Assembly: GCF_900070205.1 (NCBI RefSeq)
Contig: NZ_FAOO01000013.1
Span: 1-64,000, forward strand
Source of the DNA: Candidatus Thermokryptus mobilis
Lineage (GTDB): Bacteria > Bacteroidota > Ignavibacteria > Kryptoniales > Kryptoniaceae
DNA length: 64,000 nt
Direction of reading: 5' to 3'
How positions within the stretch are numbered: position 1 is the first letter of the stretch; every line of letters starts with the position of its first letter. The position numbers and the translations under genes are program-made. Shown piece by piece: positions 1 to 64,000 of the stretch. Under the pieces are notes generated by a model. It did not search any database and was not told where the DNA came from. It saw nothing but the letters and a program-made list of their open reading frames with translations.

Positions 1-378
1 CAGGTAAATTCCATTTGGTTGGATTAGATATGGGAGGGTTTGCGTATGCGTTTTCAATTGATTCGGGCAGAACCTGGATTGGATATCGCAATCTTTCGTA
101 TGTTACCTCAGTGCCAAAACTTTTTGAATTTCGTCAAAATTATCCGAACCCGTTTAATCTAAAAACAACAATTGAGTTCTCAATTTACAAGGAAGCATAT
201 TTCTCTTAAAATTTACAACATTGAAGGACGGATTATAACGACTCTGGTAAGTTCAAACAAAAAACCAGGAACTTATAAAATTGAATTCAACGCAAGCGAC
301 CTATCAAGCGGAGTTTACTTCGCCGAACTGACCGTAGATAGACAAAAAGAAATTCAAAAAATGCTACTGATTAAATAA
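1..378 (+). pseudogene. 3' end of a secreted protein with a type IX secretion C-terminal sorting domain, frameshifted
   Basis: The frame is open from the left window edge, so the gene begins outside the window. It contains the YPNPFN motif (nt 141-158) followed by TTIEFSI, the start of the type A C-terminal sorting domain used by the type IX secretion system. That frame stops at 207-209. The rest of the domain (ISLKIYNIEGR, then SGVYFAEL and a KMLLIK end) continues in the +1 frame to 378. A single-base change near 190-205 therefore splits the domain. It is either a true frameshift or a sequencing error. What the mature protein does cannot be seen. It converges on the cytochrome cluster with only 4 bp between stops, so there is no room for a separate terminator. 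Confidence 0.7.
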
Positions 379-382
379 AAAT

Positions 383-1534
383 TCACCTTGACACAGCTTT
401 ACTTAACCCACTAACCGAAAAGTCAACTTCATTGCCGAACAAGCTCAACTTTCCATTTATATGCTTTGTTTTATCCTTGATGCGTAAACCACCATTTGAA
501 ATTTCAACCACATCATTGTGACAGCTCGTCCCGCAAGATGTAGCCGATACCTTCGGATGAGTTCCGCCAGGTGGTAGCCCGTGACAACTTCCGCACTCGG
601 CTTGACTTCCATCAACGACATTCCATTTAGGAGCATTGTTCATGTTCCCGTTTCTGAAATAACCGTGACAATATGTATTTGAACAGGTTAAATTGCCTGA
701 ATCGTAAATCGGGCTCGGCACTATATATTCACCTATGTTAAAACCAGCAGATTTATGTCTTGCAAGTGAGCTATCTTGAAAGATGACTTCTGCTCCTGGG
801 GTTGAATCAATATGACCTGGGGATTTAAGAGCGGTCGGTTTTATATGACACTCAGCACAGTCAAAACCAACGCTGACTTTACCTTCAATGAGATGAGATT
901 GATGAGCCCCGACACCACGAGAAGTTGTTGAGAAGTTATTGTTCAAATCTCTCGGCGGGGCTGGATTTGCAACACTTCCGTGACAAGTATTGCACGCCTC
1001 TGGACCACCAACGCTATTATGACAGGTATAACAAGAAGACCTGCTCACACCACCTGTATAATCTTTTCCGTGACATTGTTTGCACTGATCAAAGTCATAA
1101 CTTGTTCTTCTTAAAAACTTACCATGTGAATTTTCACTTTTAATGTCAACCCAATCTGAAGGATGAATTCTTATATCACCAAGCAAAAGGCTATCTTCAA
1201 CAACCCATTTTTTTATCTTGTCAGCTTTGATTGAGGAATCAGCACCAAGATATTTTCGCATACTTCCACCGGGCTGAGTGACGCGAACTATTTTGCTGTT
1301 TTGGTCCCCCGGAAAAGCAACACCACTTTGTATTATGCCGAAATAAGTTGAAAGGTCAAAATCTGAATTTTGGTTATGACAGCCGATGCAATTGTTATCA
1401 AAAATTGGTTTTATATCGTCTTTGTAGGTTAATTTAACTTTTGGTTGAGGTGTTAAAACATCCTCTTTTAACTCACTGCAAGAAAAGAAAAGCAATGAAA
1501 GTGAAAAAATCAAGAACAAAATTTTTGATTTCAT
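383..1534 (-). CDS. Octaheme-type c cytochrome lipoprotein
   Basis: Probable outer-membrane or cell-surface electron carrier, last gene of the lower cytochrome operon. The ATG at 1534 is chosen because it opens a lipoprotein signal (LSLLFFSC, relaxed lipobox). An upstream in-frame start would overlap the preceding gene and bury the signal. The first part (DDIKPIFDNNCIGCH) resembles the single-heme domain seen in Planctomycete-type cytochromes. Then follow CKQCH, CYTCH, CNTCH, CAECH, a CX4CH motif (CSNTYCH), CGSCH and a CX3CH motif (CGTSCH). That gives six canonical and two non-canonical heme sites. The CX4CH/CXXCH pattern recalls multiheme lipoproteins of metal-reducing Geobacter. Terminal surface position is inference from the lipobox and gene order. 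Confidence 0.85.
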   Translation of the reverse strand: MKSKILFLIFSLSLLFFSCSELKEDVLTPQPKVKLTYKDDIKPIFDNNCIGCHNQNSDFDLSTYFGIIQSGVAFPGDQNSKIVRVTQPGGSMRKYLGADSSIKADKIKKWVVEDSLLLGDIRIHPSDWVDIKSENSHGKFLRRTSYDFDQCKQCHGKDYTGGVSRSSCYTCHNSVGGPEACNTCHGSVANPAPPRDLNNNFSTTSRGVGAHQSHLIEGKVSVGFDCAECHIKPTALKSPGHIDSTPGAEVIFQDSSLARHKSAGFNIGEYIVPSPIYDSGNLTCSNTYCHGYFRNGNMNNAPKWNVVDGSQAECGSCHGLPPGGTHPKVSATSCGTSCHNDVVEISNGGLRIKDKTKHINGKLSLFGNEVDFSVSGLSKAVSR

Positions 1535-1557
1535 TTTCGTTTTTGAAAATTTAATTT

Positions 1558-2769
1558 TTACTTTTCTTGCCCATGACAATATCCACAGAAACCAATACCA
1601 GCTTTTCTAGTATTAATGTGGCAAGTAAAGCAAACCGAACCATCGTTTGTGTGCCAATCACCTTCAACATCTTTCATATAATTTTTCGGATGCGTCTTCG
1701 GGTCGTTCCCAAGTCCAGGGTTTCTATCAACATGGCAGAGAACACAAGTTGGGTCAGCTCCCTCTGTATCGTGACAGCTCATACACATTTCAATGTCCCT
1801 TTTTGCAAGTTTTGCATGCCTTCCGCCACCCGTTCCAACTCCAATTGTAACGAAATCATTTCCCTTATGCCATTCCGGTTTAACAGAACTTGTGGTTGCG
1901 CCATTTGGAACATGACAACCAGAACAGAACGTTTGCCTATCGTGGCAAACATAGCAATCATTTGACTTTGCCTTTGCGTCAATTCCGTGAGTGTAGCGGT
2001 AATTTAGGTCATGGACTCTTTGTAAAACAAGCTGTTGCTTCCCTGAGCTTTGTGGGGTGAAGGGAGAATAAAAATCACTTCCAACTCGCAAAAGATTTGC
2101 CCCATCGTGACACTGTTGACAGAAATCATCTGAATGACAAGTGATGCAACTATTTTCAGCCCCACCGGCGCGGACAAGCTTTTTATGCTCGGTTTTAAAA
2201 TCGGCTACCTTATGGCTTGACGGCAAGATTGAAACCATTTCTTTATGGCACGCCTCACATTCATTCGTAGCGATTCTATTGTTATGACAGGCAAAACAAC
2301 TCTCCATGCTTGGCAAATGTTCCGGCGTTGCATAGTCAACTTTATCTGAGCCAGCGTGACAGTCAAGACAATTCATCTTTTGATTCTCAATGTGAAATTT
2401 ATGCGAAAAGATAATTTTCCGCACCGGGGCTTCGTAAGGGACTAATAGTTCAATGTCTTTATGACAATACTCACATGGTGTTGATTTCTCATCGTGACAA
2501 TTATAGCATGTGCTCATATCAGGTAAAAGAAAATCGGAGGCGTTTTCACTTTTCAGTGCCTCAGCGTGACAATCGGTGCACTCGGCACCAACATTTTCAG
2601 CGTGAAATTGATGTGAAAATTTAATGTTCATCCATTGCTTAACATTGTCACCATAAAATTCCGCCTTGTCGGATTTGTCAGAGTTTGAAAAAGCGACAAA
2701 CACAAATGAAGCTGGAACAAGTAAAATGGTGAAGAAATACAGAGCAAAAATTTTAAAATTTGATTTCAT
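1558..2769 (-). CDS. 14-heme c-type cytochrome, exported
   Basis: A 403-residue protein with an N-terminal signal/anchor segment (hydrophobic residues about 7-28, no lipobox) and fourteen CXXCH motifs, from CTDCH to CGYCH close to the C-terminus. Many distal histidines (HQFH, HKFH) precede the motifs by the spacing usual for bis-histidine hemes. It lies between the beta-barrel gene (24 bp upstream) and the octaheme lipoprotein (23 bp downstream). It may be the cytochrome that sits in or against the barrel, by analogy with porin-cytochrome conduits. No catalytic motif of NrfA, HAO or OTR type is apparent, so an electron-transfer role is more likely than an enzyme role. Confidence 0.85.
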   Translation of the reverse strand: MKSNFKIFALYFFTILLVPASFVFVAFSNSDKSDKAEFYGDNVKQWMNIKFSHQFHAENVGAECTDCHAEALKSENASDFLLPDMSTCYNCHDEKSTPCEYCHKDIELLVPYEAPVRKIIFSHKFHIENQKMNCLDCHAGSDKVDYATPEHLPSMESCFACHNNRIATNECEACHKEMVSILPSSHKVADFKTEHKKLVRAGGAENSCITCHSDDFCQQCHDGANLLRVGSDFYSPFTPQSSGKQQLVLQRVHDLNYRYTHGIDAKAKSNDCYVCHDRQTFCSGCHVPNGATTSSVKPEWHKGNDFVTIGVGTGGGRHAKLAKRDIEMCMSCHDTEGADPTCVLCHVDRNPGLGNDPKTHPKNYMKDVEGDWHTNDGSVCFTCHINTRKAGIGFCGYCHGQEK

Positions 2770-2792
2770 CGCAACTTCCGAATGTTAATTTT

Positions 2793-4058
2793 TCATTTGA
2801 TAAAACCAATGTTTGTGAAAAGCCAGTAATTTAACTTGAAGAAGAAACGGAAATCAGAGCTGTAAATTCTGTTCCGCAGATATTGACCTTGGATGTCAAA
2901 TGAAAACGCCCTGTTAAGTTTATAATTCACACCGAGCGATAAAGCGATGGATTTTTCCCTTTCTGTGACATCTGAAAGTTTATATGAGGCGTAGCTTAAG
3001 CTCACATTTGGTATCAACCTATCTCCAAACATCGGATAGTAAAGTTGAGCCGAGAACCCATCAAGTTCGCCAGCATACCCAATCCTTTTTGCAAAATTAA
3101 CAGAACCATATCCAGCATCAAAACCAAAAACTATCCTTTGCGATTTCTCATCAACATAATTCACATTTGAAAATCCAACGGTAAGTCTGAAAAGTGATGA
3201 AATTTTATAATTTACGCCCACTTCAATTTCTTTCGTGACGCCATAATTGAAAACGGAAAAAATTGAATTCACGGGGATCCGCGGGTCGCGATAATCATAA
3301 CCAGCGTTCAACTTCAAGCGATTTGTCAAATTAACTCCAAGTGACACCTCCCCTCTTGAAAATTTTGACTTATTCAAATCATAATCCGCCCGTGAATAAA
3401 ATTCAAAAATGGAAAAATCATACCCAACATCAGCGCTGATGATTTGATACTGTGAAGAGACTGTGTTAATCTCCTGAGCAAAGACATCACCCAAGCTGTC
3501 AGCTCGTAGCGCTGAATACGGCTTTGGTTTTCTATGTTGGTTAAAATAGCTTAACGAAGTGTTTAAATCACCGCTTGAAAACTTCAATTGACCGCCGAAC
3601 ATAAAATTATTCCTTGTGTCATCTGTGATACTAAATTTCTGACCGACGGGTGGGAGAAAACCACCATAAACATTCGCTGAAAGAGACTTCAAGATTTTCG
3701 TATTTATGAAAGCACCATCAATCGTTCCAACACCAACGCCAGAAAAAACCGCAAACCTTCCGATTTTCAAATTAAATCTATTAAAGAGATTTCTCCAGTT
3801 GATATAGAAATTGTAAAATCTAACGCGCGGGTCACCCGATTGCTTCTGGCGAAAATCATTTGAGAGATTAGCAAAGGCATGAAAAGATAAATTTCCCTGA
3901 CTTAAAGATAACTGCGCAAATTGATAAGCCCGAAGATGATTTGTTGATATTGTTTGGGTTTCTTGTCTTTGCCACATGTACGCAGATGTTGTCAAGCGCA
4001 GGTTTAGATTTTGGGCAAATAAAAATGCTGGCAAAACTAATAAAATTAAAATTCTCAT
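2793..4058 (-). CDS. Outer-membrane beta-barrel protein in the cytochrome operon
   Basis: A 421-residue protein with a cleavable signal (MRILILLVLPAFLFAQ). The rest is alternating polar/hydrophobic strands, many starting or ending in aromatic residues, with short turns. There is no cysteine-heme motif. The end is a strand ending in GFIK, not the usual terminal Phe. Its start overlaps the stop of the 11-heme gene by 4 bp, suggesting translational coupling. Position between a periplasmic/inner-membrane multiheme protein and two exported multiheme cytochromes suggests the sheath of a transmembrane electron conduit. MtrB and the Geobacter porins are longer, so the barrel may be narrower, or it may only anchor the cytochromes. 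No family assignment could be made by eye. Confidence 0.7.
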   Translation of the reverse strand: MRILILLVLPAFLFAQNLNLRLTTSAYMWQRQETQTISTNHLRAYQFAQLSLSQGNLSFHAFANLSNDFRQKQSGDPRVRFYNFYINWRNLFNRFNLKIGRFAVFSGVGVGTIDGAFINTKILKSLSANVYGGFLPPVGQKFSITDDTRNNFMFGGQLKFSSGDLNTSLSYFNQHRKPKPYSALRADSLGDVFAQEINTVSSQYQIISADVGYDFSIFEFYSRADYDLNKSKFSRGEVSLGVNLTNRLKLNAGYDYRDPRIPVNSIFSVFNYGVTKEIEVGVNYKISSLFRLTVGFSNVNYVDEKSQRIVFGFDAGYGSVNFAKRIGYAGELDGFSAQLYYPMFGDRLIPNVSLSYASYKLSDVTEREKSIALSLGVNYKLNRAFSFDIQGQYLRNRIYSSDFRFFFKLNYWLFTNIGFIK

Positions 4059-5479
4059 TTTCGTCTTTCAATTTGTTTAATTTTAAGGTAGAGTGCAATC
4101 ACAAGGATAGTTATTATCAAAGTTGAAGCACCGAGTCCCCATCGCCTAAAGTAATATTCATCTATTGCCTCAAGCCCCGCTCTTGTAACTTCACTTATTA
4201 TCTCATATCCGGGATTTATCGTCTCTTTAAATTCATCAAGGTTTGCTGTATGAATTACCGTCCTTGCTTTGATCAAAATTTGGGGGACATCATTCATTTG
4301 ATATCTTGCGTCAGAGACATCCATTCCTTTGGTTTCAGCTTCATATAGTATCTCCTTCGCTTTATTAATTTTGACAACAAGGGTATCAATCATCTCGCGC
4401 ATTTGCCTTGCGACTTCAAAGCCCTTATCCCCTTCTTTATGACACTTTATACAAGTCGCTTTTGTATTTGTTCCAAGCATTTCATCCGTCGGTTTTTCAA
4501 TTAGATGATACCCGTGGCAAACCTCACACTGCGGTATTTTCTTAGCTTCAAAGACAGGAGCGTGGGGACTCCTTGAAAACATCTCGGCATTTAAAGCGTG
4601 GCAAGTACCACAAACATGGGAAATTGACTTAACACCAGGGGGAATAGCACCGTGATTTCCATGGCAATCATTACAAGCAGGAGCTGATAAATCCCCCTTC
4701 TCAAGCAAAGCCCTACCGTGAACGCTTTTGACATATTTTTCATACTGATCCGTTGGAATTTTATAACCGCGCATATAGCTGGCGTCGCTATGACATCTTG
4801 CGCAAGTTGTTGGTAAATTTGAAGCAAAGACCGTTGAGCGCGGATCATTAGCAGGGAAAATGTCATGTGCGGAATGACAATCCGAACAGGTTGCAACCTT
4901 TATATCACCACGCAAAATTCTCTGCCCATGAACGCTCGTCTTATACTTTTCAAATTGATCAGTCGGTAGCCCAGGGTTAAACCTTTTCATATAATTTGCA
5001 TCGCTATGACACTTTGAACATAATCTGATCTCTCTCGTCGGATATACAGGCGACCTTGGATCAGAAGCTCTTTTTATCTCGTGTATGCCATGACAAGTTA
5101 CACAAGTTGCAATTTCACTCTTGCCGTGAACGCTCGCCTTGAAAAGTTTGAATTGGGAAACATCAACCTTTGAATTAAATTTTTTCATCGTTTCTTCATT
5201 AGAATGACATCTCAAACAGACATCAATTATCTTATCTCCTTTGGGGACACCTATGAATCCCCTTTCTTTGCTCATAGCCACATCCATATCATCGCTTGTT
5301 CTGTCACCGCCGTGACAGTCGGCGCAAGAGATGCCCAATTTGAAATGAACATCTTCGGAATAAAGAGCTGTTGGTTTATCGCCGACAACATCTTTATGAC
5401 AATTATAACAGCCATCCTTATTTTGAGCGAAAGAAATCAGACTCAAAAAGAATAAAGAAAGGAAAATTTTACGCACCAT
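4055..5479 (-). CDS. 11-heme c cytochrome with C-terminal membrane anchor
   Basis: Signal peptide (LFFLSLISFAQ), then eleven CXXCH motifs (CYNCH to CIKCH) in about 350 residues. Repeats of the form SVHG...CxDCHG.H.I...DPRS...CxxCH are the same module found in the 9-heme and 17-heme proteins upstream. After the last heme there is a helical region of about 90 residues, then a single transmembrane helix (LGASTLIITILVIALYLKI) and a basic tail. It is therefore an inner-membrane protein with a periplasmic heme domain. It follows cytochrome b by 19 bp and is probably the c-type subunit of that Rieske/b complex, in place of cytochrome c1 or f. Its stop overlaps the barrel gene start. Confidence 0.85.
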   Translation of the reverse strand: MVRKIFLSLFFLSLISFAQNKDGCYNCHKDVVGDKPTALYSEDVHFKLGISCADCHGGDRTSDDMDVAMSKERGFIGVPKGDKIIDVCLRCHSNEETMKKFNSKVDVSQFKLFKASVHGKSEIATCVTCHGIHEIKRASDPRSPVYPTREIRLCSKCHSDANYMKRFNPGLPTDQFEKYKTSVHGQRILRGDIKVATCSDCHSAHDIFPANDPRSTVFASNLPTTCARCHSDASYMRGYKIPTDQYEKYVKSVHGRALLEKGDLSAPACNDCHGNHGAIPPGVKSISHVCGTCHALNAEMFSRSPHAPVFEAKKIPQCEVCHGYHLIEKPTDEMLGTNTKATCIKCHKEGDKGFEVARQMREMIDTLVVKINKAKEILYEAETKGMDVSDARYQMNDVPQILIKARTVIHTANLDEFKETINPGYEIISEVTRAGLEAIDEYYFRRWGLGASTLIITILVIALYLKIKQIERRK

Positions 5480-5498
5480 TATATCAAAATTTTTTATT

Positions 5499-6581
5499 TT
5501 AACTTAACACATAACCAAGTATTGTCATAGTCAACATGTAAATCAAAACGAACAAACCGATCAAATTTATCAATCTATTTCTGTATCCATTTTTCGTTTT
5601 AACATCCCAAAATGGGACAAGAAGCCAAAGTATTCCAGCCACCGTAAACATCAGGACTCCGAAAAATTCGCCTTCAAGAAAAAGGACCTTTGGGGGCAAA
5701 AGCTTTAAAGTTTGATACATAAACAGAAAATACCATTCTGGTTTTATACCAGCTGGGGCTGGGGCAAATGGATCGGCTTTTTTACCGAGTTCCCATGGGA
5801 AAAATACAGCAAGGACTGCAAGTATATTCAAAATTATGAGCCACAGCAAAAGATCGCGGAGTAAAAAGTTTGGGAAAAACGGTATGTATTTTCTCCTCTC
5901 GGGCGGTAACTTCTCCCACTCGGGGGGCTCGCTCATCCCTTGAATTTGTATAAACAAAAGATGAAAGAAAAGTATAACTGTAAAGATCCCCGGAAGGATT
6001 GCAACATGCAAGCCAAAAAATCTCGCAAGCGTTGCCCCAGTTACATCCTCACCACCGCGGATAATTTTTAACAGATCTTTCCCTATCCAAGGTATTGAAC
6101 CGATAATGTCCGTTCCAACTTTTGTCGCAAAAAACGCAAGCTCATTCCATGGCAAAAGATATCCACTAAAACCGAAAGTCAAAGCAAGAACTAAAAGTAA
6201 AAACCCGGTAACCCAAGTCAATTCCCTTGGTTTTCTGTACGCCTTTGTGAAATAGACGCTAAACATATGTATGAAAACAGCCAATATCATCAAATTAGCA
6301 GACCAACTGTGAATTGAACGAATTAACCAGCCAAATTTAACTTTTGAAACTATAAATTGAACGCTCTCATAAGAGCTATCTTCACCGACACGATAATAAA
6401 GCAAAAGAAGGATGCCCGTTAAAACCTGGATTATAAAAAGAAATAAGCTGACCCCGCCGAAATAATACCAAATTGAATGCCTGTGTTGAGGAACTGACTT
6501 GTGAGACATAAACTCAATAAAACCACGGATATTATATCTTTCATCAAACCAATTAAATAATTTTTCACCCAATTTTGCCAT
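5499..6581 (-). CDS. Cytochrome b subunit of a Rieske/cytochrome b (bc-type) complex
   Basis: Quinol-oxidising membrane subunit, 360 residues. It is full length, with both the heme-bearing N-terminal part and the Qo-site C-terminal part in one chain. Heme ligands are visible as two pairs: IHSWSANLM...FIHMF (13 residues between histidines) and GLHVAILPG...FFHLLF (14 between). A 14-residue second spacing is known from b6f-like cytochromes. The Qo-site PEWY motif is present ([12 protein letters not shown]). Rieske lies 4 bp upstream and the 11-heme protein 19 bp downstream, so this is one complex. The usual cytochrome c1/f gene is absent from the window. Confidence 0.93.
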
Positions 6582-6585
6582 CTCC

Positions 6586-7029
6586 TCACGCCTCCTTTGT
6601 TACATAGATTTCATCGCCTCTAATAATGACTCGGAACTGCTCAAGTGGTCTCGGTGGAGGTCCTGATATATTTCTTCCATTTAGGTCATACTTTCCGTTA
6701 TGACATGCGCACCAGATTGCTTTCATGTCTTCCCGATATTGGACAGTACAATCAAGGTGTGTACAAACAGCTGAGAAAGCCCTAAACTCGCCATTTTCAA
6801 GCCGAAGCAAAAGCCCGGGTTTGTTGCCAAATTTAAATATAGTTCCCGTCCCCGGCTTAAAGTCATCAACCTTGCCAAGTTTTACACTTTTTATTTTTGC
6901 CTCGGGAAGTTTTGGAGGGATGATATATTTGATGACGGGATAAAGAACAGATATAAGCCAACCGATAAAACCAAAGCCAAGGAGATAGTTCAAAAAGTCA
7001 CGCCTTGATTTTCTTAAACCAGGTTCCAT
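6586..7029 (-). CDS. Rieske iron-sulfur protein
   Basis: Carries the 2Fe-2S cluster that takes one electron from quinol at cytochrome b. The cluster-binding boxes are CTHLDC and CACHNGKYD. An N-terminal region with RRDFLNYL (Tat-like, twin arginine) and one transmembrane helix anchors it. The ATG at 7029 is preferred because AAAGGAG lies 5-6 bases upstream. The longer reading frame has no such site. It is adjacent to the cytochrome b gene in the usual order for such complexes. Confidence 0.93.
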
Positions 7030-7105
7030 TTCCACTCCTTTCTTCATTTTAATCAGAAACGAAAAGGGGCACATCTTTTTTATAGATGCGCCCCTTAATC
7101 AAAAG

Positions 7106-7666
7106 TTACTTTTCCTTCGGCAAAGGATGAGCTATCTCAGCCCACATTTTCTTAAAGTCAAAGCCCTTAAATGTGGGACTTTCTTCATTATGACATGTCT
7201 TGCAAAGCTTCTCGGCGCTACCATCAGCGACAAGCACAAGTACAAGCCCGTTCTTGATAGCCTCTTCACGGTTTTGCATGATTTTCAATGCCTTATACTC
7301 AGACCCAGGACCATGGCAAGCCTCACATTGAACACCATCTTCAATCTTGAACCTTTCAAGGAACGCCTCTTTTGGAGCCCCAAATCCAGTCACATGACAT
7401 TTCAAGCACTCTGGCGCTTCATACGGTGGGACTTTAATTCCCTTCGCTTCAGCTATCTTTTTAGCTTCTTCAGTCTTGAGCGTTTCATACGCCTTTGCAT
7501 GTTTACTTGATTGCCAAATCTCAAACATCTTACCTTTCTTCTCACCCTTATGACATGGTGCGCAAACCGCTACACCAACATACTTGAACTTTGGAGATTC
7601 TTGAGAGAATAGATAGGTCAAATAGATGGGAATTAAAAGGAAAGAGACAGCTAATAAGCCTTTCAT
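7106..7666 (-). CDS. Tetraheme cytochrome c554-like protein
   Basis: 186 residues with an N-terminal signal or anchor and four CXXCH motifs (CAPCH, CLKCH, CEACH, CKTCH). The phrase VGVAVCAPCHK...MFEIWQSSKHAKAYETL and the later ECLKCHVTGFG and VQCEACHGPGSEY are typical of the cytochrome c554 family (electron acceptor of hydroxylamine oxidoreductase in nitrifiers, also widespread as a general carrier). No hydroxylamine oxidoreductase is present, so a role as mobile or tethered carrier for the bc-type complex is inferred. CGGAGG lies just upstream of the ATG. It is the first gene after the promoter at 7701-7729. Confidence 0.85.
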   Translation of the reverse strand: MKGLLAVSFLLIPIYLTYLFSQESPKFKYVGVAVCAPCHKGEKKGKMFEIWQSSKHAKAYETLKTEEAKKIAEAKGIKVPPYEAPECLKCHVTGFGAPKEAFLERFKIEDGVQCEACHGPGSEYKALKIMQNREEAIKNGLVLVLVADGSAEKLCKTCHNEESPTFKGFDFKKMWAEIAHPLPKEK

Positions 7667-7700
7667 CTTTTCCTCCGATATTTTTTAATTTTACAACTTT

Positions 7701-7729
7701 AATTTAACCGAAATAAAGCAAATTGTCAA
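7701..7729 (-). promoter_or_regulatory. Sigma70-type promoter of the lower cytochrome operon
   Basis: On the minus strand there is TTGACA (7729-7724), a 17-bp spacer, and TAAATT (7706-7701), about 35 bp before the start of the c554-like gene. It lies in the only sizeable gap (77 bp) in the cytochrome region, so it likely starts a transcript running through 383. Confidence 0.6.
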
Positions 7730-7743
7730 GTTGATTTCAAACC

Positions 7744-9693
7744 TCAGTTGCTTGCTGTGCTAGAGATTAGTTCCCTTTTTATCTCGTTCAAAACATCAAC
7801 GACAAGTGAATAATTATGGAGCCCAGAAGCACTCCATCTTTCTATTTCCTCAACCATACGCTTAAGCTCATCCTTATCTTTCCTTGGGCTTTTTAAACTT
7901 AAATCTTTGATCTCAATTATCAATTTTCTCACCTCATTTTTCCACTCAACCGCCATTGCATCATAGCCAGCATCGTGACAGTTTAAGCAAACTTTTTCGC
8001 TCGGACGCATAACTTTATTGTTAACCACATGGCAATCCACACATTCAACCCCAGCTTCTCTCATAACATCTGGCATCTTTTTCCCCAAATAACTTCCAGA
8101 ATAAATTTCATCTGAAATTTTATGGCACGCCTTACAGCCCTCAACCGTTTGATTTTGATGATGGCAAGAATTACAATTATCCTTTGACACGATTAATTCA
8201 CCATGTCTCCTTGCATTTGAATGGCACACATTACATCTCAAACCTTTCTCTTGAACATGCTTTGAATGCTGAAAAACTGTCCCGTAGATTGCTCTTGATA
8301 TATTTTCAATCCCGGTGTGACAATTGGCGCACTCGCCTGGAACACGAGACCCAACTAAAACGCTCGGCACTTGATAATTTAAACCAGCGACTTTCACCGC
8401 CTTAGAAAGATATTCATATGCCTTTGAAATTATTTGATCGGAATAGGTTATATTATGAACCGCTTTCCCAGCTTCAACGACTGCAACCGCGTCTTTCGCC
8501 TTTTGAATATAAATTTTCGCTTCCTTGACATCGGTAAGCGAATCAACCTCTTGAATTGAACTTTTCAGCTGGGAAATCTTCTTATCCGCAGTTTCCTCCC
8601 ATAATTTCAGCAATTTAGCATAACCTTTACCATGGCATGTCTCACAGGATTGCGGACGCGCTATTTTAACTTTTGCTTCCCCAACCAACTCCTCGTGAAA
8701 GATATGACAACTTGCACAATTCAATCCCGCCTCAAACATGGGATTTGGATGTCCCTTTAAACCATTTATATCTTTTCCAGTGAATAATAAAACTTGGTTT
8801 TTATGTTCACCAGTGTGACAAGTTGTGCATTCAAGCTCCTCACCCGGGCTCAATCTCTGAATTTTATGCTGAATCGTGAGATGACATTGTATGCACTCTA
8901 TCTTATGTTCAGAGATGTGAACTCTATGCAAAAGATCTGTATTTCCATATTGGCTCAATCTCGCATGGTCAAAATGACAAGCATAACAATTCTCACGCGG
9001 GACGAATCCATCACCAATAATCGTGTTAACATGACAACGCGTGCATTCTATCCCACGCTTTACGATCTCGCTGTGATCAAATCTGTATTTCACCATTTCC
9101 TCCTTTGGTATTGACTCCCAATGATGACAAGTTTGACAATTTGAAAGTTTTCTATAAATAGCGAATTCAATATCCCCATCTCGCTTGAAATGGCACAAAA
9201 AACAAGTCGTCTCGGTAACAGTTATATGCTCCCCTTGAACTATCTGGGAGTGACAACTCGTGCATCTTAATTTTTTGCCTCGCCTCATCTCTTCAAGATG
9301 CGGAGCATGGTCAAAGACGACACCTTTGAATATAACTTTGCCCTTTAAAAGTCGCGTCTCATGACAACCACTTTGCAAACATGACTCATCAGATATCTCA
9401 GCCCAAGGTTTCCTCTTCGTATATGAACGGGCAAAATAATTCACAACTTGGACAAGACCCTCAACTTTACCTCTAACAGTGCCAGCAAACCCCGGCGGAA
9501 AATGACACTTAACACAAGTTACATCATTATGTGTTGATGTCTTCCAACTCTCGTAAAACGGCTCCATATAATGACATATTGGACAAAAAGAAGGACGGGA
9601 TGTGAACTCCGCTGAAAGTGCAATCACAAACAAAAAAGCTATGACCGCAATGCTTATTTTTAAAAGCGCCTTTTTCAACTTTCCATGTTCCAT
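7744..9693 (-). CDS. 18-heme cytochrome with NapC/NirT-type N-terminal anchor (copy 2)
   Basis: 649 residues. One N-terminal transmembrane helix is followed by a NapC/NirT-like domain (FCPICHYMEPFYESW...STHNDVTCVKCH), the quinol-oxidising module of NrfH, NapC and CymA. The third heme motif is CX4CH (CLQSGCH) and the other seventeen are CXXCH. After heme 12 comes a helical segment ending in AVHNITYSDQ, and after heme 18 a second one ending in GLHNYSLVVD, so the tail of the protein is built as a repeat. The layout (12 hemes, helices, 6 hemes, helices) is identical to the neighbouring gene, with which it abuts without spacing. Probable inner-membrane quinol dehydrogenase that carries electrons deep into the periplasm. 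Confidence 0.88.
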   Translation of the reverse strand: MEHGKLKKALLKISIAVIAFLFVIALSAEFTSRPSFCPICHYMEPFYESWKTSTHNDVTCVKCHFPPGFAGTVRGKVEGLVQVVNYFARSYTKRKPWAEISDESCLQSGCHETRLLKGKVIFKGVVFDHAPHLEEMRRGKKLRCTSCHSQIVQGEHITVTETTCFLCHFKRDGDIEFAIYRKLSNCQTCHHWESIPKEEMVKYRFDHSEIVKRGIECTRCHVNTIIGDGFVPRENCYACHFDHARLSQYGNTDLLHRVHISEHKIECIQCHLTIQHKIQRLSPGEELECTTCHTGEHKNQVLLFTGKDINGLKGHPNPMFEAGLNCASCHIFHEELVGEAKVKIARPQSCETCHGKGYAKLLKLWEETADKKISQLKSSIQEVDSLTDVKEAKIYIQKAKDAVAVVEAGKAVHNITYSDQIISKAYEYLSKAVKVAGLNYQVPSVLVGSRVPGECANCHTGIENISRAIYGTVFQHSKHVQEKGLRCNVCHSNARRHGELIVSKDNCNSCHHQNQTVEGCKACHKISDEIYSGSYLGKKMPDVMREAGVECVDCHVVNNKVMRPSEKVCLNCHDAGYDAMAVEWKNEVRKLIIEIKDLSLKSPRKDKDELKRMVEEIERWSASGLHNYSLVVDVLNEIKRELISSTASN

Positions 9694-11667
9694 TTAATTC
9701 TTATTCCCGTTTTCAACAAAATTAAAACCTCTCATAAACTTTTCAATCCTTTGTCTCAAATCGTCAATATACTGTAAGTTATGCGCTCCAAATGAACCCT
9801 CTCTCAAAAATTCTTCAATCTCGCTTCTCAATCTGACAAACTCTCCAATATTACCTTTATCACTATTAATTTTTAAAAATCGGATCAAATCTGCAAGTGA
9901 AGAATCCCATCTCTCAATTGTCTTCCTTAAATCCTCTCTCTTTCCGGCAAAATCATCAATGTAGCTTTGCTCGTGGCAAGAACCGCAAATCTCAATACCT
10001 GCTCTTATCGGCTTATCACTGTTGGATAAATGGCAATCCTGACAGGAAATGTCCGCTTGAGCCATGAAATCCTCCTCCGAGCTTAAAAACTTACCACGAT
10101 AAAATTTCGCTTGCTTATCGTGACAACTTTCACATTTAACATCAGCTCTTAAATCCCTGTGATGGCAAGAATTACAATCTTTGACAAAGTCAAGAACTTT
10201 TCCATGAGAAGGTTTTAGCGGTTCACCACCTATATGACAGTCAACACAATTTAACTTAAAAAGATGAACGCCATGCGGAAACTCCCTTGACCTGTATAAG
10301 TTATTTAAATTTTCAATACCGAAGTGACAATCAAGACACCTTGAATTATTCTTGAAAACGAACTCAACCGATGGCTTGCTGCGCGATGCCTTTATCTCCT
10401 TTTCAATTTCATCAAGCAAGACATTGACATATTTTATGTTATGCACACCGAAACTGCCATCCCTTTTCACTATCTCAAGATTCGCATTCACATTTTCATT
10501 GTTGAACTCAATCATACCAACCTTTTTTAAAAGACCGGCGATCTCAACTTCCTTCTCAATTTTACTTATCCTCTCTCTAATAATTTTCTGCCACTGTGTT
10601 ACAAGTTTATCATAACCTTTTCCATGACAATTCACACACGACATCGGATTAAATTTCGGAAGTTCAAATAATGTCTCGGCGTGTGTTTTAACAAGTTTAA
10701 CCTCATGACAACCTCTACACGATACCCCGGAGAGAAACATTGGATCGGGCAAAATTGGAACGCCTCTTCCAGCACTTCCAGCGTAGATTTTTTCTTGAAT
10801 GGAATGCCTGTTACCGTGGCATTCCTGACAAACTGGGGAAAAAACTTCAAAAACCTCAATCTTGCCGTGCTTTATCTCATTGTGACATTTAAAACAGTTT
10901 ATCCTCTCTGCGCTGACATGAACCTTATGCATATCCTTTGATCCAAGCGTCATCCCTGCCACACCTATATGACAAGATGAGCATCTCTCTAACCTAACAT
11001 CACCCCTTCCAACGACAACATGAATGTGACAAGTTCCACATTCAACTTTATTCTTGATATATTCTGAATGATTAAATGCAACACCCCAAATCATTATATC
11101 ATCCTTAGGCGGTCCATGACAACTCCCACACCCTGAAACTGGATGTGCCTCCTTTACTTCCCCACCCATAAAATGACACAATACACATATTTTTTCAGAA
11201 ACCGCCTCATGCCTGCCCTGAACAAGCTCGGAATGACATGTCTGGCATTGCATCTTGAAACCGACTTTTTCCTCCGATAAATGATTCAAATGTGTGAAGC
11301 TTATTCTACCGTTTAAGAACTTCACCTCTTTGCCGACATACCCTTTTTCACTATGACATTTCAGGCAGGACTCGTTATCAACCTTTGATCTTATCTCATA
11401 GTTGTAAACGCCAAGATAATACCTCACTATCTCAGAAAAAAGTCGAACTTTTCCTTTGAAATAATTGGAAAATCCACTCCCATAATGGCAAGTTGAACAA
11501 TTCACCTGATTATGTGTTGATGAAAGCCAATTCTCATAATATGGTTTCATAAAATGACAAGAAGCACAAAACTCCGGGTCATCCGATGCCCTTAGAAAGA
11601 GAAAAAATAGATATCCAGCGAAAACTAAAAACACGGATGAAATTAAAATCCGACGCTTACTTTTCAT
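9694..11667 (-). CDS. 18-heme cytochrome with NapC/NirT-type N-terminal anchor (copy 1)
   Basis: 657 residues, a tandem paralogue of the next gene. It has a transmembrane anchor, then a NapC/NirT-like start (FCASCHFMKPYYENW...STHNQVNCSTCH) and eighteen canonical CXXCH motifs. Helical segments with GVHNIKYVNV after heme 12 and GAHNLQYIDD after heme 18 match those of copy 2. Heme 3 is CXXCH here (CLKCH) but CX4CH in copy 2. The start overlaps the end of the cytochrome b561-type gene by 11 bp, so the two are probably co-translated. Geobacter ImcH, a NapC/NirT-type multiheme quinol oxidase used at high potential, is a functional analogue only; that protein is smaller. Confidence 0.88.
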   Translation of the reverse strand: MKSKRRILISSVFLVFAGYLFFLFLRASDDPEFCASCHFMKPYYENWLSSTHNQVNCSTCHYGSGFSNYFKGKVRLFSEIVRYYLGVYNYEIRSKVDNESCLKCHSEKGYVGKEVKFLNGRISFTHLNHLSEEKVGFKMQCQTCHSELVQGRHEAVSEKICVLCHFMGGEVKEAHPVSGCGSCHGPPKDDIMIWGVAFNHSEYIKNKVECGTCHIHVVVGRGDVRLERCSSCHIGVAGMTLGSKDMHKVHVSAERINCFKCHNEIKHGKIEVFEVFSPVCQECHGNRHSIQEKIYAGSAGRGVPILPDPMFLSGVSCRGCHEVKLVKTHAETLFELPKFNPMSCVNCHGKGYDKLVTQWQKIIRERISKIEKEVEIAGLLKKVGMIEFNNENVNANLEIVKRDGSFGVHNIKYVNVLLDEIEKEIKASRSKPSVEFVFKNNSRCLDCHFGIENLNNLYRSREFPHGVHLFKLNCVDCHIGGEPLKPSHGKVLDFVKDCNSCHHRDLRADVKCESCHDKQAKFYRGKFLSSEEDFMAQADISCQDCHLSNSDKPIRAGIEICGSCHEQSYIDDFAGKREDLRKTIERWDSSLADLIRFLKINSDKGNIGEFVRLRSEIEEFLREGSFGAHNLQYIDDLRQRIEKFMRGFNFVENGNKN

Positions 11668-12535
11668 CTGCCTTCCCCTCCTTCATAAGTTTCTCCTTCA
11701 TAATCTTCTCATATTCAAGCGGATGTTCTCTCATCATCCTCTCTTTTGAAATCTTTCCAGTGAAAATCGTTGGATTAAACGGGAATACATGCGGATTAAA
11801 ATGAGCATTATACCAATGCCATATGACAATAGCAAGTGTAGCAAGCATAGCCTCGTCTGAATGCGCCTCCTTAGCTATGTCAAAGACAAACTTCGGGAAA
11901 ATTCCAAGGAAAAAATTATGAAACCATAAAATCAACCCAGACAAAACCATTATCACCATACCCCAATAAACAGCCCAATAATCAAACTTTTCAATATACG
12001 AATACCTACCATATTTAGGTCTCTCGTTCGTTTTGCCAAGCATATATTTAATGTTTTGATAAAAATCAAGGAAATCCTTTTTCCTTGGCAGAAGCTCTTT
12101 AAATTCATTTCTACCCTCTTTCGTAAAAGCTATGTAAATCGTATGCCAAATTGAGACGAAAATTAACATCCCAGCCCCAACCCTATGGATAAACCTTGAC
12201 ACTTGAATCCCACCTATTAAATCAAAAAATAAATTAGCCCACCAAGAATCGTGAAACTTGATCGGTAAGCCAGTTATGATCAACAAAATCACACCAATAG
12301 CAAGCGTCAAATGTTGAAGGCGTATGTTTAAACTGAAACGGACAAAATATTCCTCCTCTTCCTTTTTTGCCTTTTTCAAACTTTCCCTCTTCTTCCTCTC
12401 AACTTCCTCTTCAATCTTCTTGGCTATTTCAATTCTCAACCTCTCGCGAAATTCCTCATCAAGTTCAACATCTTTAGTCTTTTCAACCTCGCTTATCAAT
12501 TTTTCTGCTTCCTCTAATGAATTTTTCCTCTTCAT
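11657..12535 (-). CDS. Di-heme cytochrome b561-type membrane subunit with charged N-terminal extension
   Basis: 292 residues. The first ~65 are strongly charged and probably coiled-coil (EEVERKKRESLKKAKKEEEE). The rest is a four- to five-helix b-type cytochrome of the Ni/Fe-hydrogenase cytochrome b / b561 type. Candidate heme histidines are in RLQHLTL, FIHRVGA, IWHTIYI, EAHSDEA and VIWHWYN. The same domain is fused to the C-terminus of the 17-heme protein (14533-16929), including the RKKDF...KYGRYSYIEK loop. It starts at the base after the stop of the 9-heme gene, so it is almost certainly that protein's quinol-oxidising partner. Confidence 0.85.
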   Translation of the reverse strand: MKRKNSLEEAEKLISEVEKTKDVELDEEFRERLRIEIAKKIEEEVERKKRESLKKAKKEEEEYFVRFSLNIRLQHLTLAIGVILLIITGLPIKFHDSWWANLFFDLIGGIQVSRFIHRVGAGMLIFVSIWHTIYIAFTKEGRNEFKELLPRKKDFLDFYQNIKYMLGKTNERPKYGRYSYIEKFDYWAVYWGMVIMVLSGLILWFHNFFLGIFPKFVFDIAKEAHSDEAMLATLAIVIWHWYNAHFNPHVFPFNPTIFTGKISKERMMREHPLEYEKIMKEKLMKEGKADEK

Positions 12536-13573
12536 TTACTCCACCGATTTTCTTTTTCTCCTAAAATGCCCAATTAAGTCAAGAACGATATGTGTGAACA
12601 GCCCAGCAAGAACGATAAGCGTGAACCACTTAAAGAATGTGTAGACATAATAAACTATCCCAGCTTCTTTTTCACCCGGCAGAATATGGAACTTTCCTTT
12701 TGCCACATTTTCGTTTGCCCTCGGATGACATTTACCACAGGTCTTTGCGAGATTTGCCGGGTGAATTGGTGACTTCGGGTCACGCGATGGTAAAACATCG
12801 TGATATTCATGACAAGAGGCACAATTAGCAGCTCTAACCACACCGAATTTCAAAGCTATACCATGGAAGCTTTCCTTGTACGCTTCTGGATTTTTAACAG
12901 GAACACCAACCCTTTTCATTAACTTTACATCAGAATGACATTTGTCACAAGTTCCAACGACATTTTTTGGATTTAAACTTGATCTCGGGTCCTCCGGAGG
13001 CAAGATATCATGCTCGCGATGACAATCAGAGCAAACCGCCGATTCAAGAACACCTCTCTGAATCCCAGCCCAGTGAATTGAACTATAATACTCATCCCTA
13101 ACCGTTTGATGGCATCTACCACAAAGTTCGGGTATTTTAGTTTTATATACACTTGAACTTGGGTCCTCTGGCTTTTTGACATAATGAACCGTGTGGCAAT
13201 CTTTACAATCGGGCGCATTTTTACCACGGGCTATAGCCCTACTGTGAACGCTTTCCTTATATTTCTCCGGCTTTGCTGTAACAGGAGCCCCAACCGTATT
13301 CCCTTCAAAATGACATTGCAAGCAATGTATTTTCTTGGGCTTGGTAAAATGAGGTATGACCCTTACATCAACATGGCAAGCAACACAGAGAAACTTACTG
13401 TGCACTGAACTTTCAAATTCCTCTCTTGAGACATAAAGTGATTTAAATCTCCCCTGTTCAATCACACCAAAATTTTTAACACCATGACAAACAAAACATC
13501 TATCATTTTTCAACTGCGAATTCGCTTGACCGATCACAAAGAAGAAAAATAAAAAAATCAGCCCATATCTCAT
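12536..13573 (-). CDS. 9-heme c cytochrome with C-terminal transmembrane helix
   Basis: Signal peptide (FFFFVIGQANSQ), nine CXXCH motifs (CFVCH to CGKCH), then a transmembrane helix and a basic tail (GHFRRKRK). The last heme region, CGKCHPRANENVAKGKFH, and the helix after it correspond to CGKCHPGANENFTKGKIH and helix in the 17-heme fusion. It therefore looks like the c-type half of the same module, here unfused. It sits between two b561-type genes, overlapping the upstream one by 4 bp. The domain pair resembles the Geobacter CbcL type (cytochrome b joined to a nonaheme domain), which oxidises menaquinol at low potential. The equivalence is inference. Confidence 0.86.
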   Translation of the reverse strand: MRYGLIFLFFFFVIGQANSQLKNDRCFVCHGVKNFGVIEQGRFKSLYVSREEFESSVHSKFLCVACHVDVRVIPHFTKPKKIHCLQCHFEGNTVGAPVTAKPEKYKESVHSRAIARGKNAPDCKDCHTVHYVKKPEDPSSSVYKTKIPELCGRCHQTVRDEYYSSIHWAGIQRGVLESAVCSDCHREHDILPPEDPRSSLNPKNVVGTCDKCHSDVKLMKRVGVPVKNPEAYKESFHGIALKFGVVRAANCASCHEYHDVLPSRDPKSPIHPANLAKTCGKCHPRANENVAKGKFHILPGEKEAGIVYYVYTFFKWFTLIVLAGLFTHIVLDLIGHFRRKRKSVE

Positions 13574-14256
13574 CTTTCACTTTCCTTATTTTTTATATCA
13601 AGATATTCAAGATAATGGTTTTCCTTGAGCCATTCCTCAGAAACATAACCATGCCAAAAGGAGGAGTTCATCGGGAAATTTCCCGGAGAGAGATGAACTA
13701 AGTAAAGATGCCAAAGGACAAGAAATGTTATTATAAGAGTTGCCGTCGCACTATGTAACGCCTGCGAAAGGTCAAAAAACCATTTCGGGAAAATACCAAA
13801 GAGATAATTGTGAAACCAGAGAACGAAACCGCTCAAAGTCATTATCAAAAAGAATATAAAAAATGCCCAATATTGAATCTTCTCTTTATACGAATACCTG
13901 CCATACATAGGTGGTCTCTCATTTTTGCCTATGTCGTATCTAAAACTTTCAACGAAATCCTTAAAATCTTTTTTCCTTGGCAACAACTCGATGAACTCAT
14001 GTCTGCCCTCAGAGGTGAAAATGATATAAATTAGGTGATAAATTCCCGTTATAAAAAGCAATATCGCTGAAATCCTATGAATAGTTCCCCTCGCTTCAAA
14101 ACCACCCTCAATGAAAATCAAAAACCTCCCAAGCCAAGTATCGTGATACCTCAAAGCAAAACCAGTTATTATCAAAAGTATAACGCTCACCATCAAAAGA
14201 AAATGCTGAATTCTCCAAGAAAGCGAAAAACGCAATATCTTTTTACCTGTTTCCAT
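13570..14256 (-). CDS. Di-heme cytochrome b561-type membrane subunit
   Basis: 228 residues, almost entirely membrane helices, without the charged extension of its paralogue at 11657-12535. Candidate heme ligands lie in RIQHFLL, TIHRISA, IYHLIYI, ALHSATA and LWHLYLV. The RKKDFKDFVESF...YGRYSYKEKIQYWA loop is shared with the other two b561 domains of this operon. It probably takes electrons from menaquinol and hands them to the 9-heme protein, whose ATG overlaps its stop codon. Confidence 0.85.
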   Translation of the reverse strand: METGKKILRFSLSWRIQHFLLMVSVILLIITGFALRYHDTWLGRFLIFIEGGFEARGTIHRISAILLFITGIYHLIYIIFTSEGRHEFIELLPRKKDFKDFVESFRYDIGKNERPPMYGRYSYKEKIQYWAFFIFFLIMTLSGFVLWFHNYLFGIFPKWFFDLSQALHSATATLIITFLVLWHLYLVHLSPGNFPMNSSFWHGYVSEEWLKENHYLEYLDIKNKESER

Positions 14257-14272
14257 ATTTCAACCTATTTTT

Positions 14273-14530
14273 TTATTCAAAATACTCAAAACTTGACCTG
14301 ATCCCATCTGTAACTGAAATTTGTGCCTCAATCTCTTTCAATTTCTCCTCAAGCAAACGGCGATGCTCTTTCTCCATCTCAGCAAGCTCAAGCAAAAACT
14401 TTTGAACCTGAGGCTCGCATGCTTTCAAAGACGCAGAGTAATAATAATCAAACGAATCCTTCTCTCGCTCAATGGCTGTCCTCAAAATTTCAACGATTAT
14501 GTTTTTAACTTCCATATTTTCGCAACTCAT
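14273..14530 (-). CDS. Small ferritin-like (half-rubrerythrin) protein
   Basis: 85 residues, nearly all helical. It has two iron-ligand-like motifs, EREKDSFDYY on the first helix and EMEKEHRRLL on the second, as in one half of the four-helix rubrerythrin/ferritin bundle. A di-iron site would need dimerisation, as in the two-helix encapsulated ferritins. AGAGGT lies a few bases before the ATG and overlaps the end of the 17-heme gene, so it belongs to the cytochrome operon. Possible roles are iron buffering or peroxide protection for heme-rich membranes. Function is unproven. Confidence 0.65.
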   Translation of the reverse strand: MSCENMEVKNIIVEILRTAIEREKDSFDYYYSASLKACEPQVQKFLLELAEMEKEHRRLLEEKLKEIEAQISVTDGIRSSFEYFE

Positions 14531-14532
14531 AG

Positions 14533-16929
14533 CTAAACCTCTTGTTTAATTTTTTGAGTTTTTATCCTTTCAAGCTCCAAAGGATGCTCTTTCTCCATCT
14601 CCTCTTCAGTCAAATAACCAGTCAACCAAGCAAAATTCATAGGATAAACATCCGGGTTGAAAATCACATAATAGATATGCCAAACGATTATAGCCAAGAA
14701 AGCAAGCCACGCTTCAAAATAATGAATTGTATTGCAAACATCAACAAATGTTTTTGAAAACCAACCCATGAAATGATTCTCAAACCAAAGAACCACACCT
14801 GTCACCGTCATAACAACCGTCCCCCAGATCAAAGCCCAATATTCACTCTTCTCAATGTAATTGAACCTGCCAAACTTCGGCTTCTCCTTTGAAAGCCCAA
14901 GATTATATTTTAAAACTTGAACCATATCTTTAACATCTTGCTTCCTAAACATTATGTCCCGTATAAACTCCCTGCCTCTTTTCGTGAAGATGATGTAATA
15001 GAGATGATAAATTGAATCAAGAACTAAGACAACCGCAGCAATTCTGTGTATTAAACCCCTGTATTTAAAAAATCCTTCACCACCGATATTTCTTATACCA
15101 ACAACCCACCAGGCATCCGGAAAAGCAAGCATGAAACCAGTTATTACAAGCGTGAAGAAACTGATAAGAAGCGCAAAATGCTGAACTCTTTCTTCAAGCG
15201 TCATCCTAAGATACAAATTCGTCTTCCGTTCAAGTTCGTCCCTATGATAAACCCCATGCGAATGCTTTTGCTTATACCTATCTATCGTTTTCCTTATCCA
15301 GTCCAGGACATTGTGAATAAACATTGACCCAACGATTGAGACGATCAAAACGATGTAAATCGTTGATATCCAGTAGATGATTTTTTCATCTGTGCTTGTA
15401 ACTGTTACATGGATTTTCCCCTTTGTAAAGTTTTCATTTGCCCCTGGATGACACTTGCCACATGTTTTTACAAGATTTGCCTTGTGAATGCTTGACCTCG
15501 GATCAGAAGATGGTAAAATATCGTGAACACCGTGACAGCTTGCACAATTTGCTGCTTCAACATTCCCAAGGCGGACATTTAAACCATGATAGCTATCAAC
15601 AAACGATTTATATTTACCTGACGGGAGCCCGTACTTCTCTTCAAATTTAACCGAGCCATGACATTTTGAACAAAGTTGAAGTGCGACATTTCTCGGCGCA
15701 ACCGGTGAGCGTGGATCGGTTGGTTCAAGAATTAAATGCTCACCGTGACAATCCGTGCATGTAGGCGAATCGGCGTTACCCTTGCTTAGGGCAACACCGT
15801 GAACGCTTTGACTGAATTCTTCAACTACCTTTACATGACAGCGTCCGCATGTTGAAGCAACATTGAACTTAAAGACCTTTGATGCGGGATTACTTACCTT
15901 CATCATCTCGTGAGCACCGTGACAATCACTGCAAACCGCAGCGTTTTCATTCCCAGCGTGATACAATCGCCCATGAACACTTTTCTCATAAGAAGATATA
16001 AAACTTGAAGTGTGCGTCATCCTCTGCCTGACATCCGGATTATCAAGGTGACATCTCAAACAAATTTCTATCTCATTTGCTCGGCTTATCTTTGATTTTG
16101 AACTCGTTACTTTAAATATATCGTGCTCACCGTGACAGTCCGTGCAAGTCGGCGCCTGTTCAAAACCACTAGCGAATGATTTCCCATGATCGGACTCAAA
16201 ATAATTCCTTGAAATTTCCTCGTGACATTTCATACATGTATGAGATATATTTCGCCTTGCAACACTTGAATTCGGATCGCTCGCCTTCAACACCTTATGC
16301 CCCGTATGACAACCAGAACAAGGTACGACCTTCCCGTGAATGCTCTCTTTATATTTCAAAACGAACTCCTGCTTCTCGTGCACGATCTTCTTGTCAGCAT
16401 GACAGCGTAAACAAACATCAGAAGAAGCTAACTTAACAGAATGATATCCATGACAACTGATGCAATTAGCGCCATTTCTAACATTACCATGAACGCTGGC
16501 TTTAAAATCGTCAAATTCTTTAACATGACAATTTGAACATCTCCTAACGAAATCCGAACGTGAAACCTTTACAATCCCATGAACATCTCCATGGCATGAA
16601 GAACAACCAACAACACTCGCATGCTTACTTTTATTAAACTCAACCACCTCGTTTCCGTGACAAATTGAGCAATCAACCGATTCAATTTTTTCTTTGTGCG
16701 GGATTTCATCAGGGTTAAAGCCCAAATGACAATCAATACAACTCAAAGAGGAATGAACGGACTTCTCAAACTTCTTTTGATCAACATAAAGAGAAATCAC
16801 CTTACCTGCTCGTTCCATGGTAAGCGTTTTATCATCATGACAGGCAAAACATTGAGAATTATCCTGCGACAATAAAGGTGCTTTCAAAATCAAAATTAAT
16901 AAAAATGATTTGAATGCCTTCCTGAGCAT
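14533..16929 (-). CDS. 17-heme c cytochrome fused to a cytochrome b561-type domain
   Basis: 798 residues. A signal peptide is followed by about 520 residues with seventeen CXXCH motifs in the repeat pattern SVHG...C.DCHG.H...DPRS...C..CH. Then come a transmembrane helix (YIVLIVSIVGSMFIH) and a b561-type four-helix domain with candidate ligands RVQHFAL, LIHRIAA, IYHLYYI and IWHIYYV. This joins quinol oxidation and a long periplasmic heme wire in one chain. Geobacter CbcL has the same logic with nine hemes in the c domain. Its C-terminal half matches the split 9-heme plus b561 gene pair downstream, so the operon holds both fused and unfused forms. It follows the receiver gene by 13 bp. Confidence 0.88.
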   Translation of the reverse strand: MLRKAFKSFLLILILKAPLLSQDNSQCFACHDDKTLTMERAGKVISLYVDQKKFEKSVHSSLSCIDCHLGFNPDEIPHKEKIESVDCSICHGNEVVEFNKSKHASVVGCSSCHGDVHGIVKVSRSDFVRRCSNCHVKEFDDFKASVHGNVRNGANCISCHGYHSVKLASSDVCLRCHADKKIVHEKQEFVLKYKESIHGKVVPCSGCHTGHKVLKASDPNSSVARRNISHTCMKCHEEISRNYFESDHGKSFASGFEQAPTCTDCHGEHDIFKVTSSKSKISRANEIEICLRCHLDNPDVRQRMTHTSSFISSYEKSVHGRLYHAGNENAAVCSDCHGAHEMMKVSNPASKVFKFNVASTCGRCHVKVVEEFSQSVHGVALSKGNADSPTCTDCHGEHLILEPTDPRSPVAPRNVALQLCSKCHGSVKFEEKYGLPSGKYKSFVDSYHGLNVRLGNVEAANCASCHGVHDILPSSDPRSSIHKANLVKTCGKCHPGANENFTKGKIHVTVTSTDEKIIYWISTIYIVLIVSIVGSMFIHNVLDWIRKTIDRYKQKHSHGVYHRDELERKTNLYLRMTLEERVQHFALLISFFTLVITGFMLAFPDAWWVVGIRNIGGEGFFKYRGLIHRIAAVVLVLDSIYHLYYIIFTKRGREFIRDIMFRKQDVKDMVQVLKYNLGLSKEKPKFGRFNYIEKSEYWALIWGTVVMTVTGVVLWFENHFMGWFSKTFVDVCNTIHYFEAWLAFLAIIVWHIYYVIFNPDVYPMNFAWLTGYLTEEEMEKEHPLELERIKTQKIKQEV

Positions 16930-16942
16930 AGGTTGATATCTT

Positions 16943-17305
16943 TTAAGTGGTGGATTTTTTTATTTCACTTATTAACTTCTTCAGTTCAGAAATTCTAAAA
17001 AGTTTATTCCCGCACCTCACAATCCTCTCATCCTCAAAATCAATATCCTCGCTCAAAGCGTAAAACGGCGCTATATAAATCACCTTAGCGTTAGGCATAA
17101 CATCGCTTAAGAAGTGCTTTATACCACACTGATCCCGATTATAAATGTTTTCATCAACGATGACGACATCATACTTATTTTTCAAAAAACTTTCATTTGC
17201 CTCCTTCTTTGAACTTGCAACATAGACATCAAACCCTTCGCGAGCGAGGAATTTGCTCAATAAATTTCGCATTGATTCGTCTGCGTCAACTATTAAAACC
17301 TTCAT
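16943..17305 (-). CDS. Stand-alone receiver-domain protein (atypical CheY-like)
   Basis: 120 residues from the ATG at 17305. This start opens directly with the receiver strand MKVLIVDADE, while the longer frame adds an unrelated tail. The probable phosphoacceptor Asp is in DVVIVDENI, and the usual KPF is KLF (GNKLF). The Ser/Thr normally found after strand 4 appears replaced by Ala (VIYIAPF), so phosphorylation switching may be altered or lost. There is no output domain. It is the first gene of the cytochrome operon and probably acts through protein contacts or a distant kinase. The assignment to the fold is firm, the role is not. Confidence 0.75.
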   Translation of the reverse strand: MKVLIVDADESMRNLLSKFLAREGFDVYVASSKKEANESFLKNKYDVVIVDENIYNRDQCGIKHFLSDVMPNAKVIYIAPFYALSEDIDFEDERIVRCGNKLFRISELKKLISEIKKSTT

Positions 17306-17537
17306 CTTCTCTGAAGCTTTAATTATTCTGTAAGTAAATGCAACAATCATTGTGCCAGAATTTTAAACAAAAAATCACTAAATTTTAATCGGATTATCCC
17401 CCTTGAATTGCCCCTATAATGTGGCAAAAATGCACTTTGTTGGGAAAATGGGAAAAAATTAAAACATAAAAGCCGTTGTTTTTTTCAAGACGCCTTCTTA
17501 TCTTAAAGCAAGGAACGAAAATAAAAAACTTCAAACA
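17306..17537. promoter_or_regulatory. Divergent intergenic region between the cytochrome operon and the cNMP-binding gene
   Basis: 232 bp with promoters expected in both directions. A TATAAT occurs on the plus strand at 17415-17420, but no good -35 lies 16-18 bp upstream. On the minus strand there is no clear hexamer pair. An activator-dependent promoter would fit the weak -35, but no operator palindrome was found. Confidence 0.35.
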
Positions 17538-18089
17538 ATGGAACTCAAAGACATACTCTGGACTAATATCTTCAAGGGAAGGAGAAAAAAAGATGAGGCG
17601 GTTGAATCAATTCTACAGCAAGTCCCTGCGTTTTCCCACCTCAAACCCAAAGAGATTTCTCTGCTTGCCTCAATAGTTCACAGGCGTGAATACAAAAAAG
17701 GTGAATACATATTCTATCAAGGTGACCCTGGGCTGGGGATGTACATAATTCTTCAGGGAGAAGTACTTATTCAATACACAGACCCCGATGGAAATAAAAA
17801 AGACCTTGCAATTTTAAGGGATGGTGACTTCTTCGGTGAGATAGCCCTGATTGACGAATCACCACGCTCTGCATCAGCAATATGTAGAATTGATAGCGAG
17901 ATAATCGGTTTTTTCAGACCCGACCTCTTTGAAATAATTGAAAAACATCCTAAACTTGGAATTCAAATAGTATTAAAACTTGCTGAAATAATCGCAGAAA
18001 GATTAAGGCGAACGAACCAAGAAGTAACACAATTAAAAACCGAACTTGAAGCGTTAAAATTAGCCCTTGAACAAACAAACCAAAAGTGA
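17538..18089 (+). CDS. Cyclic nucleotide-binding domain protein without DNA-binding domain
   Basis: 183 residues. A Crp-like cNMP-binding beta-roll spans about residues 30-150 (FSHLKPKEIS, GDYIF-like GEYIFYQGD, DGDFFGEIALIDESPRSAS). FGEIAL plus PRSAS is the phosphate-binding cassette. It ends in a helix (TNQEVTQLKTELEAL) that is probably a coiled coil for dimerisation. There is no helix-turn-helix, so it cannot be a classical Crp/Fnr regulator. It is divergent from the cytochrome operon and precedes a UspA gene by 8 bp. Confidence 0.85.
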   Translation: MELKDILWTNIFKGRRKKDEAVESILQQVPAFSHLKPKEISLLASIVHRREYKKGEYIFYQGDPGLGMYIILQGEVLIQYTDPDGNKKDLAILRDGDFFGEIALIDESPRSASAICRIDSEIIGFFRPDLFEIIEKHPKLGIQIVLKLAEIIAERLRRTNQEVTQLKTELEALKLALEQTNQK

Positions 18090-18097
18090 GATAAGCC

Positions 18098-18547
18098 GTG
18101 AAGGAAATTAAGAAAATTTTAGTTCCCCTTGATTTCTCAGATTACTCTTTTCAAGCGCTTGAATATGCAAAAGCAATAGCTGAAAAATTTAATGCGGAAA
18201 TAATCCTTCTAAATGTGGTTGAACCAGTCATGTTCATCGCTGACCTCACAATGGGGCAAATCAACATACCATCAATTGAAAGTGAGATGCTTCAGAGATC
18301 CGAAGAAAAGATGAAAGAGACCATTGACACTTTGAAAAATAATTTCAAAGTAAATGGCATCGTTAAACTTGGTAAACCTGACAAAGAGATAATTGACCTT
18401 GCAAATTCTCAAAGGGTTGATTTAATAGTCATTGGAACTCACGGACATAGCAAAGTTGAACACCTACTATTTGGAAGCACCGCTGAAAAAGTGATTCGCA
18501 GATCAAATTGTTCTGTTTTGATAATCAAACCAGTTTCGCAAAGTTAA
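18098..18547 (+). CDS. Universal stress protein (UspA family), ATP-binding type
   Basis: 149 residues from a GTG start. Strand 1 (KKILVPLDFSDYS) and the C-terminal ATP-binding motif G-2x-G-9x-G-S (GTHGHSKVEHLLFGST) are present, so it is of the ATP-binding subclass. It is probably co-transcribed with the cNMP-binding gene. Its stop codon interlocks with that of convergent tpiA. A general stress or starvation role is inferred from the family. Confidence 0.92.
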   Translation: MKEIKKILVPLDFSDYSFQALEYAKAIAEKFNAEIILLNVVEPVMFIADLTMGQINIPSIESEMLQRSEEKMKETIDTLKNNFKVNGIVKLGKPDKEIIDLANSQRVDLIVIGTHGHSKVEHLLFGSTAEKVIRRSNCSVLIIKPVSQS

Positions 18548-19326
18548 TCCTTTTTTTCAAGGTAAGCCATTTCCCCGGCCTTGACAATTTTAAGGAAAGA
18601 ATCAATCTTTAAACTCGCGCCTCCAACAAGAGCTCCGTCAACATCTGGCTGTGAAAGAAGTGAATAAGCATTCTCCGCTGTGACACTCCCGCCATACTGA
18701 ATTGTCAACTTATCAGCTAAATCAGAATCAAACAAACCAGACACAACTTCCCTTATGAATTTATGCGCCTCTTGTGCCTGTTCAGGGGTTGCGTTTCTAC
18801 CTGTTCCTATAGCCCAAACCGGCTCATAAGCTATAACGACACTTTTCACTTCATCAGCACTTAAACCTGAAAGCGTCCCCTTAACCTGCCTTTCAATAAC
18901 CTCAAATGTTTTCCCCCGTTCCCTTTCTTCAAGCGTCTCCCCAATACATATTATCGGTTTGAGTCCAAATTCAAGCGCCTTCTTCACTTTTTTATTTACA
19001 ATTTCATCCGTCTCGTAAAAATATCTCCTTCTTTCTGAATGACCAAGTATGACATATTCACATCTGACCGATCTTAACATCTTTGGAGACACCTCACCAG
19101 TATAAGCACCTTCAACCTCGTAAAACATATTTTGTGCCCCAAGCTTTATGCTTGTCTCTTTAAGCAATTCAGATACCACATAAAGAGATGTAAACGGAGG
19201 GCAAACAACAACTTCAACCGATAAATTTTGACCGATGAGATTATTTTTTAACGGCAGAATGAAATCAAATGTCTCTTTTATGTCCTTGTTCATCTTCCAA
19301 TTCCCGGCAATGATCATCCTTCTCAT
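18544..19326 (-). CDS. tpiA: Triosephosphate isomerase
   Basis: Interconverts dihydroxyacetone phosphate and glyceraldehyde 3-phosphate in glycolysis and gluconeogenesis. 260 residues, normal length. Catalytic Lys is in GNWKMN, His in ILGHSERR and Glu in AYEPVWAIGTG. The phosphate-gripping IQYGGSV and GALVGGASL segments are at the C-terminal end. It lies downstream of nrdJ on the same strand, after an intrinsic terminator, and converges on uspA. Confidence 0.97.
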   Translation of the reverse strand: MRRMIIAGNWKMNKDIKETFDFILPLKNNLIGQNLSVEVVVCPPFTSLYVVSELLKETSIKLGAQNMFYEVEGAYTGEVSPKMLRSVRCEYVILGHSERRRYFYETDEIVNKKVKKALEFGLKPIICIGETLEERERGKTFEVIERQVKGTLSGLSADEVKSVVIAYEPVWAIGTGRNATPEQAQEAHKFIREVVSGLFDSDLADKLTIQYGGSVTAENAYSLLSQPDVDGALVGGASLKIDSFLKIVKAGEMAYLEKKD

Positions 19327-19350
19327 TTTTCAGGTTATTTTTGTTTTAAC

Positions 19351-19378
19351 AAAAAAGGGCATCCATAAAGGATGCCCT
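19351..19378 (-). terminator. Rho-independent terminator after nrdJ
   Basis: A perfect 9-bp stem, AGGGCATCC (19356-19364) with GGATGCCCT (19370-19378), and a 5-base loop. On the minus strand it is followed by a run of six T (19356-19351). It lies 8 bp past the nrdJ stop. Confidence 0.9.
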
Positions 19379-19385
19379 ATAAATA

Positions 19386-22139
19386 TTACGAGCAACCACT
19401 CGTTGAACCACAGTTTGGACAGACATAACATGAACCCGACCTTTGCATAATCGTCCCACAACTCGGACATGGTGGGGCATCGGATTGCGACTCAAACACT
19501 TGTTTCTCATACTTTTCAAGTGCTTCACTCCTTGGAGCAACTCCCCTCTCCACTAAATATGTTCCATTTAAAATATCAGTATAGTCAAGGTTGCTTGGCT
19601 GTTCCTCAGGCTTCAGAAATTTCTTCCCAAGCCATCTGAAAATGTAATCAATGATTGACTTAGCTATCGGTATATCGGGATTATTCGTATAACCGCTTGG
19701 TTCAAACCTCATATGGCTAAATTTATCAACGAGAACTTTCAATGGGACGCCGTATTGAAGTGCCAGCGAAATTGCAGTTGCGAACGCATCCATCAAACCA
19801 CTCAAAGTTGAACCTTCTTTACTCATCGTTATGAAAATCTCCCCAGGCGTTCCATCTGGGTACATCCCAACCGTTATATAACCTTCATGACCAGCAACGC
19901 TAAATTTGTGTGTGATTGAATTTCTTTCATCAGGAAGGCGACGACGAATCGGTCTATACTCAATCTTCTTCTCCTCTTTTTTATCCTCCAAACTTGTTGA
20001 GAGAGGTTGCGTTCCTTTGCTACCATCTCTATAAATGGCGATTGCCTTTAAACCCATCTTCCAAGCGTCTATAAATAACTGTATGACATCATCTACGCTT
20101 ACATCATTTGGCATATTAACTGTTTTTGAAATTGCGCCGGAGATAAATGGTTGAACAGCAGCCATCATCTTAACATGACCCATATAATGAATAAATCTTT
20201 TACCCTTGGCTGGCTTAAAAGCACAATCAAAAACAGGCAAATGCTCCTCTTTCAAATGCGGAGCTCCCTCTATTGTATCGTTTTTGTCAATGTAATCAAC
20301 TATATCCTTTATCTGTTTCTCGTTATAACCAAGCTTCTTCAAAGCAAGCGGGACAGTGTTATTGACTATCTTCAAAAAACCACCCCCTACAAGCTTCTTA
20401 TACTTTACAAGAGCGATGTCAGGTTCAATCCCAGTAGTATCACAATCCATCATAAAACCAATTGTCCCAGTAGGAGCTAAAACCGTGACCTGTGCATTTC
20501 TATAACCATACTTTTGTCCAAGTTCATAGGCCTCCTTCCATACCTTTTTCGCTGAATCAAAGAGTTCATCCGGGATTAAATTTTTATCAATTTTATCAAC
20601 ATAAGACATATGTTTCCTTATCACTCCAAGCATTGGTTCCCTGTTAAGCTCAAATCCTTTAAATGGTCCCATCTCCTTCGCTATCAAAGCCGATTGTCTA
20701 TACGCTTCACCTGTCATTATCGCAGTTATAGCTCCTGCATATGCCCGCGCTTCATCACTATCATAAGGCAAACCAAGAGACATAAGCAATGCACCAAGAT
20801 TCGCATATCCCAAACCAAGCGGTCTATAATCCCGGCTGTTTTTTTCAATTGCCTTCGTCGGATAACTCGCATTATCCACGATTATCTCCTGAGCAGTTAT
20901 TAAAATATCAACAGCCTGACGGAATGCAACGATGTCAAAACTTCCATCCTCTTTCCTGAATTTCATCAAGTTCAATGAAGCAAGATTACAAGCGCTATCA
21001 TCAAGAAACATAAATTCAGAACAAGGATTACTTGCATTTATCCTTCCGGTGTTTGGACAGGTATGCCAGTTGTTTATGGTTGTGTCAAATTGCATCCCCG
21101 GGTCACCGCAAATCCAAGCCGCCTCTGCTATCATCCTCATGATATCCCTTGCCCTATATGTATCGCATATCTCACCGGTGGTCACATATCTTGTATGCCA
21201 TTGTTTATCCTCAAGAACTGCTCTCATAAAATCATCTGTCACCCTCACTGAATGATTTGCGTTCTGGAATTGAACCGAGTCATAAGCTCCACCTGGGACA
21301 TTAAACCCTGGATCATAACCTGCCTTTATTAAAATATGCGCCTTTTTCTCTTCTTCAGCTTTTGACTTTATGAAATCAATTATATCTGGGTGATCAACAT
21401 TTAAAATAACCATCTTTGCAGCTCTTCTCGTCTTGCCACCGCTTTTTATTACACCAGCAAAAGCATCAAACCCCCTCATAAACGAAACCGGACCACTTGC
21501 AATCCCTCCACCAGAGAGTTTTTCTTTAGAAGAACGAAGAGTTGAAAAATTAGTCCCAGTCCCAGAACCATACTTAAACAACATCCCCTCCGTCTTCGCA
21601 AGCTCAAGAATTGATTCCATGGTGTCCTGAACCGAGTTTATAAAACAGGCAGATGCTTGCGGTTTTTCTTCAACACCAACATTGAACCAAACTGGTGAAT
21701 TAAAAGAAGCATATTGATTAACCAATAGATAAACAAGCTCGTTGTAAAAAATATCCGTAGATTCATCATCCGCAAAATATCCATCCTTCACCCCCCAATT
21801 CGTTATCGTCCTTGCGACTCTTTCTATCAATTGTTTTACGCTATATTCCCTCTCTGGAGTCCCAACCTGACCGTGAAAATACTTTGATACAACTATATTC
21901 GTAGCAAGCATTGACCAAAAAGCGGGAACTTCAACCCCTTTTTGTTCAAAAACAACCTCTCCCTTCTCGTTCGTTATAACCGCATCTCTTTTTTCCCATT
22001 GAATCTCATCAAACGGATGAACACCCTCCTTCGTGAAGAACCTCTTGAATTTAAGCCCCCTTTTTAAAGATTTATCAACAGACAAAACATTATCACTCGG
22101 GGTTTCTTCACCCACTGTTTTTTTCTTAACATACTCCAT
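19386..22139 (-). CDS. nrdJ: Vitamin B12-dependent (class II) ribonucleoside-diphosphate reductase
   Basis: Makes deoxyribonucleotides with adenosylcobalamin as radical source, independent of oxygen. 917 residues, usual for the long class II form. Recognised by GSGTGTNFSTLR, the active-site NPCSE box with SACNLASLNL, and APTGTIGFMMDCDTTG. The C-terminus is a Cys-rich zinc-ribbon-like tail (CPSCGTIMQ...CYVCPNCG) typical of NrdJ redox tails. AAGGAGGAT lies close upstream of the ATG. A sigma70-type promoter is at 22200-22228. No class I or III reductase is in the window, and no cobalamin riboswitch was seen in its short leader. Confidence 0.96.
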   Translation of the reverse strand: MEYVKKKTVGEETPSDNVLSVDKSLKRGLKFKRFFTKEGVHPFDEIQWEKRDAVITNEKGEVVFEQKGVEVPAFWSMLATNIVVSKYFHGQVGTPEREYSVKQLIERVARTITNWGVKDGYFADDESTDIFYNELVYLLVNQYASFNSPVWFNVGVEEKPQASACFINSVQDTMESILELAKTEGMLFKYGSGTGTNFSTLRSSKEKLSGGGIASGPVSFMRGFDAFAGVIKSGGKTRRAAKMVILNVDHPDIIDFIKSKAEEEKKAHILIKAGYDPGFNVPGGAYDSVQFQNANHSVRVTDDFMRAVLEDKQWHTRYVTTGEICDTYRARDIMRMIAEAAWICGDPGMQFDTTINNWHTCPNTGRINASNPCSEFMFLDDSACNLASLNLMKFRKEDGSFDIVAFRQAVDILITAQEIIVDNASYPTKAIEKNSRDYRPLGLGYANLGALLMSLGLPYDSDEARAYAGAITAIMTGEAYRQSALIAKEMGPFKGFELNREPMLGVIRKHMSYVDKIDKNLIPDELFDSAKKVWKEAYELGQKYGYRNAQVTVLAPTGTIGFMMDCDTTGIEPDIALVKYKKLVGGGFLKIVNNTVPLALKKLGYNEKQIKDIVDYIDKNDTIEGAPHLKEEHLPVFDCAFKPAKGKRFIHYMGHVKMMAAVQPFISGAISKTVNMPNDVSVDDVIQLFIDAWKMGLKAIAIYRDGSKGTQPLSTSLEDKKEEKKIEYRPIRRRLPDERNSITHKFSVAGHEGYITVGMYPDGTPGEIFITMSKEGSTLSGLMDAFATAISLALQYGVPLKVLVDKFSHMRFEPSGYTNNPDIPIAKSIIDYIFRWLGKKFLKPEEQPSNLDYTDILNGTYLVERGVAPRSEALEKYEKQVFESQSDAPPCPSCGTIMQRSGSCYVCPNCGSTSGCS

Positions 22140-22199
22140 AAATCCTCCTTGATTTATTTAACTTTAATTTTTTAGGCGTGTTTCATCACGACTTACACA

Positions 22200-22228
22200 A
22201 ATATAAAAATTTAAAAAACAAATGTCAA
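22200..22228 (-). promoter_or_regulatory. Sigma70-type promoter of nrdJ
   Basis: On the minus strand there is TTGACA (22228-22223), an exact 17-bp spacer, and TATATT (22205-22200), about 60 bp before the nrdJ start. The match to the housekeeping consensus is close. Confidence 0.75.
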
Positions 22229-22262
22229 TAGCAAGAAAGATCAACGACTTGACGACAAATTC

Positions 22263-22849
22263 TCAACTGATCCCATCGGCAACGTAAAGGACACTTTGTT
22301 TAAATTTCCCCTTTCCAAACTTAACTATCATTCCTCAAATGTCAACAATATCTCTAAAAACATTTAAAATCTCACTCCGCTTTACCCCAACATTTATAGC
22401 ACCCTTTAAATGCGAATGTAACTGTCCCCCCAACCAAGCGTCGTTAAAATTGCCACATTTAAAACCTCCCTCTCTTTTAAACTTAACACATCCCTACTTA
22501 AAACTTTCCTATATCCTTCCATTATCATCCACTGAGCAAGATCAGGATGAAGCAAGTTCATATTTTGAACTAACATCTCAAAATTTTCTCCATAAACTTT
22601 ACGACACGTTTCAACACCGCTAACATAAAATTTTTCAACATCATATTTTCTCGGTTTAACATCACTTTGCCCAGCGATATCCCTTAAAACTCTCTATCAC
22701 CGCCGGAAAAACCAACAAAAAGATAACATTGTAAAATTGACCCCCTCAATCCTACGTAGCTTAACGCCTTTCCTTAGCGTCTTTTTAATTCCAACCTTTA
22801 AACTCTCAATATCCCCGATTGAAACAAGCATATATACATCCCTTGACAT
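22263..22849 (-). pseudogene. Decayed carboxymuconolactone decarboxylase (AhpD-like) family gene
   Basis: No intact frame exists, but reading the minus strand across frames gives a coherent protein. First comes GDIESLKVGIKKTLRKGV. Then, in another frame, LRDIAGQSDVKPRKYDV, with ETCRKVYGENFE, LHPDLAQWMIMEGY and LSLKEREVLNVAILTTLGW. After a further shift, QLHSHLKGAINVGVKRSEIL. One shift falls in a six-G run (near 22420-22435) where a seventh G would restore the frame; another falls near 22690-22730. A TGA at 22335-22337 interrupts the end, and the frame then stays open to 22263. Family assignment rests on the LKEREVLNVAIL and HLKGAINVG segments. Antisense ORFs here are shadows. Confidence 0.7.
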
Positions 22850-22903
22850 TTTAAGAGAAAAACGTTAGTTTATTTCAGGTATAAAACAAAGCAGAACCAT
22901 CCC

Positions 22904-23095
22904 ATGGCGGTAAAACAATCTATCCAGGAAGAAAACAAGGGAATAAATCTCCCGGATGATATTTGCAAGGAAATTGAAAATTTAATAAGAACGGCGGGAT
23001 TAACCCCAGAAGAGAAAATTAAACTTTGGCTTGATGTCTCTGAGTTTATATCAAAGTGGATTGAGACAAACATTGAACATCACGAGGGGGGATAA
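22904..23095 (+). CDS. Small hypothetical protein, 63 residues
   Basis: An acidic, helical small protein with a phrase LTPEEKIKLWLDVSEFISKW that looks like a genuine amphipathic helix. It has no recognised family. There is no clear ribosome-binding site before the ATG. It is followed by a hairpin terminator and lies between the decayed CMD gene and fbp. It may be real because codon use looks like its neighbours, but comparison with other genomes is needed to support it. Confidence 0.45.
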   Translation: MAVKQSIQEENKGINLPDDICKEIENLIRTAGLTPEEKIKLWLDVSEFISKWIETNIEHHEGG

Positions 23096-23107
23096 TTAAG
23101 AAAAGTT

Positions 23108-23126
23108 GGGGCTCTAAAAGAGCCCC
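23108..23126. terminator. Hairpin terminator between the small ORF and fbp
   Basis: An 8-bp perfect stem, GGGGCTCT (23108-23115) and AGAGCCCC (23119-23126), with a 3-base loop. T-rich sequence follows on both strands (ATTTGTT on plus, CAACTTTTC on minus). The two genes converge here, so it may work in both directions. Confidence 0.75.
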
Positions 23127-23136
23127 ATTTGTTGAC

Positions 23137-24144
23137 TTAATCTTCGGCTTTACCTTGGATAAATTTTTCAGCCAGTTTTACATCTTCCTCACTTCCGATG
23201 AAAAGTGGCGTTCGCTGATGTAAGCTTGTCGGCTCAATGTCAAGTATGTTTCTGAAACCATCACTTGCCCTTCCACCAGCCTTTTCAACAACATAAGCAA
23301 GGGGTGCGGCTTCATAAAGCAAGCGCAACTTACCCTCTGGATTTTTCTTATCACCAGGATACATAAAAATACCCCCGTATAAAAGCGTCCTATGGAAATC
23401 AGCAACAAGCGTCCCAACATATCTCAACTTATAGGGTCGTCCCGTCGCCTTGTCCTCCGCCTTGAGATAATTTATAAACCTTTTCATATTCTCATCCCAT
23501 CTCTCATAATATCCTTCATTTACACTGTAAATATCACCTTTCTTCGGTATGCGAATGTTTTCATGCGAAAGCAAAAACTCCCCAATACTTGGATCAAGCG
23601 TAAACCCATGAACCCCATTTCCAGTTGTGTAAACGAAAATCGTGCTTGAACCATAAACGATATAGCCAGCAGCTACGAGATTTCGTCCCGGCTGAAGGAT
23701 ATCCCTTTCAGTTCCCTTTCCAGAAGTTGTCACCCTTCGGAAGATTCCAAAAATTGAACCAATTGAAACATTCACATCAATGTTTGAACTCCCATCAAGA
23801 GGGTCAAACACAAGAACATATTTCCCCTTGGCAAGTTCATCTGGGATTTCAATCAAACCTTTACTTTCCTCGCTTGCCATGACACAAAGATGTCCACCTT
23901 TTTGCATCACATTGATGAAAATTTCATTTGCGAACTCATCAAGTTTCTGAACAACATCGCCAGAGATGTTAACTTTTCCAGTTGAGCCGATGATATCAAC
24001 CAGACCTGCTTTTGAGACCTCACGCCAGACAATTTTAGATGCAAGGGCAAGGTCTGTCAAGAGTTTTGAGAATTCCCCCGTTGCCCCAGGGATTTCATGT
24101 TCCCTTTCAATGATGAAACGCTCAATTGTTATTATCCTCTGCAT
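23137..24144 (-). CDS. fbp: Fructose-1,6-bisphosphatase, class I
   Basis: Gluconeogenic hydrolysis of fructose 1,6-bisphosphate. 335 residues, normal for class I. Metal-binding signature FDPLDGSSNIDVN is present, with ASEES (acidic residues) earlier and GKLRLLYEAAPLAYVVEKAGG near the C-terminus for sugar-phosphate binding and structure. It lies 30 bp after the ABC exporter genes on the same strand, so read-through is possible. Confidence 0.97.
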   Translation of the reverse strand: MQRIITIERFIIEREHEIPGATGEFSKLLTDLALASKIVWREVSKAGLVDIIGSTGKVNISGDVVQKLDEFANEIFINVMQKGGHLCVMASEESKGLIEIPDELAKGKYVLVFDPLDGSSNIDVNVSIGSIFGIFRRVTTSGKGTERDILQPGRNLVAAGYIVYGSSTIFVYTTGNGVHGFTLDPSIGEFLLSHENIRIPKKGDIYSVNEGYYERWDENMKRFINYLKAEDKATGRPYKLRYVGTLVADFHRTLLYGGIFMYPGDKKNPEGKLRLLYEAAPLAYVVEKAGGRASDGFRNILDIEPTSLHQRTPLFIGSEEDVKLAEKFIQGKAED

Positions 24145-24174
24145 AGTTCAACCCTCCTTAATTTGTTTAATTTT

Positions 24175-26022
24175 TTAACCCGATTTTGTCGAGCTTGTCT
24201 TAACAATCCCCGATAAATCGCCCGCTTTAACTTTTCTATCTTTATACTGCAATTGATAAAGCCGATAATAAATCCCTCTCATCTCAAGCAACTCCTCATG
24301 CGTCCCTATCTCACGAACCTCACCTTTGTGCAAAACTATTATCTTGTCCGAATTTTGAATTGTTGATAACCTATGTGCTATGACTATCGCAGTCCGATTT
24401 TCAAGGAGCTTATCAATTGCTTTCTGAATAATATACTCAGTCTCAACATCAACGCTTGAAGTCGCCTCATCAAGGACAAGGATTTCTGGGTCATAAACAA
24501 GCGCCCTTACAAACGAGATAAGTTGCCTCTCGCCAACAGAAAGATTTGATCCTCTCTCATAAACGGGTTCAAAATATCCTCGCGGCAATTTTTCAATAAA
24601 CTTATCCGCGCCTATTAACCGAGCTGATTCAACAACCCTTTCAAAAGGGATTTTTTCGTTCCCAAGTGTTATGTTAGTTAAAATATCACCAGAAAAAAGC
24701 ATCACATCTTGCAAAACAATCGCTATGTGCTTTCTTAATTCTCTTTCGTCAATGTTTCTTATGTCTATCCCATCTATTAAAATTTGTCCTCTTTGCACCT
24801 CATAAAATTTACCCATCAAGTTTATAATCGTGCTCTTCCCAGAGCCAGTTGCACCAACTATCGCAACTTTCTCTCCCGCTTTAATTTTAAAAGAAACATC
24901 CTTCAAAATCCAGTCATCATCACCCACACCGTCCGAATCGTCTTTATATCTGAACCAAACATTTTTAAACTCAACATCCCCTCTCACCTTTTCAAGCTTG
25001 ATGGGATTTTCAGGTCGCTTTATGAAAATTTTTGTGTCAAGAAGCTTAAAAATTCTCTCTGCCGAAGCCATCGCCGTCTGGAAAATATTATATTTTTCTG
25101 AAAGGTCTCTGACGGGTCTAAAAAACATCTCAGTATACTGAATGAAAGAGATCAAAACACCTATCGTCACAGCTCCCTTTATAACTTCACCACCGCCATA
25201 CCAGATTATCAAAGCGATACCAATCGCACTTATAAGCTCAACGACTGGAAAGAAAACCGCATAGTAAAAAATTGACTTTATATTTGCATCCCGATATTTT
25301 GAATTTATCTGATCAAATTTTTTAAACTCCTCTTCCCCCCTATTGAAAACCTGAACAACACTTACACCTGAGAAGTGTTCTTGTAGAAAAGCATTAATCT
25401 TAGCTATCAAAATCCTAACCTCCCTATACGCTTCCCTTGCCTTCTTCCTGAAAAGGAAAGTCGCATAAAAAAGCAATGGCAAAACGCTCAAAGTCACAAG
25501 CGAAAGCTCAAAGCTCAATTTGAACATAAAATAAAGAATCCCAATTATCGTAAATATATCACCGAAAATGAGAACTATTCCAGACGAATACATCTCATTT
25601 AAAGATTCAACATCATTTGTGACCCTTGTGACAAGTCGTCCAGTTGGATTTTTATCAAAAAATTTCAAAGCGAGTCGCTGAAGGTGTGAGAAAATTTCCA
25701 TCCTCAAATCAAAAATCGTCTTATGCCCGATCCATTCCGTTGTATAATTTAAAATGTATTGTATAACCCCCTGAACCAAAAGCAACCCAAAAAGCAAAAG
25801 GGAAAGCTTAAAGAGCCCGACATAATTTGATTTTAAGATATAATCATCTATCGCAAATTTAGTTATGTATGGACGCAAAGGATTTAACACCGCAAGGATA
25901 AGGACAAGAAAAACAGAAATAGCAACTTGCTTCCAATATGGCTTGACATACTTCAAAAGTCGCTTCATCAACCTTGAATCATATGCCTTCCCTAAAACTT
26001 CATCTTCTCTGAAATCGTGCAT
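24175..26022 (-). CDS. ABC exporter half-transporter, catalytic-site subunit
   Basis: 615 residues: six transmembrane helices (to about residue 320), then a nucleotide-binding domain. Walker A is GATGSGKST and Walker B is LVLDEATSSVD with the catalytic Glu. The signature is LSVGE instead of LSGGQ, and the H-loop is IVIAHRLST. It pairs with the gene 24 bp upstream, whose signature is canonical but whose Walker B Glu is Asp. The two together would form one good and one degenerate ATP site, as in heterodimeric exporters of the TM287/288 and TmrAB type. Substrate (lipid or drug) cannot be told. Confidence 0.92.
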   Translation of the reverse strand: MHDFREDEVLGKAYDSRLMKRLLKYVKPYWKQVAISVFLVLILAVLNPLRPYITKFAIDDYILKSNYVGLFKLSLLLFGLLLVQGVIQYILNYTTEWIGHKTIFDLRMEIFSHLQRLALKFFDKNPTGRLVTRVTNDVESLNEMYSSGIVLIFGDIFTIIGILYFMFKLSFELSLVTLSVLPLLFYATFLFRKKAREAYREVRILIAKINAFLQEHFSGVSVVQVFNRGEEEFKKFDQINSKYRDANIKSIFYYAVFFPVVELISAIGIALIIWYGGGEVIKGAVTIGVLISFIQYTEMFFRPVRDLSEKYNIFQTAMASAERIFKLLDTKIFIKRPENPIKLEKVRGDVEFKNVWFRYKDDSDGVGDDDWILKDVSFKIKAGEKVAIVGATGSGKSTIINLMGKFYEVQRGQILIDGIDIRNIDERELRKHIAIVLQDVMLFSGDILTNITLGNEKIPFERVVESARLIGADKFIEKLPRGYFEPVYERGSNLSVGERQLISFVRALVYDPEILVLDEATSSVDVETEYIIQKAIDKLLENRTAIVIAHRLSTIQNSDKIIVLHKGEVREIGTHEELLEMRGIYYRLYQLQYKDRKVKAGDLSGIVKTSSTKSG

Positions 26023-26046
26023 AAAGAAATGTTATCTTTTGTTTTT

Positions 26047-27792
26047 TTACATCCTTTCAAGTTCTTCTTCAAGTATTTGCTTCTGGTAAAGTTCAGCGTA
26101 AATTCCACCAAGTTCAATAAGTTCATCGTGCGTGCCACTCTCAACTATCTCCCCGTCATCAAGAACAATTATAAAATCCGAATCTTTAACAGATGTTATG
26201 CGATGACTTATGATTATAGTCGTTCTCCCCTTCCTATACTCTCTTAAATTTTTCAAAATCATCTCTTCAGTATAAGCATCAACTGATGAAAATGGGTCAT
26301 CAAGTATTAAAATTTTTGGCTCCTTTATCAGTGCTCTCGCAAGTCCGACCCTTTGCTTTTGTCCGCCAGACAAGGTTATCCCTCTCTCACCAACAATCGT
26401 ATCAAATTTATTCGGGAAACCCATAACCTCATCGTAAATCTGCGCAATTTTAGCGACATCTATAACCTTACTATCATCGGCTCCGTCAATCCCGAAAGTT
26501 ATATTATTTTTGATCGTGTCAGAAAAAAGAAAAACATCCTGTTGAACATATCCTATGTTTTCCCTTAAAACCTTCAACGGAATCCTCTTAACATTTACAC
26601 CATCTATCAAAACTTCGCCTTTATCAGGATCAAATAATCTTGGGATCAAATTTACAAGCGTTGTCTTACCACTCCCTGTATAACCAACGATTCCAACTGT
26701 TTGTCCCTGTCCAATTTTAAAACTTATACCCCTTAAAACATAGCTTTCCGAATCGGGATATTTAAACCATACATCTTTAAATTCAATCTCACCGTTTATC
26801 TGCCTAATTGAAAAATCAGTTTCGTCGGTATCCTTTATCTCTGGTTGAATCCTCATCACTTCAAGCAATCTATCCATTGAAGCTGCTGCTCTTTGTGTCA
26901 AGTTAATAATCCAACCGAAAGCTATCATCGGCCAAATAAGATAACCGAGATAGATCAAAAATGATGTCAATTGCCCAAGCGTCATCGTCCCCTTTATCAC
27001 CTGATAACCCCCATACCAAATGACAAGTATAATTGAAATCCCAGTTATCAAAATCATCAACGGATATGTAAGCGATTGAACCTTTGCAAGTTTTATATTC
27101 TTGATGAAATACTCAAAATTTACCTTTCTAAACTTCTCAATCTCGTAATCCTCCCTAACATAGGATTTTACAACCCTTATCCCAGCGATGTTCTCCTGAG
27201 CCAATGTCGTTATCGTTCCAAAATGTTCTTGAATGTCCTCATACTTCTCATGAACTATCCTCCCAACTTTATAAACGAGATAAGATATCAATGGGAGAGG
27301 TATCAAAGTTATCAATGTAAGTTTTAAATTCATTGAAAACATTATAGCAAGTATCACAACGAACTCAATGGTGGTCTCAATTGAATACATTATCCCCGGC
27401 CCGAGGAAATTTCTTACTGCGGGAATATCATTCGTAGCATAAGCCATTATATCACCAACCTTTTTATCTCGGAAATACAGATAATGTAACCCCTGAACAT
27501 GGCGGTAGAAGTCATTGCGCATATCATACTCAATTTTCCTTGAAGCCACAATTATCGTCTGTCTCGTGAAAAAAGATGCAATCCCACTTAAAATTGTTGA
27601 ACCAAGAATGAGCAAGGCAAAAAGTGAGAGTTTTTCAAAGGTCACCCCTACCTTTAAGTTATCAACAGCGCGTCCAATTAAAATTGGGATGACGACATAA
27701 AAGAACTCACTCAAAAGTATAGCCAAAATCCCAAAGAGAATTAACCTTTTATACTTCAAAATGTATTGTTTAAGCTCAAGCAATGAGCGCAT
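26047..27792 (-). CDS. ABC exporter half-transporter, degenerate-site subunit
   Basis: 581 residues: six transmembrane helices plus nucleotide-binding domain. Walker A is GYTGSGKTT, signature LSGGQKQRVGLARAL, and H-loop IIISHRITS. Walker B ends LILDDPFSSVD, with Asp where the catalytic Glu should be, the known mark of the non-hydrolysing half. It is transcribed just before its partner (24175-26022), the usual order for such pairs. Confidence 0.92.
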   Translation of the reverse strand: MRSLLELKQYILKYKRLILFGILAILLSEFFYVVIPILIGRAVDNLKVGVTFEKLSLFALLILGSTILSGIASFFTRQTIIVASRKIEYDMRNDFYRHVQGLHYLYFRDKKVGDIMAYATNDIPAVRNFLGPGIMYSIETTIEFVVILAIMFSMNLKLTLITLIPLPLISYLVYKVGRIVHEKYEDIQEHFGTITTLAQENIAGIRVVKSYVREDYEIEKFRKVNFEYFIKNIKLAKVQSLTYPLMILITGISIILVIWYGGYQVIKGTMTLGQLTSFLIYLGYLIWPMIAFGWIINLTQRAAASMDRLLEVMRIQPEIKDTDETDFSIRQINGEIEFKDVWFKYPDSESYVLRGISFKIGQGQTVGIVGYTGSGKTTLVNLIPRLFDPDKGEVLIDGVNVKRIPLKVLRENIGYVQQDVFLFSDTIKNNITFGIDGADDSKVIDVAKIAQIYDEVMGFPNKFDTIVGERGITLSGGQKQRVGLARALIKEPKILILDDPFSSVDAYTEEMILKNLREYRKGRTTIIISHRITSVKDSDFIIVLDDGEIVESGTHDELIELGGIYAELYQKQILEEELERM

Positions 27793-27845
27793 AGATGACC
27801 CAGGATTTTTCTAAAAAATAAACAAAAGCCACTTTAAAAGGCAAA

Positions 27846-29795
27846 TTACTTGCTTCGCAACGGAACAAGGATTAATATAACAGCGACGATCGGGAAAATT
27901 AACATCCCAATAAATGGATTATCCGAGATGTGTGGAAGTTGAACATTCAAAAGATAAAGCCCAGCCAAAAGGACACCGGTTATTGATTCACCAGCTACAA
28001 GACCAGAAGCGAGCAAAATACCGCGATTTTCTATTTTAACTGCATCTTCCTGTGAAATCCTTTTACGTTTTACAATTTGATCAGCCAAATACTTTATCAA
28101 GCCACCCACAAAAATTGCCGATGTTGTCTCAAATGGAAGATACATCCCAACAGCTATAAGAGTTGGGGAAGGTGATTTCAAAAGGATAAGCACAAAAGCA
28201 AGAACTCCACCGAAGATGACAAGTGGCCAAGCAATTTCACCACTTACAATTCCCTTTGACATAACGCTCATCAATCCAGCTTGAGGAGCCGGAAGATACT
28301 TGCCCCCGATTCCTCCTTCCGTTCCTTTGTGAAGTATTGACATCGGGAAAACAAGGACAAGCGCTGTAAATAAAACACCTATAATTTCAGCGATTTGCAT
28401 TTTCCTTGGCGTCCCGCCTAAAATTTGACCAACTTTTAAATCTTGAAGCATATCCCCCGCTATTCCAAGCGCAGTGCAAACAACAGCTGCAACACCTAAG
28501 ACAACCTCAACCCCTTTTGTCCCCTTCACTCCAAGCGCCACCATCAACACAGCTGATATGACAAGGGATGAAAGCGTCAAACCAGAAATTGGATTATTTG
28601 AACCACCCATAACACCGACAAGATAACCCGCAACCGCAGAAAATAAGAACCCTGTCAAAGTCATCACAATTCCAGCAACAACAGCACTGAGAAAATCCTT
28701 CGTGAAGTAATAATAAATTAAAACCACGGGAATTACAAGAAGCAAAATTCCAATCAATACAGATGTCAACGGTAAATCATCCTCAAGCCGTGAATATGTC
28801 ACCCTTCCTGTATTTATTAACTTCGTGTCTCTCAATCCTTTTGCTATCCCCTGAAAAAGCTGTTTTCTCATTTTCCAAAGCGTATGGAACGCACCAACTA
28901 TCATAGCTCCAACCGCAATAGGTCTGACTTGATAATACCAAACTGCGTTTGTCAGTGTCTCCCAATCGCTTCCTGATTTGATCAAAGGTTCAAGCCCATT
29001 ATTAAAAAACATAACAAGCGGGATAAAGAGCCACCATCCAAGCACACCACCTGAAAAAGCAACAGCTGATAATCTCGGACCAATTATGTATCCAACACCG
29101 ATTAACGCTGGGGAAGCTACGGGTGTTGAAAGATAAATTCCGCCTGTATATGTTTGAGGATTTCCAAGAGGATTTGAACCGCTGAAAAGTTGAATTTTAT
29201 ATCTGCCAAACTCAAAAAACTTGCCCAATGTCTCTTCAAACAACTTTATTCCGCGAGCGTTCTTAAAAAGTTCAATCAAAGCTGAAACCCCCATCATGCT
29301 GAAGACATATTTTGCTCCGGTTTCACCCTTTTGTCCTGCTTTTACCATTTCCGCACAAGCGACCGCCTCAGGGTAAGGAAGTGTTGCATCACTAACAAGT
29401 GGTCTTCTTAAAATAATAATGAACAGAACGCCAAGCGCACCTCCAACAAGCATTATAACGGTGCTCTCCCAATAGTTAAAATCTTCCCATACACCTGAAA
29501 TTACAAACGCAGGTATTGTAAATATCGCCCCAGCAGCAAGCGCCTCACCAACTGACGCAGTAGTTCTTGCAATGTTTTCCTCAAGTATTGAACCGCGAAG
29601 AACCCTCATCACAGCCATCGCTACAACAGCAGCTGGAAATGTCGCTGAGATTGTCATCCCCGCCTTTAAACCAATATATGTATTTGCAGACCCAAGGATA
29701 ACAGCCATTATAACACCCAGAAATAAAGACCTTAAAGTCAACTCCTTTAAATTGGTTTCCGCTGGAACATATGGCTTAAATTCAACCTTTTCCAT
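27846..29795 (-). CDS. OPT family oligopeptide transporter
   Basis: 649 residues and about 14-16 hydrophobic helices. The N-terminal sequence (ELTLRSLFLGVIMAVILGSANTYIGLKAGMT read in parts) is characteristic of prokaryotic OPT proteins, as are SGSNPLG and YPEAVACAEMVKAG. It imports small peptides, or metal chelates in some members, by proton symport. The start overlaps the PAP2 gene's end by 14 bp, so the two are in one transcript. Confidence 0.93.
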   Translation of the reverse strand: MEKVEFKPYVPAETNLKELTLRSLFLGVIMAVILGSANTYIGLKAGMTISATFPAAVVAMAVMRVLRGSILEENIARTTASVGEALAAGAIFTIPAFVISGVWEDFNYWESTVIMLVGGALGVLFIIILRRPLVSDATLPYPEAVACAEMVKAGQKGETGAKYVFSMMGVSALIELFKNARGIKLFEETLGKFFEFGRYKIQLFSGSNPLGNPQTYTGGIYLSTPVASPALIGVGYIIGPRLSAVAFSGGVLGWWLFIPLVMFFNNGLEPLIKSGSDWETLTNAVWYYQVRPIAVGAMIVGAFHTLWKMRKQLFQGIAKGLRDTKLINTGRVTYSRLEDDLPLTSVLIGILLLVIPVVLIYYYFTKDFLSAVVAGIVMTLTGFLFSAVAGYLVGVMGGSNNPISGLTLSSLVISAVLMVALGVKGTKGVEVVLGVAAVVCTALGIAGDMLQDLKVGQILGGTPRKMQIAEIIGVLFTALVLVFPMSILHKGTEGGIGGKYLPAPQAGLMSVMSKGIVSGEIAWPLVIFGGVLAFVLILLKSPSPTLIAVGMYLPFETTSAIFVGGLIKYLADQIVKRKRISQEDAVKIENRGILLASGLVAGESITGVLLAGLYLLNVQLPHISDNPFIGMLIFPIVAVILILVPLRSK

Positions 29796-30720
29796 TTTTT
29801 AATCCAATTTTTGTTTCACATTGATTGAAAAGATATGGCGCAGTTGCAAGTGTGAAGACAGCGAATAAAAACCCAGCGATCAAGTCAATGACATAATGAT
29901 ACCTCAAATAAACAGTTGAAAAAATAAGCAAAATCCCAACAGGAATTAAAAAATATCTCGTCTTTGAGTTTAAAACAATTGAAAGATACATCACCACAAG
30001 CGTAAGTTGAGTGTGCCCGCTTGGGAAGGCATCCCTTTGCGCGAACTCCTCAGGATTTGGAACGCCCGGTGGAATTGATTCCCCAGTGTTAATTATCCAA
30101 CGCAACGGCTCGGTTAAAAATAAACCGGGAAGCTCAACATCAAGATTTGAAAAATCATGAAGCGTAAACCTCGGACCTATCGCCGGAACAAGCAGATAAC
30201 CGATGTAAGAAAGATAAAACCCATAAACAACCGTGGCAACAACATATCGGTATGTCAATATATCACCACGCCTGTAAAAATCATACATAAGAATTATCGG
30301 GAAAAAATAAAAGGTTGAATAAACAATCTGTAAGATTTCCGTCAAAATAGGATGAGCAATTTTACTCAAAACATAAGTCGGATGCTCGCCGAAAATCATC
30401 TGATCAATCTTTATCAAAATCCAATCGTAATCTGGAAGCTTCAAAAGATTGATGAAAAAATAAATCTCTTTAAAAGTCAGCAAAATTAACGGAATAAGAT
30501 ACCACTCCCGAACAAATCTTTTGATTGAGAAAATCTCCAGAGAGTTCCACCTGCTGACGAAAAGAATGAAAGAAATAACGAGAAAGTTGAAAAGAACGAT
30601 CAACCACCAAATTTTAAGTTGAGGTGAGAACGAAATGGCAAGAAAAATTAAAAAGAGGTAAAAAAAGATGTTAACCAAGTCCCCAAAGTGTAAATTTCGT
30701 AGGTTCGCATAAAGATTCAT
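29782..30720 (-). CDS. PAP2-superfamily membrane phosphatase/phosphotransferase
   Basis: 312 residues with about six transmembrane helices. Phosphatase motif 2 is PSGHTQLT and motif 3 is RYHYVIDLIAG, with catalytic His in each. Motif 1 (KxxxxxxRP) is not clear, and the layout resembles inositol-phosphoceramide-synthase-like PAP2 members. It probably acts on a lipid phosphate at the outer face of the inner membrane. It overlaps rsmA by 4 bp upstream and the OPT gene by 14 bp downstream. Confidence 0.85.
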   Translation of the reverse strand: MNLYANLRNLHFGDLVNIFFYLFLIFLAISFSPQLKIWWLIVLFNFLVISFILFVSRWNSLEIFSIKRFVREWYLIPLILLTFKEIYFFINLLKLPDYDWILIKIDQMIFGEHPTYVLSKIAHPILTEILQIVYSTFYFFPIILMYDFYRRGDILTYRYVVATVVYGFYLSYIGYLLVPAIGPRFTLHDFSNLDVELPGLFLTEPLRWIINTGESIPPGVPNPEEFAQRDAFPSGHTQLTLVVMYLSIVLNSKTRYFLIPVGILLIFSTVYLRYHYVIDLIAGFLFAVFTLATAPYLFNQCETKIGLKNGKG

Positions 30721-31517
30721 AAATCGTTGACCTTTATTTTCCCAGCGAGGTTGTAAAGAGAATTTGAAAGGTCTATAAATTCATCAACTGTCAATTGTTC
30801 AGGTCGTCTCGTCAAATCAAATTCAAGTTGTGAAAGTATCGCCTCGTCAAAAATCTCCTTAAGCGTGTTCTTCAGAATTTTCCTTCGCTTATTAAAAACA
30901 AGTTTGACAACCCTCCTGAAGAAAACATCATCGCTTATCCTCTCTGCCCTCTCGCCTCTTTCAAAGTCAAGCCGTATGACAGCCGATGTCACATTAGGTC
31001 TTGGATAGAATACATTCCTTGACACCCTGAACAAAATCTCCGGCTTTGAATATGCCTGACACATAACAGAGAGTATGCTGTAATCTTTAACCCCCGGTTG
31101 AGACACAATCCGCAATGCAACTTCAAGCTGAACCATTATAATAAGGTCTTTGATCAACCTCCTATTTTCAATCGCCTTGAATATGATTGAACTCGTAATG
31201 TTATAAGGTATGTTTCCAACCAATCTTATCTTACCATAACTTTCAAACATCTTGAGATTAAGTTTTAAAAAGTCATTATGCAAAACTTCAACTTTATCTT
31301 CAAATCTAACCCTTAAAAAATCAACCGCTCTTTTATCAACTTCAACTGCGAAAATTTTCCTCACCTTTCCGACAAACTGCTCAGTTAAAAAACCCTCACC
31401 TGCCCCGATCTCAACTATAACATCGTCCAGCTGTGGATTTATCGCTTCCGCAATTTTCCTTGCTATATTTTTATCGTTAAGGAAATGTTGTCCAAGATAT
31501 TTAACTGGCTTAAGCAT
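30717..31517 (-). CDS. rsmA: 16S rRNA (adenine-1518/1519) dimethyltransferase
   Basis: KsgA/RsmA makes the two dimethyladenosines near the 3' end of 16S rRNA. 266 residues. The start KYLGQHFLND, SAM-binding loop VEIGAGEGFLTEQ and catalytic NIPYNITSS box are all present, with the C-terminal RRKILKNTL and RPEQLTVDEF segments. It overlaps the TPR gene upstream by 8 bp. Confidence 0.97.
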   Translation of the reverse strand: MLKPVKYLGQHFLNDKNIARKIAEAINPQLDDVIVEIGAGEGFLTEQFVGKVRKIFAVEVDKRAVDFLRVRFEDKVEVLHNDFLKLNLKMFESYGKIRLVGNIPYNITSSIIFKAIENRRLIKDLIIMVQLEVALRIVSQPGVKDYSILSVMCQAYSKPEILFRVSRNVFYPRPNVTSAVIRLDFERGERAERISDDVFFRRVVKLVFNKRRKILKNTLKEIFDEAILSQLEFDLTRRPEQLTVDEFIDLSNSLYNLAGKIKVNDL

Positions 31518-32313
31518 GGTCTTCGTTTTTCATCTTTTCTTCAAGTTTTCTTATCTCATCTTCATATTTCTCCTTCTCCTGCGGACGCTGTTCAATAAGC
31601 TTCTTGTAAATTTTTATCGCTTCCTCATACGCACCTTGACCTGCGAGTATCTGGGCTAAAGCTGGCGTCACAATGTTCATATCATCATAACTCAACTCTC
31701 TCTCAACCTCAACCCCTTTATCTTGTTTGACCTCATTTCTAACTTTTGACTTTCCAGCTTCAATCTGCCTTATAAGCTCTTCAAGATAAGACGCCTGCGT
31801 TTCAACTTTCTCTTTTTTCTCATCAAGCGAGGGAACTTCAAAAACATCCTCTTCAAAATCGCCAACCTTTGTATCGCTTGATCCTTCAACTTCATCTGAT
31901 ATCACCAAATCAACTTCAGAAATATCAGGCAAGTTAATTTCTTCTTGTACCTTTTCAGAAGTTCCTTTTATCGCTGTAGGTTGTTTCCTTCTCTTTAAGG
32001 AAATTTTTGATATTAAATCAACCACAAACTTTGAATCCGGTAAAATTTCGGCTACACGATTCAACTCCGCAAGCGCCTTTGAGTACGCCCCAAGTTCAAT
32101 ATAACACCTTGCCATTACAAGATGAGCGGTTGAATATTCAGGGTAAATCTGAACCGCCCTTGAACACAAGGATATCGCTTTATCAACATCCCCAACCTCA
32201 AGGTAAAGTGAAGCTAAACGGACAAGCAGTGGAGATTCAGGATTTAAATCAATAAACTTCTCAATCTTCTTTATCTCGGATCTGACCTTTTCAATAAAAA
32301 AGTTCGCACCCAT
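31510..32313 (-). CDS. Tetratricopeptide-repeat protein
   Basis: 267 residues from the ATG at 32313, preferred because the longer frame would overlap the thioredoxin-fold gene by 26 bp. Two TPR units follow an N-terminal helix (LVRLASLYLEVGDVDKAISL, then ARCYIELGAYSKALAELN), then an acidic, low-complexity linker. A last TPR-like unit is near the C-terminus (AQILAGQGAYEEAIKIYKKL). There is no signal peptide, so it is cytoplasmic. It is probably a scaffold; the partner is unknown. Confidence 0.8.
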   Translation of the reverse strand: MGANFFIEKVRSEIKKIEKFIDLNPESPLLVRLASLYLEVGDVDKAISLCSRAVQIYPEYSTAHLVMARCYIELGAYSKALAELNRVAEILPDSKFVVDLISKISLKRRKQPTAIKGTSEKVQEEINLPDISEVDLVISDEVEGSSDTKVGDFEEDVFEVPSLDEKKEKVETQASYLEELIRQIEAGKSKVRNEVKQDKGVEVERELSYDDMNIVTPALAQILAGQGAYEEAIKIYKKLIEQRPQEKEKYEDEIRKLEEKMKNEDHA

Positions 32314-32335
32314 AGTTTGTCCCGCATTGAATTTT

Positions 32336-33373
32336 TTATTCTTTAACCACGCATGAGCCAAATGTAAATGAATACACCGAAAACGAAGAAGAATTCGTAT
32401 AAAGCTTTAAAGTGTAAACCCCGTATCTTCTCCCAGAGATGAGATTATACATCCTTCCGGAGTTCACCCTCACCAAACTCCTCCCCAAGGAATCGTAAAA
32501 AACATCAGAACCCTTCATATCCTCCGGAATAGGTTTGTCATCAAGTGTAACCATGACATCATATGGTCCCCCATCCGAATTAAACACAGCATTAACTTCA
32601 GTTCCCCTAAATTTAAACGAGATATAATCGCTGAATTGCTCCATATCCCTTAAATGAACTATCCTCATCGCTTCAACCTTAAACCACCCGTTCAAAGTGA
32701 TCTGTGTCTCTTTATAATCATTTCCGCTATAAAAAGTTTCCTTTTCTGGATTTATTTTCTGTGTAAAATAACCACGCAAATAACCAGCATACATCTCAGG
32801 AGTTCTAGGATAACAAACCGCACCTGGCTTATCTTCTTCACGAAGGTAATGGATTATTTCTGGGAAACTAACATTTGAATTTAACTGCTTTAAAAGCTCC
32901 TGAATCTTCGCCTCCGTTGCTCCATAAGCTCCCTCACCTATGTGGTCATACCTTATTATGCCGTCCTTGTCAACGAGCAATTTCCTTGGCCAGAACTGAT
33001 TTTTAAAAGCGTTCCATATTTCATATTTGCTGTCAACGACAACTGGATATTCAATCCCGAGTTCCTCAACAGCTCTTTTCACATTTTCAAACTCAGCTGA
33101 AAAATCAAACTCCGGGGTATGAACTCCAATTATCACAAGCCCAGCATCTTTATATCTTTTGTGCCACTCTTTTAAATATGGCAGAGTCCGAAGACAATTG
33201 ACACAGGTATATTCAAAGAAATCTATTAAGACAACCTTACCCTTGAGTTCGCTGATCTTCAACGGTTTTGAATTTATCCAACCAATTCCACCGTCAAGTT
33301 CAGGTGATTTTTTACCAGTCCAGTTGAACACGGAAAATTGTAATATCATAGCGATGGCGCAAATAAATTTCAT
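32336..33373 (-). CDS. Exported thioredoxin-like protein with DipZ-type C-terminal domain
   Basis: 345 residues. A short signal sequence is followed by a redoxin domain with a CXXC active site in TCVNCLRTLP, then a beta-rich domain of about 150 residues (SGNDYKETQITLNGWFKVEAM and on). The arrangement is that of the periplasmic part of DipZ-like proteins, without the CcdA-type membrane part. It could keep heme-site cysteines of c-type cytochromes reduced or serve general disulfide reduction. That link to the cytochromes is speculation. Confidence 0.85.
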   Translation of the reverse strand: MKFICAIAMILQFSVFNWTGKKSPELDGGIGWINSKPLKISELKGKVVLIDFFEYTCVNCLRTLPYLKEWHKRYKDAGLVIIGVHTPEFDFSAEFENVKRAVEELGIEYPVVVDSKYEIWNAFKNQFWPRKLLVDKDGIIRYDHIGEGAYGATEAKIQELLKQLNSNVSFPEIIHYLREEDKPGAVCYPRTPEMYAGYLRGYFTQKINPEKETFYSGNDYKETQITLNGWFKVEAMRIVHLRDMEQFSDYISFKFRGTEVNAVFNSDGGPYDVMVTLDDKPIPEDMKGSDVFYDSLGRSLVRVNSGRMYNLISGRRYGVYTLKLYTNSSSFSVYSFTFGSCVVKE

Positions 33374-33447
33374 AGAATTTTTTGTTTAAGATAAGAAGAA
33401 GCGAAAAATTTTCAAAGCCCCTTTTGGATGTAAAATCGCAAGCGAGT

Positions 33448-34332
33448 TTAAAAATAAAGGTAGTAAAACTTAACTTTCGGCTTTATCCTTAAAGTTGGCG
33501 CTGGGAAATGTATGTAATTCAAAGCCCTCAAAACCTTGTTGAAAAATTCAGACCCTGTGTCAACCTTCAAGAAATTATAATCAATCCCAACAAAAACCTC
33601 TGAATAACCCCTACCTGCGTAATTTATCTCTTTAACGCTATAACCAACAGCGATGTTTAAAAAATCAGGTATGAACTTTTCAAATTTTTCTGGCAATAAA
33701 TTTTGAAAGTCAACGCTTGCCCAAAAAGTCATCCCGGAATAATCGGTGTGAAACTGCTTTTTATAAAGTGCCTCTTTCAAACTTCCAAAACGAAAATAAT
33801 CCAACCAAGTATAACCCGACGGAGTATAGCTCCACTTAAACGAAAAAATTCTCAGCATTGGGATATATTCCTGTGCAACTGGAAAGAAAGCACCAAACAC
33901 ATCGGATATAGCATCGCTTGGACTAAAACCCCATTTAGTTGTGAATCCATCGGTAAGTTCAACAACACCAACTTCGTAAATCGTGCTTATCCCAGCCCCA
34001 AGGAAAGCCGATGTCTTACTACTAAAACCAACCCACTTGAAAAGATTTTTATAAACATCGGATAAAACATAGGAAAAATAAAAATGCCCCGCTTTATCAG
34101 CTTTTAAAACATCGTTCCAATCGTCACGCCAGACAAATTTTTTAACCCTCGTCGGCTTCCACCAAACCTTATTGAAATAATCATATGTCACAACACCGAA
34201 TCCAAGCGTCCCAACAGTTACGATGCCAAGTTTTATCTTATTCACCTTTGTTTGTTCAACAGCGACATTATTGGAGTCAGCGGGCTCAACTCTGCAAAAG
34301 CCAAGAAATAAAACAAACAAAGTTAAAAGCAT
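33448..34332 (-). CDS. DUF2279-type envelope protein
   Basis: 294 residues with an N-terminal hydrophobic signal ending near a Cys (LFLGFCRVE), possibly a lipoprotein. The pattern YFNKVWWKP, DDWNDVLKADKAGHFYFSY and GFSPSDAISDVFGA is that of DUF2279, a predicted periplasmic or outer-membrane family with no known function. It ends with beta-strand-like sequence (KPKVKFYYLYF) typical of an outer-membrane protein. It is 17 bp after the Yip1 gene. Confidence 0.75.
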   Translation of the reverse strand: MLLTLFVLFLGFCRVEPADSNNVAVEQTKVNKIKLGIVTVGTLGFGVVTYDYFNKVWWKPTRVKKFVWRDDWNDVLKADKAGHFYFSYVLSDVYKNLFKWVGFSSKTSAFLGAGISTIYEVGVVELTDGFTTKWGFSPSDAISDVFGAFFPVAQEYIPMLRIFSFKWSYTPSGYTWLDYFRFGSLKEALYKKQFHTDYSGMTFWASVDFQNLLPEKFEKFIPDFLNIAVGYSVKEINYAGRGYSEVFVGIDYNFLKVDTGSEFFNKVLRALNYIHFPAPTLRIKPKVKFYYLYF

Positions 34333-34348
34333 TGGTAAAAAATTTTAA

Positions 34349-35110
34349 TTAGCCGAGAAATGAGATAAATAAACTCATCACGACCCAAATCAACCAAACT
34401 CCAAAAACAAGCACAAATGCAGATAAATAACCCTTATTAAAAGCTTTCGCCAATCCAATCGCAAAAACAACATATTGCCAGATTGAAAAAACCTCAAACT
34501 TTGTAGCAAGTTGATATAACTTGCTTGACGATGGTTCCATAAAAATTGCTGGGCTTGCGCTTGCAAAGAACGAGCCCGTCAAAAAAGAAAGAAGAGTTGC
34601 AACTATAACCCCAACTGTTCCAATTAAACTTGAAAGAGAATAAATTGAAAAGACGCTCATAAAATCAACATCACCTTTAAAGAACAAACGCCCAAGCAGG
34701 AAATAAACAAGCGAAACGATCAAAAAAACTATAGGAATACCAATCAAAGCCCCGACAACGCTGAAGATTCTCTGTGCACCAGTGAATGAGCTCAATCTTT
34801 CACGAGCAATTTCAGCTTGTTCCTCCGTCATTTTACCCTCTTCAACAAGTTGTTCAAACCTCTGCTCTTGAAATGAAATCAAAGAATCCCTTATGCTTTC
34901 GTTACCAAACTTTAACAAGGTTGAAACAATTACGACAACAATCATAACAACGACTGGAAAGAGCCAATCAATTGTTTTAGGCTTTGACTTAACAAGATTT
35001 TCATAAACTTCAGCGGGTGCGAGAAAAATTCCGGAGATTTTGTCAATCAAAGGCATCGGCTTAACTTCTTCAGAAAAGCTCGGTTCTTGATTGGCTTGGA
35101 AATTTTCCAT
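34349..35110 (-). CDS. Yip1-domain membrane protein
   Basis: 253 residues. A cytoplasmic N-terminus (KISGIFLAPAEVYENL, the bacterial Yip1-type entry) is followed by five hydrophobic helices between about residues 48 and 250. The role of bacterial Yip1 proteins is unknown. It follows the MoxR ATPase gene by 10 bp. Confidence 0.8.
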   Translation of the reverse strand: MENFQANQEPSFSEEVKPMPLIDKISGIFLAPAEVYENLVKSKPKTIDWLFPVVVMIVVVIVSTLLKFGNESIRDSLISFQEQRFEQLVEEGKMTEEQAEIARERLSSFTGAQRIFSVVGALIGIPIVFLIVSLVYFLLGRLFFKGDVDFMSVFSIYSLSSLIGTVGVIVATLLSFLTGSFFASASPAIFMEPSSSKLYQLATKFEVFSIWQYVVFAIGLAKAFNKGYLSAFVLVFGVWLIWVVMSLFISFLG

Positions 35111-35119
35111 TGTTTTGCC

Positions 35120-36106
35120 TCAAATTATTTTTAAAAGTTTTTCAATTATCTCTGGAGTTGAAACTCCATCCGCTTCTGCATTGAAGTTCGTGACAAGTCG
35201 GTGTCTTAAAACTGGCAATGCGACAGCCCTTACATCATCAATTGTAGGTGTGTATCTTCCCTCAAGAATTGCCCGTGCTTTTGCACCAAGTATCAAGTAT
35301 TGCGAAGCCCTTGGACCAGCCCCCCAACTTATCCATCGCTTTATAAAGTCAGGCGCACCATTAAGATTTGGTCGCGTCAGAGAAACAAGCTTCACAGCAT
35401 ATTCAATTACATTGTCAGCCACTGGAACTTTTCGCACAAGGTCTTGCAATTCAAGTATTTCATCACGCTTCAAAACCTTCTCAACCTCCGGTTGATACGA
35501 ACTTGTCGTCTTCCTGACTATTTCAACCTCCTCATCAAAAGATGGATAATCAATCCAAATGTTGAACATAAACCTATCAAGTTGAGCCTCGGGCAATGGA
35601 TAAGTTCCCTCCATCTCTATCGGATTTTGCGTTGCTAGAACGAAAAAAGGTTGCTCAAGCTCATGCGTCTGCCCCCCAGCTGTAACACGATACTCCTGCA
35701 TCGCCTCAAGCAAAGCAGATTGTGTCTTTGGAGGAGTCCTGTTTATCTCATCAGCAAGAACAATGTTTGCAAAAATTGGTCCCTTGACAAATTTAAAAAA
35801 TTTTTCACCCGTAGTTATGTTCTCCTCAATTACCTCAGTCCCAGTTATATCACTTGGCATTAAATCGGGCGTGAATTGAATTCTGCTGAACTTCAAATCA
35901 AGAACTTGCGCAAGCGTTTTTATAAGAAGTGTCTTCGCAAGCCCAGGAACCCCAACCAAAAGACAATGCCCGCGAGCAAAAAGAGCTATCAATAATTCCT
36001 CAATTATCTTATCCTGCCCGACAATAACCTTAGCGATCTCAGATTTGATTTTTCTATACGCCAAATTTAACTCTTGGACAATTTCAACATCACTTTTATT
36101 TCGCAC
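35120..36106 (-). CDS. MoxR-family AAA ATPase
   Basis: 328 residues. Walker A is GVPGLAKTLL, Walker B ADEINRTPPKTQSALLEAM, and sensor 1 is in VLATQNPIEMEGTYPLPEAQLDRF. The C-terminal lid has the RASQYLILGAKA motif usual in MoxR. Such ATPases often work with VWA/DUF58 proteins as chaperones, but none is next to it here. Confidence 0.95.
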   Translation of the reverse strand: MRNKSDVEIVQELNLAYRKIKSEIAKVIVGQDKIIEELLIALFARGHCLLVGVPGLAKTLLIKTLAQVLDLKFSRIQFTPDLMPSDITGTEVIEENITTGEKFFKFVKGPIFANIVLADEINRTPPKTQSALLEAMQEYRVTAGGQTHELEQPFFVLATQNPIEMEGTYPLPEAQLDRFMFNIWIDYPSFDEEVEIVRKTTSSYQPEVEKVLKRDEILELQDLVRKVPVADNVIEYAVKLVSLTRPNLNGAPDFIKRWISWGAGPRASQYLILGAKARAILEGRYTPTIDDVRAVALPVLRHRLVTNFNAEADGVSTPEIIEKLLKII

Positions 36107-36129
36107 TTAAATTTCTCCCAATATGTTTT

Positions 36130-37554
36130 TCATTCAATTTTGTTCCCATCAGCATCATAAACAACAACTGGACCGAATTTCTCAAGGACTGGCTTTATTT
36201 GTTTTGAATTCCCAGAGACAACGATCAAAAGTTTATCTGGACGAAGATACCTCCTCGCCGTCTCCTGTATATCCTTTGCAGTTATCTTTTTTACCTCTTC
36301 CCTAAACCTGTCATAAAAATCCTTAGGCAAACCGTATATTTCAATCGTCATAACCCTTGAAGCCACCTGTGCCGGGGTTTCAATTTGCAATGGAAACGAA
36401 CCGACGATGTAATCCTTCGCCATCTTCAATTCATCCTCCGGAACCGGCTCTTCAATTATCCTTTTCAACTCCTTTATTATCTCAACAATGGATGAATCGG
36501 TGACCTCATTTCTCACATCTGTTGAGATTATGAAAGGTCCAGGATACAACCTCGCATCAAAAAAGCTACTAGCTCCGTATGTATATCCGTGCGTCTCCCT
36601 CAAATTCATATTTATCCTTGAATTGAAATATCCCCCTAATAAAGTGTTAAGCGTATAAACTTTAACATAGTCCTTGTTCTTCCTTTCAATCCCAAGATGA
36701 CCAATCCTTATCGCTGACTGAACTGCACCTGGCTTGTCAACTATGACAACTCTTGTTTGATTCACATCTTTAACCGTTTGGAATTCCCTGTGTGGATTTT
36801 TCCCCTTTTTCCATCCACCGAAGTATTTCTCAACAAGTGGCAATGCTTCAGAAGGGGTTATGTCCCCAGCAAAAATGATAAACGAATTATTCGGTATGAA
36901 ATGCGTCTGGTAAAACTTAACAAGATCATCTCTTTTCATCTTTTGGATTGATTCCTCGTTCCCACCACTTTCATTTGCATATGGATGTCCTGCAAACAAT
37001 TCTTTTGAAAACCTTACACCAGCAAGATAGCCCGCTTCTGCTTTTGATTGTTTTATTGATGCAAGGCGCTGTGTTCTAACCCTTTCAATCTCCTCTTCAG
37101 GAAATGTCGGATTCAAAACGACATCTTGAAGTATGTCAATCCCAACACCAAGATATTTCTTCAAAACAAGGACGCTGACATTTGTAGCATCCCAGCTAGC
37201 TGTTGCATTCAAAGAACCGCCGACGAAATCAATCTCCTCTGCTATCTGAGTTGCGCTTCTTGTCTTCGTACCCTTTGTCAAAAGCTCAGCGGTAACACTT
37301 GCAAGCCCAGGCAATTCACCATCATAAGTTGAACCACTTTTAACGACAAAACTAACATAAACGATCGGCTGTTCGTGATTTTCAATCACTATGACTTTAA
37401 GACCATTCGGAAGTGTTTTCTCGTAATATGACGGAAATTTAACCTTGCTTTCAGGACCTGGTTTAGGTGGTTTAGTTCTGTCAATTTTCTCCTGTGAATT
37501 TGAAACCGTTGATAAAAGTATCACCATGAAAAACATCCCTATTTTTTTCAACAT
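36130..37554 (-). CDS. M16-family peptidase-like protein, non-catalytic type
   Basis: 474 residues with a signal peptide. The sequence is M16-like throughout, but where active enzymes have HxxEH it reads GLASVTAELLTKGT, so the zinc ligands are lost. It probably serves as the structural partner of an active M16 subunit. It follows the two active paralogues in the same direction (31 bp gap to the nearer). Confidence 0.9.
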   Translation of the reverse strand: MLKKIGMFFMVILLSTVSNSQEKIDRTKPPKPGPESKVKFPSYYEKTLPNGLKVIVIENHEQPIVYVSFVVKSGSTYDGELPGLASVTAELLTKGTKTRSATQIAEEIDFVGGSLNATASWDATNVSVLVLKKYLGVGIDILQDVVLNPTFPEEEIERVRTQRLASIKQSKAEAGYLAGVRFSKELFAGHPYANESGGNEESIQKMKRDDLVKFYQTHFIPNNSFIIFAGDITPSEALPLVEKYFGGWKKGKNPHREFQTVKDVNQTRVVIVDKPGAVQSAIRIGHLGIERKNKDYVKVYTLNTLLGGYFNSRINMNLRETHGYTYGASSFFDARLYPGPFIISTDVRNEVTDSSIVEIIKELKRIIEEPVPEDELKMAKDYIVGSFPLQIETPAQVASRVMTIEIYGLPKDFYDRFREEVKKITAKDIQETARRYLRPDKLLIVVSGNSKQIKPVLEKFGPVVVYDADGNKIE

Positions 37555-37585
37555 AACTTTCCTCCCAAAAATTTGTTGTCTAAAT

Positions 37586-38923
37586 TTAATTCGTTTTGGG
37601 TAGATAATGCAAAATCACCCTGTTATTTGAAGTTAAATACTTTTGAGCAACTCGCTTTATATCTTCAACCGTAACTTTTCTATATTTGGCTATTTCCGTG
37701 TTTATCAAGCCAGCGTCTTTGAAAAATGTGTAATAATGCGCAAGCAAATCCGCCTTGCCTTGAACAGTTTGCCTTGCTGAGACAAACGCCGACTCAATCT
37801 TGTTCTTTGCCTTTTCAAGTTCCTTTTCATCAACGCCATGATTTTTTATCTTTTCAATCTCCTCATCAATCACTTTCTCAAGCGTGTCAGAACCAAACCC
37901 GGGATTTGAAATAGCGTAAATCAAAAACAAACCAGGATGTTCCCTGACATCTGCGAATGTCTCAACCTCATTTGCGATTTTATCCTTGTAAACAAGTCGT
38001 TGATACAACCTTGAACTCTCACCGACAGAAAGTATATTTGAAAGAAGTGTCAAAGCATATGAGTCGGGATTCCCTTCCTCTGGGATTCTATAACTCATAA
38101 ATACAGCTGGAAGAGGTGCATTTACATCTTCAACGACTTCCCTAACTTCGCCATCAAGTGGTTCGTCAAAGGGAGATGGTCGCGGGATTTGATCAGGTCC
38201 TCTCTTTATTTCACCAAAATACCTCTGAACAAGCTCCTTTGTCCTCTCAATATCAATATCTCCCGCTATGACAAGCACAGCATTGTTTGGGACATAAAAT
38301 GTCTCATAAAATTCCCTGACATCATCCATACTTGCGTTATCAAGATGTTCTTGATAGCCAATCACTGGCCATCTATACGGATGCTTTTTATAGCTTTTCT
38401 CCGAAATTTTAATCCAAGCCGAACCATAGGGTCTATTCTCGTAACGCCAACGCCTTTCCTCCTTAACAACTTCCCTCTGGGTTTTCAAACTTATCTCCTG
38501 AATTGAAAAGCCAAGCATTCTATCGGACTCAAGCCAAAGCGCAAGCTCAAGATAGTTTGAAGGCAAAACCTCGTAATAATTCGTCTTATCCTCCGTCGTG
38601 TAAGCATTATCATAACCTCCTGCCTGCGTTATGTACTTATCAAATTCACCCCTCTTCACATTCATTGAGCCATCAAACATCAAATGTTCAAACAAATGGG
38701 CAAATCCCGTCTTATTTTCCCTCTCGTTTTTTGAACCAACATGATAACATATATTCACAGCAACTATAGGCGTGGAATGATCCTCGTGAAGTATAACATG
38801 AAGTCCATTATCAAGCGTGAATTCAACAAAATCAACCTTTCCCTCGCTCTGAGGATAAATTTCAATCGGCTTAAACACAATTACGCTCATAATTAAAGCC
38901 AATGTTAGTTTTAAATTTTTCAT
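37586..38923 (-). CDS. M16-family zinc metallopeptidase, active type (copy B)
   Basis: 445 residues with a signal peptide, so periplasmic or envelope-located. The inverted zinc motif HLFEH is in GFAHLFEHLMF, and the third ligand Glu is expected in REVVKEERRW. It is close to copy A (39524-40858) from LHEDHSTPIVAV to the zinc site, indicating tandem duplication. It is probably one half of a peptidase with the inactive protein downstream. Confidence 0.94.
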   Translation of the reverse strand: MKNLKLTLALIMSVIVFKPIEIYPQSEGKVDFVEFTLDNGLHVILHEDHSTPIVAVNICYHVGSKNERENKTGFAHLFEHLMFDGSMNVKRGEFDKYITQAGGYDNAYTTEDKTNYYEVLPSNYLELALWLESDRMLGFSIQEISLKTQREVVKEERRWRYENRPYGSAWIKISEKSYKKHPYRWPVIGYQEHLDNASMDDVREFYETFYVPNNAVLVIAGDIDIERTKELVQRYFGEIKRGPDQIPRPSPFDEPLDGEVREVVEDVNAPLPAVFMSYRIPEEGNPDSYALTLLSNILSVGESSRLYQRLVYKDKIANEVETFADVREHPGLFLIYAISNPGFGSDTLEKVIDEEIEKIKNHGVDEKELEKAKNKIESAFVSARQTVQGKADLLAHYYTFFKDAGLINTEIAKYRKVTVEDIKRVAQKYLTSNNRVILHYLPKTN

Positions 38924-38946
38924 CGCAACTCCCCATTATTTTCAAA

Positions 38947-39510
38947 TTACGCTTTTGAAAATTTCTCAAGTTCAACTTCAAAATCTTGGATTATTTTTGA
39001 GCTGGCTTTCCCCGTTTCATAACCAAAAAAGTGAAGTTTAAACTTTCCACTTTCAAGCGTGAAAATTTGAATTGCTTTATTTGCTGGATCAACAATCCAA
39101 TACTCCTTAACCCCAAACTTTTCATAAATTTCCCTCTTGACATTCATATCGTTATAAATTGAAGATGGCGAGATTATCTCAACCACGAGGTCAGGCACCC
39201 CGAAAATCGCCTTCTCCTTCAAAATCCCAAAATTATCCCTTGAAACAAAAACGATATCCGGCTGAAAAACATTTTCCTCACTTAACACGACATCAACAGG
39301 CGCATAATAAACAACACCGAGGTTTTTCTCTCGGACATAGTTCCACATCAAGTATTCAAGATTCCTTGATATATCCTGATGAAACAAATTCGGTGCCAGA
39401 ACCATGAAAAGCTCCCCATTAATTATCTCATACCTTTCCTCATCCGGAAGTTTAAGGTAATCTTGATAAGTCCAACGCTTTGCCTCTATTTTGACCGTCT
39501 CCTGACTCAT
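38947..39510 (-). CDS. Uma2-family (PD-(D/E)XK-like) protein
   Basis: 187 residues from the ATG at 39510; the longer frame would run into the M16 gene upstream. Uma2 features are YQDYLKLPDEERYEIINGEL, FQPDIVFVSRD, PDLVVEIISPSS and a KREIYEKFGVKEYWIVDP segment. The PD...EXIS residues match the nuclease-like core of the family. Cellular function is unknown. It sits between two M16 duplicates, spaced 13 and 23 bp, and looks like an insertion into the block. Confidence 0.88.
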   Translation of the reverse strand: MSQETVKIEAKRWTYQDYLKLPDEERYEIINGELFMVLAPNLFHQDISRNLEYLMWNYVREKNLGVVYYAPVDVVLSEENVFQPDIVFVSRDNFGILKEKAIFGVPDLVVEIISPSSIYNDMNVKREIYEKFGVKEYWIVDPANKAIQIFTLESGKFKLHFFGYETGKASSKIIQDFEVELEKFSKA

Positions 39511-39523
39511 AATATTCACCCAA

Positions 39524-40858
39524 TTATTTTGAAGTTTTTTGCTCCTTTGGGAAATAATAAAGCACAACTGAATTTTCAGGTTTGAGATACTTAACCGCCG
39601 AATCACGAATCTCCTCCCGGGTGATGGAAAGAATTTTATCAAGTTCGCGGTTTATCTCATCGGTATTTTTATGGATGACATAGTAATGAGCAAGCTGATC
39701 TGCTTTTGATAAAACAGTTTGATAGCTTGAAATTGTCTGTGCTTCCGTTTGATTTTTGACCTTTTGAAGCTCCCTTTCGGAGATAAGTTCTTTTTGTATC
39801 TTTTCAATCTCATTCCATATCTCCCTTTCAACTTCCTCTGGCTTGTGACCTATTGAGCAGTAAGCATCAATTTTAAACACTCCAGCATCTTCCATACCTA
39901 TCGCATAGACATTGACATTTTGAGCGATTCTCTTCTCATAGACAAGTTTTTGATAAAGTCGCGAACTCCTACCCGAACCAAGCACATTAGCAAGAAGATC
40001 AAGCGCATAAAAATCCCTTTCCCCATCTTTAGGTATCCTAAAAGCGATGAAAACAGCGGACAATCTAACATTGTCATAAATCGTATCCCGCACTTGCTGT
40101 GTTAAAGGTGGTTCAACGACATTAGGTCTTTTTATCTCGTACTTTCCCCTCGGTATATCACCGAAGTATTTCTGCACGAGATTTTTTGTCTTTTCAACAT
40201 CAATATCACCAGCGATCACTAAAACAGCGTTGTTAGGAACATAATAGGTCTCAAAAAATTTTTTAACTTCTTCAAGTTTCGCAGCGTTTAGATGTTCCAT
40301 ATAACCTATGACGGGCCACCTATACGGATGTACCTTAAAAAGCCGTTTGAATGTCTCCTCCCATTGCGTCCCATAGGGACGATTATCAACCCTCCATCGT
40401 CTCTCCTCCTTAACAACCTCACGCTGATTGTCAAGATTTTCCTGATTGACATTTAAGCTCATCATCCTGTCGGATTCAAGCCACAGGACAAGCTCAAGTT
40501 GATTTGATGGAACAACTTGAAAATAATTTGTTCTATCCCAATTGGTTGAACCGTTAAAGATACCACCCGCTTTCTGAATGTAAGCCATATGTTCGGCTTT
40601 TCTAACATTTGCAGAGCCCTGAAACATCATATGCTCAAAAAGATGTGCAAACCCCGTCCTTTCCGGGTCTTCATTTTTTGAGCCAACATGATACCAAATA
40701 TCAACAGCAACTATCGGGGTTGAGTGGTCCTCGTGTAGTATGACATGCAAACCATTAGGCAGGTCATATTCAATGAAATTAATCTTCCCGGGTTTAACTT
40801 GCGAAAAAACCTCAACAACAAGGAAGAAAAGCAAAAAACTTAAAATTTTAAAACGCAT
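39524..40858 (-). CDS. M16-family zinc metallopeptidase, active type (copy A)
   Basis: 444 residues with a signal peptide (LLFFLVVEVFSQ). Zinc motif HLFEH is in GFAHLFEHMMF and the downstream Glu is in REVVKEERRW. The N-terminal and mid-domain sequence parallels copy B. It is 31 bp downstream of the SurA-like gene, so probably part of the same envelope operon. Confidence 0.94.
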   Translation of the reverse strand: MRFKILSFLLFFLVVEVFSQVKPGKINFIEYDLPNGLHVILHEDHSTPIVAVDIWYHVGSKNEDPERTGFAHLFEHMMFQGSANVRKAEHMAYIQKAGGIFNGSTNWDRTNYFQVVPSNQLELVLWLESDRMMSLNVNQENLDNQREVVKEERRWRVDNRPYGTQWEETFKRLFKVHPYRWPVIGYMEHLNAAKLEEVKKFFETYYVPNNAVLVIAGDIDVEKTKNLVQKYFGDIPRGKYEIKRPNVVEPPLTQQVRDTIYDNVRLSAVFIAFRIPKDGERDFYALDLLANVLGSGRSSRLYQKLVYEKRIAQNVNVYAIGMEDAGVFKIDAYCSIGHKPEEVEREIWNEIEKIQKELISERELQKVKNQTEAQTISSYQTVLSKADQLAHYYVIHKNTDEINRELDKILSITREEIRDSAVKYLKPENSVVLYYFPKEQKTSK

Positions 40859-40889
40859 ATCTTTACCCTCAAATTTTTATTTTGACTTT

Positions 40890-42170
40890 TCAGCGATAAT
40901 CCTCAGCAATATAAACATAAACATCTTTCTTCAACTGTTCAAGCCACTTTTGGTATTCTCTATTTTGTTTTTCAATCAAAGCATACTGATAAATCCGCAT
41001 GTAGTCGTCTTTTAAGTTCATCCTATGAGCTGGTATTCTTCTTTTCAGAAGGACGATATGATAGGCGTATGAGTTTCCATAACTCATTTTAATCGGTCTT
41101 GAAATTTCACCTTCACTGAGGGACTGGACTACATCCTTAAGTTCAGGGTCAAGTTCATTAACCGGAACAGAGCCAAGATATCCACCTTGTAATTTCGTTG
41201 ATTCATCTTCGCTAAATTTTTTCGCCATATCTTCAAACTTTGCACGACCGGTTATAATTTGATATCTTATTTCTTCAAGTTTTGAAATCACAACTTTATC
41301 ACTTTCCTCCGTCAAAGGAACCTTGAAAAGGATATGTCTTGGATGTACTTGCTCACCCCTTCTTTCAAGCAATTGAATTATATGATAGCCGAAAGGCGTC
41401 CTAATGACATCCGAAACCTGACCTTCTTGCAATCTAAAAACCGCTTCTTCAAATTCTTTTACAAACATTCCACGCCTAACCCAGCCTAAATCACCACCAT
41501 CTCTTGCGGTTGCCCTGTCCTCAGAATATACCCTGGCAAAATACGCAAAATCCCCACCCGACCTTATACTGTCAAGAATTGCCACCGCCCTCTTATAAAC
41601 CGATTGTTCAACGGAATCCGTTGGCTTCGGAATTAACATGATATGATAAAGTTCAACCATCTCCGGAACCTCAGGCAAACTATCCTTATAAGCCTTGTAA
41701 AACTCCTCCACCTCATAACCAGAAACGGTCATCATGCCAAATTTCTGTTGCTTCATCTTCTCTATCATCAACCTCTTCTTAACATCTTCCCTTAACTCAC
41801 GCTTTATCCTCCCTATCGGCATCCCGTAAATTTCTTCAATCCTTTGCTCAGAACCATACTGGCGGACAAGCATCTGAATTTGAGCGTCTATTTGCCTTAA
41901 CACCTCATCATCGGAAACAACTATTGTATCCTCAATTGCTTTGGTCAAAACAATCTTATCATTTATCATCTCCTCTAAAACATACCTTTTCAGATTCGGA
42001 TCGTTCGGATTGAGATTGTTTTGAATTGCGAAAATATATGTCTGATAATTCAAATCCGATTCAAGTATGATTTCGTTACCAACGATAGCAACTATCCTGT
42101 CAAGGGTTCTTTGTTGTGCAAACGATGTAAAAGATAAAAAAAGCAAAAATAAAATTTTCATCCTCACCAT
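40890..42170 (-). CDS. SurA-like periplasmic peptidyl-prolyl isomerase/chaperone
   Basis: 426 residues with a signal peptide. The SurA N-terminal domain (RIVAIVGNEIILESDL) is followed by two parvulin domains, the first with YHIMLIPKP...ARDGGDLGWVRRGMFVKEFE, the second with HPRHILFKV...LQGGYLGSV. It helps outer-membrane proteins fold. It is the third of three parvulin-type genes in a row, overlapping the second by 7 bp. Confidence 0.92.
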   Translation of the reverse strand: MVRMKILFLLFLSFTSFAQQRTLDRIVAIVGNEIILESDLNYQTYIFAIQNNLNPNDPNLKRYVLEEMINDKIVLTKAIEDTIVVSDDEVLRQIDAQIQMLVRQYGSEQRIEEIYGMPIGRIKRELREDVKKRLMIEKMKQQKFGMMTVSGYEVEEFYKAYKDSLPEVPEMVELYHIMLIPKPTDSVEQSVYKRAVAILDSIRSGGDFAYFARVYSEDRATARDGGDLGWVRRGMFVKEFEEAVFRLQEGQVSDVIRTPFGYHIIQLLERRGEQVHPRHILFKVPLTEESDKVVISKLEEIRYQIITGRAKFEDMAKKFSEDESTKLQGGYLGSVPVNELDPELKDVVQSLSEGEISRPIKMSYGNSYAYHIVLLKRRIPAHRMNLKDDYMRIYQYALIEKQNREYQKWLEQLKKDVYVYIAEDYR

Positions 42171-42961
42171 CTCACCTCATAATTGTATTTTTTTCTCAAG
42201 TTTGAGACCAAACTATCAAGCAAACGGTTTTGCTTTTCAACTATAGCCCTCTGTTTGACATCATCGGCGACAAGTTCAAAATCAGCACTTTCCCCGGGCT
42301 CTATTTTATCATAAAGGTAAATCAAAAAATAACTATCACCCGACCTAACGGGGAAAGAAACCTCCCCTGGGCTTAGGTTCCAGGCAACCTTCCAAAGATC
42401 AGAAGATGATATACTGAGCTGATCAAAATATCTTGACTCAACAATTTCAAGAACGCTTGACTCCGAAATTAAACCAGAAATCGCTTCTTTAAAATTTCTT
42501 GTTCTTGTGATTCTACCTCTTAAAATACTGGCATCAGTCCTTGACTTTAACTTCACATAGCCAATTTTGACAAAGGGTCTATCAAGTATAAATTCGTCTT
42601 TATGCTTTTGATAAAATTCTCTTACTTCATCGTCTGATAAACTACTCGCCTTTCTCACTATTTCATCCTGCACGAATTTGTTAATAATAAGTGATTTCCT
42701 AAACTCATTTACCATTCGCTCAATCTTTTCGTCTTTTTTATCATAACCTCTTTCAAGCGCCTCCTTATAAATCAAGTTGTTGATAATCCACTTGTCAATG
42801 TAATTTCTCACGAAGCTTGAATCAAGCCCAGCAACATCCCGCCTTAAAAGATATTCACCATCAACCCTTGCAATGTAATCTTCGTTTCCGGTCTTTTTTG
42901 AGCATCCGAAAACCATAGCGAGTAAACTAACGATTAAAAGCCTTTTCAAGCGCTTTTTCAT
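42164..42961 (-). CDS. Lipoprotein of the parvulin/SurA type, probably lacking isomerase activity
   Basis: 265 residues with a lipobox (LLAMVFGC). The SurA-like start (YIARVDGEYLLRRDV) and chaperone helices are recognisable (SSLSDDEVREFYQKHKDEF), but the parvulin domain is short and lacks clear active-site residues. It overlaps the upstream and downstream isomerase genes and probably works with them at the periplasmic face of a membrane. Confidence 0.8.
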   Translation of the reverse strand: MKKRLKRLLIVSLLAMVFGCSKKTGNEDYIARVDGEYLLRRDVAGLDSSFVRNYIDKWIINNLIYKEALERGYDKKDEKIERMVNEFRKSLIINKFVQDEIVRKASSLSDDEVREFYQKHKDEFILDRPFVKIGYVKLKSRTDASILRGRITRTRNFKEAISGLISESSVLEIVESRYFDQLSISSSDLWKVAWNLSPGEVSFPVRSGDSYFLIYLYDKIEPGESADFELVADDVKQRAIVEKQNRLLDSLVSNLRKKYNYEVRW

Positions 42962-44915
42962 TTACAACTACCCTATATTTCTTTTTCAGCGACTCAACCC
43001 ATTCATTTTCAAGTCGCTTTAACTCTTGCTCCTGAACTGAGCTTGCTACTTCGCTAAATGCTTCCTCAAATGTTTTCACTCGGCTTGGTTCCTTACCCGT
43101 AACTTTTACGATTGAAAAACCACCTTGAAACCTCACCGGTTCAGATACATCATTTACTTTCATATTCCAAGCCATCCATGCGATTTCATTTTCACTTGCC
43201 GAGACAAGCCCCCAATCACCTCTCTTTTCCCGCATCCCGGGTCTCTCGGTGTATCTTTCAGCAAGCGAATCAAAATCAACCCCTTTCAAAATTTGTGAGT
43301 AAATGTCCTTAGCAAGCGATTCGCTCTTAACCCATATCTCACTAAACCTGACCCTGTCTGGGAACCTATAATTTTCCTTGTTCTTCTCATAATAACTCCT
43401 CAACTTCTCCTCATTCAAGTCAATCCTATCCCAAACCATTTTTTGCTCAACATAATAAAGCAAAACACCATCAACGAACTCTTTAAGTTCGTTCTTAAAC
43501 TCGGGATAAATCTTCTCAACATTCCTCGCCCTATACTCAGTTAATTTCATCTCAACCATCCTATCAAGAACAGAACGCATAGAAAAGCGATCAAATTTTT
43601 TCCCAGAAAACTCAGCGCTCCTTTTGATTATTTTTATCGCTGAGTCAAGCGTTATTTTAACATCGGCAAACTCAAATAAAACTTTCCTTCTATCGTCGCC
43701 CGTATAAACACTGTCCCAGTTTTCATGAGAAGTCGTCTTTGACGTATCCGCTTTTGACAAGAAAAATTCAAATGTTTGCTCATTCAACTTGAAATTATAC
43801 TCCCTTTTCAAACGCTCAACATACCTTTTGAAATCATACTCAAGACGATATGACTGATATAACTTGTTCAAATCATCAACGATCTCATCAAACGGTTTAA
43901 CTGGTACAATTTCCGTCACCTTAACTATGTGATATCCCCACCTTGTCCTTATGATATCGCTTATATCACCAACCTTTGCGTTAAACATAAATTGATCAAT
44001 CTCCCTATATGCTTGACCCCTTGAATAATACCCAGCATCCCCACCACGTTGCACAGAAAACCTATCATCGGAATGTCTTTTTGAAAGCTCACCGAAATCA
44101 AATCCATTTCTTAAACTATCAAGAACTGCCTTCATCTCATTATAAAGCCTAAGCGTATCTTCAGGTGTTGCGTTTCTTTCAATTTTCCGTCCAATATGAC
44201 TTATGCGAATCATCTCAACCCTCGGCTTTCGGTCAAGAACTTCTATGATATGATATCCAAACTTACTTCTAACAGGTTCTTGTGTTCTCTCACCAGGTCT
44301 CATTGAATAACAAGCATCCTCAAACTCCGGAACCATAGCTCCAGCTGTGAAATAATACAAATCACCACGATTAAAAATCACAGATGGATCGTCAGAATAA
44401 TCAAGCGCAACGGAATCCCAAGAAGCCCCAGCATTGAGCTTCTCAATTGCCTCCTTCGCACGCTTATATGCAGAGAGAGTATCTGTGCCATTAATTTGAA
44501 TAAGTATATGTCTTGCCCTTATTTCTTCCTTCCTCCTCTCATAAAGTTGCTTTAATCCCGGGTCAACAACTTCCCTTTTCGTCAAATACGAAAGCGCAAG
44601 TGTAGTGTAATAATCTTTCACCTCACTTTGAACTCTCGGGTCACGATCCAATTTTTGAGCTTTGGCATCAAGGACTTTAAGTTTAAATCTTATCAAAAGG
44701 TCAAGGTAATTTTTCCTCTCATCAATTGATTTTTCCTTCGCTTTTGAAACCCCACCGTTGTTTCTCGCAAATGACCTTTCAAATTCATCAAGCGTTATAA
44801 CTTCACTGCCAATTTTAGCGACATACTCTCTTTTTTCAACGACCCCGATATTTTTCAAAAAGGCACATCCTGAAATTAAAAACACAAACGAAATCAATGT
44901 TATGTTCTTTTTCAT
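42927..44915 (-). CDS. Multi-domain parvulin-type peptidyl-prolyl isomerase lipoprotein
   Basis: 662 residues from the ATG at 44915, chosen because it opens the lipoprotein signal (ITLISFVFLISGC). A longer GTG frame would begin inside the serS stop. Parvulin domains are visible as ARHILIQ...FNRGDLYYFTAGAMVPEFE, then ISHIGRK...QRGGDAGYYSRGQ, and a third near the C-terminus (FSEIWVK...REKRGDWGLVSASE). It is longer than most SurA/PrsA homologues. Confidence 0.88.
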   Translation of the reverse strand: MKKNITLISFVFLISGCAFLKNIGVVEKREYVAKIGSEVITLDEFERSFARNNGGVSKAKEKSIDERKNYLDLLIRFKLKVLDAKAQKLDRDPRVQSEVKDYYTTLALSYLTKREVVDPGLKQLYERRKEEIRARHILIQINGTDTLSAYKRAKEAIEKLNAGASWDSVALDYSDDPSVIFNRGDLYYFTAGAMVPEFEDACYSMRPGERTQEPVRSKFGYHIIEVLDRKPRVEMIRISHIGRKIERNATPEDTLRLYNEMKAVLDSLRNGFDFGELSKRHSDDRFSVQRGGDAGYYSRGQAYREIDQFMFNAKVGDISDIIRTRWGYHIVKVTEIVPVKPFDEIVDDLNKLYQSYRLEYDFKRYVERLKREYNFKLNEQTFEFFLSKADTSKTTSHENWDSVYTGDDRRKVLFEFADVKITLDSAIKIIKRSAEFSGKKFDRFSMRSVLDRMVEMKLTEYRARNVEKIYPEFKNELKEFVDGVLLYYVEQKMVWDRIDLNEEKLRSYYEKNKENYRFPDRVRFSEIWVKSESLAKDIYSQILKGVDFDSLAERYTERPGMREKRGDWGLVSASENEIAWMAWNMKVNDVSEPVRFQGGFSIVKVTGKEPSRVKTFEEAFSEVASSVQEQELKRLENEWVESLKKKYRVVVNEKALEKAFNR

Positions 44916-44938
44916 ACTTTGATCCAATTCTTTTGTTT

Positions 44939-47037
<2,099 letters not shown>

Positions 47038-47055
47038 GTCAAATCTCTCTACTTT

Positions 47056-47564
47056 TTAAAAAAGATAAAATCTACTATTGATATACTTGCTGAACTTCCC
47101 CAAAGCATCGCTTCGGTAGATAACCTTTAAATCACTGCAATTTCTATAATCGTTAAATGTAAACGAAGCCGAACGCAAATATTCTCCCGGTTCTCTTTTG
47201 CCTTCTGGAAATTTCCTTTTTAACTGTCTTTCAATTCTATCACAGCTAAATGGAAACTCAAGTATGTAAACCAACCTTCCATTCACAAATCCACTTACCA
47301 GTATGTTTAAGTTTTGATTCTTATCCTTTTCAAACCTCTGGCTCCAACAGTTAGTTTATAACCGTTATACCCAAGTTTCTCTTCTATCGGTTCATAACCA
47401 GCAATATAAAGTTTTGACGAATTCTTGTCGTTGAAGTAAATTGTCAAAAAATCTATCAATGTTGACATTAGAGTCGGCTTAGATAACGAATTAAGAAAAC
47501 TCTGCAATTCTTGTGAAGAGCCAACCGAATAAAGTTTGATTATCTCCTGCAAATTTTTATTCAT
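47056..47564 (-). pseudogene. Frameshifted gene beside the methyltransferase, possible restriction endonuclease
   Basis: Two minus-strand frames, 47564-47307 and one ending at 47056, join into one protein of about 169 residues if one base is restored near 47335-47345. Frame one ends at KLTVGA. Frame two continues RFEKDKNQNLNILVSG and NGRLVYILEFPF to SRFYLF. The second frame is open upstream of its first ATG, which argues for one gene. No PD-(D/E)XK or other nuclease motif is certain, so identification as the endonuclease partner rests on its position only. It is either inactivated, subject to phase-type variation, or a sequencing error. Confidence 0.6.
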
Positions 47565-47605
47565 TCAAGCATTCTTTTTAATTTTACCAAAAATTGAAAA
47601 CAAAC

Positions 47606-48502
47606 TCAAACATCAAGTTCAAACTTAAACTGACGAATTCCATCTTCAACGCCATAGGGTTTAAGACCGAGTTCTGCCTCCGCTTTCAAAGTTATCAAAC
47701 CCGACTTCAAAGGTCTGGGCGCGACCTGATTTAACTCGGATGTCTTCACGGGAATTATAAGCTCGCGATCAAAGCTGAAAATTTCAGCAAGCTTAACTGC
47801 AAAATCATATCTGCTTACAAAATCCCTGCCCCCAACATTATAAATCCCTTCTTTATCAAACTCAACAACTTTTAAAATTGCAAAAGCAAGGTCATCAACA
47901 TAAGTTGGATTACCAATCTGATCGATGACCACCTTAATTTTTTCACCCGACGAAAGTTTGTTATAAAGCCAAAGGGCGAAATTACTTTTGACATTTTTAC
48001 CAACACCGTAAAGGACATTCGTCCTTAAAATCGCAAATCTTATACCCCCAATCTTGATCTCGTTCTCGCTTGCGAGCTTTGTTCTGCCGTAATAATTTAT
48101 CGGATTCGGAATCGCATTCTCATCGTAGGGACCATTTTTTCCGTCAAAGATATAATCCGTTGAGATATGTATCAACTTCGCATCAACTCTGCGGGCTGAA
48201 TGGACGAGATTTCTCACCCCCTCAACATTCACACGCCAAGCAAGTTCACGATTTAACTCGCAACCATCAACATTTGTATAAGCTGCTGTATTAACTATAA
48301 CATCCGGATTAAAATAAACGACAAGATTTTTAACATCGCTTCTATTCGTTATATCAAGCATAGTGTAATCAAAACCCTCAGCCTCAAGAAATGTTCTGGG
48401 CTCTTTTGCCGTTGCAAGAATCTCTGCAGATGTGCTCTTCAAAAAAACCTTCAAAACCCTCTGCCCAAGCAATCCGTGACATCCGGTTATCATAACCCTC
48501 AT
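47606..48502 (-). CDS. dTDP-4-dehydrorhamnose reductase-like (RmlD) sugar-nucleotide oxidoreductase
   Basis: 298 residues. Rossmann loop ITGCHGLLGQ, NAD(P) and substrate motif NTAAYTNVDGCE, and catalytic YGRTK with HISTDYIFDG are present. This is the RmlD branch of short-chain dehydrogenases; the substrate could be dTDP-rhamnose precursors or another surface sugar. No other rml gene is in the window. The ATG overlaps the PfkB gene stop by 4 bp. Confidence 0.9.
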   Translation of the reverse strand: MRVMITGCHGLLGQRVLKVFLKSTSAEILATAKEPRTFLEAEGFDYTMLDITNRSDVKNLVVYFNPDVIVNTAAYTNVDGCELNRELAWRVNVEGVRNLVHSARRVDAKLIHISTDYIFDGKNGPYDENAIPNPINYYGRTKLASENEIKIGGIRFAILRTNVLYGVGKNVKSNFALWLYNKLSSGEKIKVVIDQIGNPTYVDDLAFAILKVVEFDKEGIYNVGGRDFVSRYDFAVKLAEIFSFDRELIIPVKTSELNQVAPRPLKSGLITLKAEAELGLKPYGVEDGIRQFKFELDV

Positions 48503-49401
48503 CTTTTGACAAGCTCTTTGAGTTTATCTATCTGCGTTGACCCGGGTATTGTCGCATTCAATCCGGCGACGAAATTTGCAAAATCCGTTGATGCTATGGG
48601 ATTTTTCGTCTTTGAAAATTTATAAAAAAATGCAGAACCAAAAACATCACCGCAACCAGTTGGGTCAACAACTTCAACATCGTAGGCCTTTAAATCAGCT
48701 CTTTTTAGACCATTATCAAAATAATAAACCGTTGCGCCAAGATTCGCCCTCGTTATGACCATCGCTTTAACCCCGAGTTTCAAAACCTCCTCAGCAAGCT
48801 CATCATCACTCCAACCCGGTTCCCCAATTGATTTTGATTCAAACTCATTCATCTGCACAGTATCAACATTCTCAAACCATTCCCTCCAATCTCGCAATCT
48901 CACCCTATATCTGATATTTTTCTCATCAACCCCAAGCGTCATGCTGTGAACATCAAAATGAATATAACAGCTGTAATTTCCCCTCAACTTTTTCAATGTT
49001 CCAAGTTCAACATCAAATCCAGAAATCATATTTATAAAAATTCCATCAACACCAACATCCATCAAATATCTAATCTTATCAAACCCAATCGGCTTCGCTA
49101 TATGAACGGAACATTCCGTTCTTTCTTTCCTATCCTGATAAAAAAGATGAACACGATTTGTAAGCCCCGGAAACTTAAAAATCCCATCAACAACCACATT
49201 TCGGTATGCTTTTAACCTTTCAATAAATTTATCATAATCAACTTCTCCAACGCCGAACACAGGATAAATTAAATCTCCACGATCAACAATGTTAGCAAGC
49301 GAAGCCAAAGAAAAAAATATCCCACCATAACTTTGAACCTCACTTCCATCTGGTAGATGAATTACATCAAGGCATAAATGTCCAATGATTCCATATTTCA
49401 T
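48499..49401 (-). CDS. PfkB-family sugar kinase
   Basis: 300 residues. The C-terminal PfkB signature is [17 protein letters not shown], where the usual GAGD is GCGD with the catalytic Asp kept. The N-terminal half binds substrate ([10 protein letters not shown]). Substrate is unknown. It overlaps rmlD-like and purE genes by 4 bp each, so the three are translated together. Confidence 0.9.
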
Positions 49402-49853
49402 AATTTTGAACCCTTTGACCTAAACTCTTCAAGTTTCCTTTTCAAATCTTCATTTTGTAAGGCGAGCATTTGAACAGCGAGAACAGCTGCATTCACAGCG
49501 CCTGCTTTCCCAATTGCAACGGTCGCAACTGGAATACCCGGGGGCATTTGAACTATTGAATAAAGAGAATCAACCCCGTTTAATTCCGAAGATGGGATTG
49601 GAACACCTATAACCGGCAGCGTCGTATTCGCAGCTATCACCCCTGGCAAATGAGCAGCCATACCAGCACCCGCAATTATAACCTTAAAACCTCTTTCTTC
49701 AGCATTTCTAGCAAACTCAATCGTCTCAAGCGGATTCCTATGCGCAGATAAAACCATTTTCTCATATTCAACACCGAAATACTGCAGATATCGCTCACAG
49801 TTTTTCATTATCTCATCATCGCTTGCGCTACCCATCACAATTGCAACCTTCAT
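49398..49853 (-). CDS. purE: N5-carboxyaminoimidazole ribonucleotide mutase
   Basis: Purine synthesis: moves the carboxyl group to form CAIR. The ATG at 49853 is chosen because AGGAG lies 5-6 bases upstream; the longer frame adds ten residues. 151 residues, usual size. Motifs [13 protein letters not shown] and LSAHRNP, with [13 protein letters not shown] and PIPS, identify PurE class I. No purK is in the window. Confidence 0.96.
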
Positions 49854-49861
49854 AAAATCTC

Positions 49862-50758
49862 CTAATTTATTTTTGATCGACACGATGATTTCAAAAAAGC
49901 AAGTATTCTCTCTTTATAAGCATCACCAACGATATCCCAAGAGTTCACATGTCCTGCATTATCAACAAGGAATAACTCACCTTTAGCGGTATATCTAAAA
50001 AGAACCTCTGAATGCCACGGTTTTACTGTTTCATCATTTTTGCCATGAATGTAAAGAACAGGGCAAGAAATTCTCTTGACATAGTCAAGTGGTGAAATCT
50101 CGTTAACTTTTAGCCCGGATATCCTCTCACAATTTTCAAGGATTTTATCCGTTAAAAATTTTGAAGCGAACTTAAATTTTGTTTTTTGATACTCATAAAT
50201 CAAATCGTAAAAATTTGAAAAACTTCCCTCAGCTATTACAGCGCAAACGCGATTATCTATACCAGCCGTTTGAAGCGCAACCGCCCCACCAAGCGAAATC
50301 CCAAACAGTGAAACCGGAAGGTCTGGATACCTTTTCAAAATAAAACTTATCCACTCGGACAGATCAAACTTTTCAAAATATCCATATGTGCAAAACCTCC
50401 CGCCACTTTCACCATGATAGCGCAGGTCAATCAATAAAACATTGTAGCCGTTTTCACTTAAAAATTTTGCCCTTTTCAAACCAAAAGCTTTATTTGTATA
50501 TGTTCCGTGAATATAAATCACATTACCGATCGGGTCACCAACTGACTTGACAAGCCATCCTTTTAAATCAACACCGTCAAACGACTTTATTTGGACATCT
50601 TCATATTCAAGCCCCAAGTCAGACGGTGAGGTAACAACCTTACCATCAATCAAAAAATTTTTTTGTCTCGGTTTTAAAATCCTCATAGGTCCAATGTAAC
50701 TCACAACTAAAACATAGGCAAAAATCAAAGAAAGCATCAAAATTATAATTAAACTCAT
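49862..50758 (-). CDS. Alpha/beta hydrolase with membrane anchor
   Basis: 298 residues. An N-terminal transmembrane helix is followed by an alpha/beta hydrolase domain with nucleophile Ser in GISLGG, Asp in [10 protein letters not shown] and His in [18 protein letters not shown] contains the oxyanion-hole region. It resembles BEM46-like serine hydrolases of unknown substrate. Its stop is 8 bp upstream of purE, and the start overlaps the MFS gene by 4 bp. Confidence 0.88.
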
Positions 50759-51939
50759 CCTTCTCCCTTATCTATATTTTTGTCCTTTGAATTAGCTCTG
50801 TTATAAACACTAACTGCAAGCAAGAAACTCAATCCCATCGTTAAAGCCCCAAGCATAAAAGGAGCTCTATGACCGAGATGCCCATATAAAAATCCACCTG
50901 TTGATGGTCCCAAAACTCTTGCCAAACTTGAAAGCGATTGCCCCAAACCAAGGGTAAGACCCTGGAATTCACTTTTAGCACGCCTTGAAATCAAACTCAA
51001 AACAGTCGGAGTCGTCACACCACTCCCAGATGTAAAGAAAGTTACTGAAATAAAAAATTGATAAAAGTTTAATGATAAAACCATCCCAATAAGACCCAAT
51101 CCCATAAACAAAGTCCCGAAAATTAAAATCTTCTCACCCTCAAATTTCTTTGAAATCCTGCCAACGAGAAATCCTTGAGTGAAAACGCCGATAGCACCAA
51201 CATAACCGAATAAAAGCCCATTGTGCGACGCATCAAATGAAAATGTATCTTTCGTAAATAAGGGAAAAACGACATAATTTAGAGAAATCCCAAAAGTTAT
51301 AACGAAGAAAGTAAAGTATAGGAAAACAAGCAACCTATCAGATATAATTTTTAACATACTTGAACCGTAGCTAAATCTATTTTCCGAGCGAGAATGTCTT
51401 TGCGGTTCTGGAAGGAATTTATAAGCGAGGAAAAAGTTTAAAAGCGAAAGTCCCGAGGCAAATAATATAGGGACATTATACCCAAATCTACTTAAAACTC
51501 CTCCGATCAAAGGTCCAACTATAAACCCTATGCCAAAACCAGCTCCAACTATTCCCATTCCCCTTGCTCTTTCCTCAGGGGGAGTTATATCTGCGATATA
51601 CGCTTGAGCTGTTGCTATATTTGCTCCCATTAACCCAGCCAGCATTCTTGAAATGAACAAAACTTCAAGTGACTTTGCAAAGGCAAAAATTAAATAAGAC
51701 AAAAAAGACCCAAAAACACTTAAAAGAATCACAGGTCTTCTCCCAACCCTGTCGGATATCCTTCCCCAAATTGGATTAAAAATAAATTGCATAAGTGAAA
51801 AAGAAGAAACCAAAAGTCCAACTTGGGAAGAACTTGCGCCATAGCTTAAAGCGTAGAACGGAAGAAGTGGTATAACTATTCCAAAACCAATCAGGTCTAT
51901 CAATACGGTCAAAAAGATAACACCAAGACGATTTATCAT
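50755..51939 (-). CDS. Major facilitator superfamily drug-efflux-like transporter
   Basis: 394 residues and twelve hydrophobic helices. The loop 2-3 motif A is GRISDRVGRRPVIL, with GAGFGIGFIVGPLIGG in helix 5 as in drug/proton antiporters (TetA-type). Substrate is unknown. First gene of the small operon that runs through the hydrolase, purE, PfkB and RmlD-like genes. Confidence 0.92.
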   Translation of the reverse strand: MINRLGVIFLTVLIDLIGFGIVIPLLPFYALSYGASSSQVGLLVSSFSLMQFIFNPIWGRISDRVGRRPVILLSVFGSFLSYLIFAFAKSLEVLFISRMLAGLMGANIATAQAYIADITPPEERARGMGIVGAGFGIGFIVGPLIGGVLSRFGYNVPILFASGLSLLNFFLAYKFLPEPQRHSRSENRFSYGSSMLKIISDRLLVFLYFTFFVITFGISLNYVVFPLFTKDTFSFDASHNGLLFGYVGAIGVFTQGFLVGRISKKFEGEKILIFGTLFMGLGLIGMVLSLNFYQFFISVTFFTSGSGVTTPTVLSLISRRAKSEFQGLTLGLGQSLSSLARVLGPSTGGFLYGHLGHRAPFMLGALTMGLSFLLAVSVYNRANSKDKNIDKGEG

Positions 51940-52180
51940 ACGAGAGAAAAATTTCCTTTTTTAAAAATTTAAAAATAAGCGGTCGCTATTCCAAATTTAA
52001 CACTTGTCAAATTAAAATCTTTTTGATATTTTCCTAAAAAAACAAAAACACAGCTTATGTCCATTGCAAAACGATATTATTATAAAATGGTAAGTGGTTT
52101 CCCTGTAAATTTCTACTACCTCATCATCCGATAAGTCAAATTCTTGGATTAGTAGATCATTTCTTCTCAGGAAAGGGATA
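51940..52180. other. Intergenic region with no recognised gene
   Basis: Upstream of the MFS gene, the minus strand has TTGACA at 52010-52005 with no strong -10 at 16-18 bp. A minus-strand reading frame of about 50 codons (with IPFLRRNDLL and DLSDDEVVEIYRE) spans roughly 52030-52180. It looks protein-like but has no start or recognised family, so it is probably a gene remnant. Confidence 0.3.
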
Positions 52181-52529
52181 TTGGATTTTTGCTATATGCT
52201 TGAATATATCTGCAAGAAGAAAGGTAAGAATCTAAAATTAGAATGCAATGCCGAGTTAGATACGATAAATTTTCAGGTTGCAAAAATAACCCAGAGAAAA
52301 GAAGCAAGATCTGGAAAAAGAAAGATGAAAATAATTCAAGTTCCATACGCTGTGTTCAACATAGAAGAGCTTAAAAGGAAACTTGTAAGCCCACGCACAA
52401 AAAATAAAATTAAGTATGAAATTTATTTTGGAAAATGGTTTTGTAGCTTTCAGCAAAAGCTATGTGCAAATACAGGAAGAGCTACAAAGAGAAATTGATA
52501 AAATTTTGAAAGAACTTACAGGAACATAA
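52181..52529 (+). pseudogene. Degenerate small gene, family unknown
   Basis: A basic 105-codon frame (52181-52498, with MKIIQVPYAVFNIEELKRK) and a second frame (ATG at 52416 to TAA at 52529, with ENGFVAFSKSYVQIQEELQ) overlap. The second reads as its natural continuation, because LENGFVAFSKSY is coherent while the first frame becomes Cys-rich nonsense after about 52420. A shift near 52415-52425 would join them. The role is unknown. The small genes that follow are intact. Confidence 0.4.
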
Positions 52530-52542
52530 ACTTTTTCAACAA

Positions 52543-52920
52543 ATGGACAAGGGCAATAAATTTATAAAAGGAATAAATGAGTTCAACAACGGGCTTTTCT
52601 TTGAATGTCATGATACATTTGAAGAAATCTGGAACGAGGAAAGAAACCCCGAATTAAAAAAATTTTACCACGGTCTAATACACATAACTGTTGGTTTCTA
52701 CCATCTGACAAACTATAACTTTCGTGGAGCGGTAAGCCAATTTAAAAAAGCATTTGACAAAATTGGAACTTATCCGCAAATTTATATGAACATAAAACTT
52801 TGGGAATTGCTTAGTGAGGTCAAAATCTGGCTTGAAAAAGCGGAGAAAGCGTTAAATGGAGAAAAACAGAATTTAAACTTTGAAAATTTACCAAAAATAA
52901 AATTCATTGATGAAAAATGA
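52543..52920 (+). CDS. DUF309-family protein
   Basis: 125 residues, all helical. DUF309 signature: FNNGLFFECHDTFEEIW, then FYHGLIHITVGFYHLTNYNF and the following GA. The family is small and uncharacterised, with conserved His and Glu residues that could bind a metal. It overlaps the next gene by 4 bp. Confidence 0.88.
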   Translation: MDKGNKFIKGINEFNNGLFFECHDTFEEIWNEERNPELKKFYHGLIHITVGFYHLTNYNFRGAVSQFKKAFDKIGTYPQIYMNIKLWELLSEVKIWLEKAEKALNGEKQNLNFENLPKIKFIDEK

Positions 52921-53771
52921 GAATTGGGAAATACGATATATATGCAGTTGAAACAGGACGATTCAAACTTGACGGTGGTGCAATGTTTGGAATCGTTCCA
53001 AAAACAATTTGGGAAAAACTCAATCCGTCGGACGAAAAAAATAGAATTGAACTCGCCTTAAGAACGCTTTTAATAGTAAGCGACGACAAAAAAATTCTCG
53101 TTGACACGGGAATAGGAAAAAAATGGGATGACAAATACGCTGAGATTTACGGCATTGACCATGCGAAATTTACACTTGAAAATTCACTTGCAAAGTTTGG
53201 GCTTAAAACAGACGACATAACAGATGTTATATTAACACATTTACATTTTGACCACGCCGGTGGTTCAACTATGCTTGACTCCGATGGGACTTTAAGACCA
53301 ACATTTAAAAATGCAACTTACTATGTCCAAAAGCGAAACCTTGAACTTGCAATGAACCCAAACGAAAAAGATAGGGCAAGTTATCTGCCCGAAAATTTCA
53401 TGCCACTTATTGAATTTAATCAACTTGAAGTTGTTGACGGGGAATTTGAAATTTTTGATGGGGTTGAATTAATCGTATCGGACGGACACACAATCGGACA
53501 ACAACTTGTCAAGGTGTCTGACGGGGAAAAAACGATAGTTTATTGTGGCGACCTGATACCGACATCATCACACATACCCATACCTTATGTAATGGCTTAT
53601 GACCTACAACCTTTAATCACGATGGAAGAAAAAAAGAAACTTTTAAAGAGAGCACTTGAAGAGAATTGGATTTTATTCTTTGAGCATGATCCTTACGCCG
53701 ATTGTGCCACTGTCAAACAAGGCAAAAAATATATTGAACTTGATAGAAGATTCAACCTTGACGAGATTTAA
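52917..53771 (+). CDS. Metallo-beta-lactamase-fold hydrolase
   Basis: 284 residues. The metal-binding HXHXDH motif is HLHFDHAGG, with a further His in SDGHTIGQQ and Asp in YCGDLIPT. It resembles lactonase-type MBL-fold enzymes. Its substrate is unknown. The stop overlaps that of the convergent transporter gene by 4 bp. Confidence 0.92.
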   Translation: MRIGKYDIYAVETGRFKLDGGAMFGIVPKTIWEKLNPSDEKNRIELALRTLLIVSDDKKILVDTGIGKKWDDKYAEIYGIDHAKFTLENSLAKFGLKTDDITDVILTHLHFDHAGGSTMLDSDGTLRPTFKNATYYVQKRNLELAMNPNEKDRASYLPENFMPLIEFNQLEVVDGEFEIFDGVELIVSDGHTIGQQLVKVSDGEKTIVYCGDLIPTSSHIPIPYVMAYDLQPLITMEEKKKLLKRALEENWILFFEHDPYADCATVKQGKKYIELDRRFNLDEI

Positions 53772-54415
53772 ATCCCTGAAATCAAGATGAAAACGCCCGT
53801 CAGAGCGATCACAACTCCAGCGATTACGTGTGAGTATCTCTCAAGTTTCTCAAGTTTTGCAAGTTGAATTCCAAGATAACCGATCAATGCCTGCACTATC
53901 ATCATAACCCAGGTCACGATGCTGAAAACAACTATAACGGCAAGAATTCCAGCGGTTTTAAATTTAAGTGATATGAAGAAAAGCGGTATAAGTGGCTCAC
54001 AAGGACCGAGAACGAAAATCGCAAATAATGTCCAGACGGTGATAACTTTTCTATTCAAAATTTTTTCATCAACGATTTCGTGTTTATGTGGATGTTTTAC
54101 ATGTTTTATGCCCCAGATCGCATAGGCTATACCAAATCCGATCAAAAGCCATAGTCCAACTTCGCCACGCAACGTTTCAAGTCCTTGAAGTTTGCTTAAC
54201 TCCATCCCTATAAATAACCCGATAAGCCCGAGCAAAACTGAAGAGCCAACATGACCAATCCCAGCGATGAACGTGACAAAAATTAACTTCTTAATTGACC
54301 ATTTCTGCGCCCTTCCAATCATGATGAAAGGAAGCCAATGATCTGGGGCAAGCGCATGGAGAAATGCTATTGAAGCAGTGCTTATAATCAAAGTAATAAA
54401 TGAAGCATCTGTCAT
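53768..54415 (-). CDS. NicO/TauE-like membrane transporter
   Basis: 215 residues and six hydrophobic helices. HALAPDHWLPF resembles the HxxxxDH metal-binding helix of nickel/cobalt exporters, and a His-rich loop (HVKHPHKHE) lies mid-protein. LGPCEPLIP is a typical helix in this superfamily. Export of Ni/Co or a related solute is likely. It follows the ABC-2 permease by 15 bp. Confidence 0.7.
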   Translation of the reverse strand: MTDASFITLIISTASIAFLHALAPDHWLPFIMIGRAQKWSIKKLIFVTFIAGIGHVGSSVLLGLIGLFIGMELSKLQGLETLRGEVGLWLLIGFGIAYAIWGIKHVKHPHKHEIVDEKILNRKVITVWTLFAIFVLGPCEPLIPLFFISLKFKTAGILAVIVVFSIVTWVMMIVQALIGYLGIQLAKLEKLERYSHVIAGVVIALTGVFILISGI

Positions 54416-54430
54416 TTTAAATCTCCTTAA

Positions 54431-55675
54431 TTATTTTGCCTTGACCCAAGATATAAGCTCTTTCAAACTTGGAAACTTCCCGTAACTTAAAATCGCTATT
54501 CTAAATATCCTTCCCGCAACCCAGATCATAAAAACTACTGATAGAGCAAGAATTGCTATCGTTCCAATTATCTCCCAAGTTGCTGGCATCTTAACAGGGA
54601 TACGTGCGACCATAAATGCGGGTGTAAATAGAGGGAAAAAGGATAAAACTTTTATCCAAAAAAGATCCGGATTTTGCATAATTAAAAAAGAAAAGGCGAT
54701 GGGAAGTGTAACACCAAGAGCGATATATCCGGCGATTTGTTGTGCTTCATACTCAGAGTTCACAGGTGCACCAACAGCGACGAAAAGGGCGGAGTAAAAT
54801 AGATAACCGAGGACAAAGTAAACAAGTGAAATAAGCATAAGGTCAATCTTTACGGAAATTAACGCATACCCAGAGAAAAAGTAAAAACCGAGTATAGCCC
54901 ATATAAACATCTGCGTCAACCCAAGCATACCAAGCCCAACTATCTTACCCGCCATCAATTCATTCGCATTGCAAGAGGACAAAAGAACTTCCACAATACG
55001 ATTTGACTTCTCCTCAACAACACTTCGCACAAGCATTTGCCCACCTGTAAGCACAAGTACCATAAGCGCAATTATAAAAATGTACGAGCTAAAAAACAGC
55101 GCAAGAAAGTCCGTCTTCTCCTCTTCACCCTTTTTTGAAATTTTTATCGTGTTATATTTAACTGGCCTAATTATTTTTGAAATTGCCTCTTTATCAACAC
55201 CGTACTTCCCAAGTTCAGATGTGATCACAATTTCCTGAAGCGCGCTCTTGAAACGCTCAATGTCCCTTATATTGCCAACATTTTGACCAACATATTGAAA
55301 ATTCAAACTATCCTCAAAATTTCGCGGTATAATAATATATGCCTCAAACTCACCAGAAATCACCTTTTTATTTGCTATTGATTTAATTTCCCCCAAGTTA
55401 TCTCCAGCTTGAATTTTAATAAGGATATAATTTGGTTTGCCATCGGGAAGTTTGAATTCGTTTTCAAGCTTATCTTGCAACTTATCAAAAATCCGCCCCG
55501 TCAAGTCTACAACACCGATCCTTTTTTGCTTTAGATCAGCTTTTTCCATTAAAAATCTTGGGAGAAAACCAAAAGCAACTATTAAGACAGGCATTAGAAT
55601 TAAAGATATAAAAAATGTCTTTGTTCTGACCTTAGTAATATACTCCCACCAGGCGATGGTTAAAATTTTTTTCAT
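54431..55675 (-). CDS. ABC-2 type transporter permease (NatB-like)
   Basis: 414 residues with one N-terminal helix, an extracytoplasmic domain of about 160 residues, and five further helices. WWEYITKVRTKTFF and VVEEKSNRIVEVLLSSC are typical of the NatB/ABC-2 permease type. The partner ATPase is not adjacent (dnaJ is upstream), so it must be elsewhere. Substrate is unknown. Confidence 0.88.
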   Translation of the reverse strand: MKKILTIAWWEYITKVRTKTFFISLILMPVLIVAFGFLPRFLMEKADLKQKRIGVVDLTGRIFDKLQDKLENEFKLPDGKPNYILIKIQAGDNLGEIKSIANKKVISGEFEAYIIIPRNFEDSLNFQYVGQNVGNIRDIERFKSALQEIVITSELGKYGVDKEAISKIIRPVKYNTIKISKKGEEEKTDFLALFFSSYIFIIALMVLVLTGGQMLVRSVVEEKSNRIVEVLLSSCNANELMAGKIVGLGMLGLTQMFIWAILGFYFFSGYALISVKIDLMLISLVYFVLGYLFYSALFVAVGAPVNSEYEAQQIAGYIALGVTLPIAFSFLIMQNPDLFWIKVLSFFPLFTPAFMVARIPVKMPATWEIIGTIAILALSVVFMIWVAGRIFRIAILSYGKFPSLKELISWVKAK

Positions 55676-55747
55676 TTAACCAATCAATTTCTTTCTCAAA
55701 AATTTTCAGCGATAATTTAACACAATTTAAAATTCCTTTCAAGCCCT

Positions 55748-56854
55748 TCAATATTTTAAATTTCCCTCCTTGGCAAATTCCTCAATAAGTCTTTTCTGAC
55801 GCTCATTTATTTTTTCCGGGATTTCAACCTTGACAGTGACATACATATCACCAACATTGCCATTATTTCTGATACCAAGTCCACGCAGTCTGAATGTTGT
55901 TCCATTCTGAGTTCCAGGAGGAATTGTTAGTTCAACCTTATTCCCATAAATGGTCTTTATCCTTATTCTACTTCCAAGTATCGCTTGTGCAATGTTAATT
56001 GGAATTTCAACGTAAATATCATTACCCTTGCGCTTGAAAAATTTATCATCTTGAACTTTTATATGAACATAAAGATCACCATTTCCACCGCCACCTATAC
56101 CTTGTTCACCTTCGCCTCTGATTCTAAGCGTTGTCCCAGTGTCAACGCCCTGAGGTATTTTAACCTTTATCTTTCTTAATCTTGAAACCTGACCTGTGCC
56201 ACCACAGTTATAGCAAACTTCCGAGATTATCTTACCACGACCGTAACAGCGTGGGCAAGGTCTTGAAAAAGCAAACATACCTTTAACTTCCGAAACCATT
56301 CCGCTTCCGTTACATACAGGACAGGTTGTCACCTTCGCTCCTGGCTTTGCACCCGTTCCACCACAAACATTACAAACTTCCTTCCTTGGAACATCTACAT
56401 ATATCTCACCGCCACTGACCGCAGTTGAAAAGGGAATTTCAACATCTATATGAATGTCCTCTCCTTTTACAGCGCCTCTTCTGCTTTTTCTAAAGAACTC
56501 ACCACGGTCAAAAAATTGATTTAACAAGTCATCAATAAATGAATCCCCGAAGTTAAATCCCTCACCAAATCCAGTTCGGAAATTTGAGAATATATCTTCA
56601 AAGTTGAAACCACCTGGAAATCCACCTTCTACACCGGTATAACCAAACTTTCTGAGCTGATCGTATTGCTTCCTCTTCTCCGGGTCAGAGAGAACACTAT
56701 ACGCCTCGTTAATCTCTTTAAACTTCTCCTCAGCTTGTTTATCCCCAGGATTTCTATCTGGATGATATTTCATTGCGAGCTTCTTATATGCTTGCTTTAT
56801 CTCTTCTTGTGTTGCGTTCTCGCTTACTCCAAGTATTTTATAATAGTCCTTCAT
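55748..56854 (-). CDS. dnaJ: Chaperone DnaJ
   Basis: DnaK co-chaperone, 368 residues. J-domain HPD is in [11 protein letters not shown] Gly/Phe-rich linker follows. There are four zinc-binding CXXCXGXG motifs ([32 protein letters not shown]) and a C-terminal substrate-binding domain. The ATG at 56854 is used. The earlier TTG overlaps the Shine-Dalgarno sequence AAAGGAGGTGAT. It is downstream of lon, separated by a hairpin. No dnaK or grpE is in the window. Confidence 0.96.
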
Positions 56855-56883
56855 CTTTAACAATCACCTCCTTTAATAAACAA

Positions 56884-56924
56884 AAGGCGAATCATCCCGA
56901 TTTTCAATCGGAACAATTCGCCTT
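56884..56924 (-). terminator. Compound hairpin between lon and dnaJ
   Basis: Outer stem AAGGCGAAT (56884-56892) with ATTCGCCTT (56916-56924), 9 bp. Inner stem CCGATT (56897-56902) with AATCGG (56906-56911), 6 bp, with a 3-base loop. On the minus strand it is followed by TTTTGTTTATT. That fits a lon terminator placed in the dnaJ leader. It does not cover the dnaJ Shine-Dalgarno sequence. Confidence 0.7.
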
Positions 56925-56952
56925 AACTAATTTAAATTCTAAAACTTATTGA

Positions 56953-59304
56953 TTAAACTGACTCAAGGACTTCTTCTTTCTTTATCGCAAGCTCAAGAAC
57001 TTCGTCCATCTCCTTCACAAAATAAAACACCATCTCTGCTCTAACTTGCTCAGGAATTTCATCTATGTCGGCTCTGTTTTTCTCTGGCAATATAACCTTT
57101 TTAATTCCAGCCCTATGTGCTGCTAAAACCTTCTCTTTAATACCACCGACTGGTAAAACAGCGCCTCTTAAAGTTATTTCACCTGTCATAGCAATATCAT
57201 TACAAACAACTTTTCCAGTCAAAAGCGAATACAAAGCGGTCAATATTGTAACTCCAGCCGAGGGTCCATCTTTCGGTATAGCCCCTGCAGGGACATGTAT
57301 ATGGATATCATATTTTTCTCTGAAATCCGGGTCAATTCCAAACTCTTCCGATTTTGAAGCAATATAACTCAAAGCGATATGAGCCGATTCCTTCATCACA
57401 TCACCGAGTTGCCCAGTGAGATGAAGCGAACCTTTGCCCTTCATCTTCGTTGCTTCAACGAAGAGAATCTCACCACCAACTGGAGTCCAAGCAAGTCCAG
57501 TAGCTATACCAGGTTTATTGATTCTCTCTGCGACCTCGTGATAGAATTTCGGTTGCCCGAGATATTTCGGTAAATCATCTGCAGTTATAGTCGTCGGCTC
57601 GGATCTACCCATAGCAACTTCTTTCGCAACCCCACGGCAAATATCGGCTATTCTTCTTTCAAGATTCCTAACGCCAGCCTCACGAGTGTATGAGTTAATT
57701 ATCTTCCTTAAAGCGTCATCTTCAAATTTTATCATATCTTCCGTTAAACCGTGCGCTTTTATCTGCTTCGGGACGAGGAAGTATTTTGCAATGTTGAGTT
57801 TTTCTTCCTCAATATAGCTTGGTATCTCAATTATTTCCATCCTATCTCTCAAAGCTGGTGGAATTGGCTCAATCATATTCGCCGTCGCTATGAACATAAC
57901 CTTTGAAAGGTCAAACGGGACTTCAATGTAATGGTCGCTGAAGGAGTGATTTTGTTCCGGGTCAAGGACTTCAAGAAGTGCAGCAGCCGGGTCACCGCGA
58001 AAGTCAGCCCCAATTTTGTCAACTTCGTCAAGCATAAAAACTGGATTATTTGAGCCCGCCTTTCTAATTCCTTGTATTATTCTCCCAGGCAAAGCCCCAA
58101 TATAAGTTCGCCTGTGACCTCTTATTTCTGCTTCATCGTGTACCCCGCCGAGTGAAATTCTAACAAATTTTCTTCCAAGCGCCTCGGCAATTGACCTCCC
58201 AAGCGATGTCTTACCAACCCCTGGCGGACCAACAAAGCAGAGTATCGGACCCTTCATATCGTTTTTAAGTTTTCTAACAGCGAGGTACTCAAGGATTCTT
58301 TTCTTAACTTTCTCAAGCCCATAATGATCGCGATCAAGAATTTCCTCAGCTTTCTTTATGTCCAAGTTATCCTCCGTTGAAATGCTCCAAGGTAACTCTA
58401 TCAACCAATCAAGGTAAGTCCTTGAAACAGTATATTCAGCAGAAGATGGATGCATCCTTGAGAGACGATCAAGTTCCTTAAGCGCAACTTTCCTCGCCTC
58501 CTCAGGCATATTGGCTTTTTCAATCTTTTCCCTCAATTCCCTTATTTCAGCCCCTTCTTCATCTTCACCAAGTTCTCTCTTTATCGCCTTCAACTGCTCT
58601 CTGAGGAAATACTCGCGCTGATTCTTTGTTATCTCATCTTGAACTTCTGCCTGAATTTTATTCCCAAGTTCAAGACGTTGAGCGTGGCGATTTAAAATGA
58701 AATGACATTTCTTCAACCTATCCTTGATGTTAACCTGCTCAAGTATTTCCTGTTTCTCAGCAACAGAAACATTCAAAAGAGAAGCAACAACATCGGGTAA
58801 ACTGCGTATATCATCCGTTCCGCTTACTATATTTGCCTGCTCAGGTGTCATGTCCGGAGAAAGTTCAACAACCCTTTTGAACACATTCTTTATCGCAACC
58901 GCAAGCGCCTCACTTTCAATGTCAATTTCACCTTCATCTTCAACTTGCTGGATAATCGCTCTCAAATACGGTTCTTGCTGTATAAATGACAAAATCCTCG
59001 CACGATGCAAACCCTGAACAAAAACACTTTTTGAACCGTCAGGCAAGTTATAAACCTTGAGTATTTTCGCCACCGTTCCAAAATGATAAACATCGTCAGG
59101 AGTTGGCTTTTCTATCTGTGGCTCCTTTTGGGCGACAATTAAAATAAGTTCACCCGTCTTTGACGCATCTTCTATCAACTTTATCGTGCTCTCCCTACCA
59201 ACAGAAAGTGGCATAAATTGCTTGGGAAAAAACACGGAATTCCTCAACGGCAAAACCGACATCGCCTCAGGAATATGAGATGTATATTTGAGTTCTTCTC
59301 CCAT
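56953..59304 (-). CDS. lon: ATP-dependent protease Lon
   Basis: Degrades unfolded and regulatory proteins. 783 residues. An N-terminal LAN domain (SVLPLRNSVFFPKQFMPL) is followed by an AAA domain (Walker A GPPGVGKTS, Walker B PVFMLDEVDKIG) and a serine-lysine protease domain (catalytic Ser in KDGPSAG, Lys in the following GGIKEKVLAAHRAG). Same strand as the hsp20 genes, with the ferritin-like gene upstream by 30 bp. Confidence 0.97.
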   Translation of the reverse strand: MGEELKYTSHIPEAMSVLPLRNSVFFPKQFMPLSVGRESTIKLIEDASKTGELILIVAQKEPQIEKPTPDDVYHFGTVAKILKVYNLPDGSKSVFVQGLHRARILSFIQQEPYLRAIIQQVEDEGEIDIESEALAVAIKNVFKRVVELSPDMTPEQANIVSGTDDIRSLPDVVASLLNVSVAEKQEILEQVNIKDRLKKCHFILNRHAQRLELGNKIQAEVQDEITKNQREYFLREQLKAIKRELGEDEEGAEIRELREKIEKANMPEEARKVALKELDRLSRMHPSSAEYTVSRTYLDWLIELPWSISTEDNLDIKKAEEILDRDHYGLEKVKKRILEYLAVRKLKNDMKGPILCFVGPPGVGKTSLGRSIAEALGRKFVRISLGGVHDEAEIRGHRRTYIGALPGRIIQGIRKAGSNNPVFMLDEVDKIGADFRGDPAAALLEVLDPEQNHSFSDHYIEVPFDLSKVMFIATANMIEPIPPALRDRMEIIEIPSYIEEEKLNIAKYFLVPKQIKAHGLTEDMIKFEDDALRKIINSYTREAGVRNLERRIADICRGVAKEVAMGRSEPTTITADDLPKYLGQPKFYHEVAERINKPGIATGLAWTPVGGEILFVEATKMKGKGSLHLTGQLGDVMKESAHIALSYIASKSEEFGIDPDFREKYDIHIHVPAGAIPKDGPSAGVTILTALYSLLTGKVVCNDIAMTGEITLRGAVLPVGGIKEKVLAAHRAGIKKVILPEKNRADIDEIPEQVRAEMVFYFVKEMDEVLELAIKKEEVLESV

Positions 59305-59334
59305 GGCTTTAAATTTTTTGTTTTAAAAAATCTT

Positions 59335-59829
59335 TTAACACAATCTCATAACAAGGTCCATCAAAACATCCTTATGTTTTATCTCATCATCAACTATTCG
59401 CCTGAGCAAATCTTTTACATCATCGTTTTCAATCTTATTGATCTGTGAGATATAATCCTCGTAAATTTCCTTATCAAACTCAAGGTCAGCGATAAGCTTT
59501 CTAAAACCTTTTTCATTATGAATTGAGTCCAACTTAATTTCAAAAACCTTCGGTGTTGGATTAACCGACCCACCAAGTTCAACTATCTTTTGCCTCAACA
59601 TCTCCGCATGCTTTCTTTCCTCTTCAGCAACCCTCTTCAGTCTCTCCTTCAAAAAGTCAAAAGGTATTATCTCGGCGTGTTCATCCATCATCTTAGCAAT
59701 GGCGACCTCTTTTGAATAATTCTCGTTCAACAATTTTATCAATTCCTCCCTTTCTGAAATATAAGGCAAAAATAAATTTTTAATCGTTTCAATTAAACCC
59801 TTTCTCTTTTCTTGGCTTTGAAGCGCCAT
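59335..59829 (-). CDS. Ferritin-like (rubrerythrin-type) protein
   Basis: 164 residues, all helical. Di-iron ligand-like motifs are EVAIAKMMDEH with AEEERKHAEM in the first half and EIYEDYIS with DDEIKHKDVL in the second, so it is a complete four-helix bundle. No rubredoxin-type Cys site is present. The ATG at 59829 is chosen over an upstream TTG. Placed between lon and hsp20, it probably protects against oxidative damage or stores iron under stress. Confidence 0.8.
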   Translation of the reverse strand: MALQSQEKRKGLIETIKNLFLPYISEREELIKLLNENYSKEVAIAKMMDEHAEIIPFDFLKERLKRVAEEERKHAEMLRQKIVELGGSVNPTPKVFEIKLDSIHNEKGFRKLIADLEFDKEIYEDYISQINKIENDDVKDLLRRIVDDEIKHKDVLMDLVMRLC

Positions 59830-59871
59830 TTCCAACTTTTAACTTTTGTTTTTCCTCAATATAAATTTAAA

Positions 59872-59899
59872 AAAATCCCGCCAAAAATGGCGGGATTTT
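59872..59899. terminator. Rho-independent terminator after the hsp20 cluster
   Basis: An 11-bp stem (AAAATCCCGCC 59872-59882 with GGCGGGATTTT 59889-59899) and a 6-base loop, with a T run beyond it on the minus strand. It lies a few bases past the stop of the third hsp20 gene and before the ferritin-like gene. Confidence 0.85.
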
Positions 59900-59904
59900 A
59901 AATT

Positions 59905-60363
59905 TCAACCAACTTTAACCTCAATCTCTTTGCTCTTCGCCTCTTCAACCTTCGGCAACTTTATCGTCAACACCCCATCTTTAAACTTCGCTTCAATCTT
60001 ATCAACCTTGACAGCACCAGGCAAAGTGAAAGTCCTCGTGAACGAGCCATAAACTCTCTCAACCCTGTGGAAGTTTTCATTCTTCGTCTCTTTTTCTTGC
60101 CTCTTCTCACCGCTTATCGTAAGCATGTTATCTCTTATCGTCACCTTAATATCATCTTTGCTCACACCAGGTATTTCAGCCCTAACGATATACTCATCAT
60201 CCGTCTCAGATATATCAACAACAGGTCTCCAAGTTGATATTGCTCTTTCCTCTTCCTCTTCAAATCCACGGAAAAATCTGTCAAACATCCTGTTAATTTC
60301 CCTCTGTAAGTCAATTAAATCAGTTGCAAGGTCTCTAATTGGACTCCATCTTACGAGCGCCAT
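59905..60363 (-). CDS. Hsp20/alpha-crystallin small heat-shock protein (third of three)
   Basis: 152 residues. The alpha-crystallin domain runs from WRPVVDISETDDEYIVRAEIP through GVLTIKLPKVE. The C-terminal anchoring I-x-I/V motif appears as IEVKV. AAGGAGGTGA lies 9 bases before the ATG (60370-60380). It holds unfolding proteins for refolding by DnaK/DnaJ. Confidence 0.95.
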   Translation of the reverse strand: MALVRWSPIRDLATDLIDLQREINRMFDRFFRGFEEEEERAISTWRPVVDISETDDEYIVRAEIPGVSKDDIKVTIRDNMLTISGEKRQEKETKNENFHRVERVYGSFTRTFTLPGAVKVDKIEAKFKDGVLTIKLPKVEEAKSKEIEVKVG

Positions 60364-60385
60364 ATCTTGTCACCTCCTTTTATTT

Positions 60386-60748
60386 TTAATTTATTTTGAT
60401 TTCAATTTCTTTGCTCTCTTCTCTTTTTGCAAGTGTTAAGGTTAAAACTCCATTCACAAGTTTCGCCTCTATTTTGTTTCTGTCAATGTCACCGGACAAT
60501 ATAAACTCCCTGCGATACTCACCCTTCTCAAGCTCACTAAACAAAACCTCGCTGTCTTTCGGCTTCGTAATTTCAAACTTACCCTGAACTATCAATCTGT
60601 TGTCAACAACCTTAACATTCAAATCATCCCTTGAAACACCAGGCATGTCAAGGAAAATCATGTATGAATCCTTGGTTTCATAAAGGTCAGCTGGAGGTGT
60701 GATATATGTCGTAAAACTTTTCTTCGTTATGGCTTTATCTTTGAGCAT
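60386..60748 (-). CDS. Hsp20/alpha-crystallin small heat-shock protein (second of three)
   Basis: 120 residues, the shortest and most divergent copy. It has a shortened N-terminal region, then a clear alpha-crystallin domain (PPADLYETKDSYMIFLDMPG to GVLTLTLAK), and an IEIKIN tail that keeps the I-x-I motif. The perfect Shine-Dalgarno AAAGGAGGTGAT at 60754-60765 gives a 9-base spacing. Confidence 0.95.
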   Translation of the reverse strand: MLKDKAITKKSFTTYITPPADLYETKDSYMIFLDMPGVSRDDLNVKVVDNRLIVQGKFEITKPKDSEVLFSELEKGEYRREFILSGDIDRNKIEAKLVNGVLTLTLAKREESKEIEIKIN

Positions 60749-60776
60749 ATATCATCACCTCCTTTTTTAGATTTTT

Positions 60777-61202
60777 TTAACTGACATTGATTTGAATTTC
60801 TTTCGGTTTAACTTCTTCTTTCTTCGGGAGAGTTATCTTCAGAATCCCATCTTTGTACTCAGCGCTCACTTTACTCACCTCAATCGGATATGGCAATCTT
60901 ACGCTTCTCATAAACTTACCAAATTCCCTCTCACGGATCAGGCAATTCGCTTTCTCAGGAAGTTCTGGTTCTTTCCTTTCCCCAGATATCGTTAAAACAT
61001 CGTTGTGAATTTTAACCTTTATATCATCCTTGCTCACACCTGGGACCTCAACATAAATCACAAGGTCATCTTTAGAGTCAATTATGTCCATGAGCGGATA
61101 TTCATAACCCCTATCAAAGCTCCTGAAGAAGTCATTGAACATCTTGTTGATTTCCTTTTCCATCATTTCAATTTCCTTGAATGGTGAATATCTCATCAAC
61201 AT
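60777..61202 (-). CDS. Hsp20/alpha-crystallin small heat-shock protein (first of three)
   Basis: 141 residues. The alpha-crystallin domain starts at PLMDIIDSKDDLVIYVEVPG and ends GILKITLPKKE, with the C-terminal IQINV motif. Upstream are the Shine-Dalgarno AAAGGAGGTGAT (61208-61219), a leader hairpin (61235-61254) and the paired palindromes at 61314-61370, so this is the promoter-proximal gene. Confidence 0.95.
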   Translation of the reverse strand: MLMRYSPFKEIEMMEKEINKMFNDFFRSFDRGYEYPLMDIIDSKDDLVIYVEVPGVSKDDIKVKIHNDVLTISGERKEPELPEKANCLIREREFGKFMRSVRLPYPIEVSKVSAEYKDGILKITLPKKEEVKPKEIQINVS

Positions 61203-61207
61203 GGCTT

Positions 61208-61219
61208 ATCACCTCCTTT
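61208..61219 (-). promoter_or_regulatory. Extended Shine-Dalgarno sequence shared by hsp20 and dnaJ genes
   Basis: AAAGGAGGTGAT on the minus strand, a long match to the usual 16S 3' end. The same 12-mer occurs before dnaJ (56863-56874) and the second hsp20 (60754-60765), and an 11-base version before the third hsp20 (60370-60380). Other genes here have shorter sites such as GGAG. Confidence 0.7.
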
Positions 61220-61234
61220 TTTATTTTTTGGTTT

Positions 61235-61254
61235 TTAATTCCAAAAGGAATTAA
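61235..61254 (-). promoter_or_regulatory. Hairpin in the hsp20 mRNA leader
   Basis: Stem TTAATTCC (61235-61242) with GGAATTAA (61247-61254), 8 bp, with a 4-base loop. It lies in the hsp20 leader, before the Shine-Dalgarno but not covering it, so it is more likely an mRNA stabiliser than a thermometer. Confidence 0.4.
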
Positions 61255-61313
61255 CCTCAAATGTTGTGCCAAAAAAATGTATTAAAATTCAATTGGTTAT
61301 CCCTAAGTGGGAA

Positions 61314-61328
61314 TTGACAAGTTGTCAA
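61314..61328. promoter_or_regulatory. Palindromic operator candidate 1 upstream of hsp20
   Basis: TTGACAAGTTGTCAA: a 7-bp inverted repeat around a single central base (61321). It matches palindrome 2 at 13 of 15 positions. It could overlap a plus-strand -35 (TTGACA, with GATAAT at 61339-61344, 19-bp spacing) and/or a minus-strand -35 (TTGACA at 61328-61323). Confidence 0.5.
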
Positions 61329-61355
61329 AGTTGGGTTTGATAATTTGCCATTTGG

Positions 61356-61370
61356 TTGACAGGATGTCAA
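61356..61370. promoter_or_regulatory. Palindromic operator candidate 2 upstream of hsp20
   Basis: TTGACAGGATGTCAA: a 6-bp inverted repeat around three bases. Its centre (61363) is 42 bp from the first palindrome's centre (61321), four helical turns. A weaker related 15-mer (61337-61351, 11 of 15 matches to the first) lies between them, centred at 61344. Confidence 0.5.
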
Positions 61371-61447
61371 TAATCTCTGACTGTTTTGGAGTTATGAAAT
61401 CAAAGATTTATTTTTTATATTTTTCAAAAACAAAAAGATGAAGTTTG

Positions 61448-62194
61448 ATGCGAAGGAAGCTGCGAAATTACCTTTTGATACTGGTATTATTTTTTGCGAT
61501 TTTGCTCTTGATGGATAAAGTTGTGATGCCATTTTATGTCGGTTCCGTAAAGTCAATTGAAATGCCAAACCTTATCGGTAAAAAATTTGACGAGGCGAGA
61601 AAAATCATTGACTCTCTAAATCTCAAACTTGAAAGTGTCACCGAAAAACACGACGCGAGATTTCCAGTCGGATATGTTATTTTACAAAGCCCGAGACCGG
61701 GGATGAAAATAAAGGAAGGAAGGCGAGTTTATCTTGTTGTGAGCTCTGGAGAACAAAAGATAGAAGTTCCAAATCTTATTGGAAGGTCTGTTCGTGAAGC
61801 GAAGTTAATTTTGGAAAAATCAGGGTTAAAATTAGGAGAGTTAAGTTATGACTTTTCGGATGAGATTCCAGAGGGGGCGATAATCTCGCAATCAATTCCT
61901 GAAAGAAGTAAAGTTTCCTATGGAACTTTTGTTTCGGTTGTTGTTTCTCTTGGGAATGCGGAGGGTAAAGTTCAAGTGCCAAATTTAATCGGTTTGCCGT
62001 TTTCAAAAGTTGAACAAATTTTAAGCGAATCAGAACTTCGGCTTGGTAAAGTGATTTATGAACCGAGTTCAACTGTTCTACCTAACACAGTGATAGAACA
62101 ATTCCCGCGAGCCGGTGCTTACATTCAAAAGGGTTCATCCGTTGATGTTTTCGTTGCTAAGGAAATCACAGCAACGCCAAAACAAAATTACTAA
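61448..62194 (+). CDS. PASTA-domain membrane protein
   Basis: 248 residues from the ATG at 61448. One N-terminal transmembrane helix is followed by three PASTA domains (MPNLIGKKFDEARKIIDSLN, VPNLIGRSVREAKLILEKSG, VPNLIGLPFSKVEQILSESE). PASTA domains bind muropeptides or peptidoglycan in kinases and penicillin-binding proteins, but neither a kinase nor a transpeptidase domain is present. Followed by rpe 7 bp downstream. Confidence 0.92.
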   Translation: MRRKLRNYLLILVLFFAILLLMDKVVMPFYVGSVKSIEMPNLIGKKFDEARKIIDSLNLKLESVTEKHDARFPVGYVILQSPRPGMKIKEGRRVYLVVSSGEQKIEVPNLIGRSVREAKLILEKSGLKLGELSYDFSDEIPEGAIISQSIPERSKVSYGTFVSVVVSLGNAEGKVQVPNLIGLPFSKVEQILSESELRLGKVIYEPSSTVLPNTVIEQFPRAGAYIQKGSSVDVFVAKEITATPKQNY

Positions 62195-62201
62195 CTAAGC
62201 C

Positions 62202-62888
62202 ATGTTTAAACTTGCGCCATCTTTACTTTCAGCTGATTTTTCGGACTTGAAGAACGAGATAAAAAAGGTTCAAGAAGGTGGAGCTGATCTGCTTCACCTT
62301 GATGTAATGGATGGGCACTTTGTCCCAAACTTGACATTCGGTCCTATGATCGTTAAAGCGATAAGGAAATTAACGGAACTTCCACTTGATTCCCATCTTA
62401 TGATTTCAAATCCGGATTTTTATATAGATGAGTTCAGAAAAGCTGGCTCCGATATAATCACCGTTCACTTTGAGGCTTGCACACACTTACATAGAACTAT
62501 AATGAAGATAAAGGAAAGCGGTGCAAAAGCTGGCGTCTCAATAAATCCAGCAACTCCCGTAAGTTCAATTGAGGAAATAATTGACTATGTTGATATCCTG
62601 TTGATAATGTCGGTAAACCCCGGGTTCGGAGGGCAAAAATTTATTGAAACGACATTGAGAAAAATAATTCAAGCGAAAAAAATCATCACCGAGAGAAATT
62701 TAAATGTTGAAATTGAAGTTGACGGTGGAATTGACCTTGATAATGTTGAACTTTTGCTTGAAGCCGGGGCTGATATAATCGTAGCTGGCTCTTCAATATT
62801 CAACTCAGCTGATGCGACAGAAACAGCGCGAAAATTTAAGCAAAAGTTCCTTGAGTTTGAGATAAAAAACAAAGTTAAAATCGTATGA
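62202..62888 (+). CDS. rpe: Ribulose-phosphate 3-epimerase
   Basis: Interconverts ribulose 5-phosphate and xylulose 5-phosphate in the pentose phosphate pathway. 228 residues, usual length. Motifs: APSLLSADFSDL, LDVMDGHFVPNLTFGP, SVNPGFGGQKF and VDGGI, the last holding an active-site Asp. Overlaps nagA by 4 bp. Confidence 0.97.
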   Translation: MFKLAPSLLSADFSDLKNEIKKVQEGGADLLHLDVMDGHFVPNLTFGPMIVKAIRKLTELPLDSHLMISNPDFYIDEFRKAGSDIITVHFEACTHLHRTIMKIKESGAKAGVSINPATPVSSIEEIIDYVDILLIMSVNPGFGGQKFIETTLRKIIQAKKIITERNLNVEIEVDGGIDLDNVELLLEAGADIIVAGSSIFNSADATETARKFKQKFLEFEIKNKVKIV

Positions 62889-64000
62889 GAAAAATTTTCA
62901 TAAGAAATGTCAACGCAATCACACCTTTTAGAATAATTGAAAATGCTGGGATAATCATAGAAGGTAAGAAGATATCCGAAATTGGTAAGATAGATGATAT
63001 AAAAATTGACGATGGGGATTATCATTTTTTTGATTTTGACGGGATGTTTGCTGTTCCGGGGTTCATTGACCTTCATGTACACGGTGGACTTGGTTTTGGA
63101 TTTGAGGATGAAGACGACGAAGCGCTCTTCAAAATTAGCGAGTTTTATTTCCAACACGGAACCACAGGACTTCTTGCAACCCTTTACCCCAAGCCAGAGA
63201 AGGAGTTTATCCGCGAATTAAGACGCATTGCTGACTTTATAGAACAGAATAACTCCAACATCTGGGGAATACATCTTGAAGGACCTTTCCTCAATCCCGA
63301 AGAAAAGGGAGCGATGAACCCAGATTATCTACTAAAGCCATCGCTTGAGTCCTGGCATAATCTCCGCGACGCTGGGAGAGGCTACATCAAAATAATGACG
63401 ATCGCCCCTGAACTTCCTGGAGCTTATGAAGTAATGCGAGATGCTGCTCTTGATGGAGTTATACTCTCAATAGGACATTCCGTCGCAGACATTGAAGAAA
63501 TTCAAATGGCGATCCATAATGGCGCAGCTCATGTAACCCACATGTTTAATGCGATGAAACCCTTCCATCATCGCGACCCAGGGGTCATAACTGGATCGCT
63601 TTTATTTGACGAACTTAAAATTGAACTTATAGCTGATGGAACCCATGTCCACCCGATGGTAATGAAGCTTCTGTATAAAATCAAAGGTCCAGCTGGAATA
63701 ATACTGATTACGGATGCGACACGAATGGCAGGGATGCCAGATGGAGAATTTGAATTTGCAGGTCAAAAAGTCATTGTAAAAAATAAAAAAGCATTTCTTG
63801 AAGATGGAACTTTAGCTGGGAGCACCTTGACAATGGAACAAGCTGTCAAGGTTATGGTTGAACTTGTTGATGTCCCTATCACCTCAGCAGTGAGGATGGC
63901 TTCGCTTAATCCAGCGCGCGTTTTGGGAAAAGAGCACCGCAAAGGAATTTTAGCAACTGGAAAAGATGCTGATATAGTTGTGCTTGATAAAAACTTCAAC
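62885..64000 (+). CDS. nagA: N-acetylglucosamine-6-phosphate deacetylase (partial, runs off the window)
   Basis: Removes the acetyl group from GlcNAc-6-phosphate in amino-sugar use and cell-wall recycling. The frame is open from the ATG at 62885 to the window end, 372 codons. Amidohydrolase motifs: PGFIDLHVHGG, HLEGPFLNPEEKGAM, SIGHSVA, HMFNAMKPFHHRDPG, ADGTHVHP and LITDATRMAGM. The 3' end is missing. The ATG overlaps the rpe stop. Confidence 0.96.
   Translation, partial: MRKIFIRNVNAITPFRIIENAGIIIEGKKISEIGKIDDIKIDDGDYHFFDFDGMFAVPGFIDLHVHGGLGFGFEDEDDEALFKISEFYFQHGTTGLLATLYPKPEKEFIRELRRIADFIEQNNSNIWGIHLEGPFLNPEEKGAMNPDYLLKPSLESWHNLRDAGRGYIKIMTIAPELPGAYEVMRDAALDGVILSIGHSVADIEEIQMAIHNGAAHVTHMFNAMKPFHHRDPGVITGSLLFDELKIELIADGTHVHPMVMKLLYKIKGPAGIILITDATRMAGMPDGEFEFAGQKVIVKNKKAFLEDGTLAGSTLTMEQAVKVMVELVDVPITSAVRMASLNPARVLGKEHRKGILATGKDADIVVLDKNFN

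What the first reader, a model, noticed from the sequence alone, without database searches (positions are those of the whole stretch)
7744..11667. Tandem 18-heme NapC/NirT-type cytochromes with a matching 12+6 heme layout and a repeated HN-helix module
Both proteins begin with a NapC/NirT-like anchor and have 12 hemes, a helical segment ending in x-HN-xxY-like sequence, 6 hemes, and a second such segment. The four helical segments (AVHNITY, GLHNYSL, GVHNIKY, GAHNLQY) look like copies of one module, so the C-terminal part seems to have arisen by duplication, and then the whole gene duplicated. Helical segments after the last heme are also known in NrfA-type proteins, where they form dimer contacts. 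NapC and NrfH have about four hemes, so these are much larger.
Basis: partly seen in the sequence, partly recalled or inferred. Interest (0 to 1): 0.75.

Follow-up and report, generated by a model that had tools for sequence, protein, structure and literature searches.

The report
Paired 18-heme periplasmic electron wires
Two neighbouring genes of a hot-spring bacterium (Candidatus Kryptonia) encode membrane-anchored proteins that each string 18 hemes together from an NrfH-like anchor and two copies of a module related to the metal-reductase cytochrome OcwA, probably to carry electrons from the inner membrane towards an outer-membrane conduit for breathing on minerals.

Summary
Two adjacent minus-strand genes (B, 9694-11667; A, 7744-9693) encode NapC/NrfH-anchored cytochromes with 18 aligned hemes each; A's third heme is CX4CH. 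The four HN helix segments are homologous beyond HN and beyond heme motifs: heme-free helix profiles beat column-shuffled controls in all four m1-m2 combinations. A module tree puts the internal duplication before the A/B split. The module is not new: sequence profiles and Foldseek place it with the heme core and C-terminal three-helix bundle of the NrfA superfamily, closest to OcwA (Thermincola extracellular reductase), then OmhA, MccA, ONR, NrfA. The HN histidine aligns with E. coli NrfA H393 (from memory, a heme axial ligand); the conserved Met matches OcwA's Met-ligated last heme. Conserved residues supply 18 candidate distal ligands for 18 hemes and no OcwA-type His-His pocket is seen, so a conductor is likelier than an enzyme. 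Both genes sit in a packed 15-gene cluster whose output part is orthologous to a porin-cytochrome cluster in Ignavibacteria-like genomes. B travels with b561-9heme-b561, A with a b561-linked 17/18-heme protein. Best reading: two inner-membrane-tethered wires feeding one outer-membrane conduit.

The parts
9694..11667 (-). Gene B: 657-aa, 18-heme NapC/NrfH-anchored cytochrome
11218..11667 (-). B residues 1-150: N-terminal helix plus NrfH-like tetraheme part (hemes 1-4; CXXCHxM at heme 1)
   Evidence: PF03264 E 2.7e-9; TIGR03153 E 7.6e-17, below its equivalog cut-off; PDB 2j7a
10996..11217 (-). B residues 151-224: c7/c3-like hemes 5-7
   Evidence: PF14537/PF14522, alignment A2
10342..10995 (-). 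B module 1: hemes 8-12 and three-helix bundle
   Evidence: A5 profile to OcwA E 4.3e-31; AF2 model and Foldseek best hit OcwA
10438..10443 (-). B HN (409-410), predicted axial ligand of heme 11
   Evidence: invariant in A5; aligned by spacing with E. coli NrfA H393; ligand role of H393 from memory
9697..10350 (-). B module 2: hemes 13-18 and three-helix bundle
9778..9783 (-). B HN (629-630), predicted axial ligand of heme 17
7744..9693 (-). Gene A: 649-aa, 18-heme paralog of B (33% identity)
9361..9381 (-). A heme 3, atypical CX4CH (CLQSGCH), shared by A-type relatives of f14 and by Aerophobetes L030
8335..9000 (-). A module 1: hemes 8-12 and HN bundle (HN 413 at 8452-8457)
7747..8343 (-). A module 2: hemes 13-18 and HN bundle (HN 626 at 7813-7818)
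14533..16929 (-). 17-heme protein with C-terminal cytochrome b561 domain (CbcL-like layout), predicted quinol-oxidising input that goes with A
   Evidence: PF01292 E 3e-17; synteny
13570..14256 (-). cytochrome b561 (first of the b561-9heme-b561 unit that precedes B)
   Evidence: PF01292, synteny
12536..13573 (-). 9-heme cytochrome with C-terminal membrane helix
11657..12535 (-). cytochrome b561, overlaps the start of B by 11 bp
7106..7666 (-). 4-heme cytochrome c554-like periplasmic carrier
   Evidence: PF13435 E 2.4e-22; ortholog in L039
6586..7074 (-). Rieske iron-sulfur protein
   Evidence: PF00355
5499..6581 (-). cytochrome b of a bc complex
   Evidence: PF00033, PF00032
4055..5479 (-). 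11-heme cytochrome with C-terminal membrane helix
2793..4058 (-). predicted beta-barrel outer-membrane protein of the conduit
   Evidence: 33% identical over its length to the barrel of L039; only weak Pfam porin hits
1558..2769 (-). 14-heme conduit cytochrome
   Evidence: 39% identical to L039 14-heme protein
383..1579 (-). putative outer-membrane lipoprotein cytochrome with 6 CXXCH plus atypical motifs

Best explanation
A and B are inner-membrane-anchored periplasmic electron conductors of an extracellular (probably Fe(III)) electron-transfer pathway. Each is a mosaic: an NrfH/NapC-like tetraheme head at the membrane, three c7-like hemes, and two tandem copies of an OcwA/NrfA-type core (5 or 6 hemes plus a three-helix bundle). 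Electrons from menaquinol enter either through the head itself or from partner b-type cytochromes: b561-9heme-b561 for B, the 17-heme-b561 protein (and possibly the bc complex) for A. They pass along the 18 hemes to the c554-like carrier and then to the barrel/14-heme/lipoprotein conduit. The HN histidine of each bundle is an axial ligand of the penultimate heme of its module (11, 17), and the conserved Met of the last (12, 18). Shown: architecture, homology, internal duplication, synteny. Inferred: ligands, absence of a catalytic site, direction and partners, wire function.
For: N-terminal NapC/NrfH match. Module match to OcwA E 4.3e-31, OmhA 3.7e-17, MccA 9e-10, NrfA 1.5e-4. In both Foldseek searches the best hits are all of the NrfA superfamily, OcwA first. 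15 conserved non-CXXCH His plus Met40, Met310 and Met535 give 18 candidate distal ligands for 18 hemes; OcwA heme 9 is His/Met and the NrfH quinol heme uses the Met of CXXCHXM (PMC8840924). No OcwA-type His-His pair and no CXXCK. A packed 15-gene cluster, gaps at most 77 bp. Orthologous output genes (c554-like, barrel, 14-heme, lipoprotein) next to A in f14 and to B in f2. The I. album Pcc cluster of Shi et al. has the same elements (PMC4245776). Kryptonia was already predicted to respire iron by an Mtr-like, non-homologous pathway (PMC4737851).
Against: The full-length AF2 model is poor (mean pLDDT 57), so heme order, length and ligands are not seen in structure. OcwA also has enough His for all hemes and still has two open sites, so the ligand count is suggestive only. 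The NrfH score is below the equivalog cut-off. Hydrothermus has a B-type and an A-like gene without a detectable barrel nearby. No expression or biochemical data.
Confidence: 0.72

Rival explanations
1. A and/or B are enzymes: membrane-tethered NrfHA-like fusions in which one or both OcwA/NrfA-type cores keep an open heme (position 8 or 13) and reduce a small nitrogen or sulfur compound.
For: Module homologous to enzymes NrfA, ONR, MccA and to OcwA, which reduces nitrite slowly; NrfH-like head; OcwA's heme 5, an open site, aligns with heme 8.
Against: No CXXCK; the His-His pocket pair of OcwA is not conserved (single H288); every heme can be given a conserved ligand; genes always found among electron-transfer cytochromes and, in Bacteroidota, conduit genes.
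Confidence: 0.12
2. They are quinol dehydrogenases first (CymA/NapC-like) and the 14 extra hemes are mainly an electron store (capacitor) rather than a path to the outer membrane.
For: NapC/NirT head with CXXCHxM and an invariant Lys (K73/K76) that by ungapped numbering corresponds to the quinol-site Lys of Desulfovibrio NrfH (role of that Lys from memory); many hemes.
Against: The acidic residue of the NrfH quinol site is not conserved at that spacing (read from A2; NrfH site from memory); separate b-type cytochromes accompany A and B in every full-length locus with flanks; constant linkage to conduit genes in Bacteroidota lineages.
Confidence: 0.12
3. The cluster runs inward, taking electrons from outside (Fe(II), a partner cell or electrode) to the quinone pool.
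For: Porin-cytochrome conduits work in both directions in other bacteria (PMC6295460); a bc complex and several b561 proteins are present.
Against: Kryptonia is described as a heterotroph with predicted ferric respiration (PMC4737851).
Confidence: 0.04

Closest known systems
OcwA (Thermincola potens, PDB 6I5B) and OmhA (Carboxydothermus ferrireducens, 6QVM)
   Same: Heme order, His/Met last heme and C-terminal HN three-helix bundle match the module (E 4.3e-31 and 3.7e-17); same presumed process, extracellular electron transfer.
   Different: OcwA is a single-core surface nonaheme protein with two open hemes; here the core is present twice, fused to a membrane head, with c7-like His pairs added.
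NrfA / ONR / MccA superfamily
   Same: Same C-terminal bundle and last-heme arrangement; HN aligned with NrfA H393.
   Different: No recognisable catalytic heme (no CXXCK), shorter heme core.
NrfH / NapC / CymA quinol dehydrogenases
   Same: N-terminal helix, four hemes, CXXCHxM at heme 1.
   Different: 14 further hemes and two bundles; below the NrfH equivalog cut-off; quinol-site acid not conserved.
ImcH and CbcL (Geobacter)
   Same: Inner-membrane multiheme entry points of extracellular electron transfer; the 17-heme-b561 neighbour has a CbcL-like layout.
   Different: ImcH homologs have 6-10 hemes and usually 3 N-terminal helices (PMC6295460); CbcL has b-type membrane hemes, A/B do not.
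Pcc cluster of Ignavibacterium album (IALB_1837-1840, PMC4245776)
   Same: Porin, 14-heme periplasmic cytochrome, outer-membrane cytochrome with atypical heme motifs, small periplasmic cytochrome.
   Different: The passages read of that survey do not describe an adjacent 18-heme protein; Kryptonia adds B, b561-9heme-b561 and a bc complex.

Membership tests
NapC/NirT (NrfH) family | N-terminal membrane helix followed by a PF03264 multiheme domain | tested here: met
   PF03264 E 1e-10 (A) and 2.7e-9 (B), above cut-off; helix at residues 5-23
NrfH equivalog (TIGR03153) | score above the curated cut-off 134 bits | tested here: not met
   66.5 and 61.7 bits
NrfH | CXXCHXM methionine at heme 1 | tested here: met
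   M40/M43 invariant in 18 homologs; role from PMC8840924
NrfH | menaquinol oxidation | not testable with these tools
   needs biochemistry
NrfA/OcwA superfamily | C-terminal three-helix bundle after the last heme | tested here: met
   AF2 and Foldseek to OcwA/MccA/ONR/NrfA
NrfA/OcwA superfamily | sequence homology over the heme core | tested here: met
   A5 profile to 6i5b residues 278-499, E 2.3e-26 for that stretch
NrfA enzyme | catalytic heme (CXXCK or open distal site) | tested here: inconclusive
   no CXXCK (sequence); an open site is not excluded by sequence
NrfA-type dimer | dimer formed through the bundle | not testable with these tools
   no multimer prediction available
ImcH | three N-terminal helices, 6-10 hemes | tested here: not met
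   one N-terminal helix, 18 hemes
Porin-cytochrome (Pcc) cluster | porin, multiheme periplasmic and outer-membrane cytochrome genes together | tested here: met
   barrel assignment rests on weak Pfam hits and similarity to the L039 barrel

The most novel reading that the evidence does not exclude
A and B are two matched wires, each dedicated to its own b-type quinol oxidase, that meet through their HN bundles (with the last hemes of facing modules touching, as hemes 5 do in NrfA dimers) to form one hetero-oligomeric, periplasm-spanning conductor that merges two inputs of different potential into one outer-membrane conduit. It would be a fixed bridge in place of diffusing carriers, built by repeating an enzyme fold that has lost catalysis.
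Probability: 0.15. Interest if true: 0.75.

Novelty: new variant of a known kind. Interest (0 to 1): 0.5.

Why it matters
How electrons cross the periplasm in extracellular respiration is an open question, with diffusing carriers and fixed bridges as the alternatives. An inner-membrane protein with 18 hemes, placed between quinol-oxidase genes and outer-membrane conduit genes in the Bacteroidota lineages seen here, is a concrete bridge candidate. It also shows the NrfA/OcwA fold used twice in tandem as a likely conductor, and it gives two orthologous groups (A, B) that go with different inputs, so the idea of input-specific wires can be tested.

Tried and rejected
Whole genome as file: not available. 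Full-length AF2 was poor (mean pLDDT 57); a module-only model with module 1 and module 2 rows pooled improved it to 70. Recent local tandem duplication: rejected, because A-type and B-type occur apart in other lineages and the tree rejects m1A+m2A as one clade (AU p 0.007). HN by chance: rejected. Dimer signature as the reason for HN: not supported over the ligand reading. Plasmid search gave only NapC-head hits. Searching the phylum of Hydrothermus was not possible. Literature searches with 18-heme and NapC terms listed no paper whose title or abstract describes this protein; not every listed paper was read, and no claim is made for subscription papers or database annotations.
Full report
What is there. 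The window lies in a genome of the Kryptonia lineage: the nearest named relatives of gene B are Candidatus Thermokryptus, Kryptonium thompsonii and another Kryptonia bacterium. Genes B (9694-11667) and A (7744-9693) are adjacent on the minus strand with no gap, and belong to a 15-gene run from 17350 down to 383 with gaps of at most 77 bp and several overlaps. B has 18 CXXCH; A has 17 CXXCH plus one CX4CH at the third heme. They are 33% identical and all heme sites align.

Architecture. The first about 150 residues match NapC/NirT (PF03264) and NrfH, though below the NrfH equivalog cut-off, including the CXXCHxM of the quinol heme (meaning of the Met: PMC8840924). Hemes 5-7 are c7/c3-like. Then come two homologous modules: hemes 8-12 plus a three-helix bundle, and hemes 13-18 plus a three-helix bundle. 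In the 19-row module alignment, five CXXCH, H23, H26, H43, H64, G73, M86, Y128 and HN185-186 are invariant. The sixth heme of module 2 (heme 16) uses as its proximal His the residue that is a lone conserved His in module 1 (H288), so one heme was gained or lost in between.

More than chance. With the heme motifs cut away, module 1 and module 2 profiles align at E 6e-12. Split by paralog, every m1-m2 pairing beats 40 column-shuffled controls (24.5 vs 14.2, 59.4 vs 20.1, 28.3 vs 16.5, 35.3 vs 18.6). Only these four copies of the full module are found in the genome; three further hits are short weak ones in multiheme stretches.

History. The tree of 35 modules with OcwA as outgroup groups module 2 of A with module 2 of B (96/91) and module 1 with module 1 (80/70, weak); module 1 and 2 of A as one clade is rejected (AU p 0.007). 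So the inner duplication came first, with the caveat of long branches. The A/B split is old: B-type alone occurs in family f2 of the same order, A-type alone in f14 of the class and in G180 of the phylum, and Hydrothermus has a B-type and a shortened A-like protein. A stand-alone 9-heme protein like the N-terminal half occurs in Aerophobetes (L030).

What the module is. Profile search of solved structures: OcwA 4.3e-31, OmhA 3.7e-17, MccA 9.2e-10, NrfA 1.5e-4. Foldseek with both AF2 models returns OcwA, then OmhA, MccA, ONR and NrfA ahead of unrelated folds; the models are weak (pLDDT 57 and 70), so only the bundles and the ranking are used. OcwA's own description is a heme domain with a C-terminal three-helix bundle of the NrfA family, hemes 5-9 superimposing on NrfA, heme 9 His/Met (PMC6703420). 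The HN of our modules aligns with the HN of OcwA and by spacing with H393 of E. coli NrfA (sequence). That H393 is the axial ligand of NrfA heme 4 is from memory of its UniProt record. By this mapping HN ligates hemes 11 and 17 and the conserved Met hemes 12 and 18.

Catalysis or conduction. Across 18 homologs 15 non-CXXCH His are conserved, and three Met, 18 candidates for 18 hemes. The His-His pocket pair of OcwA is not present and there is no CXXCK. This favours six-coordinate, conducting hemes, but OcwA itself has spare His and still has open hemes, so the point is not settled. In NrfH the Met-ligated quinol heme is five-coordinate, so heme 1 may be the one exception.

Context. The neighbours include a 17-heme-b561 protein, b561-9heme-b561, a c554-like tetraheme protein, Rieske and cytochrome b, an 11-heme protein, a predicted outer-membrane barrel, a 14-heme protein and a lipoprotein-like cytochrome. 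The four output types (c554-like, barrel, 14-heme, lipoprotein) are orthologous to those next to A-type genes in f14 (33-44% identity). Across lineages B follows b561-9heme-b561, and A follows the 17/18-heme-b561 genes in f14 and G180; in Kryptonia both inputs and both wires stand before one output set. The I. album Pcc cluster has the same output elements (PMC4245776). Kryptonia was predicted to respire Fe(III) by an Mtr-like but non-homologous pathway (PMC4737851). Cytochrome c assembly proteins are present in the genome.

Verdict. A real, well-conserved architecture, not described in the texts found here, made of known parts: NrfH-like head plus tandem OcwA/NrfA-type modules, most likely input-specific periplasmic wires of an extracellular electron-transfer system. 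New variant of a known kind.

Noticed in passing
window 14273-14530 (-): An 85-aa rubrerythrin-like protein (PF02915 E 8e-8) sits inside the cytochrome cluster and is conserved at the same place in other Kryptonia; role unknown.
   Followed up: partly
L030:660-1592 (Aerophobetes): Stand-alone 310-aa NapC-type cytochrome with 8 CXXCH plus a CX4CH, corresponding to the N-terminal half of A/B without the HN modules.
   Followed up: partly
L028:4868-6556 (Candidatus Hydrothermus): A-like protein with 18 CXXCH that ends just after the last heme, without the second HN bundle, and lies next to Rieske, cytochrome b and a 9-heme gene.
   Followed up: partly
L042:14356-14766 (G005): This genus member keeps a Rieske-like gene in the cluster, but no cytochrome b or 11-heme gene was detected there, so the bc part looks dispensable.
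   Followed up: no
L005 (G000:C1 around 134364-134519): A further 691-aa, 9-CXXCH cytochrome with several HN dipeptides elsewhere in the genome; it does not match the module profile.
   Followed up: no
window 16943-17350 (-): A single-domain response regulator is the first gene of the cluster, and similar small regulators precede the cluster in other Kryptonia.
   Followed up: no
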